DNA from: Actinomycetota bacterium
GTDB lineage: Bacteria; Actinomycetota; Geothermincolia; Geothermincolales; RBG-13-55-18
Direction of reading: 5' to 3'
NCBI GenBank assembly: GCA_013178005.1
Contig: JABLXL010000019.1
Coordinates: forward strand, 1 to 61,371
DNA length: 61,371 nt
A program made the translations under genes and the position numbers. The notes beneath the pieces were generated by a model. It was given only the letters and a program-made list of their open reading frames with translations. It was not told the origin of the DNA and did not search any database. Below, in pieces: positions 1 through 61,371 of the stretch (the stretch's first letter is position 1; every line of letters begins with the position of its first letter).

Positions 1-127
1 TCTCCGAACTCGGACTCATCACCTTGGAGGCCCGCTGCTCCGCTTAACCTTGCCGAACCGCCGTGTACGGACCCGTACGCACGGTGGTGTGACAGGGACA
101 GCCCGCGAGGGCCTACCTATGTCGATT
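1..127 (+). mobile_element. Group II intron 3' end (domains V and VI)
   Basis: Positions 57-88 fold into a domain-V-like hairpin: a 9-bp lower stem (57-65 with 80-88), a two-base bulge on the 3' side (78-79), a 4-bp upper stem and a tetraloop. Positions 91-123 form a domain-VI-like hairpin with an unpaired A near its 3' side, and the element appears to end about 125-127. The 5' part, including any reverse transcriptase, would lie outside the window. A second relative of this element lies at 9094-9272. The fold was done by eye; the group IIC assignment is inference. Confidence 0.65.
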
Positions 128-253
128 GCTTGGTTTCCGGGGGCGAAAGGAGCGTCGGCGGGACGCCTTCGCCGGCTTGCCTTAGCCGAACCTTAGCCGA
201 ACGGGATCCCAGGAAAGGGAGCAGAGACGACCGGTAAGCGATATCCGCTGGTG

Positions 254-429
254 GCAACGGTCCATAACACGCGAAAAAAGCCCCCCTTCGCCGTCGCCCT
301 TTAACGGTATGCTGTATCCCCCCGCCGCCCACGAAGTCCTTCGAAGCGGGAAGCGTTCAAACCCTGTCTATATCGGTTGCGTGGAAAGCGGCATCGCCTG
401 CGGGCAACGGTCCATGGCACGCGAAAAAA
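254..429. repeat. Direct repeat, about 26 bp, 150 bp apart
   Basis: A 26-bp segment beginning GCAACGGTCCAT recurs at 254-279 and 404-429 with two mismatches, and weaker similarity extends upstream of both copies. No gene is credible between the intron end and 684; the short open frames here overlap each other on both strands. The stretch may be the remnant of a duplication. Confidence 0.6.
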
Positions 430-555
430 CCTCCCCCAGAGCTTGCTTTTCCGCGGAAAACGTAAGCCCCGGCGCCGCAGATCCCTTTCGCTCCACGGTC
501 GCGCTCCTGGCGGCCTCCCGAGGGGATAGCGCAAACCGGATGTCAGCGGAATGGT

Positions 556-561
556 TATAAT
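556..561 (+). promoter_or_regulatory. Possible -10 box (TATAAT)
   Basis: A perfect TATAAT lies 123 bases before the surface-protein start at 684. No convincing -35 hexamer is seen at the usual spacing, so this rests on the -10 alone. Confidence 0.3.
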
Positions 562-683
562 GGAGTTTATTGCGCGTCGCGGCGAGGGCATATCGGCGAC
601 CGCTTCGCAGGGCCGGGAGGGTCGTAAACAAGGGGTTGTAGGTGTAGCGCTACAGGCAGGACGGCGAGATCGGGAGGTCGAAG

Positions 684-2297
684 ATGAGAAAGGCCGCTTA
701 CGTAGCCATGTTTATCTCCCTAGCGCTGGCCATTTCCGCTTTCCCGTGGGCGGCCGGTGCACGCGCGCAGGGCCTGGAGCCTGAGATAGAGGCCATCCTG
801 CCCGGCGCCGCCTGGAGGGGCATGCCCGTGGCCATCCAGGGCTCGCGCTTCGGCGACCTGCAGGTACCGGGGGTATGCTCGGTGACCTTCAATGGCGCCG
901 ACGCCGGGGCGGCGATAGTCTGGACCGATACCTATATAGTGGTCATCGTTCCCGAAGAGGCCACCTCCGGGCCGGTGGTGGTGACCACGCTTCTCGGAGA
1001 GAGCAACCCCTACGACTTCACCGTGTACGAGCAACCCGCAGCCGTGCCCTGCTACTTCGCCGAGGGCACCACCCGCGCCGGATTCGAGGAATGGCTCACC
1101 CTATACAATCCCCATGACGCGGAACACACCGCGACGGTGACCTACATGGTGGCAGACGGAGCCAACCGCATCCGTTATTACAACATCCCCGCGCACGCCC
1201 GGGTGACCATCTACGTGAACTCCGAGATCGGGTCCGAGCGCGACGTCTCCCTGGCGGTCACGGCGACGGAGAGGATTTACGCGGAGCGCCCCATGTACTT
1301 CCGCTACCGGGACGCCTGGACCGGAGGGCATTGCGCGGAACCCGCGCTTGATACCTCCACGACCTGGTATTTCGCCGAGGGAACCACCCGCGCCGGCTTC
1401 GATGAGTGGCTGTGCCTGGCCAACCCCGGCGGGGCGGACGCCGAAACCCAGGTGGATTTCTTCTGCTCCGATGGGGACGTGTTCACGGTAAGGTGCGTCG
1501 TGCCCGCGTGGAAGAGATACACCATCAACGTCAACGCAGTGGTGGGGCCGGAGAAGGACGTGGCCGCAAGAGTGGAGTCCAGCCAACCCATAGTGGCCGA
1601 GCGCCCCATGTACTTCTCCTACCGGGGAGCATGGGACGACGGACATATCACGGCGGGCGCCACGGCGCCGCGCGAGGAGTGGTATTTCGCCGAGGGAACC
1701 ACCCGCGCCGGCTTCGAGGAGTGGCTGTGCCTCGCCAACCCCGGCGAGGAGGACGCGGCGGTTAAACTGACTTATCATGTCGCGGGCGAAGGCGAGGTGG
1801 AACAGGAAGTGGCCGTCCCCGCCATGCGCCGGGTCACGGTGCCCGTCAACGCGGCGATCGGGCCCGACCGTGACGTGGCGGTCACGGTTCGCTCCGACCG
1901 TCCCGTGATAGCGGAGCGCCCCATGTACTTCGAGTACCGCGGCGCCTGGGACGGCGGCCATCTTTCCCTCGGCGCCGCCCCGTCATACGAGTGGTATTTC
2001 GCCGAGGGGACCACCCGCGCCGGCTTCGAGGAGTGGCTGTGCCTGCTCAACCCCGGCGAGGTTACGGCCCAGGTGAGCGTCGAGTATTCCTTCCAGGACG
2101 CCACCACCCAGGCGCAGGAGTTCATGCTCGCGCCGGGACAGCGCTTCTCCGTGCTGGTCAACGAGGTGGTGGGACCCGAGAGGGACGTGTCGATCAAGGT
2201 CAGCTCGGACCAGGGCGTGGTGGCCGAGCGATCGATGTATTTCTCCTATCACGACGTCTGGGACGGCGGCCACAACGCCCTTGGAAGCGCCCCGTAG
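684..2297 (+). CDS. Secreted repeat protein with TIG/IPT-like N-terminus and four DUF5719-type repeats
   Basis: The 537-residue product has an N-terminal signal peptide (basic start, hydrophobic residues about 4-28, AxA-like end), so it is exported. Residues about 32-115 look like an IPT/TIG immunoglobulin-like domain. Four repeats of about 100 residues follow, each opening with YFAEGTTRAGFEEWL or a close variant and closing with AERPMYF and GGH. This pattern matches DUF5719 repeats of actinobacterial surface proteins. No LPxTG anchor is visible; the protein ends HNALGSAP, so a link with the sortase at 7840 is unproven. The start is set by GGGAGG about 10 bases before ATG. Likely role: cell-surface structure or adhesion (inference). 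Confidence 0.85.
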   Translation: MRKAAYVAMFISLALAISAFPWAAGARAQGLEPEIEAILPGAAWRGMPVAIQGSRFGDLQVPGVCSVTFNGADAGAAIVWTDTYIVVIVPEEATSGPVVVTTLLGESNPYDFTVYEQPAAVPCYFAEGTTRAGFEEWLTLYNPHDAEHTATVTYMVADGANRIRYYNIPAHARVTIYVNSEIGSERDVSLAVTATERIYAERPMYFRYRDAWTGGHCAEPALDTSTTWYFAEGTTRAGFDEWLCLANPGGADAETQVDFFCSDGDVFTVRCVVPAWKRYTINVNAVVGPEKDVAARVESSQPIVAERPMYFSYRGAWDDGHITAGATAPREEWYFAEGTTRAGFEEWLCLANPGEEDAAVKLTYHVAGEGEVEQEVAVPAMRRVTVPVNAAIGPDRDVAVTVRSDRPVIAERPMYFEYRGAWDGGHLSLGAAPSYEWYFAEGTTRAGFEEWLCLLNPGEVTAQVSVEYSFQDATTQAQEFMLAPGQRFSVLVNEVVGPERDVSIKVSSDQGVVAERSMYFSYHDVWDGGHNALGSAP

Positions 2298-2389
2298 GAG
2301 GCCTGCCGTTTCGCGCGGGATGTCGGGTCTAAGGCCTCGCGGCGCGGACGTGGCGCGCGCAGGATGGGCCATGGCGGACCGTGCCATCG

Positions 2390-2398
2390 TGCTATAAT
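2390..2398 (+). promoter_or_regulatory. Extended -10 promoter of the sir2 gene
   Basis: TGCTATAAT is a full extended -10 element 52 bases before the sir2 ATG. The same TGCTA core recurs at 56186 and, on the minus strand, at 60303. No clear -35 is seen, as is common for extended -10 promoters. Confidence 0.55.
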
Positions 2399-2449
2399 CT
2401 CATGGTACGCGGGGTAGGCGTGCTTTGAGCTGGCTTGCGGGAGAGAGAG

Positions 2450-3217
2450 ATGGATGAGGAATGCATCAGGCGCGCGGCGCAGATGATAGCGGAGTCGATC
2501 CAGGTGGTGGCGCTCACCGGGGCGGGCATTTCCGTGGAATCCGGCATCCCGGACTTCCGTTCCCCCGGGGGCCTGTGGACCAAGTATGACCCCCTGCTCT
2601 ACGGGACCTACGAGTCCTTCGTCAACCACCCGGAGCGCTTCTGGGAGATGGCCAAGGAGCTTAACCCCACCCTCGAGAACGCCGAGCCCAACCCCGCCCA
2701 CTACGCCCTCGCGGAGCTGGAGCGGCTGGGGAAGCTGCGGGCGGTGATAACCCAGAACATCGACCACCTGCACCAGCGCGCCGGCTCCTCGGACGTCCTG
2801 GAGCTCCACGGCACCCATCGCACCGGACACTGCATGGCCTGCAGGCGCGTCTTCACCCTGGAGGAGATGAAGGAACTGAGCTGTGACGGCGACCAGGTCG
2901 CTTGCTGCCCCGACGACCGGGCGACCATCAAGCCCGACGTGGTCTTCTTCGGGGAGCCCCTGGACTCCAGGGTGCTGGCGCGCGCCGCCGAACTCGCCTC
3001 CACCTCCGATCTCATGCTGGTGGTGGGCTGCAGCCTCGAGGTCTATCCCGCGGCCGCTCTCCCGGAATACACCAGGAGGAGGAAGGGCAGGCTGGTCTTC
3101 GTGAACACCACCGCCACCTGCCACGACCACCAGGCCGACCTCGTTTGCCTGGGCAAGGCGGGAGAGGTGCTCCCGGCGATAGTGGCCGAATACAGGAAAG
3201 TGGCGGGACTGGTATAG
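2450..3217 (+). CDS. Sir2-family NAD-dependent protein deacylase
   Basis: This sirtuin removes acyl groups from lysines using NAD+. Of 255 residues, 22-43 carry the GAGISVESGIPDFRSPGGLW nucleotide-binding motif, 101-109 the TQNIDHLHQ motif, and H120 is the catalytic histidine. The zinc module has C128 and C131 as a normal CxxC pair, but the second pair reads CCPDD (C152, C153). The usual fourth cysteine at about 155 is therefore aspartate. ATG at 2450 is chosen over an in-frame TTG at 2435 because GGGAGAG sits just before the ATG. The gene probably forms its own transcript from the extended -10 at 2390. Substrates are unknown. Confidence 0.92.
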   Translation: MDEECIRRAAQMIAESIQVVALTGAGISVESGIPDFRSPGGLWTKYDPLLYGTYESFVNHPERFWEMAKELNPTLENAEPNPAHYALAELERLGKLRAVITQNIDHLHQRAGSSDVLELHGTHRTGHCMACRRVFTLEEMKELSCDGDQVACCPDDRATIKPDVVFFGEPLDSRVLARAAELASTSDLMLVVGCSLEVYPAAALPEYTRRRKGRLVFVNTTATCHDHQADLVCLGKAGEVLPAIVAEYRKVAGLV

Positions 3218-3319
3218 AATAGCAGCGGAGCGTTCCGTGCGCGGCGGGCATGGCGCGCGGGCGAAAGCCTGGCGGAGCGATCGCGGGCGGAACGCGCGTG
3301 GCGAGACAAGGAGGAAGGC

Positions 3320-6232
3320 GTGCCGGAGGAAAAATTCCCCTGGGATTCATTGTTCAGGGGAGGAGGCGGAGACGGTGGAGGGTTCTCAGACCTCTTCCGT
3401 AGGAAGCAGGGCAAGGGACCTTCGTCCGGCTTCAAGGAGAGATGGGACAAGATCAAGCCTCGCACCAAACTTATTGTGGGGATAATCGTCCTGGTGCTGG
3501 TAGCGCTCATCCTGAGCGCGTCATGGCTATCCACGTTCTACACGGACCTGTTGTGGTACGATGAAGTCGGTTATACTTCCGTTTTCTGGAAAAGGATCGT
3601 CACTCAGATATGGCTCTTCTTCGCTTTCGGCTTGCTGTTTTTCGCCATCTTCTACGGCAACATCTGGCTGGCGCGGCGAATGACCCCGCGCTACGAAAAA
3701 CCTGCAGGGACCCTATCGCAGGTGGAGGAAGCGCTGGCGAACTTCCGTGAGCGGGCCGGTAAGTGGCTTGACAGGGGGCTGATCATATTCTCGGCGTTCA
3801 TTTCCCTCATCGTGGGGTGGTCATCGGCGGCGCAGTGGGAGAAGGCGCTCATCTTCTTCAACCACGCTCCCTTCGGGAAGACGGATCCCATTTTCGGAAA
3901 AGACATCGGGTACTACGTCTTCGAGTACCCCTTCCTGCGTTATTTCGTGGGGTGGTTGATAACCTCGCTGATCTTCATCATCATCGTCACCGCGGTTACG
4001 CACTTCCTCTACGGGGCGATAAGCTTCAGTGCCGCGAAAGGCCAGCGTTTCGCGACCCACGTGAAGGTGCATTTATCCGTGCTCGCGGGGATCGCCCTGC
4101 TCGTGCAGGCCTGGAGCTTCCGCCTGGACATGCTGGGGTTGCTGTATTCGCCGCGGGGTACGGTGACCGGCGCGAGTTACACCGACGTGCATGCCCAGAT
4201 ACCGGCCTACTGGATACTCATCGCCGCTTGCTTCGTGTGCGCGGGCCTGTTCATCCTCAACATCCGCTACAAGGGATGGAAGCTCCCCCTGGCCGGAGTG
4301 GTGGGCATCGTGGTGGTGGCCTTGCTTGCGGGAGGCCTGTACCCGCTCATCGTTCAGAACTACGTGGTGAAACCCAAGGAGCTGTCGAGGGAAAGCGAGT
4401 ACATAGGCTACAACATAGAATTCACCCAGGACGCCTTCAACATCCAGGACGAGGGCGAGGAGGCGGACGTCGATAAGAGGCTCTTTCCCGCGGACCTCGA
4501 CCTCACCTACGATGACATTGCCGCCAACTCCGCCACCATAGACAACGTGCGGCTATGGGACCCGCGCCTGATCAAGCAGGTTTTCGTGCAGCGGCAGGAA
4601 CTGCGCCAGCTCTATGACTTCAACGACGTTGACGTCGACCGCTATACCATCGATGATGGTAAATATACCCAGATGATGGTCTCGGGAAGGGAACTGGTCA
4701 TCGAGCAGTTGCGCGAGGACGCCCGTACGTGGCAGAACGAGCGCCTCTCTTACACCCATGGCTACGGCATGGTGATGGCTCCCTCCAACCGCAAGACGGA
4801 GGAAGGAGACCCCGAGTTCGCGATCAAGGACATCCCGCCCGTGTCCCGGGAGGGGCTGGGGGTGGAGATCGAGCGCCCGGAGATCTATTACGGGGAGCTG
4901 GCCCACGATTACGTGGTGGTGCGCTCGGGGGCTCAGGAGATCGATTATCCGCTCGAGAACACCAACAAGCTTGTAGAGCCCTACTACGAAGGCCAGGGGG
5001 GCGTGCCCGTCTCCAATTTCCTCAAGCGCCTGGCCTTCTCCATCCGCAACCGCGACATCACCTTCCTTTTCAGCGGCTACATCAACGCGGAATCGCGCGT
5101 GATGTTCAGGCGGGACATCAACGAACGTGCCCGGGAGGTCGCGCCGTTCCTGACCCTGGACGGAGACCCTTACCTGGTGGTCACGGAGGACGGGCGTTTG
5201 AAGTGGATAATCGATGCCTACACCACCAGCGACCTCTACCCTTATTCCGAGTACTATAACGACGAGTTCAACTACATCCGTAATTCAGTCAAGGTGGTCA
5301 TCGACGCCTACGACGGAACCCTTACCTACTACCTCGTGGACCCCACCGACCCCATCGCCCTCACCTACGGGAGGATATTCCCCGACCTCTTCACCCCCAT
5401 GGAGGAGATGCCCGAGGACATCAAAAGCCACCTGCGCTACCCCGAGGACCTCTTCTCCGTGCAGATGGAGATGTACAAGACCTACCACATCGACGACGTT
5501 GAGGGATTCTACCAGAAAGAGGACGTCTGGGAGGTGTCCACGGAGACCTACGATATCAGCAACGTCCAGCAGGTGACGCCCTACTACGTGATCATCAAGC
5601 TTCCCGGTGAGGAGAAGGAGGAGATGGTGCTCATGCTCCCCTTCAACCCCAGGGGGAAGAGCAACATGGTGGACTGGGTGGCGGCGCGCTGCGATTACCC
5701 GCATTACGGGAAGCTGATCAACTACTCCTTCCCGCCCGGCAAGTTGGTGAACGGCACCCAGCAGTTCGAGTCGCTGGTGGACCAGCAGACGGACATCTCG
5801 GAGCAGATAACCCTCTGGAGCCAGGCGGGCTCCAGGGTCATCCGGGGCAACACCCTGGTCATCCCGGTGGAGGGATCGTTGCTCTACGTCGAGCCGCTGT
5901 ACCTGGAGGCCACGAATCCCGCCATACCCCAGCTCAAGCGGGTCATCGTGGGCTTCGGCGACCGCGTGGTGATGAGGCAAACCCTGGAGGAAGCCCTCCA
6001 GGCGTTGTTCGGCGCCGCACCGGAGCCCCAACCCGGACCGGAGCCTGAACCCCAACCCGAGCCGCAGCCACAGCCGGAAGGCGACCTCGCGGCGCTGATA
6101 CAGCAGGCCAACCAGCTCTACGATGAGGCGCAGGCTGCTTTGCGCAACGGGGACTGGGCCACCTACGGGTCGAAGATGGAGCAGCTCAACCAGGTGCTCG
6201 ACCAGCTGGCCTCTCTCTCCGGCCAGACCTAG
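3320..6232 (+). CDS. UPF0182 family large membrane protein
   Basis: The 970-residue product begins with a soluble Gly-rich stretch, then has about seven membrane helices between residues 50 and 350. The first helix and the YTDLLWYDEVGY segment after it are typical of UPF0182, a family of unknown function known mainly from actinobacteria and cyanobacteria. A long, probably extracellular, tyrosine- and acid-rich domain follows. Residues about 898-918 are an imperfect Pro-Glu-Pro-Gln linker (GPEPEPQPEPQPQPEG), then a short C-terminal helix. GTG at 3320 is preceded by AAGGAGGAA. The gene stands alone with 100 bases or more on either side. Confidence 0.92.
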   Translation: MPEEKFPWDSLFRGGGGDGGGFSDLFRRKQGKGPSSGFKERWDKIKPRTKLIVGIIVLVLVALILSASWLSTFYTDLLWYDEVGYTSVFWKRIVTQIWLFFAFGLLFFAIFYGNIWLARRMTPRYEKPAGTLSQVEEALANFRERAGKWLDRGLIIFSAFISLIVGWSSAAQWEKALIFFNHAPFGKTDPIFGKDIGYYVFEYPFLRYFVGWLITSLIFIIIVTAVTHFLYGAISFSAAKGQRFATHVKVHLSVLAGIALLVQAWSFRLDMLGLLYSPRGTVTGASYTDVHAQIPAYWILIAACFVCAGLFILNIRYKGWKLPLAGVVGIVVVALLAGGLYPLIVQNYVVKPKELSRESEYIGYNIEFTQDAFNIQDEGEEADVDKRLFPADLDLTYDDIAANSATIDNVRLWDPRLIKQVFVQRQELRQLYDFNDVDVDRYTIDDGKYTQMMVSGRELVIEQLREDARTWQNERLSYTHGYGMVMAPSNRKTEEGDPEFAIKDIPPVSREGLGVEIERPEIYYGELAHDYVVVRSGAQEIDYPLENTNKLVEPYYEGQGGVPVSNFLKRLAFSIRNRDITFLFSGYINAESRVMFRRDINERAREVAPFLTLDGDPYLVVTEDGRLKWIIDAYTTSDLYPYSEYYNDEFNYIRNSVKVVIDAYDGTLTYYLVDPTDPIALTYGRIFPDLFTPMEEMPEDIKSHLRYPEDLFSVQMEMYKTYHIDDVEGFYQKEDVWEVSTETYDISNVQQVTPYYVIIKLPGEEKEEMVLMLPFNPRGKSNMVDWVAARCDYPHYGKLINYSFPPGKLVNGTQQFESLVDQQTDISEQITLWSQAGSRVIRGNTLVIPVEGSLLYVEPLYLEATNPAIPQLKRVIVGFGDRVVMRQTLEEALQALFGAAPEPQPGPEPEPQPEPQPQPEGDLAALIQQANQLYDEAQAALRNGDWATYGSKMEQLNQVLDQLASLSGQT

Positions 6233-6437
6233 CGGCGGCGCCTCGCGATGTGTTCTGTTCGCCCGATGCTCCCTTCCCGGGATCAATGGGGCGCGGCGCG
6301 CTGCCGCCCGTCCCGTTTCCTCTATGTCGGGCCGATTGCCTCGTGGAGCGGGCAAGCGGGGAGTGCCGTCGCCCGGTGATAACGGATACAGAAAATGGTA
6401 ATATGTATCCGGGATCATATGGACCGGGAGGGAGAGC

Positions 6438-7538
6438 GTGCCCCTGAGGCGCTGCGAGGGTTGCGGGATTCCGCGCAAGCTCTCGGAGAGATACGTATGG
6501 CCGGGGAACGGCGTCATCCTGGCGCGGAACGACCCGGAGATGCGCATGGTCATCTTCGAGGCGGATTACTACGCTTACGTGTGGTCGGAGCTGGAGCGGC
6601 GCCTGGGGGTCAACGTCGCGGACGCCATGATCAGGGGGCAGCAGGCCGCGACCCTCGACTACCTGCGGAACCATATCCTGTACGGATGGCGCATATACGT
6701 GGTGCGGCATCTCCCCACGCGGTTGCTCTTCGAGGCCACCATGAGGGAAATGCCTTTGCTGGGGTTGTGCCGCATGGAGCTGCTTTCGTTCAGCCGGCGC
6801 AGATACATTGTCCTCAAGGTCATCTCCCCCTTCGACATCATCTCCATAGCCTGGGGCGTGAAGGGCTTGCTGGAGTACGCCACGGGGAGGAGGTCGGAGC
6901 TATCCTGGAGGAAGGAAGGCGAGGATTACATCCTCACCGTGATGCTTATGCCGCGCGAGGGTCCGGAGGACGCGGTAGATCGCGAAGCCGTGGAACTCAT
7001 ACGCGAGGCCAAGAGGGAGCTTTGCCTGGGCGGAGACCTCATGCCTCCTGGGGAAGAGCGTGGGGACAACTGCCCCTCGTGTGGTCTGCCGCTGGCGCTG
7101 GCGGAGCTGGAATGGGTGGAGGAGGAGGGAGTCATCCGCAGGCGCGACAGCGGCAGGCGCTATATTTTTACCACCGGACATATTCTCACGGGGGTGATCC
7201 GCGGCCTGGAGAGAAAACTCGGCATGGATATCGATCCCCTGGTCCTGCAGATAAGCAAGGAGTTCCACATGCGCGACCTCAGGGGGATAAACATCCGCAC
7301 CAGGCACGGCGCCTACCGGTCCGCGGCCAGGTACCTCATGGCGGGGGGGTTCGGAAAGGTGCTCGAATTTTCCTACGGGGAAGGGCACCTGGAGATGTCC
7401 ATAGCGAATCCCTTCTACATACCGCGGCTGGTGGGACGCATCGCGGGCCTTTTCGAGTACCTGGAGGGCGAGGAGGCGGAGATAAACCACCGCATGCTGG
7501 ATGCGCAAACGCTGAGGCTCGAGCTCAAGACCATCTGA
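6438..7538 (+). CDS. Two-finger protein with duplicated CxxCG domain (paralog of 26567-27640)
   Basis: I do not recognise a named family. The 366-residue protein is an internal duplication. Each half opens with a short Cys pair (CEGCGIP near residue 6; CPSCGLP near 214), continues with a Trp and a 'GVI' strand, then an alpha/beta region. Each ends in a segment like LLEYATGRRSEL...YILTVML or FEYLEGEEAEI...LRLELKTI. The end segments resemble the C-terminal part of V4R-like small-molecule-binding domains (weak inference). A full-length paralog of the same layout lies at 26567-27640. GTG at 6438 follows GGGAGGGAGAG. No signal peptide or membrane helix is seen, so it should be cytoplasmic. Confidence 0.75.
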   Translation: MPLRRCEGCGIPRKLSERYVWPGNGVILARNDPEMRMVIFEADYYAYVWSELERRLGVNVADAMIRGQQAATLDYLRNHILYGWRIYVVRHLPTRLLFEATMREMPLLGLCRMELLSFSRRRYIVLKVISPFDIISIAWGVKGLLEYATGRRSELSWRKEGEDYILTVMLMPREGPEDAVDREAVELIREAKRELCLGGDLMPPGEERGDNCPSCGLPLALAELEWVEEEGVIRRRDSGRRYIFTTGHILTGVIRGLERKLGMDIDPLVLQISKEFHMRDLRGINIRTRHGAYRSAARYLMAGGFGKVLEFSYGEGHLEMSIANPFYIPRLVGRIAGLFEYLEGEEAEINHRMLDAQTLRLELKTI

Positions 7539-7620
7539 TGCCTGTCCGATCGCTCGCCTCAATCTAGCGCCTCAAACCCCTTGTTTATGTCGCAATACAT
7601 GATCGCGTCCACGCACTTCC

Positions 7621-7839
7621 CTATTCCTCCAGCTCCTCTACGGGGACGAATCCTTCCAGGGTTGCCCTCACCACCAGACGCAGGGTGGCGTCCCCCTCGG
7701 GGGCGCAGGTGGTGAGGGTGAGGGTGGGGTTCTCGGTATACAGGGTCACGTTCTCGCTGGGATCGATGTAGCGCAGCTCCGTCACCCGGTATTCGTAAAC
7801 CCCGCGCGGGTTGCGGATGAACACCGCATCCCGGCTTCC
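7621..7839 (-). pseudogene. Orphan tandem copy of the sortase 3' end
   Basis: This 219-bp segment repeats the last third of the adjacent sortase gene, in the same orientation directly downstream of its stop. It encodes residues 139-205 of the sortase, including the catalytic Cys (TLTTC) and Arg, with identical amino acids and its own stop codon at 7621. Five substitutions separate the clearly aligned parts and all are synonymous. There is no start codon with a good ribosome site, so it is probably not translated alone. Confidence 0.85.
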
Positions 7840-8457
7840 CTATTCCTCCAGCTCCTCTACGGGGACGAATCCCTCCAGGGTTGCCCTCACCACCAGCCGC
7901 AGGGTGGCGTCCCCCTCGGGGGCGCAGGTGGTGAGGGTGAGGGTGGGGTTCTCGGTATAGAGGGTCACGTTTTCGCTGGGATCGATGTAGCGCAGCTCCG
8001 TCACCCGGTATTCGTAAACCCCGCGCGGGTTGCGGATGAACACTGCGTCGCCGGGCTTCAGCTCGTCCAGGCGGTTGAAGGGCCTGGTCTTGGTGGTGCG
8101 GTGCCCGGAGATGACGCAGTTGCCAGGCCATCCCGGAAAGCCGGTGTGGGGGAGGTGGATGGGGCCCAGGGCGAGGATCTCGTAAAGCTCCTCCTCGTCG
8201 TCGCTCCCCTCGCGCACCTCCTCTTCAATGCCCACCGCGGGTATGCTGATGAAGGCAGGGGTCTCGAAGGAAAGGGGAGGGCCCAGGAGCTCGTCGTGGG
8301 TCAGGGGCTTGTATTCCTGGGAGCCGCCGCCGGAGGCGTCCTCCGCGGCGGTTTCGCTGCGCGCGCGACGGTAGAGGTAGGGGATCAGCAGGGCCGCCGC
8401 CACCAGCACGGCGACGGTCAAGAGCGTGGCCACGACGGTGCTCTTGCGCCCGCGCAA
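7840..8457 (-). CDS. Class E-like sortase (cysteine transpeptidase)
   Basis: Sortases join surface proteins to the envelope or to pili. The 205-residue protein has one N-terminal membrane helix (about residues 8-28), an acidic Gly/Ser linker, then the catalytic domain. That domain carries H118 in CVISGHRTT, C177 in TLTTCAP and an arginine at R186 or R190. The TLTTC form suits class D/E enzymes. The start is TTG at 8457, 7 bases after a GGGGGGATGAG run; a nearby ATG is out of frame. No LPxTG-type substrate is encoded in this window. The last 67 codons are repeated in tandem downstream (7621-7839). Confidence 0.88.
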   Translation of the reverse strand: MRGRKSTVVATLLTVAVLVAAALLIPYLYRRARSETAAEDASGGGSQEYKPLTHDELLGPPLSFETPAFISIPAVGIEEEVREGSDDEEELYEILALGPIHLPHTGFPGWPGNCVISGHRTTKTRPFNRLDELKPGDAVFIRNPRGVYEYRVTELRYIDPSENVTLYTENPTLTLTTCAPEGDATLRLVVRATLEGFVPVEELEE

Positions 8458-8927
8458 CTCTCATCCCCCCAAGGCCTCGAGCGCGCGTTCCCACTCCGGA
8501 GATGCGGGGTGGGTTTGGACGACCGCCCATTTATGGCTGCCGCTCCCCGACCCTCGCGCTCCCTTACCTTCCATGTTCGGCATGAGCCCGCTATCTCCAA
8601 TCGCGCCTGTTTGCCGGACGCTCCCGGGCTCGCGCAATCCCTTTCTCATCCCGAGATCCCGCGGTTTTTCCGCTCCTTACCGCCGGCTCCTAAGAGCGCC
8701 GACACTATCCCGCCTGCGCGGGACGACCTGTTGAAATCGTATACTATTGATGCTCATGTTGACCAGGGTTCGCCCTTCCCGCCGGCGCCTCTCGGGTGAG
8801 CGCCCGATCCGCGATCTCTCGCATACGGCTTGGCATGCTGGAAAAACGAATGAGCCGGCAAAGACGAAACGATCTCTCTTTCCGGGATCCATGGCGCCGC
8901 ATCCGGCCGGCTATGCCGGGGATTTCC

Positions 8928-8956
8928 TTTACAATCGCCCTCCATGCTGTTACATA
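8928..8956 (+). promoter_or_regulatory. Likely promoter of tRNA-fMet
   Basis: TTTACA (8928-8933) and TACATA (8951-8956) are separated by exactly 17 bases and end 24 bases before the tRNA. The rest of the spacer between the sortase start and the tRNA (8458-8980) shows no credible gene. Confidence 0.5.
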
Positions 8957-8980
8957 TAGTATTAGGAACTTGAGAATCGA

Positions 8981-9057
<77 letters not shown>

Positions 9058-9066
9058 GTTTCGTAA

Positions 9067-9093
9067 AGCCGGGCCGAGCGCCCGGCTTTTCAT
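9067..9093 (+). terminator. Rho-independent terminator of tRNA-fMet
   Basis: AGCCGGGC (9067-9074) pairs perfectly with GCCCGGCT (9080-9087) across a 5-base loop and is followed by TTTTCATT. Group IIC introns are known to insert just behind such hairpins, and one does so here. Confidence 0.85.
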
Positions 9094-9272
9094 TGAGCCG
9101 GACATGCCCGACAGCTCGGGGGTGAAAGCCCCTGGCCAACCTGACGGTCTGGACCCGGGCTTATCTCCTTGGAGGCTCGCTGATCTACTTAACCTTGCCG
9201 AACCGCAGTGTACGGACCCGTATGCACGGTGGTGTGGCAGGGACAGCCCGCGAAGGCCTGCCTATGGCGATT
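9094..9272 (+). mobile_element. Internally deleted group II intron (ORF-less remnant)
   Basis: The 3' portion (9202-9268) matches the domain V/VI block at 57-126 closely, with one mismatch in the lower stem of domain V. The 5' portion (about 9096-9150) has the look of a bacterial group II intron start, including GGGGTGAAAGCCCC. Everything between, including the reverse transcriptase, is missing. The boundaries are supported by an intron-free version of the same site: at 11531-11560 the terminator half and the sequence after the intron are directly joined. It cannot move by itself; whether it still splices in trans is unknown. Confidence 0.7.
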
Positions 9273-9432
9273 GCTCCCAGCGCCGCGTGTTGCATGAGGG
9301 CATGATCGTCCTGCCCGGCTTTTTGGGAAACCGGCGAGGCGAGAGCTGGCCGGGGCTCGTTGGACAGCTTTTTTACGATCCTTAAGCGGTGCACTGCTCA
9401 TCTTCATGCAGCCGCGATGATATGCATTCCAA
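9273..9432 (+). repeat. Long direct repeat, left copy (DR1)
   Basis: About 160 bp starting GCTCCCAGCGCCGCGT recurs at 11550-11711 with roughly 90% or more identity by eye. With the terminator 3' half (9075-9093 versus 11531-11548) included, the repeat is about 180 bp interrupted here by the intron. Both copies contain an open frame with the segment EGMIVLPGFLGNR and the same stop position, but no start or ribosome site, so coding is doubtful. Confidence 0.9.
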
Positions 9433-9699
9433 TAGATTTCAGCAGAATATTTGATATGACCAAACTTTCGGGGAAAAAGCTAGCCATCAAATGTTGCCCG
9501 TCCGACTGCGGCCTTGGAATCAATGTTGATTCAAAACAGATAACTTGAAGTTGAAAGCGATGGCATTGACCGCGGGGGTAACGGCTTACAATGTTTTACA
9601 GATGATGGTTTAAACCAACCTGGGGGGTGGAGGCCAAGACGATTTATTGGCTGGAACCGAACGTATAGGAACCACGTCGTACCTGAAGGAGGGAATGCT

Positions 9700-10508
9700 A
9701 TGGGAAATAGGTTAAAAAACGCCATCGTAATGCTTATCACTTTGTCATGCGTATTTTTATCCACGCCCCTTTTGACCGGTAACGTCAAGGCGCTTTCAAA
9801 CAGCCATCCCTGGGCGGATGATTACGGCTTCGATACTGGCAGCCAGACGGCACAGAAAAGCTATAGCACCTGTCACAATAAGTACATTACTTCTCTGGCA
9901 TCTATACAATTAGAACATCAAACAGTCCAAGCACAGATTATGGAATATATGTTAAAGGCTGGCCGAATACGAATTACTCCAATGCCAGCAGTTCGATACC
10001 TTATGGCTATCTGAGCGGGAACGCTTATTTCGCCTGGTTTAATCATTCCAATGGTCACGCCCTTGATTTTAAAGGTTCCGTTTTGTTAGATGTGCCACGA
10101 GTAGGCGATCCGCCGAATTCTTTGTACGTAAGCAATCTGAGGAATATGGACGATTTAAAATTTGCGCTGCTGCTGGGATGTTATACCTCGCTTGATTACG
10201 CCGGTGACGGACGCCATCTGGCGTGGGAATTTCGCTGCGATAGAGGCGTTGACGCTGTAGTTGCTTTTGATGGGGAGATCGGAAGACATGTAGGCGATTT
10301 TTAGCCATCACATGTATTTTGCCAGGAGTTTTCACGCGGTTCTCAATTATATGGATATCATGTGGCCGATGCTTGCGCCTGGGCCAAACTTTGGACATAT
10401 CGGCATTGCGGCAACAGCCACCACGGGCTTGATACTTGCTCGATCTGGGGAAACGGTTATACGTACATAAACAGCCCGGGAGATGGCATTTATGAGGGAA
10501 GGCAATGA
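9700..10508 (+). pseudogene. Decayed secreted protein gene, possibly CHAT/caspase-like
   Basis: The gene starts at ATG 9700 after GAAGGAGG with a clear signal peptide (hydrophobic residues 9-25, ending VKA). The frame is lost before 9960. Sensible protein resumes in another frame (PYGYLSGNAYFAWFNHSNGH...LKFALLLGCYTSLDYAGDG...GVDAVVAFDG), stops near 10303, and resumes once more (YGYHVADACAWAKLWTYRHC...) to a stop at 10508. At least two frame changes are needed. The 'LLGCYTS...GVDAVVAF' layout recalls the His-Cys core of CHAT or gingipain-like folds, but this is a weak resemblance. It lies just upstream of the PepSY-like gene and may once have formed an operon with it. Confidence 0.7.
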
Positions 10509-10551
10509 AATGAGCCAGAAAAGAATCAACGAGAAAAAGGAGGGCGTACAT

Positions 10552-11511
10552 ATGAATACTGATTTAAAAAAACAACAAAGAAAAATAATGGCGATTTTTA
10601 CCGCCCTGGCCATCATAACAATTCTCGTGATATCAGTCTGCTTGCTTGCCGTGCGCCCAGATTCCGGAGAGGCCGGAGGGAATATGGGAAGCGAAAAGCT
10701 CAGGGAGAAGGTGCTCACCAGCGCTCGTTTATTCAACCCGGAACTTGAGACGGTAGAGGAGTCTTCGGAATACAGTACCGATCTTGAAGTATACTACTCG
10801 TTGATAGATGCCGGGGGGAAGAATTGCGGCGCAATTATCGTTGACCGCAGCACGGGAGAGCCCATCCTGTTTTTCGATGCAAGTGCTGGCTCGGCGGGAA
10901 GGGTATCCGCCGATGTCAAGGTCAAGCCCGAAGAGGCGAGGGCGATAGTGGAAGGCTTCCTCGAAGAGCATGGCATAGACCTGCAGCATTACGCGCTCGA
11001 AAAAGATCCTCTGGTTCCAATGGGCATGGAAGGGCCGCCGGATAATCTTGCGCCCGTTTATGGTTACGAGTTCAACTACAGAATCCAGGTCAACGGGATT
11101 TTTGTCGATGATTTCGAGCATGGACGAGGAAGCTGTCTGGTGGCGCTTTCGCCTGAAGACGGCAGCATAAAGACCTTCTCGCTGCCTAGGGATAGCGTTT
11201 CTCTGTCTGATCTACCGTATGACGAAGTGAAGATGGGCAAAGAGGAAGCCCTGAAAATAGCTGCTGGAAAGACCAAAGGTATCGAACTGGATCAGGGTAA
11301 AATCCCGGTTATTCAAGGAAGCGACGTCGAACTCAGATACATGGTCAAGGGCAACAGGCTAGTCCCCTATTGGAGAGTGGCTATCAGATATCGCGATGCC
11401 AGTCTCGGAGATCTCAGCTTACTTCCCGAAGAAGCAACGTATCTGGGTGGATGTTCGTATTATATTTCCGCCGTGGACGGCCAGATTCTCATGGAAGGCG
11501 ATACTTGGTAG
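10552..11511 (+). CDS. Membrane-anchored PepSY-like protein
   Basis: The 319-residue protein has a basic N-terminus and one membrane helix (about residues 12-33), with the rest outside the cell. The body holds two PepSY-like stretches: VKPEEARAIVEGFLEEHGID, preceded by a strand that mentions no cofactor residues, and KMGKEEALKIAAGKTKG with the following YWRVAI...YYISAVDGQILM strands. PepSY domains often inhibit peptidases; that role here is inference. ATG 10552 is chosen because AAGGAGG lies 8 bases upstream, whereas the in-frame extension to 10483 has none. It is the only intact gene of the island and its end nearly touches the right direct repeat. Confidence 0.75.
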   Translation: MNTDLKKQQRKIMAIFTALAIITILVISVCLLAVRPDSGEAGGNMGSEKLREKVLTSARLFNPELETVEESSEYSTDLEVYYSLIDAGGKNCGAIIVDRSTGEPILFFDASAGSAGRVSADVKVKPEEARAIVEGFLEEHGIDLQHYALEKDPLVPMGMEGPPDNLAPVYGYEFNYRIQVNGIFVDDFEHGRGSCLVALSPEDGSIKTFSLPRDSVSLSDLPYDEVKMGKEEALKIAAGKTKGIELDQGKIPVIQGSDVELRYMVKGNRLVPYWRVAIRYRDASLGDLSLLPEEATYLGGCSYYISAVDGQILMEGDTW

Positions 11512-11549
11512 TGTATATGCTCACCATGGACGAGCGCCCGGTTTTCATA

Positions 11550-11711
11550 GCTCCCAGCGCCGCGTTCTGTATGAGGGCATGATCGTCCTGCCCGGCTTTT
11601 TGGGAAACCGGGGAGGCGAGAGCTGGCCGGGGTTCGTTGGGCAGCTTTTTAACGATCCTTAAGCGGTGCACTGCTCATCATAATGCAGCCGCGATGATAT
11701 GCATCCCAATA
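11550..11711 (+). repeat. Long direct repeat, right copy (DR2)
   Basis: Copy of 9273-9432. Immediately before it (11531-11548) lies a copy of the 3' half of the tRNA-fMet terminator, so this is the intron-free state of the site. Beyond it, 11712-11941 holds no credible gene; GGCGAGTCGC near 11863 and GCGACTCGCC near 11909 form a 10-bp inverted repeat that could end transcription of the minus-strand gene that follows. Confidence 0.9.
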
Positions 11712-11941
11712 GCAATGAATCCTCCCCGGTGATACGATGTGATCTGGGCAACATCGCCGCATTCAGCGCGAGGCCGCGCATGGCCCAAACCACCGACGGC
11801 TATGGCGCGATGGGCTCCAATAAGCGCTGCCATCCACAGCCCTTGACCTCACGCGGACCTCGGCGAGTCGCGTGAAAGGTCGTCCAACTCCCAATTTCGC
11901 AGTTCGCGAGCGACTCGCCCGGGCGAAAGCGGACCTTTTCC

Positions 11942-13399
11942 CTAGTACTTGGTGGTCATGTACCATTCCCAGGGGAGGCGGGCGAGCAGGCGGTCGCATG
12001 CCTTTTTCTTCCAGGAGGAGGGCAGGAGCGGGCTGGCCAGCGCCCGGTCCACCATCCGTTCCAGGGGACGGGAGAGCGCGTCCGGGAGGGTGAAAATGCC
12101 GTGATAGAGCCAGGCGAGGGCGGTGAAGTACTCGCTCACCAGCTCCATCTGTTCCTCGCTGATGCCATCCAGCTTGAGGGCGGACCTGCGGGTGAACAAG
12201 GTGTCCGTCCCCTCGTCCACGAAGAGGCCCTTCTCCTTGCAGTCCCGGTAGAGCTCGGTCCCGGGGAAGGGGTAGAAGACGGTTATCTGGGTGATGCCGG
12301 GCTGGGCGCGCCCGTTGAGCTTGACCGTGTCCAGGACCATGGAGAAGTCCTCCTGGGGGAAACCCATCATGTTCAGGGAGACGGTCCCGATGCCGTACTT
12401 GCGGCAGAGGCGGAAGGCGTCCAGTATGCGTTCGTCGCTCATGCGGCGGCCGAGGACATTCTTCCTCAGCCACGGGTTGCCGCTCTCGATGCCCATGCAG
12501 ATGGTCTTGCAGCCGGCCTCTTTGAGGGCGGCTATCTTCTCCTCGTCCAGGAGGTCCACGCGGGAGTTGCAGATAAAGGGCAGGTCCACGCGGCGCGGAT
12601 ATTCGCGCACGAACTCCTTAAACCAGGCGGGCCGCAGGGTGAGGATGTCGTCGTCGAAACGCACGTGGTCTATGCCCTCGGCTCCCTCCGCCAGCTCCTC
12701 TATCTCGGACAACACGTTGTCCACGCTGCGAAAGCGCACGTAGCGACTCCCGTCAGGATAAACGTTCCTCTGGGCGTGGTTGGAGCAGTAGCGGCAATGG
12801 TAGGGGCATCCGCGGGAGGCCATGACCGTGATGCGTTCCCGCTGGTCGGGCGCCATGCGTTCCATTTCGAAGATGGAGCGGTCGGGAAAGGGAAGGCTGT
12901 CGAGGTCCTCCAGCGGAGTTCGCGCGGGGTTGGCGAAGTCCCTTCCCCGCCACCTTCCCATGAGGCCGGGGATGGCGTCCACCTCGCCGCGCCCCTCCAG
13001 GGCCTCCACGAGCTCCAACAGCGCCGCCTCCCCCTCGCCCAGGCACACGAAGTCGATGCTCTCCTCCTCCAGGGTACCGAGCGGGTCCAGGGTGGGGTGC
13101 ACTCCCCCCACCACCACGGGAAGCCCGGTCTCCTCCTTGGCCCAGCGCGCCATACTGCGCACCTTGGGGAACATGAGGCTGGTGGAGGAAAAAGCCACAA
13201 GTCCGGCGTCCTGTCGTGAGAGCCATGCGAGGAACGTCTCGCGGTCGGTAGGCTCCAGGAGGTGCAGGAAAGCGACCTCGTGCCCTTCGCGTTTGAGCAC
13301 GGCGGACAGGTATCCGCTGCCGAGATGGACCCTGCCCTGGGGCTCTCCGCTTATGCAGCCGCTATGGTAGTAGTCGGGGTATATCAGGGCTACGCGCAT
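11942..13399 (-). CDS. B12-binding-domain radical SAM protein
   Basis: The 485-residue protein starts with a Rossmann-like cobalamin-binding domain (MRVALIYPDYY..., residues 1-150, with VVVGGVHPTLDP). A radical SAM core follows, in which C198, C202 and C205 (CPYHCRYC) hold the 4Fe-4S cluster that cleaves S-adenosylmethionine. 'GIESGN' and 'MGFPQED' follow in their usual places. Such enzymes often methylate or rearrange lipids, cofactors or natural products; the substrate here cannot be told. ATG 13399 is chosen because homology begins exactly there; the frame stays open a further 630 bases over genes on the other strand. Confidence 0.88.
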   Translation of the reverse strand: MRVALIYPDYYHSGCISGEPQGRVHLGSGYLSAVLKREGHEVAFLHLLEPTDRETFLAWLSRQDAGLVAFSSTSLMFPKVRSMARWAKEETGLPVVVGGVHPTLDPLGTLEEESIDFVCLGEGEAALLELVEALEGRGEVDAIPGLMGRWRGRDFANPARTPLEDLDSLPFPDRSIFEMERMAPDQRERITVMASRGCPYHCRYCSNHAQRNVYPDGSRYVRFRSVDNVLSEIEELAEGAEGIDHVRFDDDILTLRPAWFKEFVREYPRRVDLPFICNSRVDLLDEEKIAALKEAGCKTICMGIESGNPWLRKNVLGRRMSDERILDAFRLCRKYGIGTVSLNMMGFPQEDFSMVLDTVKLNGRAQPGITQITVFYPFPGTELYRDCKEKGLFVDEGTDTLFTRRSALKLDGISEEQMELVSEYFTALAWLYHGIFTLPDALSRPLERMVDRALASPLLPSSWKKKACDRLLARLPWEWYMTTKY

Positions 13400-13573
13400 C
13401 GCTTCTCTTCGCTCCCTCCCTCTCCGCGTCACGTGGTTATATATGATAAACGAAGCGGGCCATGCGGCGTAAGGCCGTTTGTGTTTATATGGAGTTGGCA
13501 CGGAGACGGCACGGGCGCCGTTTGCGCACGATGCCTGGGCGCGCAGGAAGGGGAGAGGAGCGAGGAGGTAAAG

Positions 13574-13795
13574 ATGTCCTGTTATTTCCGTCACCTTTCC
13601 AGCCTCTTCGAGGAGGCCGGCATTGACCTGGACGAGGTCAAGGCGGACAAGGCTAGAAAGAAAGAGATCGACGCCAGGTTGCACGCGCTGGTGGGGGTGG
13701 AATACAAGGATTGCCCCCTTGCCTGGAAAAAGATAAAGGAGATGCTCTCGGACGGGGAGGGCAGGACGAGGCTGGTCGAGGCCATCAAGGGCTGA
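13574..13795 (+). CDS. Small conserved cysteine-containing protein (73 aa)
   Basis: The product begins MSCYFRHLSSLFEEAGI and continues with VGVEYKDCPLAWKKIKEML. It is soluble, charged, and looks mostly helical. The N-terminal 'SCYFRHL' and 'VEYKDCP' cysteines could bind metal. I believe small proteins with this opening occur in anaerobes, but I cannot name a function. GAGGAGG lies 6 bases before the ATG. It is divergent from the radical SAM gene and 142 bases upstream of the crotonase gene, with which it may be co-transcribed. Confidence 0.75.
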   Translation: MSCYFRHLSSLFEEAGIDLDEVKADKARKKEIDARLHALVGVEYKDCPLAWKKIKEMLSDGEGRTRLVEAIKG

Positions 13796-13937
13796 GAGCG
13801 ATTCGGCGGCTTCCGGGGCGCGGGGTCGGGGCATGCGGAGATGTGGAACGTGCGGCGTGCGCCCATCTAGGCCCCCGGCCCGCCGAAGGCGGCGGTGGGA
13901 TGCGTGCAGGCGTGGGCCGAAGGAAGGGAGCCAGGGG

Positions 13938-14741
13938 ATGGAAGGCGAGATATTCAGCGTGGAGATCGAGGACGGGGTGGCTAGGTGCAGCATGAACTCC
14001 CCCGAGGATATGAACGCCCTAAGCGTCAAACTCGGCTACCCCATGGTGGAGGGGCTCACGCGCGTCCTGGAGGACGACGGGGTGCGCGTGATCGTCCTGC
14101 GCGGCGAGGGGGGCCATTTCTGCTCCGGAGCCGACCTATCCCTGCTCGGGGAGAACCTCGACCCCGTCTTCCTGAACCAGAGCATGACCCGCCTGGCGGA
14201 GGTTATCCTCCGCATGTACGAGGGGCCGAAGCCGGTGATCACCGAGGTGGACGGCTTCGCGGTGGGGGGCGGGCTGGGCTTGGCCCTCGCGTCCGATATC
14301 ACCTACGCCACGGAAAGGGCGCTTTTCTGCATGGGCTTCGTCCGCATCGCCGCCACCCCGGACATGGGGTCGTCCTATTTCCTCGCCGAGAGGGTGGGGA
14401 TCGCGAGGGCGAAGGAGATGGCGTTCACGGGCCGCATGGTGGACGCGGAAGAGGCCTTGCGCATGGGGCTGGTCAACCGGGTGGTCGACCACGAGCGTAT
14501 CTCGCTGGAGGTCATGGAGCTCGCGCGTGAGATCGCGAGGAAGTCACAGGACACCATCGCCACCACCAAGCGCATGCTCAACCGGTCCCGCCTCCTGGAG
14601 CTGCGCACCGTGCTGGGCCTGGAGTGCAGCGTTCAACCCGTGATGCTCCTCTCAGACGAACACCGCGCCGCCGTGCGCAGGATATTGCAACGCTGGGAGA
14701 GCGGGCTCGGCGCCCGCGACCTCGGCGAGCCCAGGGAATGA
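13938..14741 (+). CDS. Enoyl-CoA hydratase/isomerase (crotonase) family protein
   Basis: Crotonases hydrate, isomerise or cleave acyl-CoA thioesters. In the 267-residue protein the oxyanion-hole segments are HFCSGADLSLL (residues about 58-68) and FAVGGGLGLALASD (about 105-118). The ATPDMGSSYFLAERVG stretch has the PD.GS form common in PaaG-like isomerases rather than the Glu of classic hydratases, so isomerase activity is more likely. ATG 13938 follows GGAAGGGAG and matches the start of homology. Neighbouring genes are not obviously part of beta-oxidation; acyl-CoA synthetases lie at 31.4 and 54.4 kb. Confidence 0.88.
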   Translation: MEGEIFSVEIEDGVARCSMNSPEDMNALSVKLGYPMVEGLTRVLEDDGVRVIVLRGEGGHFCSGADLSLLGENLDPVFLNQSMTRLAEVILRMYEGPKPVITEVDGFAVGGGLGLALASDITYATERALFCMGFVRIAATPDMGSSYFLAERVGIARAKEMAFTGRMVDAEEALRMGLVNRVVDHERISLEVMELAREIARKSQDTIATTKRMLNRSRLLELRTVLGLECSVQPVMLLSDEHRAAVRRILQRWESGLGARDLGEPRE

Positions 14742-14903
14742 ATCGAGCCAAATGGGGAAGAATAGAGCATATAAGACATCGGGCGGGGAAAAGCTGACGA
14801 AGCGGCTCCGATCGATGGATCTCGCATGAGTCTGGACGGTGCCCTGCCGGAGGATTCGCAGCGGCGAGATCATGGACCGCTTTACATGAAGGGGGGAATG
14901 CAG

Positions 14904-15758
14904 ATGGCTTTCGTCACCAACGCGGAGCTGCTCAACCGGGCCATGGCGGAGGGGTACGCCGTGGGGGCGTTCAACACCAATAACCTGGAGATCACCCTCT
15001 CCATCGTGGAGGCGGCGGCGCAGGAGCGCTCGCCGCTCATCCTCGCCGTTTCCCCGGGGGCGATGAAGTACGCCGGCGTGGCTTACCTGGCGGCCATCGC
15101 CCGCGTGGCCTCGGAATCCGTGGACGTGCCCATGTCCCTGCACCTGGACCACGGAACCACCCTCGAGGAGGTCAAGGCGGCCCTCGATCACGGCTTCTCC
15201 TCGGTGATGATCGACGGCAGCAAGCTCCCCTTCGAGGAGAACGTCGCCCTCACGCGGCGGGCGGTGGAGATGGCGCGCGCCGCGGGGGCCTCGACCGAGG
15301 CGGAGCTGGGCCGCCTGGTGGGCGTGGAGGACAACATATCCGTGTCCGAAAGGGAGGCGTCCATGACCGACCCCGAGCAGGCGGCGGAGTTCGTGGAGAA
15401 AACGGGCATCGACTCCCTCGCGGTGTCCATAGGCAATGCCCACGGCTGGTACAAGGGCGAACCGAAACTCGATTTCGAGCGCCTGCGCGAGATCCGGGCC
15501 AGGGTCTCCGTGCCCCTGGTGCTTCACGGGGCGAGCGGGATCCCCGACGACATGATAAGGGAGGCCTGCTCCATCGGGGTGGACAAGATAAACATCGACA
15601 CCGAGGTGAGGGACGCCTTCCGGCAGGCGGTGGCCGGGTTCGTGAACGAGAACCCGGACCAGATAGACCCGCGCAAGATACTCACCCCCGCCCGGGAAGC
15701 CATGCGGGAGGTGGTGGCGCGCAAGATGAGGCTCTTCGGCTGTGCCGGGCGCGCTTGA
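14904..15758 (+). CDS. fba: Class II fructose-1,6-bisphosphate aldolase family
   Basis: The enzyme joins or splits glyceraldehyde-3-phosphate/dihydroxyacetone phosphate and fructose-1,6-bisphosphate, with a zinc ion. The 284-residue barrel shows GAFNTNN near residue 22, SLHLDHGTT (D82 acid, H83 zinc ligand), IGNAHGWYKGEPKLDF, and VLHGASGIPDD with a zinc-binding His. KINIDTEVRDAF is the phosphate-binding stretch. The closest layout is the Fba/GatY/KbaY group, so a tagatose-bisphosphate substrate is possible. ATG 14904 is preferred over ATG 14898 because it is correctly spaced from GGGGGG (14891-14896). A phosphofructokinase follows 281 bases downstream, which supports a glycolytic role. Confidence 0.93.
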   Translation: MAFVTNAELLNRAMAEGYAVGAFNTNNLEITLSIVEAAAQERSPLILAVSPGAMKYAGVAYLAAIARVASESVDVPMSLHLDHGTTLEEVKAALDHGFSSVMIDGSKLPFEENVALTRRAVEMARAAGASTEAELGRLVGVEDNISVSEREASMTDPEQAAEFVEKTGIDSLAVSIGNAHGWYKGEPKLDFERLREIRARVSVPLVLHGASGIPDDMIREACSIGVDKINIDTEVRDAFRQAVAGFVNENPDQIDPRKILTPAREAMREVVARKMRLFGCAGRA

Positions 15759-16039
15759 GGCTCCTGGTCGCCGGAGAGAAAAGGTACCGCGCTTCGCGCG
15801 TCGGGGCGCTGAAACGCGCGATTGGAGCCGATGTATCGCGGAGGCGGCGAGAGAAGCGCGTGATTGGAGATGGAAGGACTTGGTAAATACCTACCGAGCT
15901 GCGCGTTCCTGGGTGGCAAAGTCCCGTGCCGCGCGCCGGTCAAAATATGCGCCCAGCGGGCAAGTAAAGAAAGGTTTCTGGAGGAAGACCGATACATGGA
16001 GAGGAAAAGAGGAGAGAGGAAAAGAGGAGGAATGACGGA

Positions 16040-17065
16040 GTGAGGATCGCCTTGCTGACTGGAGGAGGGGACAGTTCCGCGATAAACGCCGCCATCCGGG
16101 CGGTGGTGCGCAAGGCCATAGCGGACGGACACGAGGTCATCGGGATAAAGCGGGGATGGAGGGGGCTGGTATACGACGAGGTGGAGCCGCTGTTCATGGG
16201 CTCGGTTTCGGGGATAATACAGCGCGGCGGCACCATACTGGGCACCTCGCGCACCAACCCCTTCAAGATCGAGAACGGCCTCGAGAACATCATGGTGAAC
16301 CTGCGCAAGCACGGGATAGACGCGGTGATAGCCATCGGTGGAGAGGACACCAACGGGGTCGCCCACCGGCTGGCGGAGCACGGCGTGAAATGCGTGGGCG
16401 TGCCCCAGACCATCGACAACGACTTGCCGGGAACGGACTACTCCATCGGCTTTGACACCGCGGTGGCCGTGGCCACCGACGCCCTGGACAAGTTGCATAC
16501 CACCGCCTTCTCCCACCACCGCATCATGATCCTCGAGGTCATGGGAAGGGACGCCGGGTGGATAGCCCTCATCTCGGGAATCGCGGGCGGTGCGGACAGC
16601 ATCCTCATCCCCGAAGTGCCCTTCACCCTGGACGAGGTGGTGGAGCGCATCGAGAAAAGACGCAGGATGAACAAGCACTTCTCCATCATCGTGGTCTCCG
16701 AGGGCGCCAGGCCCAAGGGAGTCGAGGAGCAGTTCGTAATGGACCAGAAGAAGGACCCCTTCGGACATGTGCGGCTGGGGGGTATCGGCAACTGGCTCGC
16801 GGATGAGATCGAGCGCGTCACCGGGCACGAGACCCGCGTCACCCACCTCGGGCACCTGCAGAGGGGAGGCACGCCCACGGTCTTCGACCGCGTGCTCGCC
16901 ACCAGGCTGGGCGCCTTCGCGGTGCAGATGGTGGAGGAGGGGACCTTCGATCACATGGCCTGCATGTGCGCCAACCAGGTGAAGGCGGTGCCTTACTCCG
17001 AGGCGCTGGCGGGGACCAAGCAGGTCGACCTCGAGCTCTACGAGCTGGCGCAGCTTTTCTTCTGA
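16040..17065 (+). CDS. pfkA: 6-phosphofructokinase family, atypical donor-site residues
   Basis: This family phosphorylates fructose-6-phosphate with ATP or pyrophosphate. The 341-residue protein has the catalytic TIDND (residues 125-129), EVMGRDAGW, and THLGHLQRGG. The donor site is unusual: GGGDSSAIN replaces the common GGD.PG.N, residues 99-104 read IGGEDT with D103 where ATP enzymes have Gly, and the residue before TIDND is Q123 instead of Gly (ATP type) or Lys (PPi type). D103 suggests pyrophosphate use, but the donor cannot be settled by eye. GTG 16040 follows GGAGG; the nearby ATG at 16032 hits a stop after three codons. It probably forms a transcript with the aldolase. Confidence 0.9.
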   Translation: MRIALLTGGGDSSAINAAIRAVVRKAIADGHEVIGIKRGWRGLVYDEVEPLFMGSVSGIIQRGGTILGTSRTNPFKIENGLENIMVNLRKHGIDAVIAIGGEDTNGVAHRLAEHGVKCVGVPQTIDNDLPGTDYSIGFDTAVAVATDALDKLHTTAFSHHRIMILEVMGRDAGWIALISGIAGGADSILIPEVPFTLDEVVERIEKRRRMNKHFSIIVVSEGARPKGVEEQFVMDQKKDPFGHVRLGGIGNWLADEIERVTGHETRVTHLGHLQRGGTPTVFDRVLATRLGAFAVQMVEEGTFDHMACMCANQVKAVPYSEALAGTKQVDLELYELAQLFF

Positions 17066-17443
17066 ACCGCCGCTGGCGCGAGAAGCGGAAAGGAGGACGG
17101 GCTCCTCGCTTTCCGCGCCGGGGTCCGGCGGATCACCCTCGCAACCCAAGTGAATCGATGGGGCTCCTCGCCTTCCGCGCCGTGGCACGGCGCAACCGGG
17201 GCGTCGGGTTCAAGGGCGCAATCCTGAAAGTCGTGGTATCCCTTGCATTCCTTCTATAATAGCGGCGCCAACAGGGCACCGGCTTCGCCGGCATGATCCC
17301 TGACACGTGAAGCGCACCGGTTTGGACGGCTGGGGGCCTCGAGGCGGACGCCGGGATCGCCCCTCCGGGTTTTACCGCGCCGGCCGAGAGGTGGTAGATT
17401 TACGGCAAAGGAGCCAAAGCCGAGGCGCGGACACCGGGAGGGG
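17066..17443. other. Spacer with short repeat and possible -10 box
   Basis: A segment close to GGGCTCCTCGCTTTCCGCG occurs twice (about 17099-17121 and 17160-17182). TATAAT at about 17255 may drive the gene at 17444, but no -35 is obvious. No gene is supported. Confidence 0.4.
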
Positions 17444-18115
17444 ATGGAGATGGCCCATTACGACCACCGCGATGAGGATTCCTGGAGCAGGTTTGTGTTC
17501 AATTTCCCCTACGCGGAGGGGTTGAGGAGGTTGCGCGAGGAGGTGCTGGCGAAGACCGACTTCGATCCCTCCGTGCTCTGGGTGTGGGGGACCATGCAGG
17601 CCATGGCGGTGATCGAGGTCCTCAAGGCCTGCGAGCGCGAGTTCGGCGAGGAAGGCCAGCGGGTGGTCAAGGAGGCCTTGACGGAGGTCGGAAGGGACAT
17701 CGGCAGGCAGATGATGGGGGAGCTGGAGCGCCCGGAGGGCATGAGCGACGCCGAGATCGCCAGCTTCTTCGCCACCGTGGTCAACCGCGTCGCCTACGCT
17801 TCGCTGGAGGAGCCGAGCATCGACTCCGAGGACGAGGTTAGCTTCCATATCCTGTGGTGCCCGCACCAGGACTGTTACTCCGCGTTCGACTGCCGCGTGC
17901 AGCGTTACTTCGTGCAGGGGATGCTGGAGGCGGTGAAGGAGAGAGGGCTGCTCGAGGGATGGCAGGTGCGCTTCACCCAGACCATCCCCGCGGGCGCCGA
18001 GACCTGCCGTTTCGTGCTCTGGCGCGCTCCCGACGGGGATAAGTCCCAGTGGGAGCGCTACACTGAGCAGTTGGAGAGGAAAGCCCTGGAGATGGCTCGG
18101 CGGGAGGGCGGATGA
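17444..18115 (+). CDS. L-2-amino-thiazoline-4-carboxylate hydrolase-like protein
   Basis: The 223-residue protein fits the PF14196 pattern by eye: a helical N-terminal half, then ILWCPHQDCYSAFDCRVQRYF, helices, and a final TIPAGAETCRFVLWRAP. Founding members open a thiazoline ring to yield cysteine, but most relatives are uncharacterised. The conserved cysteines (in WCPHQDC, FDC and ETC) suggest a metal or catalytic thiol. Two ATG codons (17444, 17450) are possible; the second is better spaced from GGGAGGGG (17436). No membrane segment is seen. Confidence 0.6.
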   Translation: MEMAHYDHRDEDSWSRFVFNFPYAEGLRRLREEVLAKTDFDPSVLWVWGTMQAMAVIEVLKACEREFGEEGQRVVKEALTEVGRDIGRQMMGELERPEGMSDAEIASFFATVVNRVAYASLEEPSIDSEDEVSFHILWCPHQDCYSAFDCRVQRYFVQGMLEAVKERGLLEGWQVRFTQTIPAGAETCRFVLWRAPDGDKSQWERYTEQLERKALEMARREGG

Positions 18116-18160
18116 AAGGGTCCCGCGCCCTTGCCCTCTCGCCTTGAGATCGCCCGACAC

Positions 18161-18384
18161 TCCGAGCGTAAATGCGCTGTGTGAATGACCGGTTCTCCGG
18201 GCCTAGGTCGTTTTGCCGGCGGCACCGGCGGGCGTCGAACCAGGGGAGATGGAAGACGAGGTTGGTGCGAATTCCGAGCGCAAATACGCTGCGTGAATGA
18301 CCGGTTCTCCGGGCCTCGATCGTTTTGCCGGCGGCACCGGCGGGTGTCGAACCAGGGGAGATGGAAGAAAAGGTAGGTGGAAAG
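18161..18384 (+). repeat. Two tandem copies of the GlsB-gene leader (112-bp unit)
   Basis: A 112-bp unit starting TCCGAGCG occurs at 18161-18272 and 18273-18384 with about 90% identity. The second copy runs up to the start of the GlsB-like gene and includes its upstream purine-rich stretch. Each unit contains an inverted CCGGCGGCACCGGCGGG-type segment. This is one of several gene-edge duplications in the window. Confidence 0.85.
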
Positions 18385-18388
18385 CGGC

Positions 18389-18679
18389 ATGTCCATACTC
18401 GGGTGGATAGTGATCGGGTTTTTCGCGGGCTGGCTCGCCGGCATCGCCACGGGCACCAAGGACAGGTATGGCTGCCTGCTCAATCCCGTGGTCGGGATTC
18501 TGGGGGCGTTTGTCGGAGGCCTCATCTTCAGCTATATCCGCAACGAGAAGGTGACCTTCGCCTTCGACTGGTGGAGCCTCTTCGTAGCTTTCGTGGGGGC
18601 TTGCGCATTGCTCCTCGCGGTAAAGCTGCTGGCCTGGGCCTTCTCCGGCCGCGGCGGACGCCGGGGAGGGAGGGCATAA
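18389..18679 (+). CDS. GlsB/YeaQ/YmgE-family small membrane protein
   Basis: The 96-residue protein has three hydrophobic helices (about residues 3-20, 28-47, 60-82). It shows the family pattern WIVIGFFAGWLAG near the start and a Gly-rich GILGAFVGGLIF helix. Members are stress-associated inner membrane proteins of unclear function. It ends in a Gly/Arg-rich tail. ATG 18389 suits AGGTAGGTGG; an in-frame GTG at 18377 is less likely. The DUF4125 gene follows 28 bases later, so the two are probably co-transcribed. Confidence 0.8.
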   Translation: MSILGWIVIGFFAGWLAGIATGTKDRYGCLLNPVVGILGAFVGGLIFSYIRNEKVTFAFDWWSLFVAFVGACALLLAVKLLAWAFSGRGGRRGGRA

Positions 18680-18707
18680 AAGGGGAGCGCGCGGGAAAGG
18701 AGGGAGG

Positions 18708-19325
18708 ATGAGCTGGAAAGGGGACCTGATAGAAGCCATCCTGGAGATGGAGTGGGAGATGTTCGCCTCCGTGCGGGCGGGGGGGGAAAGCGCGGCCTGC
18801 CAGGAGGACCCGGATAACTTCCGACTCGTCCGCGCCGCCAATTTCCTGACCTGGTCGGAGACCACCCTGGCAAGCTATCTCAACGACCTCAAGCTGGCCA
18901 GGTCCAAGGGCAGGAACCTCATGACGGAGAAATACGCCCGCATGGAAGGTCTCATCCCTCCCCTGAACCCGGACGCCGCCCAGCTCATCGAGCGCATCGT
19001 GCGAAAGGAGTGCCTGTGGGCGGAGGATTACCTGGGGAAAAACCCGGGGGCTGCGCTGGCGCGTCCCATCCATTCCCGCGACGACGCGCCCGGGATCACC
19101 TCCGCCGAGACCTACTCGCGGGCAGAGCTGGAAACTTATTCCACACAGACCCTGGAATATTACTACCTGGACATCCTTGCCATGTCGTCGCGGGGCGAGA
19201 ACCGTGTCGCCATCGCCGCCGACCACATGCGCCGTATCGCCTCCGGAGAGGTCACCGACTGGAAGGAGTTGCTGGCCTCCCTGAAGGAGGGCGCCTCCGG
19301 CGCCGGTTTCGTCGCCTGCACCTGA
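18708..19325 (+). CDS. DUF4125 family protein
   Basis: The 205-residue soluble protein shows the DUF4125 features EWEMFASVRAGGESAACQED, FRLVRAANFLTWSE, SYLNDLKLARSKGRNLMTEKYARM and a final acidic helix. The function is unknown; relatives occur in anaerobic bacteria, sometimes near B12 or radical enzymes. AGGAGG precedes ATG 18708. Its last 17 codons, with the end of the convergent SDR gene, are duplicated directly downstream (19276-19503). Confidence 0.82.
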   Translation: MSWKGDLIEAILEMEWEMFASVRAGGESAACQEDPDNFRLVRAANFLTWSETTLASYLNDLKLARSKGRNLMTEKYARMEGLIPPLNPDAAQLIERIVRKECLWAEDYLGKNPGAALARPIHSRDDAPGITSAETYSRAELETYSTQTLEYYYLDILAMSSRGENRVAIAADHMRRIASGEVTDWKELLASLKEGASGAGFVACT

Positions 19326-19503
19326 AGGGAGGGCGAACGCGAGTCGCCTAGAAGGGGCGACCGCGGTCCTTCTTCATACCTTGGAAGAAGATTCCAGCCT
19401 CCCTGAAGGAGGGTGCCTCCGGCGCCGGTTTCGTCGCCTGCACCTGAAGGGAGGGCGAACGAGAGCCGCCTAGAAGGGGCGACCGCGGTCCTTCTTCATA
19501 CCC
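19276..19503. repeat. Tandem duplication of the convergent gene ends (122-bp period)
   Basis: About 106 bp beginning CCTCCCTGAAGGAGG occurs at 19276-19381 and again at 19398-19503. Each copy carries the last codons and stop of the DUF4125 gene on the plus strand, and the stop and last codons (MKKDRGRPF) of the SDR gene on the minus strand. The copies differ at a few positions only. Each gene therefore has its real end followed by a spare end. Confidence 0.88.
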
Positions 19504-20285
19504 TCGAAAGTCTTGAAGACCCCCATCGTCTTGAAGCTGAAGTCCATCAACTTGGGCAATCCCAGCCCCCGCAGGAAGGCGGTGAGGCGGGTGACGAAGG
19601 CCGGCTCGAAGATCTCCGCCTGGTTCTTCTTCACCGCCACCAGCAGGGCGTCGGAGACCTTCTGCGGCTCCACCCAGCGGGTGATGATGGGCGGCTTGGT
19701 GCCCTCGAACATGCCGGTGGCGATATAGCCCGGGTTGACGATGGTAAAGTTCACCCCGCTTCCCCTGAGCTCCATGCGTATGGAGTCGGTGACGGCGATG
19801 AGAGCGTGCTTGGTGGCGCAGTACGCGGCCATGAGGGGGACCGCTACCTTCCCCGCGATGGAGCACATGTTCACCACGTGGCCCGACTTGCGCCTGAGCA
19901 TGCCCGGGACCACCGCCTGCATCATCCAGATCTGGCCGAAATAGTTGACGTCGGTGATCCTGCGGAAGTGCTCCTCGCTGGTCTCGAGCACGCTCTCGTT
20001 GAGGGCGATGGCGGCGTTGTTCACCAGCACGTCGATGGGCCCGACCTCCGATTCGATCCGCTTCACGAGCTCGAAGCAGGCGGCGCGGTCCGAGACGTCC
20101 TGGATGTAGGGATGCACGTCGTACCCGGCGTCCCTCATCTCCGAGGCCGTCTTATCCAGCTCTTTCTCGTCCAGGTCGGTGATGACCACGCGCGAACCCT
20201 CGCGCGCGAAGTTCATGGCAGTGCACTTCCCCATGCCGCGCGCGGCCCCCGTCACCATTACCACCTTTCCGCGCAGATCCTCCAT
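19470..20285 (-). CDS. Short-chain dehydrogenase/reductase (SDR)
   Basis: The 271-residue Rossmann enzyme has TGAARGMG at residues 12-19 for cofactor binding, NNAAI near 88, the catalytic Ser in MCSIAGK, and YCATK (Tyr/Lys) near 155. D37-L-D after the second strand suggests NAD(H). A C-terminal extension of about 50 residues (LPKLMDFSFKTMGVFKTFEG) resembles that of lipid- or sterol-type reductases. The start at 20285 follows GGAAAGGAGGCAGGG. A second SDR of similar type is at 39098-39976. The gene's 3' end is duplicated (19276-19503). Confidence 0.88.
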   Translation of the reverse strand: MEDLRGKVVMVTGAARGMGKCTAMNFAREGSRVVITDLDEKELDKTASEMRDAGYDVHPYIQDVSDRAACFELVKRIESEVGPIDVLVNNAAIALNESVLETSEEHFRRITDVNYFGQIWMMQAVVPGMLRRKSGHVVNMCSIAGKVAVPLMAAYCATKHALIAVTDSIRMELRGSGVNFTIVNPGYIATGMFEGTKPPIITRWVEPQKVSDALLVAVKKNQAEIFEPAFVTRLTAFLRGLGLPKLMDFSFKTMGVFKTFEGMKKDRGRPF

Positions 20286-20817
20286 CCCTGCCTCCTTTCC
20301 GCTTGGTGCCGGTCACGTCGTGGCTCGTGGAGTCGATGGCGGTCCGGCCGGACATCGGCGGCGCCCCGGCACGTAACAAGGCCATTCGGAACGCCCATGC
20401 CGTGGGCGGGGCATGGAACCGACGCCAAGAGGCATGCCCGGCAATTTCTCCTCAAGCCCGACCCATAAAAGCATAATATCACCGGCGCCAACTTGCCAGG
20501 CAAGCCCTTATGCGCGCTGTTGGATCATGAGCGGCGCAAAACGGTTTTCGATGATGCGGACACTTTCTGCTCGCCGGGAAGTCTTTGTGCGCGCCGTTGT
20601 ACCGTATACCGTCGCTCCCCCCTGAAAGGGATTGCCACGGAGCCGCGCGAGGTCGGATGTCGCGTGTCTCCGAACGGGTATATACTGGGGGCGAGCCGGG
20701 GAAACGCGCAGGGGGCGCGCCGGTTGCCCGTGTAGGCGGGGTGAGACGCAGCCGGCCATTGGCGGCGCATCCATGAGACCTGGGGAGCGACCCGCGGAAC
20801 CGGAAGGGGGCGGCATC
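20286..20817. other. Divergent spacer between SDR and MFS genes
   Basis: No gene is supported here. GTATATACT at 20679-20687 offers a possible -10 for the MFS gene, 130 bases before its start; no clear -35 is seen. Confidence 0.35.
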
Positions 20818-22059
20818 ATGGAAAACGAGGAGAAGGGAGGGGCTCAGCCCTATCGTTGGGTGGTGCTGGCCGCGTTCATGTTCGTGGCGGCGATCACGCA
20901 GCTCATGTGGCTCAACTACGCCCCCATCCTCTCGCGGACCCAAGAGCTCATGGGCCTTTCCAGCGAGTTCCCCGTGGTGCTGTTGATGCTCATGTTCCCC
21001 CTGGTGTACATCCCCGTCTCCATCCCCGCCGGATTCATCATCGACCGCAAGGGATTCCGTTACGCGGTGATGATCGGCGGCTTCTTCACCGCGGCCTTCT
21101 CCTTCCTGCGTCTCTTCGCCGACAACTACCCCCTGGTGCTCATCGGCATGATCGGCATCTCCGTGGGGCAGCCCTTCGTGCTCAACAGCATCACCAAGAT
21201 GGTCGCCACCTGGTTCCCCACCGAGGAATCCGCGCTGGCCAGCGGCCTGGCGACGCTCTCGCTCTTCCTGGGCATGATCGTGGCGCAGGCCGTCACCCAG
21301 CCCATGCTCGAGGGCTTCGGGAACGACCTGGGCGCCCTGCGCATGGTGGTGCTGGTTTACAGCCTGGCGGCGGCGGCGGGGTTCGTGTTCTTCGCCGTCT
21401 TCGGCAGGGCCAAGCCACCCACGCCCCCCAAACGGATGGAGGAGGAGGTGCTGGGAGAGGACGTGGCCATCGACATGAAGAGCCTGCGCTCCCTCTTCGG
21501 GCTGCGCAACTTCCGCGTCCTCTGCCTGATCATCCTCATCGGGAACGGCTCCTTCGTGGGCCTCATGCAGCTCATCGAGGACGTCATGAAGCCCAAGGGC
21601 ATCTCCTCCGAGACGGCGGGATACATCGGCGCGGTGATGGTGGTGGCCGGGATCTTGGGGTGCATCGTCCTGCCGGCGATCTCCGACAGGCTGATGCGGC
21701 GCAAGCCCTTCCTGCTCCTCGCGGCCGCCGTGGCCGTGCCCACCCTCTTCCTGGTGGGGGCGCTCGAAAGCGCTGCCCTCATCTACGTGGTGGGAGGCTT
21801 CCTGGGCTTCTTCCTCCTGAGCGCTCTGCCGGTGCTCCTGGCCTTCGCGGAGGAGAACACCGGCGCCCACCTCGCAGGCACCGCCACCAGCATGCTCTTC
21901 CTGCTGGGAAACGCCGGGGGCGTGGTCCTGACCCTGGTCATGGAGGGGATCAAGGCGGCGACCGGCGGCGAGAACTATTTCTGGGCCATGGCCTTCCTGG
22001 CGGCGCTCTTCGTGGCGGCTTTCCTGGCGGGCCTGCGTATCCGCGAGGAGCGCGCCTGA
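20818..22059 (+). CDS. Major facilitator superfamily transporter
   Basis: The 413-residue protein has twelve predicted membrane helices with a charged central loop (residues about 195-220, PPTPPKRMEEEVLGED). The loop after helix 2 reads GFIIDRKGFRYAVMIGG, the MFS G-x-x-x-D-R-x-G-R motif A, and helix 4-5 has MISVGQPFVLNSITKM-like spacing. The sequence resembles FLVCR/DIRC2-like carriers (weak inference), which move haem or metabolites. ATG 20818 is chosen from the GGAAGGGGG before it; an in-frame ATG at 20773 lacks one. Its last codons seed a tandem repeat downstream. Confidence 0.85.
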   Translation: MENEEKGGAQPYRWVVLAAFMFVAAITQLMWLNYAPILSRTQELMGLSSEFPVVLLMLMFPLVYIPVSIPAGFIIDRKGFRYAVMIGGFFTAAFSFLRLFADNYPLVLIGMIGISVGQPFVLNSITKMVATWFPTEESALASGLATLSLFLGMIVAQAVTQPMLEGFGNDLGALRMVVLVYSLAAAAGFVFFAVFGRAKPPTPPKRMEEEVLGEDVAIDMKSLRSLFGLRNFRVLCLIILIGNGSFVGLMQLIEDVMKPKGISSETAGYIGAVMVVAGILGCIVLPAISDRLMRRKPFLLLAAAVAVPTLFLVGALESAALIYVVGGFLGFFLLSALPVLLAFAEENTGAHLAGTATSMLFLLGNAGGVVLTLVMEGIKAATGGENYFWAMAFLAALFVAAFLAGLRIREERA

Positions 22060-22211
22060 CCGCTCCCATGATTGAACCCTTTGAAAAGGAGGAAAGTTTT
22101 TCCTTCGCCGCACGGTTGAGCGAGGAACGCGCCTGGCCGCTCCCCTAAGTGAACCCTTTGAAGAGGACGCAATATGATTCCTTCGCCGCACGGTTGAGCG
22201 AGTAGCGCGCC
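22045..22211 (+). repeat. Tandem repeat seeded by the MFS gene end (77-78 bp period)
   Basis: A unit running from the last MFS codons (GAGGAGCGCGCCTGA) through TTCGCCGCACGGTTGAGC occurs from 22045 and again from 22122, and a third partial copy starts at 22200. Copies are about 85% identical. The stop codon of copy one reads TGG in copy two, so the copies have drifted. Confidence 0.82.
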
Positions 22212-22310
22212 CGAAGGCTACCCTGGTCGCGCAGCCCCAGGGAGATAGGGACGCCTTTATGGCGTAAAATAATCATCCAGGCCGGGTTGGGATCAATCGG
22301 AGGAGAGGAA

Positions 22311-24104
22311 ATGGGCCGTTTTGCGCGCATGGCCGCGAAGCTGGTCGTCGTTCTCGCCCTCGTTGGGCTTGCCCTGCTGGGCGTAACCCTGGGTTTCCTC
22401 CATTCCCCTTTCTTCCGCTACCCGACCGGAGACGAGCTCCCTCCCGCGCGCGTAAACGAGCTCATCTGGCCCACCATCGGTTGTCCCGCCCTGGTGTACC
22501 CTGGCGGCGTGCTTGAGGTGGAACTGGACCTCGATGGCCTGGGCGGTTCTGGCGATCCGGGGCTTGAGGCCTGGGAGGCGACCATCACCCCGGTGAGGGA
22601 GGAGCTCTCCGGCATCTCCTATTCCCTGGAGCCCCGGGACGTGCGCCGGGGTCCCTCGCGCCGCTGGCCGTACCGCGGCGTGCAGGAGGGGTCGGAGGAG
22701 GTTTGGAGCGTGGCTTTCCTGGTTCCCGCGGACGCCGTTCCAGAGCTGTACGATCTGCGCGTGGAGGTGGAGGCGGGGGGCGGAAAGGTGAGCGACGGGC
22801 AGCCCCATGCCGTCGCGGTCATGGAGGACGAAGACGACGATTTCACCTTCATAACCCTCTCCGACATCCACGTGCACGAGCGCGACAACTCCTCCCTGCT
22901 CTCCAGGCAGACCAACCGGGGCATATCCGACGCGGGCGAGCCCCTGTTCTTTTACCAGGCCATAGAGCAGGTCAACCTCATCCGGCCCGATTTCGTGCTC
23001 GTGCTGGGAGACTTCATACGCGGACAACGCAGGCCGGGGGAACTGGAAAGGGAATACGAGCGGTTCTACCAGGCGCTTCTCGAGCTCGAGGTGCCGGCAT
23101 TCCTGCTTCCCGGCAACCACGACCAGTACATAAACGGCATCGACGGCGCACGCTGGTTCGAGGAGAACCTGGGACCCCTTTACTATTCCTTCGATGTCGG
23201 GGGGTGCCATTTTACCTGCCTGGACTCCTACCAGTGGCCCGAGGACGACCGCGTGGTGATGAACAAGCTCTTCTTCATGGAGCCGCGCAAGTGGCAGGGC
23301 CAGTTGCTGGACGCGCCCGCCGGGGAGGGCTATTCCGCTCCCGGCGCCCAGCTTTCCTGGCTCGAGGAGGACCTTGCCTCCCATGCGGACGCGACCGCCA
23401 GGATCGTTTCCATGCATCACGACCCCTTCACCCCGGAAGGAAAGGGTTTTTCCTTCATCAACGTGAATTACTGGGGCATCTACCATACGGGAGGGGGAGG
23501 CGGGGGGAGGCAGGAACTCCTGGACCTCTTCGCGCGCTTCCGCGTGGACCACGTCTTCGGGGGGCACCTGCACACCGACGCGGTTGGTTCGCTTTCGTGG
23601 AGGGATGGGGAGGGAAAGACGGTTTACAGCTGCCAGACCTGTGTCTATTTCGACGAGGGGGGGTGGAGCGACCACTACCCCGGGTACAGGCTGGTGAGGG
23701 TGGAGGACGGGCGCATAGTCTCTTTTTCTTACCTGGACGGAACCGCTTCCTATCCCTTCTACGACGGCTCGCTTCCCGGCGCCGAGGTGGACCTGGACCT
23801 CCTGGAAAGGCCCGCCTTGTGGGCTGAGGAAGGGGAGGGGGAGGGCGCGGGCGCAGAGGCCGTGGTGGGCAGCTTCCTCGCCGTCCCCGTGGAGCTGCGG
23901 GGCCTGGCGGTCGAGGTCCAGGCATCGCCGGAGGCACGCTACGAGGTGGAGGGGGCGGAGCTGGTCCGGGCGGTACCCGTGCCCGGCGAAGCGGACACGG
24001 TCCTTTTATACCTTAAGGTCTCCTTGGAGGCGGGCATCCCGGGCGAGGCGGGAGACCGGCCCGGCGTCCCGGCGCTCAAAACCGTCGCCGCGCGCCCCGC
24101 TTAG
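22311..24104 (+). CDS. Membrane-anchored metallophosphoesterase
   Basis: The 597-residue protein has an N-terminal membrane helix (about residues 8-30). The phosphoesterase core has all expected metal motifs: SDIHVHE (D-x-H), LVLGDFIRGQ (GD), LLPGNHDQY (GNHD), SMHHDPF and GGHLHTD. It should hydrolyse phosphate esters outside the membrane; the substrate is unknown. Domains before (residues 40-170) and after (about 510-590) the core look beta-rich. ATG 22311 follows GGAGGAGAGGAA; an in-frame TTG at 22287 is less likely. Nothing nearby points to a pathway. Confidence 0.88.
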   Translation: MGRFARMAAKLVVVLALVGLALLGVTLGFLHSPFFRYPTGDELPPARVNELIWPTIGCPALVYPGGVLEVELDLDGLGGSGDPGLEAWEATITPVREELSGISYSLEPRDVRRGPSRRWPYRGVQEGSEEVWSVAFLVPADAVPELYDLRVEVEAGGGKVSDGQPHAVAVMEDEDDDFTFITLSDIHVHERDNSSLLSRQTNRGISDAGEPLFFYQAIEQVNLIRPDFVLVLGDFIRGQRRPGELEREYERFYQALLELEVPAFLLPGNHDQYINGIDGARWFEENLGPLYYSFDVGGCHFTCLDSYQWPEDDRVVMNKLFFMEPRKWQGQLLDAPAGEGYSAPGAQLSWLEEDLASHADATARIVSMHHDPFTPEGKGFSFINVNYWGIYHTGGGGGGRQELLDLFARFRVDHVFGGHLHTDAVGSLSWRDGEGKTVYSCQTCVYFDEGGWSDHYPGYRLVRVEDGRIVSFSYLDGTASYPFYDGSLPGAEVDLDLLERPALWAEEGEGEGAGAEAVVGSFLAVPVELRGLAVEVQASPEARYEVEGAELVRAVPVPGEADTVLLYLKVSLEAGIPGEAGDRPGVPALKTVAARPA

Positions 24105-24185
24105 GAGCGAAGGGGCAAAGGCCTCCGGAAGGCTACACGATATCAGCGAGCCGCAAATGGCCTCCACCCTGCCGGACCTGCAACT

Positions 24186-24338
24186 TGACAGCTTCGCGTG
24201 GGGCTAAGGGAAGCGAACATGGGTTGGAGTGCCATCATGTCTTTCGTCGACAGCTTTCCGCGGTTATGGGTGCCGCAGGTGACGGTGGCCTGCGCCAGAA
24301 ATCCCGCCATTATATCTTTCGTCGACGGCTTTCCGCGG
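24186..24338 (+). repeat. Degenerate tandem repeat (about 62-75 bp period)
   Basis: TCTTTCGTCGAC.GCTTTCCGCGG occurs at 24240-24263 and 24315-24338 with one mismatch, and a poorer copy lies near 24187. The remaining spacer 24105-24469 holds no credible gene. Confidence 0.65.
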
Positions 24339-24469
24339 CGTGGGGGCGGGTGGTTCAGGGCGGGGGCTTGATGGCCATTATCCGTACGGTATGGTTGAAT
24401 ATATATGGTCCGTGTCTTGCTTGCCTTTGTCAAACGGGGAATAAGCCTTTGTTCTTGGGGGTGAGGACC

Positions 24470-26215
24470 TTGTTCGATCTGGTGATCGCGAACGCTTCGG
24501 TTGTGGACGGCTCGGGCGGGAAGGCGTTCCGGGCGGACGTGGGGATACGGGGCGCGCACATCGAGGCCGTGGGAGATCTGCGGGAGGCGGAGGCGACCAG
24601 GCGCTTGGACGCCGAGGGTCGCGTGGTCTGCCCCGGCTTCATCGACGTCCACTCCCATGCCGATCTCACCATGTTCCGGGACGACGCGGCGGAGCTGCTC
24701 GTGCCCCTGGTGCGCCAGGGCATCACCACCTTCGTGGGAGGGAACTGCGGCATGTCCCTCGCCCCCATAACGCGGGAAAACCGCGACGGGCTGAAGACAT
24801 ACCTCGAGATCTTCACCCAGATGGATTTCGAGACCGCGATCCGCTGGGAGTCCATGGCCGAGTTCATGAAGTGGGTCGAGGGGAGGGGGCTGCTCCTCAA
24901 CATGGGTTTGCTGGTGCCCCACGGCATGCTGCGCATCTCGGCCCTGGGTCTCCAGGACAGGCCCGCCGACGCCGGTGCCATGGAGATGATGAAGTGGCTG
25001 CTGGAGGAATCCCTGGAGGCGGGCGCCCTCGGTCTTTCCACCGGATTACAGTATTTTCCAGGGCTGTTCTCGGACACCGAGGAGCTGGTGGAGCTGGCGG
25101 AGCCCCTGCGCCGCTTCGGAGGCGTCTTCACCAGCCACCTCCGTTCCTATACCTCCACCACCCTGGGCAAGGCCATCGACGAGGTGGGGGAGGTGGCGCG
25201 CCGCAACGGCATACGGGGACAGGTCTCGCATATCTTCTCCATTCCCTGGACCGGGCCCGTGCATCCCTTGGCCCTCAGGGCTCTCAAGTGGATGTGCGCC
25301 CACCACGGGTTCACCCTAAGGGCGCTGCCCGCGCCCCTGCTGGACATGTCCATGAACGTGGTGCTGAAGAGGTTGGAGAAGAACCGGCGCGAGGGGGCGG
25401 AGGTGGCCATGGACATCATGCCCACCACCGCCGGCTTCACCCACCTCCTGGCCTTTTTCCCGCCCTGGGCGCTCGTCGGGGGACGGGAGAAGGTGCTGAA
25501 GCGCCTCTCCGACCCGGATACGCGAGCGATGATGCGGAGGGACATCGAGAAGGGGAAGCCCGCCTGGCCCCACCGCGGGCGCGACGACTGGTCGCTGAAC
25601 GTCATCCGCCAGATGGGCTGGGACGCGGTCACGGTGATGGCGGTTCGTTCCGAGAAGAACAAGCACCTGGAGGGAAGGCTTTTCACGGACATCGCAGCGG
25701 AGCAGGGCAGGCACCCCTTCGACGTCATGTGCGATCTCCTCCTGGAAGAAGACGGCAAGGTGCTGGTGTTCGAGTCCCTCTCCGAGCCCGACGACGACTT
25801 CACCGAGCGTTACACCTTCCCCGCCTTGAGGGACCCGCGCACCATGATCACCACCGACACCATCCTCATGGGGGTGGGGAAGCCCTCTTACCTGTTTTAC
25901 GGGTGCTACCCCAAGTTCTTCGGCCGTTACGTGAGGGAGAAGAGGCTGGTGGGGTTCGAGGAGGCGGTGCGGCGCTGCACTTCCCTTCCCGCGGAGTTCT
26001 TCGGCATCAAGGGGAGGGGGATGGTGAAGGAGGGCTGTTACGCAGACCTGCTCGTCCTGGACCCGGAGAGCTTCGGCACCGAGGCCTGCTTCAGGGACCC
26101 GGAACGCTATCCAGACGGCCTGGACGCGGTGGTCATCAACGGCGTGCCGGTGGTGGAGGGGGGCGCGGTGGTGTCCGGGGCTCTGCCGGGAATGGTCTTG
26201 CGCAGGAACGCATGA
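24470..26215 (+). CDS. D-aminoacylase-like amidohydrolase (N-acyl-D-amino-acid deacylase family)
   Basis: Such enzymes hydrolyse N-acyl-D-amino acids or related amides in the cytoplasm. The 581-residue protein starts LFDLVIANASVVDGSG and has the metal motif DVHSHADL (residues about 60-67). GGNCGMSLAP follows with the cysteine that bridges metal in this family, then LGLSTGLQYFPG. A 500-series composite barrel ends with the VVING strand that completes the small beta domain. The start is probably TTG 24470, just after GGTGAGGA; upstream in-frame codons extend to 24185 but read repetitive non-coding DNA. Substrate specificity cannot be read from sequence alone. Confidence 0.87.
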   Translation: MFDLVIANASVVDGSGGKAFRADVGIRGAHIEAVGDLREAEATRRLDAEGRVVCPGFIDVHSHADLTMFRDDAAELLVPLVRQGITTFVGGNCGMSLAPITRENRDGLKTYLEIFTQMDFETAIRWESMAEFMKWVEGRGLLLNMGLLVPHGMLRISALGLQDRPADAGAMEMMKWLLEESLEAGALGLSTGLQYFPGLFSDTEELVELAEPLRRFGGVFTSHLRSYTSTTLGKAIDEVGEVARRNGIRGQVSHIFSIPWTGPVHPLALRALKWMCAHHGFTLRALPAPLLDMSMNVVLKRLEKNRREGAEVAMDIMPTTAGFTHLLAFFPPWALVGGREKVLKRLSDPDTRAMMRRDIEKGKPAWPHRGRDDWSLNVIRQMGWDAVTVMAVRSEKNKHLEGRLFTDIAAEQGRHPFDVMCDLLLEEDGKVLVFESLSEPDDDFTERYTFPALRDPRTMITTDTILMGVGKPSYLFYGCYPKFFGRYVREKRLVGFEEAVRRCTSLPAEFFGIKGRGMVKEGCYADLLVLDPESFGTEACFRDPERYPDGLDAVVINGVPVVEGGAVVSGALPGMVLRRNA

Positions 26216-26316
26216 TGAAAACCGATGCGTAAAAAAGGCGTCGCAGGCCCTCTCAGCGGCATCGAGGTTCGAAGGCCTTGGAATTCATCGACCACCCTGG
26301 CGCCGGAAAATCGCGT

Positions 26317-26610
26317 CAGAACCGGGGCCTTACCACGAGAGCCGTGAGCTATAAAACGGTGGTCACGGAACCACGCTTTCGCCGTTGCGTCAAGACCAAG
26401 GGCTGATTTCGAGGCTCAAGAGCTGTTTAACGATGGCCACTGAACCACGCTCTTGCCGATTCCTCAAGGCCAATGCTTCTGCACCGAGGCCTGACCTCGA
26501 GGTACAAAACCCTTTGCAATCATGGCCGTGTAACCACGTGTTCGCTGATGCCTCGGGACCGATGACTCAGGATCGAGGCCTTACCTCGAGTTCCAGGACC
26601 CCTTCCTCCG
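26317..26610 (-). repeat. Decayed tandem copies of the 3' end of the two-finger gene
   Basis: Downstream of the minus-strand gene at 26567-27640 lie three degenerate units, with related segments beginning at 26521, 26432 and 26358 (periods about 89 and 74). Read on the minus strand, three sites (about 26485, 26396 and 26320) still resemble the gene's last codons LELEVRPRS: YLEVRPRC, LSLEISPW and LTALVVRPRF. These look like old copies of the gene tail. Nothing else is seen in 26216-26566. Confidence 0.7.
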
Positions 26611-27640
26611 AAAGCTCCCAGTCCACCTCGGAGCTGTGCCCGGTGACCGACTCGTAATAACCCTGCATCAGGCCGACGAGCATGAGGTGCATCGCGGCGT
26701 TGCGCAGTGTCATCCGCAGGGTGCCTCCCTCCAACCTCATATCGTGCAGGTCTCCGAGGCCGCGCAGCGCGAGCTGCTCCCGGAAGCCGGCCTCCTCCGC
26801 CACTTCCTTCGATGAGTAGAATCCTCCGAGGGCGAAACGCCTCTGGGCCTCCACCACGGCGCGGGGGATGTCCTCGCCCAGCTCGCGCTCCAGCTCGTCG
26901 AAGATCACCTCCAGGTAGGCGGAGCCGAGCATGGCCATGCGCCGTCCCGTCGTCTTGCTGGTGATGAGGCCCCTATCCGTATCCCACTCCAGCGTGGAGA
27001 GTAGTGCCGGCCCTCCGCAAGATCCGCAACGCTCCAGCTCTATGCCGCTCTCCGTGAAGCGTGGCTTGCGGATATCGAGCCTGCCCTGGAACTGCGGAGG
27101 GTGTTCGGCGGGCCTGCACGTCACCTCGATGACGTCGTCCTCGGGCTGCTCGTAGGTCACGTCGTTGTCACGGCCCGTCACCGCCTCGGTGGAGCCCGTG
27201 AAGTCCCCGCACCACAGGGGTATGGAATAGGGCTGCTCGATGCGCTGGGTAATGTAGTCTTCGTCATCAACCTCGAAGCGATAGCTGACAAGGGAGCTCT
27301 TTCCGTATCCCATCACGAAGCTGATGACGCTTATGGCCTCGATGAGGGGGTCGAGGCTTATCTCCTTGTTGCGCACCCCCTCCTTCACCTGGGGCGGGAT
27401 GATTCGGTCGATGTATTCGCGGCTCGCGCGGCGCTTGGTCTCGATGATGATGCGCTCCAGCGGTACCCCTATGATCCCCTCCACTCCCTTGAAGAGCGGG
27501 TCCAGGTTGTCGCTCTCTATGAGTACCATGCGGTGCTCGCGGTCGCTCACCTGCACGATGACCCCTCCCGCCAGCCAGAGGTGGTTGTCCACGAACCGCG
27601 AGGGGACCCCGCAGGCCGCGCAACGCTCTATCTCGCTCAT
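26567..27640 (-). CDS. Two-finger protein with duplicated CxxC domain (paralog of 6438-7538)
   Basis: The family is unnamed to me. The 357-residue protein has the same double layout as the gene at 6438: CAACGVPSRF (residue 6) then LWLAGGVIVQVSDREHRMVLIES, and CGSCGGPALL (about 210) then LEWDTDRGLITSKTTGRRMAML. Each half ends in a G-Y-x-E-x-x-T/G...LELEV-like strand pair, as in GYYESVTGHSSEVDWEL. The paired cysteines probably bind zinc, and a sensory or ligand-binding role is inferred only from the V4R-like end. ATG 27640 follows GGTGGAGG; the longer open frame to 27829 is not supported. Its tail is repeated in the spacer downstream. Confidence 0.75.
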   Translation of the reverse strand: MSEIERCAACGVPSRFVDNHLWLAGGVIVQVSDREHRMVLIESDNLDPLFKGVEGIIGVPLERIIIETKRRASREYIDRIIPPQVKEGVRNKEISLDPLIEAISVISFVMGYGKSSLVSYRFEVDDEDYITQRIEQPYSIPLWCGDFTGSTEAVTGRDNDVTYEQPEDDVIEVTCRPAEHPPQFQGRLDIRKPRFTESGIELERCGSCGGPALLSTLEWDTDRGLITSKTTGRRMAMLGSAYLEVIFDELERELGEDIPRAVVEAQRRFALGGFYSSKEVAEEAGFREQLALRGLGDLHDMRLEGGTLRMTLRNAAMHLMLVGLMQGYYESVTGHSSEVDWELSEEGVLELEVRPRS

Positions 27641-27772
27641 GCCTTTTACCTCCACCAGTTGATCGCCGCCTTCCGGCCCATCCGGCATCCCGTGGTCCCG
27701 CTCATCTCCCCGCATTGCCGCGGTCGCTCCGCCGCCAGGGCGGCCGGTGCGTGAACCTGTAGGGATGCGATC

Positions 27773-27778
27773 ATTATA
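27773..27778 (-). promoter_or_regulatory. Possible -10 box (TATAAT) for the two-finger gene
   Basis: A perfect TATAAT on the minus strand lies 133 bases before the ATG at 27640. No convincing -35 was found. Confidence 0.35.
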
Positions 27779-27889
27779 GCGTCGGCGAATGATCTCGCCC
27801 ACCGGTGCATCGTCTGCATGGCTTCGCAACGAGCCCGAACGAATCGGGTATGAGCGCCTTCGGGAGGTCCAGGGCCGAGCGGAGGGCTT

Positions 27890-29881
27890 TCAGGCGCCGC
27901 GGAGCCTCAGGTAGACCTTGGGAAGCTCGCGGGGGAGGTCCTCCACGCTCTTGAGCACCAGGTACCCATGCGGCGGGCACATACGCCTGAGGTAATCGTG
28001 TCCGGCGGCGTCCACGGTGAGGTTGAAGGGGACGATGTGGTCCGCCTCCGCTTCGCGCAGGGCCATGGCGGTATCCCTAAGGCCGTATTCGCGGTCGGTG
28101 CGGTCGTCGCCGTAATCGAAGTCCTGGGGGTAGCCGTCGGAGAGCAGGAGCATGAGCTTCAGGGAGGACGCCTCCCTCTCGAGCAGGCGGTGAGCGTGGC
28201 GCACCGCCGTACCCATGCGCGTGCTCTTCATGGGCTTCAGCCCGGCCAGCCTGCCCCAGACCCCGTCCCCCAGGGGCTCCTCGAATCCCTTGATGCGCAG
28301 GTAGTCCACCTGGTGCCGTCCGTACCCGGAGAAACCATGGATGGCGTAACGGTCTCCGAGCTGCTCCAGGGCGCGGGCCATCACCGCCACGCTGGCCACC
28401 AGGAGCTGCAGGACCGTCTCGCCGGCGTGCCTTCCCTCACTGATCTCCGACGAGGTGGAGGCGGAGAGGTCGAGCAGGAACAGGGCGCTCACCTCGCGGG
28501 TGACGCGCCGTTTCTCCATGTATATCTTCTCGGGGGCCGGCAGGCCGCCGCGCAGGGCGACCGCCCTCTCCACCGCCGCGGCTATGTCGATCTCCTCCCC
28601 CCATTCCAGCTTCTTCCTCCAGCTCCTCTCCTGGAGGCGGAGCAGGCGGAACTGGCGCGTGACCTCCCTTACCAGTTCCTCCCACGCGCCCAGGAGCCGC
28701 CGCGCGGCGGTCGGGTCACCCGGATCGGCCTCCTTTTGGTGAAGGGTAGTCCAGTCGCGCCTGTAGCCGCCCGCGAGGTAGTCCCATTCCGGGTAGCGGA
28801 AGAGGAGTTCACCAGGGGTGCCGTCTCCCTTGCTTCCCGGCGTCTCGCGCTCCGCCCGCGCGTCTCGCCGTTCCTCTCCTCCCCCCAACCTCTTGCCCAA
28901 GGCCTCCTCCTCCAGGAATTCGCCAACCCCGGAGGGGATGAGGCAGGAATAAAAATCCAGGGAAAGCGCCTCGCCCAGCTCGGGGGGGACCAGCTCCGCG
29001 CCTTCACCCTCGGCGCTCTCGCGCCCGAAGAGGGTGGCGCGGTTGCCCTTCAGGCCGGGCATGGTCTCGGAGAAGAAAGCGTCCAGCCCGCCCGGGGCGA
29101 AACGCCCCGCCTCCCTTCCGGGACCGGAGAACCTCGCTGATATCAGGCGGTAGATGAGCATGGTGGCTTCCAGGCAGCGCCTGAGGTCGGCCCCCTCCCC
29201 GGACGCCTCCTCCGCCTCGAGCAGGATCTCGCGCGGCATGCCGCGGCGGGGTGAGCCCGTATCGGGTGACAGGAGGGCGAAGAAGAGGTTCCACAGCAGG
29301 CACTGGTGGTCAAGGGGCTCGACGGCGGGGCCCAGGCGGTCGAGATACCAGGCCAGGTCCATGGCCAGGCCTCCGAAGCCAGCCGACAGGCGCCGGGCCA
29401 CCCGCGCCGATTCGAGGGTGATGAAGACGTCGATGGCGAGGTCCGGCCTGGGAAACCTTCCCAGGAAATGGCGGAGGAAAGCCAGCGGCTCTCCGCTGTC
29501 ACGCCAGGCGCCGCCGCGCAGGATGGCCCCGGCTTCCTCCGGTTTCGGCCGGTCGAAGGTTCCCGCTTCCCACTGGGCCGCCTGGATCGCCGCGTAGAGG
29601 CGGAAGACGGTCCAGTTCTCCGCGCGCGAGGGGAAAACGTCCACGCGCGGGGGCAGGTACACGGACTTGCCGTCGCTGAAGGGGAAATGCCTGCGGGGGT
29701 TGGCCAGCGCGCCGGGAGCGTCCCCCAGCGACACGGCCTGCAGGTATCGCCCTCCCAGTCCCTGGGAGAAGAGGGAGAAGGGCGCCCGTGCATCTTCCAG
29801 GTAAACCGCTTCTGGCGTTGACCCCGCCGGTTCCTCCACCAGGGTGGTGGAGTAGATGGACAGGTTGAGGCCGGAGGTCAT
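27890..29881 (-). CDS. NorD/CbbO-like protein with C-terminal von Willebrand A domain
   Basis: The 663-residue protein has a long N-terminal helical region found in NorD/CbbO-type activators. The VWA domain (about residues 470-663) carries the metal-binding motif DLSAST, followed by MGTAVRHA and LLSDGYPQDFDYGDD. VWA proteins of this kind work with a MoxR-type AAA+ ATPase to insert metals or remodel enzymes such as nitric oxide reductase or Rubisco. The partner ATPase is the next gene upstream (30052-30900). Neither a norCB nor a Rubisco gene is in the window, so the client is unknown. ATG 29881 is preceded by GGTGCGGGAAAG. Confidence 0.83.
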   Translation of the reverse strand: MTSGLNLSIYSTTLVEEPAGSTPEAVYLEDARAPFSLFSQGLGGRYLQAVSLGDAPGALANPRRHFPFSDGKSVYLPPRVDVFPSRAENWTVFRLYAAIQAAQWEAGTFDRPKPEEAGAILRGGAWRDSGEPLAFLRHFLGRFPRPDLAIDVFITLESARVARRLSAGFGGLAMDLAWYLDRLGPAVEPLDHQCLLWNLFFALLSPDTGSPRRGMPREILLEAEEASGEGADLRRCLEATMLIYRLISARFSGPGREAGRFAPGGLDAFFSETMPGLKGNRATLFGRESAEGEGAELVPPELGEALSLDFYSCLIPSGVGEFLEEEALGKRLGGGEERRDARAERETPGSKGDGTPGELLFRYPEWDYLAGGYRRDWTTLHQKEADPGDPTAARRLLGAWEELVREVTRQFRLLRLQERSWRKKLEWGEEIDIAAAVERAVALRGGLPAPEKIYMEKRRVTREVSALFLLDLSASTSSEISEGRHAGETVLQLLVASVAVMARALEQLGDRYAIHGFSGYGRHQVDYLRIKGFEEPLGDGVWGRLAGLKPMKSTRMGTAVRHAHRLLEREASSLKLMLLLSDGYPQDFDYGDDRTDREYGLRDTAMALREAEADHIVPFNLTVDAAGHDYLRRMCPPHGYLVLKSVEDLPRELPKVYLRLRGA

Positions 29882-30051
29882 CTTTCCCGCACCCCGCTTC
29901 CCGCGCCCGCCTCAATGCCTTGGGGCGCATATGGCGCTTTTATTCTCCGCACCCCGTTTCCTTTTCCCTGTCTCACGGCCCGACCCGGTGCCGTGGGACG
30001 CATGTGGCGGTCAACTTCCCCGCAACCCGCTTCCCCCGCCCCGCCTCACGG
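29882..30051 (-). repeat. Degenerate repeats between the AAA+ and VWA genes
   Basis: Three related stretches of about 65-70 bp start near 29887, 29950 and 30020, each with CCGCA/ACCCCGC/TTTCC followed by CTCA-GGC. The last overlaps the 3' end of the AAA+ gene, so these may be decayed copies of its tail. An operon of this type is usually tightly spaced, so the 170-bp gap is odd. Confidence 0.5.
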
Positions 30052-30900
30052 TCAAGGGAAGACCGCGGCCACCAGGTCGCGCGTGGCCTGCTGCATCACC
30101 GGGTCGTCGGACACCGCCGAGACCACCGCCGTCTCGCACGCGCGTCGCGGCTCCACTCCTCCCGCTATGAGACGGGCGGCGTAGATGAGCAGGCGCGTGG
30201 ACGGCCCCTCCTCGAACTCCTTCTCCCCCAGGTCGCGCGCGCGCTCTCCCAATAACGCCAGGTCCCTCGCCACCGCCTCATCCACCCCCGTCTCCCCCCG
30301 GATGATGCGCGCCTCCGCTTCCCGCGGCGGGTAGGTGAAATCGATGGCCACGAAGCGCTGGCGGGTGCTTATCTTCAGGTCCTTGAGCATGGACTGGTAC
30401 CCGGGGTTGTAGGATATCACTAGCAGGAAACGGGGATGAGCGTGTATGAAAGCGCCCTTCTTCTCCAGGGGCAGGATGCGGCGGTGGTCCGCCAGGGGGT
30501 GGATGAGGACCATGGTGTCCTTGCGCGCCTCCACCACCTCGTCCAGGTAGCATATGGCTCCCGCCTTGACGGCCGCGGTGAGGGGACCGTCCACCCACAC
30601 CGTCTGGTCGCCGCGCAGGATGTAGCGACCCACCAGGTCGCCCGCGGTGAGGTCCTCGTGGCAGGCCACGGTGATGAGGGGGAGACGGAAACCGCCTTCC
30701 TTCCCCAGCAGCCAGGACATGTATTCCAGGAAGCGCGTCTTGCCGCAGCCCGTCGGCCCCTTCAGGTTCACCGGCAGGCGGGCGTGGTAGGCGGCCCGGA
30801 ATACCTCCACCTCGTCCCCCAGGGGCAGGTAGAAAGGCTCCTCCTCGAAGACGTGTTCCTCGTAGGAGAGCTCCCCTTGCAAACCGCCTTCCAGTTCCAT
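30052..30900 (-). CDS. CbbQ/NirQ/NorQ-family AAA+ ATPase (MoxR group)
   Basis: This ATPase should power the VWA partner encoded just downstream. The 282-residue protein has Walker [14 protein letters not shown] (residues about 43-55), the [13 protein letters not shown] segment, and Walker [17 protein letters not shown]. Sensor 1 is VISYNPGYQ and the arginine finger region is [11 protein letters not shown]. These match CbbQ/NorQ rather than generic MoxR. ATG 30900 is favoured over GTG 30906 by its spacing from GAGGAAAGGG. Product and VWA protein together probably form a cytoplasmic activase for an unseen metalloenzyme. Confidence 0.87.
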
Positions 30901-31113
30901 CTTCACCGCCCTTTCCTCAGGTCGTGACGCGGCCTTTGCGGAAAGCCCGCCCGGGCGGCGGGAAAAACCTCTATTGCCTCCGCCCCCATCCCCTGGCCTT
31001 CAGGAAAAACCGCCCTCATCCGCCCGGAGCGGCAAAGGAGGCTTTCACGCAACCCGTTTCCCGACGCCGAGCCCGCTTTCCAAGCGTTATTTTATCAGCA
31101 TGGCGGAAAACAG

Positions 31114-31299
31114 CCCCCTATCTTTATCCGGCGAGTGTCGGCCCCGCGCGCGCTGCGGGACGTGCCGCCCTGAACACGGCAAGCCGGCCCCGCCGTTGAA
31201 CCCTCCCGGGGCCGCCGCGCTTTGGGGCGGGTGAGAGGCGAATAGGGTAAGGCGGCCCCCTGTCTTTATCCGGCGAGTGTCGGCCCCGCGCGCGCTGCA
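31114..31299. repeat. 44-bp direct repeat, 142 bp apart
   Basis: A segment containing CTTTATCCGGCGAGTGTCGG and a run of GCGC occurs at about 31114-31157 and 31256-31299 with one or two mismatches. It lies in the 540-bp divergent spacer 30901-31441, in which no gene is supported. Confidence 0.75.
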
Positions 31300-31441
31300 G
31301 AGCGCGCCGTCACAAACGAGGGGATGTCGAGAAGAAGAAAATGGAAGCGGGACCCCGGCCCAGGGATCCGGGCCCGGGCCCCCGCGCGTTCTCGAAAGGT
31401 CTGAATGGAAGATCTTGCTACGTTAGCTGCTTATCGATCCA

Positions 31442-33127
31442 TCAGCCCGAGTAGATGGGCGCGCCGCTGCGGGCGACCGCCTGGAGCCTCTCCCCTAGGT
31501 ATAGCTCACGGCAGAGGAAGCGGCGCTTCTTTCCGCTCGAGGTCTTGGGCAGGGTGCCCGCCGGCACCAGGATGACCTCGCGCACCGGCACCCCTATCTC
31601 CTCCCGCACCGCCTCGGAGACCGCGCGCGCCGTTTCCCGCGCCGCCTCGGCGCAGGAGAGGCGCGTCTCGCCCACCAGCACCAGGCGCTCTCTCCCGCGC
31701 CTGGTGGTGACCCCGAAGGCCACCGCGTTTCCCTTGCGCATGCCGCTCACCCGCTCCGCGCAGCGCTCCACGTCCTCGGGGAAGAGGTTGCGGCCGCCGA
31801 TGATCACCATGTCCTTGATGCGACCGACGAGGTAGAGCTCGCCTCCCGCGAGGTAGCCCAGGTCTCCGGTGTGCAGCCAGCCTTCCCTGATCGATTTCGC
31901 GGTGGCGGCCTCGTCGCCCCAGTAACCCCGCATCACGCAGGGGCCGCTCACGCAGACCTCGCCCAGCTCCCGTTCTCCCGCCTCGCTCCCGTCCTCCTTT
32001 ACCACACGTAGCTTCACGCCCTCCAGCGGGGTGCCCAGCGACACCAGGGCGCGCGTCCCCCCGTCACCTGGATCGGCGGGAGTGGCCACGCCCCTGTCCT
32101 CGACGTCGTTTCTCGACACGTGGTCCACGCGGTAACGCTTTCCGGGTTGCGGGAAGGTCACCGCCAAGGTGGCCTCGGCAAGGCCGTACACGGGGTAGGG
32201 CACCTCGGGCTTGAGCCCGTATTCCGCGCCCACTTTCACAAAACCGTCCATGGCCTCCGGGTCCACCGGCTCCGCGCCGTTGAGGGCGAGGCGGAGCGAG
32301 GAGAGGTCTATGTCGCCCGCTCCTCCCCCTTCCAGGACGCGCGTCGAGAGCGCGTAGGAGAAGTTCGGGCCCCCGGTGATGGTGGCGCGGTGGTCGCTGA
32401 GCGCCCTCATCCATGAAGCCGGGTCGGACACAAAACGCTGTGGCGACATAAGTACCAGGGAGGTGCCGTAACCGAGCGCCGTGATCAGGAACCCGATCAA
32501 CCCCATATCGTGGTAGAGGGGCATCCAGGAGACCACGCGGTCGCGATGGGTCACCTTGGCCTTGCGCGCTATCGCCCTGGCGTTGGCCATGATGTTGGCG
32601 TGGGTGAGCACCACCCCGCGCGGCTCGCTGGTGGATCCGGAGGTGAACTGCACCAGGGCCACGTCGTCCGGGGTGGTGGACGCGGGAGGGAGTCCCCCGC
32701 CCGAGGAGAGTTCCTCGCAGGCGATCATCTTTACCCCCATCCCCAGCTCGCCCGCCATGGGCATGAGCGATCCCGGGAGGGCGAGGAGCTTGGCCCCGAC
32801 CTTTTCCAACCTCCCCCGGCTTTGCTCGATAAAGGAAGCGGGATCGACGGCCCGCATGGGGAGGGGCAGGGGAACCGCCACCGCCCCCGCGGCCCAGCAC
32901 CCCAGGAAGGTGAGCACCGTGGCGGGCGTGGTCTGCGCCATGATTCCCACCCGGTCGCCCGGCTCCACCCCCGCGCGCACCAGCCCGCAGGCGGCCCGCT
33001 CCGCCGCCTCCTTGAGCTCCGCCGGGGAATAGACCCGCTCCCCCTCCTCCTCGATTATGGTCAAGCCCCGCTCCGAATGGGACAAGCCTTTCAGGATATG
33101 CTCCCAGACGTTTCCAGCGCTCTTCAT
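31442..33127 (-). CDS. Fatty-acyl-AMP ligase / acyl-CoA synthetase family
   Basis: Adenylate-forming enzyme that activates a carboxylic acid with ATP. In the 561-residue protein, VALVQFTSGSTSEPRGVVLTH is the P-loop (about residues 150-170), SWMPLYHDMGLIGFLITAL the acyl-site region, and YGLAEATLAVTF motif A5. GWLHTGDLGYLAGGELYLVGR contains the core Asp, and LPKTSSGKKRR the C-terminal lysine. 'PLYHDMGLIG' is characteristic of fatty-acyl-AMP ligases that feed polyketide or lipid assembly, though no acyl carrier protein is nearby. ATG 33127 follows GAGGAGG with ideal spacing; the open frame to 33205 is an extension. Confidence 0.87.
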   Translation of the reverse strand: MKSAGNVWEHILKGLSHSERGLTIIEEEGERVYSPAELKEAAERAACGLVRAGVEPGDRVGIMAQTTPATVLTFLGCWAAGAVAVPLPLPMRAVDPASFIEQSRGRLEKVGAKLLALPGSLMPMAGELGMGVKMIACEELSSGGGLPPASTTPDDVALVQFTSGSTSEPRGVVLTHANIMANARAIARKAKVTHRDRVVSWMPLYHDMGLIGFLITALGYGTSLVLMSPQRFVSDPASWMRALSDHRATITGGPNFSYALSTRVLEGGGAGDIDLSSLRLALNGAEPVDPEAMDGFVKVGAEYGLKPEVPYPVYGLAEATLAVTFPQPGKRYRVDHVSRNDVEDRGVATPADPGDGGTRALVSLGTPLEGVKLRVVKEDGSEAGERELGEVCVSGPCVMRGYWGDEAATAKSIREGWLHTGDLGYLAGGELYLVGRIKDMVIIGGRNLFPEDVERCAERVSGMRKGNAVAFGVTTRRGRERLVLVGETRLSCAEAARETARAVSEAVREEIGVPVREVILVPAGTLPKTSSGKKRRFLCRELYLGERLQAVARSGAPIYSG

Positions 33128-33572
33128 AGGCACACCTCCTCGAACAGACCGATACTCCTTCCCATGCACGCTTAAAAGGGCCCCACCGCTCCCCGGGTAG
33201 GGCAAACCTCGAACAGAACGATGTATCTTTCAGGGCGTCACATGCCGCAGCAAGGTAAAAGCGTGGTCAAGGCAGTTCGGGACTCAGCTCGTTTTCCTTG
33301 AATATGTACGACCGTCCCGTCACCTGCCGGGCTTGTTCCTCCTCCCATCTCCTGCCGCCACGTGCCGACCTCGGCCCATACCCCTCGTGTTCCTGCATGC
33401 GGTAACACACGGCGGCGCTTATTGGTTACATGGGGGCTCGAAAGAGAATGGCAAAAGGGGAATTGGCGTGCCCGGCAACCGCGCCGCGCCTCCGGGGATC
33501 AGGCGCGGGTTTCAGCCGCCCGGAACGCCCCGGGCCTTCGCGATGGCCGGTCGGCCGGCGCGCCGGGATGGC
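33128..33572. other. Spacer without a supported gene
   Basis: The region between the DUF169 gene end and the acyl-AMP ligase start holds only short overlapping open frames and no clear promoter or repeat that I can defend. Confidence 0.4.
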
Positions 33573-34283
33573 CTAACGGCGGCGGAACCCCTCCGGGATC
33601 TCCAGCTCCGCCGTGCCAGCCGAGCATTCGGGGACCGCCGACACCAGGTTGCGGATGCGCTCGTAGGGTACGCTTACGAAGACAACGTCCGGGCCGAATT
33701 TCTGCATGCGCCGCGCCGTCCAGTCGCCGAAGGTCACGTTGGTACGGCCGGTGACCAGGGGATGGGCGATGGCCGAGGAGCACAGGGAGCCCGTGAGTTC
33801 GGCGCGAATGGGTATGCCGTCCCAGTAATGGTCGAGGAAAACCAGCCGGCAGGCCTGTTCCGCGTTGACCAGGAAGACCACCAGGTCGGGACGCATCTCG
33901 GCGTCGCTCACCGGGCCTATGAGCATGCGTTCGGCCATCCCGAGAGGTGGCGGGGCCGCCAGGGACTGCATGCGGTGAAAGCTCACGATGGAGGCGGTCA
34001 GTTTCTCGCCGCGGGTGAGAAACCACTGTAAGCCGCGCCAGGACGGCCCCTGGGGAGGCGGGGTGAGGCCGCAGTGCCAGCCGCCGCCGGGGCACGCGGA
34101 CGTCTCTGCGTCCATGACGAATGATTTTCCCCTCGCCGCCTGCTTGAGGGCGTTGCATACCCATACCTTTTTCCGCTTTTCCTCCGCGACCTCCTCGTTG
34201 GTGAAGGTCACCGCCACCGGCCTGCTCTTGATGCCCAGCGCCTCCACGAGGCCGTCAAGCTCGCCTTGCCATGCCTTCTTCAT
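33573..34283 (-). CDS. DUF169 family protein
   Basis: The 236-residue protein matches DUF169 (COG2043), a family of unknown function common in anaerobes and archaea. Features are SRPVAVTF near residue 20, KKVWVCNALKQAARGKSFVMD with Cys, TSACPGGGWHCGL with two cysteines, and later GSLCSSAIAHPLVTGRTNVTFGD. The conserved cysteines suggest metal or Fe-S binding. Start codon and GGAGGTGGG are well spaced. Gene order on the minus strand places it between an amidohydrolase and an acyl-AMP ligase, with no tight overlap. Confidence 0.85.
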   Translation of the reverse strand: MKKAWQGELDGLVEALGIKSRPVAVTFTNEEVAEEKRKKVWVCNALKQAARGKSFVMDAETSACPGGGWHCGLTPPPQGPSWRGLQWFLTRGEKLTASIVSFHRMQSLAAPPPLGMAERMLIGPVSDAEMRPDLVVFLVNAEQACRLVFLDHYWDGIPIRAELTGSLCSSAIAHPLVTGRTNVTFGDWTARRMQKFGPDVVFVSVPYERIRNLVSAVPECSAGTAELEIPEGFRRR

Positions 34284-34430
34284 GCGCCCACCTCCTGATC
34301 GCCTGCCGTGGACTTATCCATTCGGAAACAACTCATAAGGTTGCGGCCTTCCGGATTGCCGTCGCCTGCGGCGTATGCACTCCCGCCTCTACCGTCCACC
34401 GTCTCTCCCGGATCGAGGAGCATCGCGCGC

Positions 34431-35303
34431 TCAGCGCAGCAGGGCCAGGATGTTGCCGCCCGTGAGCCTGCGGCGCAGCTCCTCGTCCCCACCCGCCGCC
34501 TTGAGGGCTATCCTAAGGGCATACCTGGGATCGCTCTCCGGCCAGTCGGAACCGAACATCACCCTTTCCACGCCCGCGACGCGTATCGCTTCCCGCACCA
34601 CCTTCAGGGGTTGAAAGGAGGTCTCGAGGTAGACGTTTTCATATCGCTCCGCGAGCCTCAAGGCCTTCTCCGGGTAGTAGAGGCCCATGTGCCCCAGGAT
34701 GAAGGGCACCTCCGGGAAGGCCCGAACCAGCTTCTCGTAGCGTGAGGTGTCGCCGTAGGACGCGAACCCGTCCCTCACCACGTAATAGTCGAACTCCCCT
34801 GAGTGTATGAGCACCGGCATGCGGTGGGGGGAGAACTCCTCGAGGAGGTCGAAATAGAAACGGTCCTCGGGGGACACGCGCTGCAGGATGGGATGGATCT
34901 TCAGGCCGCGGCAGCCCTTTTCCACCGCTTCCCCGAGGTCCTTTTCCCATCCCGGCGCCGGAAAAGCGCTCGCGAAGGGGATGAGCCGCGGCTCCCCCGC
35001 GCATGCTTCCAGGTAATCCCGGGAGGTCGAGAAGGGCGCGATGGGGAGAACCACGCTTTTCTCGATGCCGTTTTTATCCATGTAGCGCAGGAGGTTCTCC
35101 CTGCACCCCATGGACAGGCGGAGCTGGTTTTCCATGGCGATCAGCGTCCGCGCCGGACCCGGGGGCTCGCCTTTCCATAAGGGGTTGCGGAAGCCCAGGA
35201 TCTCGTAGGACCACATCAACAAATGGGTCATGCGGCGGCGTCCCGGGTCGGGGGTGACGCCGTGGATGGGCGTCTCGAGATGGGCGTGCGCGTCTATGAC
35301 CAT
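34431..35303 (-). CDS. Amidohydrolase-2 family TIM-barrel hydrolase
   Basis: The 290-residue protein starts MVIDAHAHLE, the metal-binding H-x-H of the family. It continues with KGCRGLKIHPILQ (Lys/His), PVLIHSGEF, FILGHMGLYYPEKAL and MFGSDWPESDP (the final Asp). Members hydrolyse or decarboxylate cyclic and aromatic acids. Substrate is unknown; another member sits in the catabolic cluster at 44760. ATG 35303 follows GGAGCGAGGGGAG. The open frame to 35426 is non-coding extension. Confidence 0.85.
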   Translation of the reverse strand: MVIDAHAHLETPIHGVTPDPGRRRMTHLLMWSYEILGFRNPLWKGEPPGPARTLIAMENQLRLSMGCRENLLRYMDKNGIEKSVVLPIAPFSTSRDYLEACAGEPRLIPFASAFPAPGWEKDLGEAVEKGCRGLKIHPILQRVSPEDRFYFDLLEEFSPHRMPVLIHSGEFDYYVVRDGFASYGDTSRYEKLVRAFPEVPFILGHMGLYYPEKALRLAERYENVYLETSFQPLKVVREAIRVAGVERVMFGSDWPESDPRYALRIALKAAGGDEELRRRLTGGNILALLR

Positions 35304-35457
35304 ATGCGCTCCCCTCGCTCCATGAAGCCGTGTTTGCCTGTCCAGAAGGATTATACGCCATGTCGCGAGAGCGGCGCCGCAGTTGTAGCTTGCTTCGCCG
35401 TGGCGCGAGGAAGGTGTCCCTCCCACCCGTGGTGGCCACTTCTCGTGCTTGCCTGCT

Positions 35458-36543
35458 TCAGGGGTTGAGGACCTCGAGAAAGCGCTCCAGTTTGCCTTTC
35501 TCCTGAAGTATCCTCATACCCATCTCCGAGGTGGTGGCCGGGGGTTCTTGGAAATCGCCCAGGGCCAGCAGGCGCAAGGCGTCGTTGGGGCAGCCCGTGA
35601 CGCACAGGCCGCAGCCTATGCACTTTTCGATGTCCACGGCGGCTTTCTCTTCCTCCACCCTGATGGCGCGCGCCGGGCACCTCTCCTCCGCGCAGACTCC
35701 GCAGCCGTTGCACAGGTCTTCGTCCACCACGGGGGCGAATCCCGAGGAGGTGAAAACGGGAGGGTTTCCCCATTCCAGGCTCATGCGCAGCAGCCCGCAG
35801 CAGCAGGTGCAGCAGTTGCAGACGAAGGTCAGCCGCTCCTGCACGTTGTTGATCTGGTGCACCAGGCCGGCGCGGTCGAACTCGCGCAGTTTCTCCTTCA
35901 TCTCCTCCTTGCTGAGGTAGCGCCCGAAGCCCCTCTCCACCAGGTAAGTGCAGGTCTCGTCGAAGAGCATGCAAGCCTCGCGCGGCGCGTCGCAGTTCCT
36001 CTCCATGTCCCGGCAGGCGCAGGTGGCGATGCCCACCACCTTGGCCCGGTCGATCATGTCGTAGACCTTCTGGTAGGGGAGGACGCCGGGCTCGCTCTCC
36101 ACCTCCTCCTGGATGGGGATGATGCGCGAGAAGCGCGTCTCGGTCCCCCCGAACCGCGTACCCAGCTTGGGCAGGTAACTCCTCCACAAGGGGGTCAGTT
36201 TCTCCCTCATCTCCTCGCCCATCCCCTTCATGTAGGGGAACTCGAAGATGCCCGGCATCACCGGGAGGAGGGCGTAGCCGCGCTTCCCGTCCTTCTCGCG
36301 CACGAAGACCACCCCTTTATCCGCCAGGGAATCGAGGCACCTGCGCGCCGTCTCCGCGTCAACCCCCGCGCGCCGGGCGACGTCCTCGACGCTGAAGGGG
36401 CGGAAGCCGAGTCCGAGCGCCACGCGCGCCTCCTCTTCGCTGAAAAAGATCTTCAGGATCTCGATGATCTCCGGAGCAGGCACGCACCCCGTGGGGTGGC
36501 GGTCCAGCAGTTCCCTAAGCCGCTCGTAGATATCTTCCGCCAT
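35458..36543 (-). CDS. Winged-helix plus 2x[4Fe-4S] ferredoxin protein (paralog group of three)
   Basis: The 361-residue protein has a helical, winged-helix-like N-terminus (about residues 1-110: SVEDVARRAGVDAETARRCLDSLADKGVVF). A Cys-rich centre follows (CACRDMERNCD; NCCTCCCG near 245). The C-terminal ferredoxin domain has CNGCGVCAEERCP and CIGCGLCVTGCP. The likely role is electron transfer or redox sensing; the DNA-binding idea is inference. Two close paralogs lie at 36582-37646 (adjacent, same strand, 38-bp gap) and 56301-57392. One clade-specific expansion with unknown partner enzymes seems likely. AAGGAGGAACATGCC precedes the start. Confidence 0.85.
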   Translation of the reverse strand: MAEDIYERLRELLDRHPTGCVPAPEIIEILKIFFSEEEARVALGLGFRPFSVEDVARRAGVDAETARRCLDSLADKGVVFVREKDGKRGYALLPVMPGIFEFPYMKGMGEEMREKLTPLWRSYLPKLGTRFGGTETRFSRIIPIQEEVESEPGVLPYQKVYDMIDRAKVVGIATCACRDMERNCDAPREACMLFDETCTYLVERGFGRYLSKEEMKEKLREFDRAGLVHQINNVQERLTFVCNCCTCCCGLLRMSLEWGNPPVFTSSGFAPVVDEDLCNGCGVCAEERCPARAIRVEEEKAAVDIEKCIGCGLCVTGCPNDALRLLALGDFQEPPATTSEMGMRILQEKGKLERFLEVLNP

Positions 36544-36581
36544 GGCATGTTCCTCCTTGGTATATTATGGAATATTTGTCC

Positions 36582-37646
36582 CTACTTCTTCTTGCGCATC
36601 TGCGCGGCGATGAAATCCTGCAAGGCTGGTATCTCCCGTGCATCCTCGCGTCGCCGCAGCTCCAGCGCGTCGCCGGAGCAGGTGGGGACGCACACGCCGC
36701 ACCCGAGGCAACGGGCCACGTCGACGACGGCCGTCTCCCCTTCGCCCAGGGTTATGGCCCCCACCGGGCAGCGCTCTTCGCAGGTGCCGCATCCCACGCA
36801 GGCTTCACCGTCGACGTGGGGCACATAGTTGGAGGGAGCCAGGGCGTTGGCGTATCCCAGTTCCTTCCTGGTGTTGATGAACACGCAGCAGCAGCCGCAG
36901 CAGCAGCAGATGGTGGAGACCTTGCCCTGGTAGTTGTCGGTGGAGAACACCAGGCCTTCCTCGTGGGCCTCGCGCAGCTTCTCGAGGGTTTCCTCCAGCG
37001 TCAATTCCCTTCCCATGCCCCTCTCCACCATGTAGCGGCCCATGGATCCGAAGTGGAAGCAATTCTCCCGTTCGTGTTGGCATCCCTTCCCGGCGTAGGC
37101 CTGTATCTGGCGGCAGGGGCAGTAAGCCACCACCCTGTAATCGGCTTCCATTACCAGGTCGCGCACGGTCTCGAAAGGAAGAACCTGGGAACCGGTAGCG
37201 ACTTCCTCCTGCACCGGAGCCACCCTCAAGACGGGGACCTCCCTGTCGCCCAGTTCCCTTCCGAAGGAGGACTCGAAATATCTCCTCCACAGGGGAGCCA
37301 GCTTGCGTACCGTCTCGTTGTCCTTCCCCGGCCAGAAGGGAGTCTCGGAGAAACCCACCACGGTGGGAAGCAGGCGGTATTTCTCCGCTTCTCCCTCCGC
37401 GCTCCTGAAAACGGTCCCCTTTGACACCATGCCATCCAACATGGGCTTCAGCTCCCCAGCGGGCACGCCAGTCATGGAGGAGAGGGAATCCAGGTCCGTG
37501 TTCATGAAAGGCAGCTTGGAGCCCAACTCCGCCTCCTCGGGAGTGAAGAGGATGCGCAGTATCTCCATCAGCTCCTCGCTCATGGGGGCTCCGATGGGCA
37601 TCTTGTCCAGGTGTCTCGCCAGCGCCTCGTAAGCGTCATCGGACAT
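36582..37646 (-). CDS. Winged-helix plus 2x[4Fe-4S] ferredoxin protein (second paralog)
   Basis: 354 residues with the same plan as its neighbour. The N-terminal wHTH-like part is SLSSMTGVPAGELKPMLDGMVSKGTVF. The centre has CPCRQIQAYAGKGCQHERENC and a remarkable ICCCCGCCC cluster. The end is a ferredoxin with CVGCGTCEERCP and CLGCGVCVPTCS. In the last motif the usual CP is CS. ATG 37646 is preferred over ATG 37652 because AAGGAGGAG lies almost against the latter. It is transcribed ahead of the gene at 35458-36543 and probably with it. Confidence 0.85.
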   Translation of the reverse strand: MSDDAYEALARHLDKMPIGAPMSEELMEILRILFTPEEAELGSKLPFMNTDLDSLSSMTGVPAGELKPMLDGMVSKGTVFRSAEGEAEKYRLLPTVVGFSETPFWPGKDNETVRKLAPLWRRYFESSFGRELGDREVPVLRVAPVQEEVATGSQVLPFETVRDLVMEADYRVVAYCPCRQIQAYAGKGCQHERENCFHFGSMGRYMVERGMGRELTLEETLEKLREAHEEGLVFSTDNYQGKVSTICCCCGCCCVFINTRKELGYANALAPSNYVPHVDGEACVGCGTCEERCPVGAITLGEGETAVVDVARCLGCGVCVPTCSGDALELRRREDAREIPALQDFIAAQMRKKK

Positions 37647-37760
37647 GTTCATCTCCTCCTTCCTCGGCCATCCCTTCGTTGGGTCAAAGCGGCCTTCTTG
37701 TGCCGCCGGCGTTTCCATACCAGTGCTCGTGCCAGCATGCTTTCACCTGTATGCCTGCTC

Positions 37761-37903
37761 CTGTTCGTCGTTTACCCCGTATCGCAAAGGCGAGCATTGC
37801 CTGTTTCGTCGGTTCGGGTGCGGGCATGGGCCGAACCTGACGCTCTCGCCTGCACGCTTACGCCTGTTCGTCGTTTCCCCCGTATCGCGATGGCAGGCAT
37901 GTC
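37761..37903. repeat. Direct repeat of about 40 bp, 103 bp apart
   Basis: CTGTTCGTCGTTTACCCCGT and the following bases (37761 onward) recur from 37864 with a few changes, next to the 3' end of the TetR gene. It may be another decayed gene-tail duplication; no gene is present in 37647-37908. Confidence 0.6.
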
Positions 37904-37908
37904 CGGCT

Positions 37909-38580
37909 TCATCGGCCCTTTCTCCTGGATATTGTCTTGGGGTTATCGCGATCAGGCTTCTTGTAATCCTCGAATTGTCTCAGGATGAGATCGACGCTGT
38001 TGCGCATGGGGGAGGGATCCCTGGTCACCTTGCTGATCATGATCCCACCCTCCAGGGCGCTGACGGCGAAGTCGGCGTAGGCCGCGCAGTCGAAATCGGC
38101 CGGCAGCTCGCCCGCCGCCTTCATCTCCTGCAACTCCGAGGCGATTAGCTCCGACCATTCACGGAAGGCCTTTGCGATCCGTTCCCGGAAGTCCGGATGG
38201 GAGGAGCTGGTCTCCAGGGCCAGGTTCCCCAGGATGCAGCCTCGGGAACAGTCCGCCTCCTCCACGATGCCCTGGATCTCCTTGAGCATGGCCTCGATGC
38301 GACCGCGGGGGGAGAGGTCGGGGCGATCCAGGGCCTCGCGCAGGCGGGAGAGGATGTGCTCGGACGCGGCCTCGATCACCGCGCATCCCAGCTCCTCCTT
38401 GGAGGAGAAATGGAAGTAGAAGCTCCCCTTGGTCACGCCGGCCGCCGCGATGACGTCGTCTATGGTGGTGCGGGCGTAGCCCTTCTCGTACATGAGCAGG
38501 GTGGCGTGGCCAACGATGCGACGTCGCGTCCTTTCTCCCTTGCTCTCCGCGGACCCCGTCCTGGCCAAAGGCGCCTCCAT
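37909..38580 (-). CDS. TetR/AcrR-family transcriptional repressor
   Basis: In the 223-residue protein, residues 15-65 are the helix-turn-helix domain (RRIVGHATLLMYEKGYARTTIDDVIAAAGVTKGSFYFHFSSKEEL), which fits TetR exactly. The rest is a helical ligand-binding domain of the kind with 'ILGNLALE' near the middle (TetR_C_6/C_33-like, inference). It probably controls itself, since a partial palindrome and the -10 box lie within 30 bases of the start. Which neighbour it also controls is not clear; the ferredoxin pair downstream is the closest candidate. The start lacks a good ribosome site and the leader is very short. Confidence 0.9.
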   Translation of the reverse strand: MEAPLARTGSAESKGERTRRRIVGHATLLMYEKGYARTTIDDVIAAAGVTKGSFYFHFSSKEELGCAVIEAASEHILSRLREALDRPDLSPRGRIEAMLKEIQGIVEEADCSRGCILGNLALETSSSHPDFRERIAKAFREWSELIASELQEMKAAGELPADFDCAAYADFAVSALEGGIMISKVTRDPSPMRNSVDLILRQFEDYKKPDRDNPKTISRRKGR

Positions 38581-38583
38581 AAT

Positions 38584-38607
38584 AGACTAACCGGTCGGTA
38601 TATTATC
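38584..38607 (-). promoter_or_regulatory. TetR operator overlapping its own -10 region
   Basis: The imperfect palindrome centred on ACCGGT (38589-38594, flanked by GACTA and CGGTA) sits between GATAAT (38602-38607, minus strand) and the ATG at 38580. Binding there would block the promoter, which fits autorepression. Confidence 0.55.
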
Positions 38608-38739
38608 TTATCCTCGGCCATCCGTCCTGTCAAACGCCTTGCCAGCGGGCCAGGTTCGGCTTGCCGCCCAAGGCAGCGAGGCCGTGCCACGCCTGGGATT
38701 GAACTGATCGACGCCGCAAAAGGTAAAAACAGCTTCCTG

Positions 38740-39070
38740 TCGTAGTATGGGATTGAGGTATGGCATATAAGCTGGAAAATCCAGGGGTCAAGATAGCCAC
38801 GGAGATTTATCTCTTCCTGAACCCTATTAAAATTCTAAAACCATATAACGACTTTCGGCACTTAATACATGTTTCTCGTTTTTCTGGTTCAATCCTAACG
38901 GTCCATCCATCGATCAGCCTGTTCTCCGTTTATATGAGAAACGGATGCAGGGCACCAATGCAGTCGGAGGATTCCATGGATGCCGCGGCAAGTGGCACCC
39001 AGAATAAGAGCCTCGTTAAGGCGGGACTCATTGAATATGTTGCAGGGTGAACAGAAAGGTGACAGCGGCC
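38740..39070. other. AT-rich pocket without a supported gene
   Basis: The composition here is clearly richer in A and T than both neighbours (for example near 38820-38880). No open frame has a ribosome site or recognisable protein. It could be a remnant of acquired DNA or a regulatory spacer. Confidence 0.45.
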
Positions 39071-39097
39071 CTTGCTGCAATGCCTGGAAGGGAGGGA

Positions 39098-39976
39098 CTA
39101 GGCGGATTGCATGGCCCGCCTTGGCAGTTTTTTCCTCCACCAGGCGAAGAACCTGGCCACCCAGAGTCCGGAGCGCGTGGCGAGGCGGGGAAAGAGGCGG
39201 CGGTAGTGGTAGATGATCCGCGAAGGGACGCCCGGTATCACAAGGAAGCGGCCATGGGTTATCGCCTCCACCACCTGGCCGGCGACCTTGCGAGGCGAGC
39301 CGCCCAGGCTCAGGAGGAAGCGCTCCACCAGCCTCGCGCCCTTGAAATGGAGGGGGAGGTCCTTGATGGTTGAGGTATTGGCCAGGGGGGTCTTGACGTA
39401 TCCTGGACAGACCAGGGTCACGCCCACCCCGTTGTGCTTGAGGTCGTAATAGAGGACCTCGGTCAACCCGGTCACGGCGAACTTGCTGGCGCAGTACGCC
39501 GACTGCCCTGGGATGGGGATGAAGCCGTCTATGGAGCCGATATTGACCACGTGGCCGAATCCACGCTCCACCATGGCGGGCAGGAAGGTCTCGATGGTGT
39601 TCACGGTGCCCATGAGGTTGACGCCTATGATGCGCTGCCATTCCTCGTGATCGGTAGCGGTGACGTGTGCGATGAGGGTGATGCCGGCGCAGTTCACCAG
39701 GATATCCGGGCTCAGCCCCTTCGCCTCGAGCTCGTCCTTCACTTTACGCAGGTCCGCGATGGAGGTCACGTCCCCCTGGTAGCCTTGTGCCCGGTAACCT
39801 TCTCCCCTCAATGACGCCAGCGCCCGGTCCAGGGAATCCCGGTTCATATCCAGCAGTATGGGCTCGGCCCCCTTGGCGGCGAGCTTTTCCGCTATGGCCA
39901 GGCCTATGCCGCTGGCGCCCCCGGTGACCAGGGCCCTCTTGCCCCTCAGGTCTATATGCTTTCTCATCTCGTCCAC
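39098..39976 (-). CDS. Short-chain dehydrogenase/reductase (SDR), second copy
   Basis: The 292-residue protein has TGGASGIG at about residues 18-25, NCAGIT in the usual place, a catalytic Ser in IGSIDGF, and YCASK. LLDMNRD after strand two suggests NAD(H). A basic, hydrophobic C-terminus (residues about 240-285, RIIYHYRRLFPRLATRSGLW) resembles that of lipid-linked SDRs attached to membranes. GTG 39976 or ATG 39967 may be the start; AGAAGGG suits the former and GGGTGG the latter. It is about 30% similar by eye to the SDR at 19470. Confidence 0.85.
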   Translation of the reverse strand: MDEMRKHIDLRGKRALVTGGASGIGLAIAEKLAAKGAEPILLDMNRDSLDRALASLRGEGYRAQGYQGDVTSIADLRKVKDELEAKGLSPDILVNCAGITLIAHVTATDHEEWQRIIGVNLMGTVNTIETFLPAMVERGFGHVVNIGSIDGFIPIPGQSAYCASKFAVTGLTEVLYYDLKHNGVGVTLVCPGYVKTPLANTSTIKDLPLHFKGARLVERFLLSLGGSPRKVAGQVVEAITHGRFLVIPGVPSRIIYHYRRLFPRLATRSGLWVARFFAWWRKKLPRRAMQSA

Positions 39977-40192
39977 CCGTCCCTTCTACCACATTAAGGC
40001 CAGTCTCGCACTGATCTGGGCCAACGTTGACGGTAGGCCCTCCAGGTCCCAATAATACTTGAATGCAGAAATGTTTGCAATACGCAAAATAATGGGGTGT
40101 GCTCCCGGTTTTCGGATTTCGGTGCCAGCCACTCATGTCGCAATACCGCGACGCCATCGAGGATGAAAACAGCCGCGAGCCATCCAGGGCAT

Positions 40193-40390
40193 GAGCCATG
40201 GTGGGCGATACGCTTTTGCCGGGGTAGGGCATACAAGGCGCCATATGTCGTTGAATAAGCGCTATTCCCTGGACAAATCATGCAGAAAACAAGACCTGAG
40301 CCATCGTGGGCGATACGCTTTTGCCGGGGTAGGGCATACAAGGCGCCATATGTCGTTGAATAAGCGCTATTCCCTGGACAAATCATGCAA
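40193..40390. repeat. Two tandem copies of a 105-bp unit
   Basis: A unit beginning GAGCCAT-GTGGGCGATACG and ending AAATCATGCA occurs at 40193 and 40298, about 98% identical over 95 bases. It lies in the divergent spacer 39977-40523 between the SDR and the flavoprotein cluster. Open frames through it on the minus strand are probably accidental. Confidence 0.9.
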
Positions 40391-40523
40391 CAAAAACAAG
40401 ACCCGACCCCGTTGGAATAATTATCGCCGCCCGCCCGCCCTCCCTTTCTTTTAACATATGCCATTAATCGAAAATATCATCATACCTGGACCTTTTGCTT
40501 CGACACGGGAGAGGGAGGGGAAG

Positions 40524-42005
40524 ATGTCCGCGCTCGAAACCGAAGTCCTCATCGTCGGCGCCGGCGTGCTCGGCGCCGCCACCGCCCGGGAGCTCTCCAG
40601 GTACAAGGTGGACGTGACCGTGGTGGAGAAGAACGTCGACGTGGGGTGGGGAATCACCAAGGCCAACGTGGGCGTGGTCTGCCAGGGGAGGGACACCCTG
40701 GAGTTCAGGCCCGAGTACCACCGCACCAGGTTGTTGTGGCGGGCGCTGCCACTCATGGAGCCCTTGTGCCGGGAGCTTGATGTCCCCTTCAAGAGGGTGG
40801 GTGCTTACCTGATGATCAGGGATCAAGTCCTCAAGGAAAAGCTGGACAAGCTTGCCAGGCGCACCGAGAGCCTGGGGCTGGGCTCCGACAGGTATTACCC
40901 CTATCCGGAGCTGAAAGAGCGGGAGCCCTTCATCTCCCCGGAGATCAAGGGGGGACTGCATGACCCCGAGATCGCGGTGGTGCACCCCGTCTACCTCACC
41001 CAGGCGCTGATGGAGAACGCCGTCGCCAACGGGGTGCGCCTTATGCTGGAGACGGAGGTGGAGGGCATCGAGGCAGGGCACACAGAGTTCCGGGTGCGCA
41101 CCAGCCGGGGCGAGATCAGGGCGCGCTACGTCATCAACGCGGCGGGGGAGTGGGTGGACAGGATAGCGGCCATGGTCAACGCCGACGACTTCGTCCTCTT
41201 CCCCATCAAGGGCTACGTGGGCGTGCTCGACCGCAACTGCGCCGAGCTGGCGGGCAGCCTGCTGGCGGTGCTCCCAGAGGAGCCGGGTGACATGAACATA
41301 GTGGTGCCCACCGTGGAGGGCAACCTCCTCTTCGGCATCCAGCTGCAGATCAACCGGCGCCACGACCGTTCCACCACCGACCGTATGGCGCGCAAGGCGC
41401 TCGAAAACGCGCGCAGGATCATCCCCGAGATCTCGGAGAAGGACATCATCAACTCCTTCTGCGGTTACCTCATGTTTCGCAATTTCGAGATCGGGTGGCA
41501 CGAGTGCGAGGTGGCCATGTCGGCCCGCGTGCCGCGTTTCATCAACATGACCATCGGCTACCCCGGCGTGAGCGCCAGCCCCGGCGCCGCCCTGGAGGTG
41601 GTGGAGATCCTGGAGAAGGACGGCCTCAAGCTGGTGCCGAACCCCAGGTTCAACCCCTACCGCAAGGACATCCCCGATTTCAGCATGCTCTCCGAGAAAG
41701 AGAGGAAGGCCCTGATCAAAAAGGATCCCCGCTACGGCCACATTGTGTGTCGCTGCGAGACGGTTACGGAGGGGGAGATCGTGGAGGCCATCAGGAGGGG
41801 GGCTACCACCCTGGACGGAGTTAAATTTCGCGTCCGCCCCGGGACCGGCCGCTGCCAGGGCGGTTTCTGCGGCCCGCGCGTGGCGCGCATCCTGGCCCGG
41901 GAGCTGGGCATACCGCTGACCGAGGTCACCAAGGCGGGTGGGGCCTCGCGGCAGGTGCCGCTGCGAACCAAGCAGCTTCTGGAGGAAGGAGGCGGGGATG
42001 GCTAG
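40524..42005 (+). CDS. GlpA-like FAD-dependent dehydrogenase with C-terminal BFD-like [2Fe-2S] domain
   Basis: The 493-residue flavoprotein resembles the large subunit of anaerobic glycerol-3-phosphate dehydrogenase and related 2-hydroxyacid oxidases. TEVLIVGAGVLGAATAREL (residues 5-23) binds FAD; a DAO-type fold follows. The last 90 residues carry CRCETVTEGEI and GTGRCQGGFC, the four cysteines of a BFD-like [2Fe-2S] site. GGGAGGGGAAG sets ATG 40524. It overlaps the next gene by 8 bases and heads a seven-gene plus-strand cluster. No glycerol kinase or glycerol facilitator is present, so the true substrate may differ from glycerol phosphate. Confidence 0.87.
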   Translation: MSALETEVLIVGAGVLGAATARELSRYKVDVTVVEKNVDVGWGITKANVGVVCQGRDTLEFRPEYHRTRLLWRALPLMEPLCRELDVPFKRVGAYLMIRDQVLKEKLDKLARRTESLGLGSDRYYPYPELKEREPFISPEIKGGLHDPEIAVVHPVYLTQALMENAVANGVRLMLETEVEGIEAGHTEFRVRTSRGEIRARYVINAAGEWVDRIAAMVNADDFVLFPIKGYVGVLDRNCAELAGSLLAVLPEEPGDMNIVVPTVEGNLLFGIQLQINRRHDRSTTDRMARKALENARRIIPEISEKDIINSFCGYLMFRNFEIGWHECEVAMSARVPRFINMTIGYPGVSASPGAALEVVEILEKDGLKLVPNPRFNPYRKDIPDFSMLSEKERKALIKKDPRYGHIVCRCETVTEGEIVEAIRRGATTLDGVKFRVRPGTGRCQGGFCGPRVARILARELGIPLTEVTKAGGASRQVPLRTKQLLEEGGGDG

Positions 42006-43251
42006 CCGGGTTGACGTCGCCGTCATCGGGGCGGGGCCGGCGGGGCTGGCGGCCGCCGTCGCCGCCCGGGAACGCGGCGCGGAGAGGGTGGTTATCATCG
42101 AGCGCGCGGAGCAGCTGGGCGGGCTGCTGCCGCAGTGCATCCACAACGGGTTCGGACTGCTATATTTCAAGCGCGATATGACCGGGCCCGAGTACGAAAA
42201 AGCCTTCATCGACATGGCGCGCTCCCGGGGCGTGGAGGCCATGCTGGAGGCCATGGTCATAGATCTCGACGCCGAGCGGGGGATCACCGCCGTGAGCCGC
42301 AGGCACGGCTACATGAAGATAAAGCCGGGTTCGGTGGTGCTCGCCATGGGGTGCCGTGAGCGCGCGCGCGGGGCCCTGGGGATACCGGGGACCAGGCCGG
42401 CGGGGGTGATGACGGCGGGCACCTGCCAGCGTTTCGTGAACATCGAGGGGTACATGCCCGGTTCGCGCTACGTCATCCTGGGCTCCGGGGATATAGGCAT
42501 GATCATGGCCCGCCGCCTCACCCTGGAGGGGGCCAAGGTGGAGGCGGTGGTGGAGATCATGCCCTGGCCGGGAGGGCTCATCCGCAACGAGGTGCAGTGC
42601 CTGCACGATTTCGGAATCCCCCTCCTGCTCGAGCACACCGTGACCTTCATCCACGGCGAGGAGAGGGTGGAAGGGGTGACGGTGGCGAAGGTGGATGCCG
42701 AGCGCCGGCCCGTGCCGGGGAGCGATCGCTTCCTCCCCTGCGACTGCCTGCTCCTCTCCGCCGGGCTCATCCCCGAGAACGAGCTTTCGTGCAGGGCGGG
42801 GGTGGAGATCGACCCCGTCACCGGGGGGCCGGTGGTGGACCAGAACCGCCAGACCAGCGTGCCGGGCGTCTTCGCCGGCGGCAACGTGGTGCAGGTGCAC
42901 GACCTCGTGGATTGGGTGAGCTGGGAGGCGGAGGCCGCGGGGCGCTCCGCGGCAGCTTACGCCGACAAGGGGAGGTTGAAGCGCGCCGACGGCGTCAGGG
43001 TGCTGCCGGGAAAGAACATCAGGTACGTGGTGCCCCAGTTCATCTCGGGAAAGGACGACGTCACCCTGCACATGCGGGTGACCCGTCCCGGGCTGAAGGC
43101 CACGGTCAAGGTGGGCGGGGTTATGTGGAAGAGGTACCGCACCGTGCGTCCCAGCGAGATGGTCATCCTGGAGGTCAAGGGGCAAGCCCTGCGGGAAGCG
43201 GGCGTCAAGGGCGAATTGGCGGTGGACTGCGAGATCAGGGGGGGTGATTGA
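41998..43251 (+). CDS. NAD(P)/FAD-dependent oxidoreductase, GlpB/HcnB-like partner
   Basis: The 417-residue pyridine-nucleotide-disulphide-type flavoprotein has VDVAVIGAGPAGLAAAVAA (residues 4-22) for FAD and YVILGSGDIGMIMARRLTLE (about 155-174) for a second nucleotide. The end has GVFAGGNVVQVHDLVDWVS. It usually pairs with the preceding GlpA-like protein and the following DUF1667 protein to form a membrane- or quinone-linked dehydrogenase. Its start lies inside the end of the previous gene, so the two are translationally coupled. Confidence 0.87.
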   Translation: MASRVDVAVIGAGPAGLAAAVAARERGAERVVIIERAEQLGGLLPQCIHNGFGLLYFKRDMTGPEYEKAFIDMARSRGVEAMLEAMVIDLDAERGITAVSRRHGYMKIKPGSVVLAMGCRERARGALGIPGTRPAGVMTAGTCQRFVNIEGYMPGSRYVILGSGDIGMIMARRLTLEGAKVEAVVEIMPWPGGLIRNEVQCLHDFGIPLLLEHTVTFIHGEERVEGVTVAKVDAERRPVPGSDRFLPCDCLLLSAGLIPENELSCRAGVEIDPVTGGPVVDQNRQTSVPGVFAGGNVVQVHDLVDWVSWEAEAAGRSAAAYADKGRLKRADGVRVLPGKNIRYVVPQFISGKDDVTLHMRVTRPGLKATVKVGGVMWKRYRTVRPSEMVILEVKGQALREAGVKGELAVDCEIRGGD

Positions 43252-43252
43252 G

Positions 43253-43636
43253 GTGTCTCCCCGCGAGACGGTGATCTGCATAGGCTGCCCCCTGGGATGC
43301 CGGGTCACGGCGGTGACCGACCGCAAGGGCACGGTGACCGCCCTCAAGGGCGCGGAGTGCAAGCAGGGGCAGAAGCACGTCCTCGAGGAGCTGCGCAACC
43401 CCGTGCGCACCCTCACCGCCACCGTGCGCACCGGGGACGAGTCCTTCCCGCTGCTTCCCGTGCGCACCTCGCGCCCGGTGCTCAAGGTGATGCTCAGGCC
43501 GATCATGCGCGAGACGGCAAAGGTTAAAGTGAAACCGCCCGTCAAGGCGGGGGACATCGTGATCGCGAACGTGCTCAAGACGGGAGCGGACCTCGTCGCC
43601 ACTGCCGACTGGCCCGCGCCGGGAGAGGGGGTGTAG
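43253..43636 (+). CDS. DUF1667 family Fe-S accessory subunit
   Basis: The 127-residue protein begins with VICIGCPLGCRVTA, whose cysteines, together with AECKQGQKHVLEELRNPVRTLT, define DUF1667. In many anaerobes it follows the two flavoproteins above and probably holds an Fe-S cluster linking them. GTG 43253 is chosen because homology starts there and GGGGGGTG lies upstream; it begins two bases after the previous stop. Confidence 0.85.
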   Translation: MSPRETVICIGCPLGCRVTAVTDRKGTVTALKGAECKQGQKHVLEELRNPVRTLTATVRTGDESFPLLPVRTSRPVLKVMLRPIMRETAKVKVKPPVKAGDIVIANVLKTGADLVATADWPAPGEGV

Positions 43637-43638
43637 CC

Positions 43639-44520
43639 ATGTCCAACGGCAACGAGATCGACGTGGTAACCCTCTACCTCGCGCGCAAGGGGCTGGGGGC
43701 GGCGGAGCGCATCGCCGGAGACCTCATCGGCTGGCCCTGCAGCATCGCGGTGGTGGACAAGGCGGGGGCGGTAATCGCAGCGCACCGCATGGAGGGGGCG
43801 CCCCCGGCCACCTTCGACATCGCGGTGGAGAAAGCCTGGACGGCGGCAACTTTCCTCGCCCCCACCCTCATGCTGGGTCGCATGACCGACCCACGCACCG
43901 CCGTCATGCCCCTGGACCAGCTCCCCCTCGGCCACCACGGCATGGGGCTGCAGTTCAAGCACAAGGGCAGGCTCACCACCATAATGGGGGGCATACCCAT
44001 AAGGGACAAGGACATGGCGGTGATCGGGGGTGTGGGCACCAGTGGCACCCCCTCCGCGCAGGACGACAACACCGTGAGCCAGCGCTGCTGGTCGGCAATG
44101 TACGACGCCGAGGACCCGCCGCCCGAAAGCAAACTGGATAAATATGTCAAGGTGGTCGAGAAGGCCTTGACCGCGGCGGAGGATCTGGGACTTGCGGTGA
44201 GCGTCTGCCTGAGCGACGCGGAGGGATGGCCCAGGGTGCTCTACCGCATGGACGGCGCCCCTTTCCCCACCGCCGAGCTCGCCCGCGACAAGGCTTGGAC
44301 CGCCGCCGCTTTCCGCGTGCCAAGCTCGGAGGCGTCCCGCTACGGGGTCCGGGACCTGCCAGGGCTGGGCATCCCCACCGGCGGGTGGAACGAGAGGTTC
44401 TGCCCCGTGCCGGGAGGGCTGCCCGTCTTTGACGCGGAGGGCGAGCTGGTGGGCTCGATCGGGGTCGCGGGCGGGACCCCCGCCCAGGACGCCCGCGTGG
44501 CGAAATCCGCCCTATCCTGA
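43639..44520 (+). CDS. Tandem GlcG/HbpS-like (haem-degrading family) protein
   Basis: The 293-residue protein is two GlcG/HbpS domains in a row. The first has CSIAVVDKAGAVIAAHRMEGAPPATFDIAVEKAWTAATF, and the second repeats it with AVSVCLSDAEGWPRVLYRMDGAP then ARDKAWTAAAF. Each ends in IGGVGTSG or IGVAGGTPAQDARVA. GlcG proteins often sit beside hydroxyacid oxidases; others bind haem or cobalamin. Its ATG begins two bases after the DUF1667 stop, so it is part of the same operon and perhaps a cofactor or substrate-binding part of that oxidase. Fusion of two copies in one chain is less common. Confidence 0.85.
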   Translation: MSNGNEIDVVTLYLARKGLGAAERIAGDLIGWPCSIAVVDKAGAVIAAHRMEGAPPATFDIAVEKAWTAATFLAPTLMLGRMTDPRTAVMPLDQLPLGHHGMGLQFKHKGRLTTIMGGIPIRDKDMAVIGGVGTSGTPSAQDDNTVSQRCWSAMYDAEDPPPESKLDKYVKVVEKALTAAEDLGLAVSVCLSDAEGWPRVLYRMDGAPFPTAELARDKAWTAAAFRVPSSEASRYGVRDLPGLGIPTGGWNERFCPVPGGLPVFDAEGELVGSIGVAGGTPAQDARVAKSALS

Positions 44521-44759
44521 AGGGGCGCATCGCGAAGGCGCGGGAGACGCCCGAGGGACGGCGGTGCGGCGCTGCCCGCGGGGACAAGCGCGGGACGGAA
44601 ACGTAGCCGGTGCCTCTAGCCCGGGGCCGCTTTCCGCGGATGTCCCCACGAAGCGCGGCCTGGGAGCGTAACGGGGCCGTGAGGTCGGGCCCGGCGCGCG
44701 CGAGCGGGCGGGACAAGCGACAGGAGAAGGCCAGCGACGATACCGGGAGGTGGATTGCG

Positions 44760-45716
44760 TTGAAGATCATAGACTGCCTGTGCAACCTTCCGACCAAGGA
44801 AGCGGTTATCGACCAGATCACCGGCCTGCCGCCCCAGATGTCGGAATACCTGCGCAGGATCTACGGCCCCCGCGTTGCTCCCATGCTGGGCTTGACGCCG
44901 GAGGAGCTGGCGCGGGCCAAGGAGGAGATGAGCGAGGAGGAGCTATACCGCTTCCTGGAGCCGCGGGTGGAGCCCCTGGCGCAGACAGAGGAACAGTTCA
45001 TCGCCATGCTGGATGCATGGGGAGTAGAGGTGGCGGTGCTCTACAACATGGACGAGGAGACGGTGGCAGGGGTGAAGGGCCTCTCGAACGACTACTTCGC
45101 GGAAGTGGTGAGCCGCCACCCGGAGCGCCTGCGCTGCTTCGCGGGCATCGACCCTCACAAGGGCATGGACGCGGTGCGCGAGGTGGAGCGCTGCGTGAAG
45201 GAGCTGGGCCTCTCCGGCGTGGCCATGCGCCCCTTCATGCAGGGAATACCGGCCGATCACCGCAAGTTCTATCCCATCTACGCCAAGTGCGTGGAGCTGG
45301 GGGTGCCGGTTTGGCTGCACCAGTCGGTGAGCTTCGCCAGCCTGCCCATGTTCGTGGAGCACCCCTCGCACCTGGACCAGGTGGCCTTGGACTTCCCGGA
45401 GCTGAAGCTAATCGCCGGGCACGGCGGCTGGCCCTGGACGGCGGAGCTGGTGGCGGTGGCCTGGAGACACCCCAACGTCTATATAGACTTCGCTTCCATG
45501 CGTCCGCGCTACGTGGGGAGGCACAACACCGCCTGGGAACCGTTGGTAGAATATGGCAACACGATCCTCGCGGACCGCGTTATCTTCGGCTCCACCTGGC
45601 TGTTCATGGGCATGAGCGTCCCGGAGCTGGTGGAGGAGATCAGGCAGATGCCGCTTCGCGAGGGCGTGCTGGAAAAGTGGCTCTACGCCAACGCGGCGCG
45701 CCTCCTCGGTTTATAG
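44760..45716 (+). CDS. Amidohydrolase-2 family protein in the catabolic cluster
   Basis: The 318-residue TIM barrel shows LSGVAMRPFMQGIPADHRKFYP, VPVWLHQSVSF, LIAGHGGWPWTAELVAVAWRHPNVYID and DRVIFGSTW. The N-terminal motif is KIIDCLCNLP instead of the usual DxHxH. The two histidines that normally bind the first metal are therefore missing, and the final Asp is replaced (FGSTW for FGSDW). It may be metal-free or inactive as a hydrolase. TTG 44760, 10 bases after GGGAGG, is the best start. Confidence 0.82.
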   Translation: MKIIDCLCNLPTKEAVIDQITGLPPQMSEYLRRIYGPRVAPMLGLTPEELARAKEEMSEEELYRFLEPRVEPLAQTEEQFIAMLDAWGVEVAVLYNMDEETVAGVKGLSNDYFAEVVSRHPERLRCFAGIDPHKGMDAVREVERCVKELGLSGVAMRPFMQGIPADHRKFYPIYAKCVELGVPVWLHQSVSFASLPMFVEHPSHLDQVALDFPELKLIAGHGGWPWTAELVAVAWRHPNVYIDFASMRPRYVGRHNTAWEPLVEYGNTILADRVIFGSTWLFMGMSVPELVEEIRQMPLREGVLEKWLYANAARLLGL

Positions 45717-45901
45717 ATAAACATATCGACAGAATGCATCGCGAAAGCGATGGCGCCGACCGGAGGGAGGCGACACGGTGCCAGTCGCCTGGACGGAGAC
45801 GGAGCGAGCCGGGCGAGCGGAAGCGAGAACGAAGCGAGCGCAGCGAGGTACAGGCCTGGCACGCATGCGTGTGGTGATGTGAGAGCGACAAGGAGGTCCG
45901 C

Positions 45902-46960
45902 ATGCTGACAAAGTACATGCAGGAAGACAAGCGCATGAGTGCGAAGGAAGCGGTGGAGCGCTTCGTATCCGACGGAGATTCCGTGGTCATCGCCAACTGC
46001 CTCTACGGCACGCCTTACGCACTCATCCACGAGATCATTCGGCAGGGAAGGAAGGGCCTCACCGTCTTCCAACAAGGAGGCATCGACGAGATCGACCAGT
46101 TGCTCTTGGGAGGATGCGTGAGCAGGCTGCTCATGGCCTACAACTTCCGCGTCGCCGGCGAGCGCATCGAGACGGTGCTGGAGAGGGCGCTGCGGCGGGG
46201 GGAGGTGGAGGTGGAGGATTATTCCAACTACACCCTGCTGGCCATGCTGCAGGCGGGGGCCATGGGCTACCCCTTCCTGCCGGTGATGTCGGGGATCAGG
46301 GAGAGCGACGTGTACAGGGTGGAGACCTTCTGCGCGGGGCAGAAGTTCGGGGAGGTGGAGTGCCCCTTCACCGGCGAGAAGGTGGTGGTGGTCAGGGGCC
46401 GCAACCCCGACGTGGCCATCCTGCACGTGCAGCGCGCGGACAAGTCCGGCAACGCCCAGCTCTGGGGGGCCCTGATAAACTCCAAGTGGGCCTGCCTCGC
46501 CTCCAGCCGCATCATCGTCTCCTGCGAGCAGATCGTCGATCGGGACACCATCATGCGATCCCCCCACCTCACCATCGTGCCCTCGTTCCGCGTGTGCGCG
46601 GTGGTGGAGGAGCCCTGGGGGGCCCACCCCTCGGAGCTGCTGGGGTTCTACGATTACGACATGATCTTCCGCAGCCTCTTCTTCATGCAGGCCATGAGCG
46701 AGGAGGGCGGGAAGGCGTGGATGGACGAATGGGTGTACGGGGTGGCGGACCGCCGGGAGTACCTGCAGCATTACGCCGACCGCTTCGGGCTCAGGTACCT
46801 GCAGGAGCTGCGCGCGAAGCCCTACCCGAGCATCCCCGCCGATTACGGCGCCTCGGGACGGCGCGCCTGGGACGAGAACGACATGAGCTTCAATTTCCAG
46901 CTCACCCGGGACGAGTTCCTGCGCGCCCTGGAGGAGAAAGGGGGGTTCGTCAATGGCTGA
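45902..46960 (+). CDS. CoA-transferase family I, alpha subunit (GctA/IpdA-like)
   Basis: The enzyme transfers CoA between organic acids or, in IpdAB relatives, opens a ring of a CoA ester. The 352-residue subunit has SDGDSVVIANCLYGTP (residues about 22-37), RKGLTVFQQGGIDEIDQLLLGGCV, and PFTGEKVVVVRGRNPDVAILHVQRADKSGNAQLWG. The C-terminus (GFYDYDMIFRSLFFMQAM, EWVYGVADRREYLQHY) is typical of glutaconate-type alpha subunits. AAGGAGG lies before ATG 45902. The beta-subunit gene overlaps it by 8 bases. It is probably part of the degradation route encoded by the cluster. Confidence 0.87.
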   Translation: MLTKYMQEDKRMSAKEAVERFVSDGDSVVIANCLYGTPYALIHEIIRQGRKGLTVFQQGGIDEIDQLLLGGCVSRLLMAYNFRVAGERIETVLERALRRGEVEVEDYSNYTLLAMLQAGAMGYPFLPVMSGIRESDVYRVETFCAGQKFGEVECPFTGEKVVVVRGRNPDVAILHVQRADKSGNAQLWGALINSKWACLASSRIIVSCEQIVDRDTIMRSPHLTIVPSFRVCAVVEEPWGAHPSELLGFYDYDMIFRSLFFMQAMSEEGGKAWMDEWVYGVADRREYLQHYADRFGLRYLQELRAKPYPSIPADYGASGRRAWDENDMSFNFQLTRDEFLRALEEKGGFVNG

Positions 46961-47777
46961 GGTCAAATATACGGAGGCCGAGATCATCGTGGCCAACGCC
47001 GCCAAGGAGATAGAGGACGGGGACATCGTGGTCATCGGACAGGGCATCCCCATGGCGGCGGGGGTGCTGGCCAAGGCCACCCACGCCCCCAACTGCGTCA
47101 TCCTCACCGAGGCGGGGCTGGTGGGCATCGAGCCCTTCCGCAATCCCCTGCACATCGCCGACCCCACCTGCACCAGGGGTTACATGTACTCCTGCGACAT
47201 GATCGACGTCTTCGCCACCATCGTCAACCGCGGGCTGGTGGACGTCACCTTCCTGGGGGTGGGCCAGATCGACCGCTACGGGAACATGAACTCCACCGTC
47301 TTCGGGGACTACCGCGATTTCCGCATGCGCATGATGGGCGCGGGGGGAGCGCCGGAGTTCTTCGGGTACGCGCGCAAGGCGGTGCTCACCATGCGCGGGG
47401 GGAAGTTCGTGGAGAAGGTGGATTACGTCTCGTCCCCCGGCTACCTCGAGGGATACGACGCGCGGGAGAAAGCGGGCTTCCCGCCGGGAAGCGGGCCCAA
47501 GGTCGTCTACGGGACCAGGGGCGTCTTCCGCTTCCACCCCGAGAGCAGGGAGATCTACCTCGCGGGCGTTTTCCCGGGGCACACGGTGGAGGAGATAAAG
47601 GCCGAGGTGCCCTGGGACCTCATGGTGGCGGAGGACCTCGAGGAGTTGCCCCCGCCCACGCGGGAAGAGGTCGAGCTCATCAGGGAGTTCGCGCCGGAGA
47701 TCGCGGCGGGGCGCAAACTGCAGCTCGAGCTGTCCATCCCGCGCATATTGAACATCCTCTCATCGCGGGCCCCGTGA
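46953..47777 (+). CDS. CoA-transferase family I, beta subunit (GctB/IpdB-like)
   Basis: The 274-residue subunit has EDGDIVVIGQGIPMAAGVLAKATHAPN, then ILTEAGLVGIEPF, where the Glu sits at the position of the catalytic residue of glutaconate CoA-transferase (not tested by alignment). VTFLGVGQIDRYGNMNSTV and GAGGAPEF follow, as in GctB. Presence of that Glu favours true CoA transfer over the hydrolase role of IpdAB. It starts within the end of the alpha gene and closes the cluster; an 86-base gap separates its end from the convergent histidine-kinase gene. Confidence 0.87.
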   Translation: MAEVKYTEAEIIVANAAKEIEDGDIVVIGQGIPMAAGVLAKATHAPNCVILTEAGLVGIEPFRNPLHIADPTCTRGYMYSCDMIDVFATIVNRGLVDVTFLGVGQIDRYGNMNSTVFGDYRDFRMRMMGAGGAPEFFGYARKAVLTMRGGKFVEKVDYVSSPGYLEGYDAREKAGFPPGSGPKVVYGTRGVFRFHPESREIYLAGVFPGHTVEEIKAEVPWDLMVAEDLEELPPPTREEVELIREFAPEIAAGRKLQLELSIPRILNILSSRAP

Positions 47778-47863
47778 GGATGGTCCTTGCGGGCGTGAGG
47801 GCCTCAAGGGTGGGCGGGCTCCGAGGCTGCCCGGCATGGTCGCCGCCTGGCCTCAACGCCCTT

Positions 47864-50098
47864 TTAGCCCTCCCGGGGTCGGTAGTCTCCGAGGGTGAAC
47901 TCTAAGCAGGCGCCGCCGTCGTTGTATGCTCGTATGGTCCCCCCGTACAGGTTAACCAGGCGGTACACGATGGATAGGCCGAGGCCGGTCCCTCCTCCCT
48001 TGCCCCGGTGGAGAGGAAGGAATACGTCCTCCAGCTCATCCTCGGGGATGCCCGGGCCGTTGTCCCTCACCGTGTAGCGGTGGAGGCTGCCCTCCTCGCG
48101 GTGGTTTATCCAGATCATCGCATCCGGGCGATCGTTGTAGGCGATGGAGTTGGAGATGAGGTTCGAGAAGATCTGGTAGATGTGCGTGGGGTCCGCCGTC
48201 AACGTGCCCAGGTCTTCGTCCCGCTCCACCCTCATCCCCTTCTCCTCCATGGCTGACGCTTTCTCCCACAACACCGCCTCCACCACCTCGCCCACTACCA
48301 CGGGGGAAACCTTTTCCGGGAGCTGTCCCGCTCTCGCCAGGGACAGCAACCCCTCGATGAGCGCATTTGCGGTGTCGGAGCTCGAGCGCATGATCTCCAG
48401 CAGCTTCGCCGCGGTCTCGGCCGTTTTCGGGTCGCTGCAGTCCTTGATGATTCCTTCCATGCCGGCAACGGCGGAGCGGATGACCGAGATGGGGCCTCGC
48501 AGGTCATGGGACACCACCGCCGCGTACATCTCCAGCTCGCGGTTGGCCCTTATGATATCCTCCTCCATACGTTTGCGCTCGCTGATGTCGGCGAGGATGC
48601 CGCGTATGCCGGCGGGCCTGCCCTCCTCGCCTATGATAACCGCGGAATAGACCAGGCAGGGGAAGGTCGAGCCGTCCTTTCTGCGCGCCAGGTATTCCCG
48701 CATGGCGCCCTCGGTGGTGCCCGAGAGTACCTTCCTTATGGAGCGCGCAACGCGCGCGTGGTCGGAGGGGTCCGTGACGTCCAGTACGTTCAATCCCCGC
48801 GAGAGCTCCTCCCCGGAGTACCCGAACATCTCGAGGCCGACGCGGTTGACGTAAGTTATCATCCCTTCCGCGTCCGTTTCGAACACCGCCTGGGGCAGGT
48901 TTTCGGTGAGCGCACGGTATCTCTCCTCCGATTCCCGCAGTGCCCTCTCCGCCTTTTTCAGCTCCGTGATGTCGTTGATGAATCCCTCGATGGCGACGAC
49001 CTCCCCGCCCCGCCGCACGGGCTGGATGCTGAAGAGATGATGTTCCACGTCTCCCTCGCGGGTAAGACGGCTGAACTCACCGGTAATGGTCTCCCCGGAA
49101 AGAGCGAGCTCCACGTTACGCCGGGCCGCCTCCAATTCCTCCGGGGGCTGGGTCATCTCGAAGGATTTACCCACCACCTCCTCGAGCCTCAACCCGTGCA
49201 TGCGTTCCCACACCGGGTTTACGTACTGCCAGAGCCCGTCCCTGCCCACGCGATAGTATCCGAAGGGGGCGCTCTCCACGATCCCGCGAAAGCGTTCCTC
49301 GCTCTCCTTCAACTCCCGGAAGAGTATCTCGTAGGGCTCGGTGAGGGAGGTGACCACCACCGCGCGGTAGATGAGGTAGAAGGAGACGATCTTCAGGAAG
49401 TGGCCCAGCTGGTTGAAGAGCCCGTAGGGGTCCACGTAGAGGGTGAAGGCCAGCTCCGAGGCCGCGGTGACGAGGATGGAGGCGGAAAGCATGAAGAACA
49501 CCCTTCTCTCCAGCCTCTCCCGCTCGCGGTAGAGGAAGGCCAGGGCGCCCAGCAGGACGGCGCAGATGACGTACTCGCTCGCGATCTTGAAGGCGGTCAG
49601 GCCGGCGCCCTCTTCGAAACAGGTTGGAAATACGTCCCAGACGAAGATGGAGAAAAAGAGGAGGGCGGATAAGGCGGCGAAGGCGGCGAAGGTGTAGGAG
49701 ACCTTGAGCTTGCGGCGCAGAAACAGGGGCGCGATCAGCAGGGAGACGCTCTCCAGGTAGCGGGCGGAGATCCAGAGCTGGGTGGGGAGGTTGGCCTGGT
49801 AGCCCTGGAACACCCCCATGCCCTTGTAGGCGAGGGTGTGCACGAGGTCGATGCCGCCCACGAAAAGGTATGCTATGCCCAGGAAGAGGAGGTAGTCGTT
49901 TGATGCCGTCCCGCGGGCGTTCCATGCGATGACGAAGATGCTCCAGGCGATGAGCACGCTGAAGACCTCGGCCACGCTGTGGAAGAGGAGGTAATTATAG
50001 CGCGAGAGCAGGTAGAGGGACCCGAAGGCCAGGCACGCCGCGGCGGCGTAGGCGACGCCGGTGGTCCCGGGCCGCGCAATATTACTGGGTTCTTTCAT
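47864..50098 (-). CDS. MASE3-PAS-PAS sensor histidine kinase
   Basis: The 744-residue kinase has a MASE3 membrane domain with about seven helices (residues 15-245, including GGIDLVHTLAYKGMGVF). Two PAS domains follow (about 270-385 and 400-515, the second beginning ERYRALTENLPQAVFETDA). The HisKA helix has the phospho-His in VVSHDLRGPIS. The ATPase has NLISNSIAYN, VRDNGPGIPE and GKGGGTGLGLSIV. It should phosphorylate itself in response to a membrane or cytoplasmic signal. No response regulator gene is in the window, so it is an orphan. ATG 50098 comes after GGAGGGG with tight spacing; TTG 50116 is an alternative. Confidence 0.9.
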   Translation of the reverse strand: MKEPSNIARPGTTGVAYAAAACLAFGSLYLLSRYNYLLFHSVAEVFSVLIAWSIFVIAWNARGTASNDYLLFLGIAYLFVGGIDLVHTLAYKGMGVFQGYQANLPTQLWISARYLESVSLLIAPLFLRRKLKVSYTFAAFAALSALLFFSIFVWDVFPTCFEEGAGLTAFKIASEYVICAVLLGALAFLYRERERLERRVFFMLSASILVTAASELAFTLYVDPYGLFNQLGHFLKIVSFYLIYRAVVVTSLTEPYEILFRELKESEERFRGIVESAPFGYYRVGRDGLWQYVNPVWERMHGLRLEEVVGKSFEMTQPPEELEAARRNVELALSGETITGEFSRLTREGDVEHHLFSIQPVRRGGEVVAIEGFINDITELKKAERALRESEERYRALTENLPQAVFETDAEGMITYVNRVGLEMFGYSGEELSRGLNVLDVTDPSDHARVARSIRKVLSGTTEGAMREYLARRKDGSTFPCLVYSAVIIGEEGRPAGIRGILADISERKRMEEDIIRANRELEMYAAVVSHDLRGPISVIRSAVAGMEGIIKDCSDPKTAETAAKLLEIMRSSSDTANALIEGLLSLARAGQLPEKVSPVVVGEVVEAVLWEKASAMEEKGMRVERDEDLGTLTADPTHIYQIFSNLISNSIAYNDRPDAMIWINHREEGSLHRYTVRDNGPGIPEDELEDVFLPLHRGKGGGTGLGLSIVYRLVNLYGGTIRAYNDGGACLEFTLGDYRPREG

Positions 50099-50396
50099 CA
50101 CCCCTCCATCACGCAAACCACTACTCCCGCTAGCTTGATAATATGATGCCGTGTTTCCTTAAAAGGATTTTTCCCCTAACCAGCACTTTCAAGCAACAGG
50201 AGGCCGTTCTTGGCGCACCGTAAAGGGACGGCGTCAGATTTGCAAGCTCGAACAAAATGCCATATTATGGTATATTAGATTCCCCTTATGGATCGCAAGC
50301 CTGCCCTCATGGGCGAACGGGAACGGGCACAGCGGGGCGGCAGCTCCCGCCCCGCTTATACCATGAATCGCGCCCCTACCTTCACGTACGAAGGCT

Positions 50397-53255
50397 TCAG
50401 TAGGGGAGGGGACTGCCGTCCACGCAAGAGGGCGGATCCCAACCCAGGATGCCGTATATGGTGGGGGCTATGTCGCCCACCTCCACTTCCTCCAGCACCT
50501 CCGTGCCCGGCGTATAGGCCGGCCAGCCCGCGGGGGCCTTGAAGGCCAGCGTCATGTAGGCCGTCTGCAACCCGCCGTGGGCGGCGGGGAAGCCCAGCTG
50601 CACATTGTCCGGGACGTTGCCCAGGGTTATCCCCACGGGGTTGATGGCGCTGGCCAGGACCTGCCCGTGGGAGGCCACGTTGTAGTTGTACCTGGGGAAC
50701 ACGAAGAGGTCCGGCCAGAGGTGGCCGCCGGGCTCGTTCGGGTGGGCCACCCAGTACTCGGAATAGAGCTCCATGGGGCGCACGTGCCCCAGCTCGCCGT
50801 AATCCACGCCCTCCATGGCCTCCTGGCGGTTGATCACTATCAGGGGCTGCACGGGCCCGAGCTCGGGATCGTTCACGGTGTAGCCCTCGAGGATATCCTC
50901 TATGGCCTGGAGCTTCACGGGGTCTTCGCACCATATCTGGTTTATCTCCGTTCCGCCGCCCTCGTGGTAGTCCTCGTTGAGCAGCAGGCCGTGCGCCCTG
51001 AGGATGGCCCGCAGGTCCAGGACCTCGTATCCGCTCCTGGGGTCCTTGACGTTCTCCATCCCGTGGTCGGAGAGCAGCACGACGATGCTGTTGTCGTACA
51101 ACCCGCGCTCCTTCAGGGTGCGCACGAACTCCCCGAAGAGCGCGTCCACATCACGGCAAATGTCCAGGCACTCGTCCCGGCGCATCCAGGGGCTGTAGCG
51201 GCTGGCGTCGTCCGTCGCGCCGGGGGTCCCTCTTTCCTCCCATTCCCCCGTTTCCCAGGAGCTCCCGGTGAAATGGCCGGTGTTGTCGAGGTCGGCCGCG
51301 TTGATATAGCAGACGTCGGGATCTTCCTCGGCGATGGAGCGCAGGAAGGAATCCATGAGGTAACGGTCCTCGCAGTGGTTGCCCGGCATGAACCCGATCA
51401 CCATGTTTATGGGCATGATATACAGCCCCAGGCCCAGCAGGAGGTTGAATTGCCCCAGCAAGGCGGGGATTATCACCTCGCGCGTGGTGTCGCCGTAGAA
51501 GCAGGCGGAGAAGGGCGCCGAGAGGGGATCCCAGGGATCGGTGTCCGTCCGCGGGTCCCCCGCCGCCAGGTATTTATAAGGGGGAGGGAAGAAGAGGGGG
51601 AAGCGCTCGCTGTTCCCCACTATGTCCACCGCCCGCTCGCCCTCTATGTCCGCAAGCCAGTTCTTGTTGGACCAGAACCCGGTGAGGGCCTTGCCCCCAG
51701 TTTCCTCCTTGGCCACCTCGAAGATCCTCTTCACCGGCTCGCCATCCGGGCCGTGTCGCATGAGCTCCATGGAGTTGGCCTTGGTGATCACCTCGTCGTG
51801 CTCGGTGAATCCCTCGAAGGTGCCCCCGACCATGTAGACGCCCGCGGTCCCGGTGTAGGTGCCGGCGAGGGCGTTGGTGTGGTTCATGTCCGTGGCGGAG
51901 GGGAGGTACACGCGCGCGTCCCGGTAGCGCACCCCTTCTTCGAGGAAGGAACGGATGTTGGGCATGAGCCAGTCCCCCTCGCCGCCCGGCCCCGTGCCGA
52001 CGCGATTGAGGTCCAGGTACTCGGGGTCCATGGAGTCGATGGCGAAGTAATACACGTTGCGCACGTCGGTCACCTCGGCCGCGACGACCACATTTTCCTC
52101 CACGCCCAGGCTGCTTTTCGCGGCGACCGTCAGGTCGAGGCGGTCTCCTGCCGCGGCGGAATCCGGCGCCTTTACGGTGAGCATAGCCTGGCGCGTCTCG
52201 CCCGGCGCCAGTCCCCGCAGGTCCAGCGGGTCCAGGCTGACTTCCCATTCTTCCCACGTGCCTTCCGCCTCCAGCGTTATATCGGCAGGCGAGCTCTCCA
52301 GGTTGGTCACGTGGAAGATGAACGTGGTCGTCTCCCCGGGCATCGCCTGGTGCGCGTGGGGGCGCAATCCGTCCAGGTCGTTCACGCAGAAGAGCATGCC
52401 GGGATTGACCACTTGCGCCGTCACCTGGGAGGTGGCGCCGGAACGCGTTCCGGGGCCCAGCTCGAAGACCACCGAGACGGGCCGGTTCTTGGGCAGGGGC
52501 GCGGTGGGGACCACCTCGGCGTTGATGTAGGTGGGAGTCGGGTAGAGGTAGTTGTGGCTGAGGCCGTTGAGCGTGACCTGGCTTATTTCCCTCCCCGATG
52601 TGTTGGAGAACTTGACCCGGCAGGGGAAATCGGCGTGGAAGCCGAGCGCGAAGGTGTCGGCGCCGCCTCCGTGGTTGGTGGCCGCGAGGTGCCAGGTGAG
52701 CGGGGCCCCGGTGTAAGCTTGCAGGAGCGGCTTGCGGTACCCCTGGCCCCCGAGCAGGTCACCGGAGGAGTTCTCCAGTACCGGCTGGGAATCCAGGGAA
52801 GTCACCTTCAGCCACACGCGGTGCTTTTCCGACCCGCGCGTGCCCGTGACCTTGAAATAGCCGACGGTGCCCGCGGGCGTGGAGGGGGAGCAGGAGACCA
52901 GCACCCAGGACTTGGCTTTCCCCTGCGGGCCGGAAGGCTTTGCCAGGGGCGGGAAGACGAAGGCGTTGAAATAGGGCGATTCCACCTTCACGGAAAGCCA
53001 GGTCCAGTCCCCGTTCCCGGAGATATTGCGCGACTCCACCGGCATCCAGGTGATGGACCTTCCCGTGGCGGGTGAGAGGACCTGCTGCGGGAACATGCTG
53101 AAGAGGTCGAAGGTGGCGGGCTTGAAGGGCGGCGCGGGCGCCTGGGCCTGCGTGACCGGCGCCGTCGAGGCCGCCAGGAGCAGGGCCGCGAAGACCGCGA
53201 GGACGGCGCAGAGATAACGCCGCCCGTTGGCTCCCGAAACCTTGGAAGCGTTCAT
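50397..53255 (-). CDS. Secreted type I phosphodiesterase / nucleotide pyrophosphatase-like protein
   Basis: The 952-residue protein has a signal peptide (residues 1-36, ending TQAQAPA). Beta-sandwich domains follow with NPGMLFCVNDLDGLRPHAH and NLESSPADITLEAEG stretches. The phosphodiesterase domain starts near residue 400 (VYYFAIDSMDP; the nucleophile region is PSATDMNHTNALAGTYTG) and includes ADLDNTGHF, VVLLSDHGME and ASHGQV. These residues bind two metals in the alkaline-phosphatase superfamily. It probably cleaves phosphoesters outside the cell. ATG 53255 is set by GAGGGGGA; the frame remains open to 53360. A signal peptide and size set it apart from the phosphoesterase at 22311. Confidence 0.87.
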   Translation of the reverse strand: MNASKVSGANGRRYLCAVLAVFAALLLAASTAPVTQAQAPAPPFKPATFDLFSMFPQQVLSPATGRSITWMPVESRNISGNGDWTWLSVKVESPYFNAFVFPPLAKPSGPQGKAKSWVLVSCSPSTPAGTVGYFKVTGTRGSEKHRVWLKVTSLDSQPVLENSSGDLLGGQGYRKPLLQAYTGAPLTWHLAATNHGGGADTFALGFHADFPCRVKFSNTSGREISQVTLNGLSHNYLYPTPTYINAEVVPTAPLPKNRPVSVVFELGPGTRSGATSQVTAQVVNPGMLFCVNDLDGLRPHAHQAMPGETTTFIFHVTNLESSPADITLEAEGTWEEWEVSLDPLDLRGLAPGETRQAMLTVKAPDSAAAGDRLDLTVAAKSSLGVEENVVVAAEVTDVRNVYYFAIDSMDPEYLDLNRVGTGPGGEGDWLMPNIRSFLEEGVRYRDARVYLPSATDMNHTNALAGTYTGTAGVYMVGGTFEGFTEHDEVITKANSMELMRHGPDGEPVKRIFEVAKEETGGKALTGFWSNKNWLADIEGERAVDIVGNSERFPLFFPPPYKYLAAGDPRTDTDPWDPLSAPFSACFYGDTTREVIIPALLGQFNLLLGLGLYIMPINMVIGFMPGNHCEDRYLMDSFLRSIAEEDPDVCYINAADLDNTGHFTGSSWETGEWEERGTPGATDDASRYSPWMRRDECLDICRDVDALFGEFVRTLKERGLYDNSIVVLLSDHGMENVKDPRSGYEVLDLRAILRAHGLLLNEDYHEGGGTEINQIWCEDPVKLQAIEDILEGYTVNDPELGPVQPLIVINRQEAMEGVDYGELGHVRPMELYSEYWVAHPNEPGGHLWPDLFVFPRYNYNVASHGQVLASAINPVGITLGNVPDNVQLGFPAAHGGLQTAYMTLAFKAPAGWPAYTPGTEVLEEVEVGDIAPTIYGILGWDPPSCVDGSPLPY

Positions 53256-54358
53256 CTGTATCCCCCTCGTCTCCCCTCCCGCCGGCGCAGAATTCCGGCA
53301 CTTGACTTTCCCTCGATGGGCGTTCTGTGGGCGCGGATGTGATCGGCCGGATCCAGTCACTATGGGTTCGGGACCCTGGACTGGTCGACCTGCCGGTAAT
53401 CCGACGCCGTGGCCGCAAAGGCCATGCGCGCTTACCGCGCGGGACCCCTACGGCGCCGCATTCCCCTGGGCGGCATGGCGGCCGTGGCCATTCTGCGAAA
53501 GAGAGAAAGCCAGGCTGCCCGGTTCCCGATGGGAAAACGCCGCTACAAGATTACGGCCGTGCGGATCAATCCCCCCGATCCGGCTGTGGTCGCATTCCCC
53601 GCTTGCATGTTAGCAAAACGGCCGGCTGACTTCAAACCGTTGCAATGGCTATGCCCATGCGGGCGACAAGCCCACTCTATTGCAATTATTAAAGACAGTA
53701 TTCTTAAGGTTCCATCGATCTTGATGACAGAGCAAAGCAACAATGGGATCCGCGCGATAATAACTTGTGGGCAGCATAACCCAGGCAAACCTTGCGATAA
53801 GGCATCCACCTCCCAAAATATGGGTGATTGTATATTACTGCCAAGATAAGGTGGGACAAACGTACTTCTCAGGCATATCACGGAGGCTGTCCGCGCTGCT
53901 TCAAATCGGGAAGCGCCTGCCGGAACAACGCGTCATCCCCGCGGCTGGTCCGCAGCGTCACCGTCGGCGACGCGGCTAGAGGAAACCTGACAATCCCGCG
54001 AAACGGGGCGTTGTCAGGGGGATATCGCGGATGCCGGATGGAGGTGACACCGACCTTCGCCCCCGCGAAAAGCGCTTGCTCAGCTGGCGTTGGCCGCGCG
54101 GAGAGGAGCGCAGTCGCTCCGGATACGAGAACGCACATATCGGGCAGCATAGTAAACCGAACAGTAAATATAGATGGCCGATATTTATGAAATCCTCCAT
54201 CTGTTGTATATTGAAACCGGTAGATGGCCGATAAGGGGGAGCGGGTCTTGCAACCTTGCGTTATCACCGACATCTATTGGCTACGTTGCCATATCAAGCT
54301 GGCTGGCCAAGGCTAGGAGGCCCGGACCTTTCGGGGCGGAGGAAAAGGGGGTTTCGCG
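53256..54358. other. 1.1-kb spacer, AT-richer from about 53600, without a supported gene
   Basis: Open frames here are short, overlap on both strands and lack ribosome sites. A 12-bp AGATGGCCGATA occurs twice (about 54171 and 54222). An inverted segment, GGAAACCTGACAATCCCGCG with its neighbourhood (53980-54070), has Gly/Arg-like codons but no recognisable product. It may contain a decayed gene that I could not identify. Confidence 0.4.
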
Positions 54359-55873
54359 ATGAACGTCGCCATGCTGGGGGAAAGCTATTACGAGAGGGTA
54401 GGCGAGGTAGTTTCCATCGTCTTCGAAGGCCGGGAATACTACAATACGGAGCTCCGGGACAACTCAGCGCGCCTGGAACGCGCATTGAGGGACATGGGGA
54501 TCGGGGAGGGGGACGTGGTCGCCGTGACCATGTCCAACTGCCCCCAGGTCTTCGAGTCCTTTTCCGCCGTGTTCGCTATGGGCGGCGTGGCCCTGCCCAT
54601 ACTATTCGTGCTCACCCCCCCGGAGATGCGCTTCATCCTGGAGGATTCCGAGACGGTGGCGGTGATAACCGATACCATCATCGCCCCCAAGGTCCTGGAG
54701 GCGGCGGGGGGTTTGGAGAAGGTGCGTCACGTCATCGTGGTGGGAGGCGAGGACGGTGACCGCACCCATTCATACGAACGGCTTCTCTCCGCCAACCCCG
54801 CCGAGCTGGAGATAGTGGAACGCGAGCCCGACGACGTGGCCATGCTCATGTACACCTCGGGGACCACGGGCAAGCCCAAGGGGGTGATGCTCACCCACGA
54901 GAACCTCATCACCTCCGCCGAGAGCGCCTACCGAGCCAACGAGGTGAAGGAGCCCCAGATAGGCTTGATGTGCCTGCCGCTGGCGCATATCTACGGGGTT
55001 GGGGCTATGAACGCCGCCAACTTCAACGAGTTTCCGGAGGGCAAGGCGATCATGATGCGCTGGTACGATCCCGAGGAGTGCCTGCGCCTGATCGAGCGCC
55101 ACCGGGTCAATTTCTTCCCCGCCGTCCCCACCATGTATTCCCTCATCCTGCACCACCCCAACGTGGACAAGTACGACACCAGTTCCCTCAAGGATTGCAT
55201 CGCCGGGGCAGCCCCGCTGCCCCTGGAGCTCCGCCGCGCCTTCATGGAGAAGTTCGGGTGCACCATGCGCCAGCTCTACGGACTTACGGAATCGACGGGG
55301 ATGGGGGCCTGCCTGCGCCCCAGCATGGAATGGAGGGACGGCTCCACCGGGAAGGCGTACGACAACATGGAGCTCGCCATCTTCGGGGAGGACGACGAGA
55401 TGCTCGGGCCGGGGGAGATAGGGGAGATCGTCATACGCGGGCCGCAGGTCATGAAGGGCTACCTCAAGCGCCCCGAGGAGACAGAGGAGGCGCTGAGAAA
55501 CGGGTGGCTGCATACCGGCGACATCGGTTATCTGGACGAGGACGGCTACCTCTACATCACCGACCGCAAGAAGGACATCATCATCAAGGGCGGCGAAAAC
55601 GTCATGCCCACCCAGATCGAGGAGGTCATCTACCAGCACCCGGCGGTGGCGGAGGCGGCGGTGATCGGGGTGCCAGACCCCGATTACGGGGAGGAGATCG
55701 TGGCCTGCGTGGCCCTGAAGCCGGGTGTCGAGGCCACGCCCGAGGAGATCCTGGCCTTCTGCGCCGAGCGCCTGCCCTCCTTCAAGCGTCCCCGGGAGGT
55801 GCGCATCCTTCAGTCCCTTCCCAAGAGCTCCATTGGCAAGATATTGAAACGCGAGCTGCGCGCGCAGCTTTAA
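54359..55873 (+). CDS. AMP-forming acyl-CoA synthetase / ligase
   Basis: The enzyme activates a carboxylic acid to acyl-CoA through acyl-AMP. In the 504-residue protein, VAMLMYTSGTTGKPKGVMLTH is the P-loop (residues about 160-180). QLYGLTEST is A5, GWLHTGDIGYLDEDGYLYITDRKKDIIIKGGENV covers A7 to A8, and LPKSSIGKILKRELR ends with the catalytic Lys. The sequence resembles long-chain or benzoate-type ligases; the acid is unknown. A polypurine GGAAAAGGGGG lies before ATG 54359. It stands alone with long spacers on both sides. Confidence 0.92.
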   Translation: MNVAMLGESYYERVGEVVSIVFEGREYYNTELRDNSARLERALRDMGIGEGDVVAVTMSNCPQVFESFSAVFAMGGVALPILFVLTPPEMRFILEDSETVAVITDTIIAPKVLEAAGGLEKVRHVIVVGGEDGDRTHSYERLLSANPAELEIVEREPDDVAMLMYTSGTTGKPKGVMLTHENLITSAESAYRANEVKEPQIGLMCLPLAHIYGVGAMNAANFNEFPEGKAIMMRWYDPEECLRLIERHRVNFFPAVPTMYSLILHHPNVDKYDTSSLKDCIAGAAPLPLELRRAFMEKFGCTMRQLYGLTESTGMGACLRPSMEWRDGSTGKAYDNMELAIFGEDDEMLGPGEIGEIVIRGPQVMKGYLKRPEETEEALRNGWLHTGDIGYLDEDGYLYITDRKKDIIIKGGENVMPTQIEEVIYQHPAVAEAAVIGVPDPDYGEEIVACVALKPGVEATPEEILAFCAERLPSFKRPREVRILQSLPKSSIGKILKRELRAQL

Positions 55874-56300
55874 CGCGGTCGTCCTCCGGCGCCGCTTTGG
55901 GCCTGGCGCGCGGATCGCCCTGGGGGGTGACGCAAGAGCGGCTGCGACCATTTGCTTTAACGTCTCCCGCCCGGTGCGCGAAACCCCGGCGTCTAACGCC
56001 CCCGGCCAGGTGGCGAAAAGGCGGCGCGCGCTGGGCTGCGCCACATGGTCCGTCCCGGACAAAGCGAGAAAGCGTCACGCAACGGGAAAGCAAACGGCCG
56101 GTCTTTTCTTGACCTTCATGCTCTCCATCTACGTGTCGATTCCGGACGCCCGGTTCCCAGCAAGGATCAATCTCCCTGCGCTCGGTGCTATAGTATGGTC
56201 GTCATATTGTTTTGTTTTCGGATGGCGCGCCCCGGATCCCGGCGCGGTGGCGAAACGCGGAGCCGCCGGCCGATGAGTCGCCGGCGCGAGGGAGGTGAAC
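55874..56300. other. Spacer before the third ferredoxin gene
   Basis: No gene is supported. The promoter listed at 56186 is the only feature recognised. Confidence 0.4.
56186..56194 (+). promoter_or_regulatory. Extended -10 promoter (TGCTATAGT)
   Basis: TG at 56186-56187 precedes TATAGT at 56189-56194, 107 bases before the ferredoxin ATG. The nine bases differ by one from the sir2 promoter TGCTATAAT. Confidence 0.5.
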
Positions 56301-57392
56301 ATGTCCGAGAAGGTCTGGAACAGGGCGGCGGCGGCCATGATCGCGGCGGGGCCAATACCAATGCCCGTGAACGACACCCTGCTGGAGCTATTGCGCACCA
56401 TCATGGACGAGGAGGAGGCCGAGTTCATCCACATCTTCACCAAGCCTTCTTTGAACATGGCGGAGATAAGGGAACGCTGCGACATGGACGAGGCCGGCAT
56501 AAGATCCATGCTCGACCGCCTCCTGCACAAGGGCGCGCTCATGGTCACCACCAGCAGGAGCACGGGAGTGGAGGTCTTCACCCTCATGCCTCCCTTCCCG
56601 GGGCTCTTCGAGATGACCATGGTGCGCGGGGAGAAGGGGGAGAAGGAAAAGAAGCTGGCGGTGCTCTTCGAGCGGCTTTTCGAGGATCTCTCGCAGATGG
56701 TGCAGGAAAATTATGAAAACGTGGTCGAGGCCATGAAGGTCATACCGCCCATCACCAGGGTGGTGCCGGTGGAATGCGAGGTGGACGTCAAGGGGGAAGG
56801 GGTCATGCCCCTGGAGGACGCCATGGAGATCGTGGACAAGTTCGACACCTTCGCCGTGAGCCACTGCTACTGCCGGCACCACAAGGACCTCCTGGGCAAG
56901 CCTTGCGAGGTGACGGAGGAGAAGGTCAACTGCCTCACCTTCGGGCGCTCGGCCCGCTTCATGATCGACTACGGGTTCGGCAGGGAGATCTCCCGGGAGG
57001 AGGCCAAGAGGATCCTCAGGGAATGCGAGGAGGCGGGGCTGGTCCACAAGTTCTTCCACGAGAAGAACGACCTGGAGAGGGACGAGTTCGCCATCTGTAA
57101 CTGCTGCAGGTGCTGCTGCGGCACCTTCGAGCTCTACTACCGCGGGGCCGCTCCCATGCAGACCTACACCTCCTACCTGGCGGCGGTAGACGGCGACCTG
57201 TGCAACGCCTGCGAGGTGTGCGTGGACATGTGCCCCATGGAGGCCCTGGCCCTTGACGGCGACGCGGTTGCGGTTGACGACGGGAAATGCATAGGGTGCG
57301 GCGTGTGCGCCTACCACTGTCCCGGCGAGGCGCTTTCCCTGCGCAGGACGGGGTTGCGCCAGGTGTTCGTGCCGCCGCGCCGCCTGGGCTAG
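56301..57392 (+). CDS. Winged-helix plus 2x[4Fe-4S] ferredoxin protein (third paralog)
   Basis: 363 residues with the same layout as the genes at 35458 and 36582. The helical N-terminus (NMAEIRERCDMDEAGIRSMLDRLLHKGALMV) is followed by CYCRHHKDLLGKPC and a CNCCRCCCG cluster. The C-terminal ferredoxin has CNACEVCVDMCP and CIGCGVCAYHCP. GGGAGG lies 6 bases before ATG 56301. Two extra copies of its last 33 codons follow the stop (57429-57532 and 57567-57670). The family has an unknown redox or regulatory role. Confidence 0.87.
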   Translation: MSEKVWNRAAAAMIAAGPIPMPVNDTLLELLRTIMDEEEAEFIHIFTKPSLNMAEIRERCDMDEAGIRSMLDRLLHKGALMVTTSRSTGVEVFTLMPPFPGLFEMTMVRGEKGEKEKKLAVLFERLFEDLSQMVQENYENVVEAMKVIPPITRVVPVECEVDVKGEGVMPLEDAMEIVDKFDTFAVSHCYCRHHKDLLGKPCEVTEEKVNCLTFGRSARFMIDYGFGREISREEAKRILRECEEAGLVHKFFHEKNDLERDEFAICNCCRCCCGTFELYYRGAAPMQTYTSYLAAVDGDLCNACEVCVDMCPMEALALDGDAVAVDDGKCIGCGVCAYHCPGEALSLRRTGLRQVFVPPRRLG

Positions 57393-57670
57393 GACGCGCC
57401 CTCCCGCACGGTCTGGCACGGTGATCACATAGGGTGCGGCGTGTGCGCCTACCACTGTCCCGGCGAGGCGCTTTCCCTGCGCAGGACGGGGTTGCGCCAG
57501 GTGTTCGTGCCGCCGCGCCGCCTGGTCTAGGAAGCGGCATCCCGCGGAGACCGGCGCGGCAAGCGCATAGGGTGCGGCGTGTGCGCCTACCACTGTCCCG
57601 GCGAGGCGCTTTCCTTGCGCAGGACGGGGTCGCGCCAGGTGTTCGTGCCGCCGCGCCGCCTGGTCTAGGA
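57291..57670 (+). repeat. Three tandem copies of the ferredoxin gene's 3' end (138-bp period)
   Basis: A 104-bp segment starting ATAGGGTGCGGCGTG lies at 57291-57394 (inside the gene), 57429-57532 and 57567-57670. Copies are about 97% or more identical, and each keeps the stop codon and the half ferredoxin motif GCGVCAYHCP. The 34-bp pieces between copies have the same length but quite different sequence. The last copy is followed by a gene on the opposite strand. Confidence 0.92.
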
Positions 57671-57768
57671 CGTGCCATGGCGCCCAGCCCGGCTAACAAT
57701 GGCGAGGCGGGATCGGCGCTCATCGTCATGGCACCGCGTTGGTTTTCAAGACCGCTCCTGGGATCCGC

Positions 57769-59322
57769 TCAATACAGTAGAACCCTGGCGAAGCCCTCGT
57801 ACATGCCCTCGGCGACCAGTTTTCCGGACAGGGCGCTGAACACGATCCCCCCCGGCCACACCGAATAGTGGCCGGCCATGTAGAGGTTCCTCACCGGGGT
57901 GGTGAACTTCCCGAAACGCCCGAAGAGCGGGGTGTTGTACATGTCGTAGGACCACCCCATGATGGATCCCTGGGGGTTAAGGGTGTATCTCGCCAGGGTG
58001 CGCGGCGTGGCGAGCTCGCGGTACGCAATCCTGTCCCGCAGCCCGGGAAGGATGTATTCGCTGTCCGCGATGACGTCGTCGAGCACCCGCTCCTTGAGGG
58101 CGCGGTAGGCGTCGTTTCGGGCCATGGGGTCCGAGGACCCAGTCCCCCATCCGTTCATCCAGTCGTAGGGGACGGGTATCTGCACTATGATGGAATTTTT
58201 TCCCTCCGGGGCGAGCCCCTTGTCGTGCATGGAGCACCAGCTCATCAGCGCCCATCCCTTGCGGTGCTGCTCCGGGTCATAGATGTCCTGGCGGTTGGAG
58301 TAGGTCCTCCAGTGCACGACGTGGTGGGTCTTCATGAGACGGGCAAGCTCCCCGTCGCTCATGTCCAGGCCGAGGAAGGCGGTGATCACCGAGATGCTCA
58401 CCGGGCCGTTCCTTATCCTCTCACGGTAGCGCGCGGGGAAAAGGGACGGGTCGCACATCTCCGTTACCAGCCGCTTGGGGTTTCCGGTGTTCACCACCTT
58501 TTCCGCGTAATACCTCTCTCCGTCCGCGCACTCGACGCCTACAGCGGTGTTCCCGGAGGTGAGGACGCGGTCCACGGTGCAGGAGAGGCGCAGCTCTCCG
58601 CCCAGGTCCCGGAACCTCGAGGCCAGCATCTCCGCCAGGGCGGCCAGGCCTCCCCTGGGGTACACGTAATCGTACAGAAAGCTGTACCAGAAGGAATAGT
58701 GCATGAAGAGGAGCATGTTGGTGTCGCCGAACTCCCCGAAGAGGAAGGCCAGGCGCGGGTCGCGGAATATCTCCCGCCCCTTCTCCGAGCCCGACTTGCC
58801 AAGGGTCTCGGCCATGGTGCCCAGCATGGGCAGGCCGACCCTGGCCATCCTCGCCAGGTTGCGGTATTTCTCCCGGCCCCTCAGGATCAGGGGGAAGGGA
58901 GCGGACATGAGCTCGCGCATCATCTCGCAGCCCGGCTCGATGAAATCGAACCAGGCGTCTATGTCCCCGGCGGAGTCGGGGAAGAAGCCCTTAAAGTCCT
59001 CGCGCACCTGCTTGAAATCGCGCAATACCACGTCGCAATCGGGAGTAACCCAGCGCCACTCGGAGCGCTCCCACTGCCCCGGGTCGTGTATCCCCAGGTC
59101 CTCAAGGATGGGGAAGAGAATGCCCACGTTCTCCGTGGATTGCGAGCCCGCGTCGAAGTAGAAACCCTTGCGGCGGATGCCCTGGATGTTGCCCCCCACT
59201 GCGTTGCCGTGCTCCAGCAAGAGCACCTTGCGCCCGGAGCGCGCCAGGTAGCAGCCGCAGACCAGTCCCGCCACTCCCGCGCCGATGATCACGACGTCGT
59301 AACGCTCGCCGCTTCCGCTCAT
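57769..59322 (-). CDS. Phytoene-desaturase-like FAD oxidoreductase
   Basis: The 517-residue flavoprotein has YDVVIIGAGVAGLVCGCYLARSG (residues 8-30) and a second FAD motif near the end (NLYMAGHYSVWPGGIVFSALSGKLVAE). This is the CrtI/retinol-saturase pattern. Members desaturate or saturate carotenoids, retinoids or related lipids. Its ATG overlaps the stop of the epimerase gene by four bases (ATGA), so the two are co-translated and likely act on the same lipid or isoprenoid. AAGGAGGG lies just upstream. The open frame to 60324 is an artefact of high GC. Confidence 0.88.
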   Translation of the reverse strand: MSGSGERYDVVIIGAGVAGLVCGCYLARSGRKVLLLEHGNAVGGNIQGIRRKGFYFDAGSQSTENVGILFPILEDLGIHDPGQWERSEWRWVTPDCDVVLRDFKQVREDFKGFFPDSAGDIDAWFDFIEPGCEMMRELMSAPFPLILRGREKYRNLARMARVGLPMLGTMAETLGKSGSEKGREIFRDPRLAFLFGEFGDTNMLLFMHYSFWYSFLYDYVYPRGGLAALAEMLASRFRDLGGELRLSCTVDRVLTSGNTAVGVECADGERYYAEKVVNTGNPKRLVTEMCDPSLFPARYRERIRNGPVSISVITAFLGLDMSDGELARLMKTHHVVHWRTYSNRQDIYDPEQHRKGWALMSWCSMHDKGLAPEGKNSIIVQIPVPYDWMNGWGTGSSDPMARNDAYRALKERVLDDVIADSEYILPGLRDRIAYRELATPRTLARYTLNPQGSIMGWSYDMYNTPLFGRFGKFTTPVRNLYMAGHYSVWPGGIVFSALSGKLVAEGMYEGFARVLLY

Positions 59323-60269
59323 CTCTTTCCCTCCTTGGCCCTGCGTCCCGCCTCCAGGACGAGCTCGAACAACTCCCGCGAGGTGTATCCAGGCCGCCAT
59401 CCCAACTCGCGCTTTATCTTCTCGTTGCTGCCCACCATGGAATAGCGGAACATGTTTATCCAGTGCGAGGATATGGGAGAGAAGCGTAGCCGGAAGGCGA
59501 TGTCCGCTAACGCGCACATGAGATCCGCGGGCACCGAGGGCGCGAACATGCCCGCCCTCCGCAGCATCTCCGAGAGGGCGATGGTGTCGTCGCTGGTGAC
59601 GTGGTATATACCCCTGGCACCGGAGAGCAGCGCCAGCCGCACGGCCTCGGCGAGGTCGTCCTCGTGTATGAACTGGGTATGGGGGTCGGAGTCTGCGGGT
59701 CGCATGGCAAACCTGCGGCTGAAGACCCACGAGATGGTGTTGTCCATGCCTTCTCCCACGATCACGCATGGCCTTAGGATGGTCACGGCCAGCTCGGGCC
59801 GTTCCTGGGCGATGCGGTAAAGGTAATGCTCTATCTCCGCCTTCGCGTAGGAGTAATAACAGCGGGGGTCTCCTCGGGGGAATTCCTCCTCGTCCATGGG
59901 GAAGGGGTTGTCGGGGTAGGCGCCGAAGGCGGCCATGCTGGAGATCTGGATGAGCCGCGGGACTCCCGCGTCCAGGCAGGCGTGGAACACGTTCCTGGAG
60001 CCGTTGATGTTGATGTCGTGGGTTTTCCGCTTGTCCCTTATCTCGTCCAGGACGAAGGCCATGTGCAGGACGGCGTCGCAACCCCGCATGGCCTCCCGGA
60101 CACCCGCGTGGTCGCGCACGTCCAGCTCGCGGAAGTGGAGCTTGCTTGACGGTGAGGCCGGGGGTCGTAGGTCGATGCCCACGATCTCCTCGACGGACGG
60201 CTCGTCCTCCAGGGAACGCAGCACCACCTTGCCCAGGTAGCCGGAAATCCCGCTGATGAAAAGACGCAT
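59319..60269 (-). CDS. NAD-dependent epimerase/dehydratase (extended SDR)
   Basis: The 316-residue Rossmann protein has ISGISGYLGKVVL (GxxGxxG, residues 6-18), IGVDLR-like VGIDLRPP for NAD, ISSMAAFGA, and YSYAKAEIE (catalytic Tyr and Lys). It belongs to the sugar-epimerase / hydroxysteroid-dehydrogenase-like group. The coupled desaturase-like gene hints at a lipid rather than a sugar substrate. GGGAGGAGG precedes ATG 60269 and an extended -10 lies 34 bases further up. Confidence 0.88.
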   Translation of the reverse strand: MRLFISGISGYLGKVVLRSLEDEPSVEEIVGIDLRPPASPSSKLHFRELDVRDHAGVREAMRGCDAVLHMAFVLDEIRDKRKTHDININGSRNVFHACLDAGVPRLIQISSMAAFGAYPDNPFPMDEEEFPRGDPRCYYSYAKAEIEHYLYRIAQERPELAVTILRPCVIVGEGMDNTISWVFSRRFAMRPADSDPHTQFIHEDDLAEAVRLALLSGARGIYHVTSDDTIALSEMLRRAGMFAPSVPADLMCALADIAFRLRFSPISSHWINMFRYSMVGSNEKIKRELGWRPGYTSRELFELVLEAGRRAKEGKR

Positions 60270-60302
60270 GACGACCTCCTCCCACGTTTTGCCTCCAGGA
60301 GG

Positions 60303-60311
60303 ATTGTAGCA
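60303..60311 (-). promoter_or_regulatory. Extended -10 promoter (TGCTACAAT)
   Basis: Read on the minus strand, the nine bases form a TGn plus TACAAT element ending 34 bases before the epimerase ATG. It is similar to the elements at 2390 and 56186. Confidence 0.5.
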
Positions 60312-60640
60312 CCATCTCGGGCACTATGGATATCTATATTGACCAAGAAGTTCAGAATAACTATAGGATAATGCGCGCGCTTTATAGGCCGTGCGCGGCA
60401 ATGGTGGAGCGGTGCCCGCATCGCTCGTAATACGCTCATTTCGCGACGGTCTTGGCGGATCCCGTTGCCGGAGAAGATAGGTCGGCGCGGACGCGGGAGG
60501 ATGGTTAGGGGACGCCGAACCCGGCTGGGAAAGCGCAGCTCGCCAAATGTCGCTGCCGCATCCCCCTATAGGAGGTTTTCCCAGTCGCCCGGTCAGGTTA
60601 AAGGTAAAGTGTGAGAGGGTTGCGTTCCGTTCCGGGGCGG

Positions 60641-60964
60641 AGGGTCGGTTCCCTCCCCGGCGCGGCCGGGCGGAGGCCCCTGGCGGGTACCGAAAGAAGC
60701 CCGCTTTGCGCCCTGTCCTGGTCGTGTCGGGATCGCGTGAAGCGGCGGAGGGTCGGTTCCCTCCCCGGCGCGGCCGGGCGGAGGCCCCTGGCGGGTACCG
60801 AAAGAAGCCCGTTTTGCGCCCTGTCCTGGTCGTGTCGGGATCGCGTGAAGCGGCGGAGGGTCGGTTCCATCCCCGGCGCGGCCGGGCGGAGACCCCTGAC
60901 GGGTTAGGGGAAAAGGCCGCTTTTTACGCCGTCCTTGGCGTGTCATAGTCGCGTGAAGCGGCTG
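60641..60964. repeat. Three tandem copies of a 108-bp unit
   Basis: AGGGTCGGTTCC at 60641, 60749 and 60857 marks units of exactly 108 bp. The first two are about 98% identical and the third about 85%. A 36-residue repeat can be read on either strand, but no start or ribosome site supports a protein. After it, GGGGGTC/GACCCCC (about 60964-60980) forms a short hairpin. The remaining spacer 60312-60640 has no credible gene. Confidence 0.9.
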
Positions 60965-61072
60965 GGGGTCCGCTGACCCCCGTATATCTACCTGCCCAAA
61001 GGTGGGCTAGAATCTAGGAAGGCTCGGAGGAGCGGCGGTTTGCCGCACGGCTTGGCAAGCGAAGGGAGGAGC

Positions 61073-61147
61073 ATGAACATCCTTTTCATCTGCAAGACCC
61101 TTCCCCACGAGAGGGTGATAGGCGGACCCATCATCAAAGGCTCATAG
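61073..61147 (+). pseudogene. First orphan gene-start stub (24 codons)
   Basis: The stub begins MNILFICKTLPHERVIGG, continues with PIIKGS, then stops at the junction with the next repeat. It has a perfect ribosome site, so a short peptide could be made; more likely it is a duplication remnant. Confidence 0.8.
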
Positions 61148-61190
61148 CAGCGGCGGTTTGCCGGATGGCTTGGCAAGCGAAGGGAGGAGC

Positions 61191-61265
61191 ATGGACATCC
61201 TTTTCATCTGCAAGACCCTTCCCCACGAGAAGGTGATAGGCGGACCCATCATCAAAGGCTCGTAG
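61191..61265 (+). pseudogene. Second orphan gene-start stub (24 codons)
   Basis: The stub begins MDILFICKTLPHEKVIGG and stops after GS at the same point as the first stub. It differs from it by two residues (N2D, R14K). Confidence 0.8.
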
Positions 61266-61308
61266 CAGCGGCGGTTTGCCGCACGGCTTGGCAAGCGAAG
61301 GGAGGAGT

Positions 61309-61371
61309 ATGGAAATCCTTTTCATCTGCAAGACCCTTCCCCACGAGAAGGTGATAGGCGGACCCATCATC
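61309..61371 (+). CDS. Start of a glycosyltransferase-like gene (truncated by window end)
   Basis: Only 21 codons are visible (MEILFICKTLPHEKVIGG then PII). The pattern 'ILFI.K.LP...V.GG' at the N-terminus is typical of family 4 glycosyltransferases, where the Gly pair contacts the nucleotide sugar; identification from 21 residues is tentative. It could be either the intact gene or a third stub, since the junction lies beyond the window. Confidence 0.5.
   Translation, partial: MEILFICKTLPHEKVIGGPII

Follow-up and report, generated by a model that had tools for sequence, protein, structure and literature searches.

A tandem triplication of a ferredoxin gene tail with near-identical cores and diverged linkers in an actinobacterial genome

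Introduction

Why should adjacent parts of one repeated unit differ strongly in how far they have diverged, and do surplus gene ends serve any purpose where they stand? These questions arise from a 61,371-bp stretch of DNA (hereafter the window; contig 11 of the 3.6-Mb, 98-contig genome G000), in which the 3′ end of a gene encoding a 363-aa ferredoxin-like protein is present three times in succession. A sequence-only reading of the window had proposed that the copies arose together and that the gene-tail part was held constant, by conversion or selection, while the stretches between drifted. A literature search on this lineage returned nothing relevant.

Results

The ferredoxin gene and its repeated tail

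The 363-aa protein carries a C-terminal dicluster ferredoxin region, with Pfam matches to Fer4 (7.3e-11) and Fer4_10 (2.8e-8); by this protein, the nearest named relative in our contig collection is Candidatus Solincola daggyaiensis (88% identity). The ferredoxin-tailed family is strongly expanded in G000, with more than 30 matches to the protein, two of them inside the window (35557-37622). The closest non-actinobacterial relatives found belong to Asgard archaea (Lokiarchaeota; up to 49% identity; L038-L046), a sequence likeness that suggests transfer between actinobacterial and archaeal groups.

The gene's tail forms the first of three 104-bp cores arranged head to tail at a lag of exactly 138 bp with zero indels (Table 1); TRF calls the array at 57290-57693 with period 138. 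Each core comprises the gene's final codons with the TAG stop and one further base, to which the unit adds a linker; counted per unit, the repeat spans the last 34 codons and 35 bases of flank. Pairwise, the cores differ at 1 (copies 1 and 2), 2 (copies 2 and 3), and 3 (copies 1 and 3) of 104 positions, which together with the TRF call bears out the earlier description of three near-identical copies at an exact period. Of the three differences among cores, two are nonsynonymous (Gly to Val and Leu to Ser). The spare copies had also been described as retaining half a ferredoxin motif and a stop, and this is confirmed: both keep the in-frame TAG and read IGCGVCAYHCPGEALSLRRTG(L/S)RQVFVPPRRLV*, with I-G-C-G-V-C-A-Y-H-C-P through to the stop in the gene's frame. 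Three of the four motif cysteines are kept in each, the first being replaced by a different residue in either copy (Table 1); judged from known 4Fe-4S motifs, a spare copy by itself would probably not bind a cluster.

The ferredoxin stop lies 376 bp from the convergent ORF; subtraction of two 138-bp units (276 bp) leaves 100 bp, which falls inside the range of two congeners. A FAD/NAD oxidoreductase-like convergent neighbor is also present in G001 and G002.

Table 1. Features of the ferredoxin-tail locus (window coordinates).
Feature	Position	Strand	Description
363-aa protein gene	56301..57392	+	Two C-terminal 4Fe-4S motifs; own tail is core copy 1
Core copy 1	57290..57393	+	Gene's last codons, TAG stop, one extra base
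Linker 1	57394..57427	+	34 bp, 62% identical to linker 2
Core copy 2	57428..57531	+	1 mismatch vs copy 1 (Gly to Val before stop); first Cys codon to His
Linker 2	57532..57565	+	34 bp
Core copy 3	57566..57669	+	3 mismatches vs copy 1 (Leu to Ser, Gly to Val, and a silent change); first Cys codon to Arg
3′ flank in "linker 3" position	57670..57703	+	Weak similarity to linkers 1 and 2 (16-18/34)
Convergent ORF (mechanical listing)	57769..60324	-	C-terminal part reads as FAD/NAD oxidoreductase

Divergence of cores and linkers

The spacers had been read as alike in length but not in sequence, and the second half of that claim fails: linkers 1 and 2 are identical at 21 of their 34 bases, ungapped and in register, where shuffles that keep composition give about 10 (p 4.5e-5). 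The 3′ flank matches linker 2 at 18/34 (p 0.003) and linker 1 at 16/34 (p 0.016). Since the linkers are homologous in register, the duplicated unit was longer than the core; the final linker codons (HGDH, RGKR) bear a faint resemblance to the DGKC that precedes the core in the gene itself, and the unit may therefore have started slightly upstream of the core.

Compared base by base, as the sequence-only reading had proposed, units 1 and 2 diverge by 1% in the core vs 38% in the linker (Fisher 1.9e-8), with a similar contrast between units 2 and 3 (Fisher 7.5e-10), and the clustering of mismatches in the array was reached by 0 of 1000 shuffles. The opposite outcome, in which gapped spacers would align well and divergence would be equal throughout, was not observed; gapped alignment brought no useful gain in identity over ungapped alignment for any pair of linkers. 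Equal drift of cores and linkers is excluded. The closest pair is copies 1 and 2 by cores and by linkers alike, a pattern that a plain difference in rate would also give. No inverted repeats were found in the array region, nor were any apparent by eye, and hairpin formation or loop inversion was rejected as the source of the linker changes.

Distribution and age of the array

Orthologs of the 363-aa protein occur in nine relatives at 74-88% amino acid identity, and the array is not present at any of the nine orthologous loci, those of two congeners included (four loci were run through TRF and the remaining tails read 3′ of the stop, the G011 locus ending ~80 bp past it). Age is harder to place. 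The Jukes-Cantor (JC) distance between linkers 1 and 2 is 0.53, greater than the 0.38 that separates G000 from the congener G001 at four-fold sites, while the cores differ by 1-3%. Were linkers to evolve at the pace of four-fold sites, the array would predate the split from G001. Intergenic DNA of G000 and G001 is no longer alignable by eye, however, and the linkers may therefore simply evolve faster. At loci syntenic with other G000 arrays, relatives are often about one period shorter, e.g., by 110 for a period of 111 and 112 for 113.

Tandem arrays across the genome

A sample of 1.26 Mb of G000 (approximately a third of the genome), searched for copy pairs at lags of 50-419 bp, contained 85 array loci, or about one per 15 kb, with a median period of 118 bp; 55 of the 85, and 25 of the 29 gene-tail arrays, have their sequence at a single locus. 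Placed against a simple codon-based gene call, the arrays avoid gene interiors (15 observed vs 51 expected), and those inside genes have a period divisible by three in 14 of 15 cases (p 2e-6). More arrays than expected are intergenic (35 vs 6.4), and arrays overlapping only a stop (27) are in excess relative to those overlapping only a start (6; expected 9.1 and 9.7; p 1.5e-4). The excess at stops is not significant in G002 (6 stop-only, 3 start-only). Since the first stop remains functional, duplication of a gene tail carries no cost, and selection against damage to genes would be expected to produce just such a stop bias with avoidance of interiors. G002, of the same genus, and G006, of the same family, are comparably array-rich; G001 and G005 are array-poor.

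Two further arrays lie in the window: an intergenic 108-bp array of ~2.5 units (60636-60904) and, just behind it, a tandem array of 118 bp x 3 (61019-61371) that reaches the contig end, such that the assembly stops within the repeat. A dispersed palindromic element (GGGGTCGTGTCTTTACTTTTTCATTCCGCC...GTCAAGACACGACCC) occurs in tandem at L146:2343, L067:19696, L140:12837, L065:12520, and L071:7743. Its variation is concentrated in the loop; at L146, the loop of unit 2 differs from the version common to units 1 and 3. As members of this family, L067, L140, and L146 were rejected as clean parallels to the ferredoxin array. A regular array in G002 (L090:18234-19967), in which two-unit repeat-spacer blocks are duplicated, was likewise set aside as an ordinary CRISPR array with 36-bp repeats, and a "complex" repeat (L076:1-2081), which begins with masked N, was left out.

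The core-linker contrast is partly general. Among the 12 G000 arrays of at least three units, four, the ferredoxin tail included, confine their variation to a zone in a way that none of 40 permutations reached; the other three are L057:917, L165:10208, and the dispersed element at L146:2343. Most arrays in G002 are near-uniform in divergence. In the gene-tail pairs L139, L143, L144, L171, and L068 the coding part is 94-100% identical and the post-stop part clearly lower (94-99% vs 62-71% in the two-copy arrays L139, L143, and L171), whereas divergence is even in L058, L073, L159:586, and L165 (units 1-2). In all six arrays that retain diverged homology on a single side, that side is the non-coding one. 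Homologous stretches end between -4 and +8 bases from the stop in 8 of 26 cases (p 5e-5 against a uniform 240-base range, a rough null with the interval picked post hoc). Purely intergenic arrays also carry a core and a diverged remainder; coding is therefore not required for the contrast, and the boundary at the stop codon may be partly coincidence.

Discussion

Origin and maintenance of the array

We consider it reasonably probable that the locus reflects a lineage-specific tandem triplication, neutral behind the first stop, whose cores were later homogenised by local recombination. Tandem duplication would have added two 138-bp units, each made of the end of the 4Fe-4S gene and its flank, and would have been harmless since the intact gene still ends at its first stop codon. 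The spare tails would be untranslated DNA in a convergent intergenic gap, where the array is probably neutral. Local homologous recombination between the 104-bp cores, by gene conversion or unequal exchange, would keep them alike, while the unconstrained linkers would diverge until they could no longer pair and would then drop out of exchange. Constraint on a single functional copy reduces the divergence between copies by about half at most. Selection acting only on copy 1 is therefore insufficient to produce 1% vs 38%; local recombination between cores could do so. We infer neutrality and homogenisation from sequence comparison within a single genome of the species, in an incomplete 98-contig assembly whose copy number could be wrong. 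The earlier proposal of common tandem origin, held cores, and drifting linkers survives as the best reading of linkers that are 62% identical in exact register; selection on the spare copies as coding sequence appears unlikely for reasons given below.

Among the alternatives, the one that best withstands the data is a recent duplication of the core alone beside unrelated DNA, in which the likeness of the linkers would reflect base composition and no homogenisation would be needed. The 97-99% identity of the cores and the GC-rich linkers (68-76%) are compatible with such an event. However, the match between linkers 1 and 2 stands in exact register with composition kept in the null, and the linkers are exactly equal in length, which leaves this account improbable.

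Still less probable is that purifying selection, rather than recombination, holds the cores as a DNA or RNA element such as a regulator site, 3′ UTR element, or small RNA. All three cores are indeed strongly conserved relative to the linkers, but an Rfam search of the array region gave zero matches, its folding energy is no better than that of shuffles (z 0.81), and an RNA element was rejected on these grounds. Terminators or promoters at each copy were likewise rejected, as no such site was found in the region; the suggestion that transcripts might end at each copy has no support from the sequence, given the lack of terminator-like sites and the shuffle-like folding. Moreover, the core sequence occurs at no other site in G000, relatives lack the array, and the recurrence of comparable patterns in many unrelated arrays suggests that a general process is at work.

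It is very unlikely that the spare tails are translated by in-frame read-through of the stop (138 = 3 x 46) and selected as protein. All units share one frame and keep the stop, and pooled differences between coding-tail copies comprise 25 silent and 20 changing codons, above the ~28% silent expected by chance; constraint on the functional first copy alone would nevertheless bias this ratio. Read-through would have to pass two intervening TAG stops, and coding selection on the spares is made unlikely by the loss of the first cluster cysteine from both, the change of residue in two of three core differences, and the periods of other tail arrays, which cover all three classes modulo 3 and so are not confined to multiples of three.

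An assembly artefact, with copies collapsed or chained by short-read assembly, is scarcely credible: although the assembly is of metagenome type and the contig ends inside another array, the three linkers are distinct and each found once, graph collapse could not make 38%-diverged cores identical, and G002, a genome with long contigs, has an equally high density of arrays (7.0 vs 6.3 per 100 kb).

Array abundance and DNA repair

Ku, MutS, and NucS were undetected at curated cut-offs in G000, G002, and G006; their lack would relax the barrier to exchange between imperfect copies, but the link to the arrays is only a lead. MutS_V is missing in 14 of the 15 genomes searched and present only in array-poor G001; G005, however, lacks MutS_V and yet yielded zero arrays by TRF in 140 kb, and loss of repair genes was not accepted as an established cause. 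A wider account, in which short tandem duplications number a few hundred in this lineage and are in many cases anchored at stops, with tails homogenised by recombination that is unusually free for want of MutS- and NucS-type mismatch repair and Ku end-joining, is one we regard as doubtful. If true, the arrays would show in a natural setting how duplication and conversion respond to the loss of repair.

Comparison with known repeat systems

Constant and variable parts alternate at a regular period here as in CRISPR arrays. However, the repeat is a 104-bp gene tail, and the linkers, rather than being mutually unrelated like CRISPR spacers, are diverged homologues of each other (21/34, p 4.5e-5). 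The 138-bp unit occupies one locus in the genome, unlike a MIRU- or REP-like dispersed family, whose unit recurs at many.

In concerted evolution of duplicates, coding parts remain alike while flanks diverge. The array resembles this in its near-identical cores beside diverged flanks, the copies being more alike within the genome than the neutral flanks (Fisher 1.9e-8). It departs from the classic case in that the cores are only ~100 bp long and a single copy is functional, and here exchange is what we infer.

The constant-size, variable-sequence tandem repeats of Bacillus (Subirana and Messeguer 2021; PMC8161180) are, like the G000 arrays, numerous per genome and species-specific, with constant and variable parts in the unit. 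Their unit sizes are fixed at 52 or 20-21 nt, unlike the period of 138 in the ferredoxin array or the periods in G000 generally, which vary widely around their median of 118 and belong to mostly unrelated sequences.

The array is a bacterial minisatellite (VNTR) of known kind, lineage-specific and of gene-tail type. It shares with such loci head-to-tail copies at a regular period, units of tens to a hundred bp in few copies, and lineage-specific expansion of one intergenic gap, being found at none of the nine orthologous loci. In the M. tuberculosis MIRU-VNTR set, ETR-F (VNTR3239) lies between rnc and fpg1 and has composite units (37 bp + 18 bp; 37 + 26 + 16) (PMC2734929). The ferredoxin unit differs from M. 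tuberculosis VNTR in that it contains the end of a gene, stop codon included, sits on the 3′ side of that gene, and is known from one genome. What is unusual is the genome-wide abundance of arrays in a lineage where MutS, NucS, and Ku went undetected. A set of this kind, from a lineage with relatives named Candidatus Solincola, would make it possible to measure in nature the rate of duplication, the selection against it, and how short a sequence can still undergo local gene conversion.
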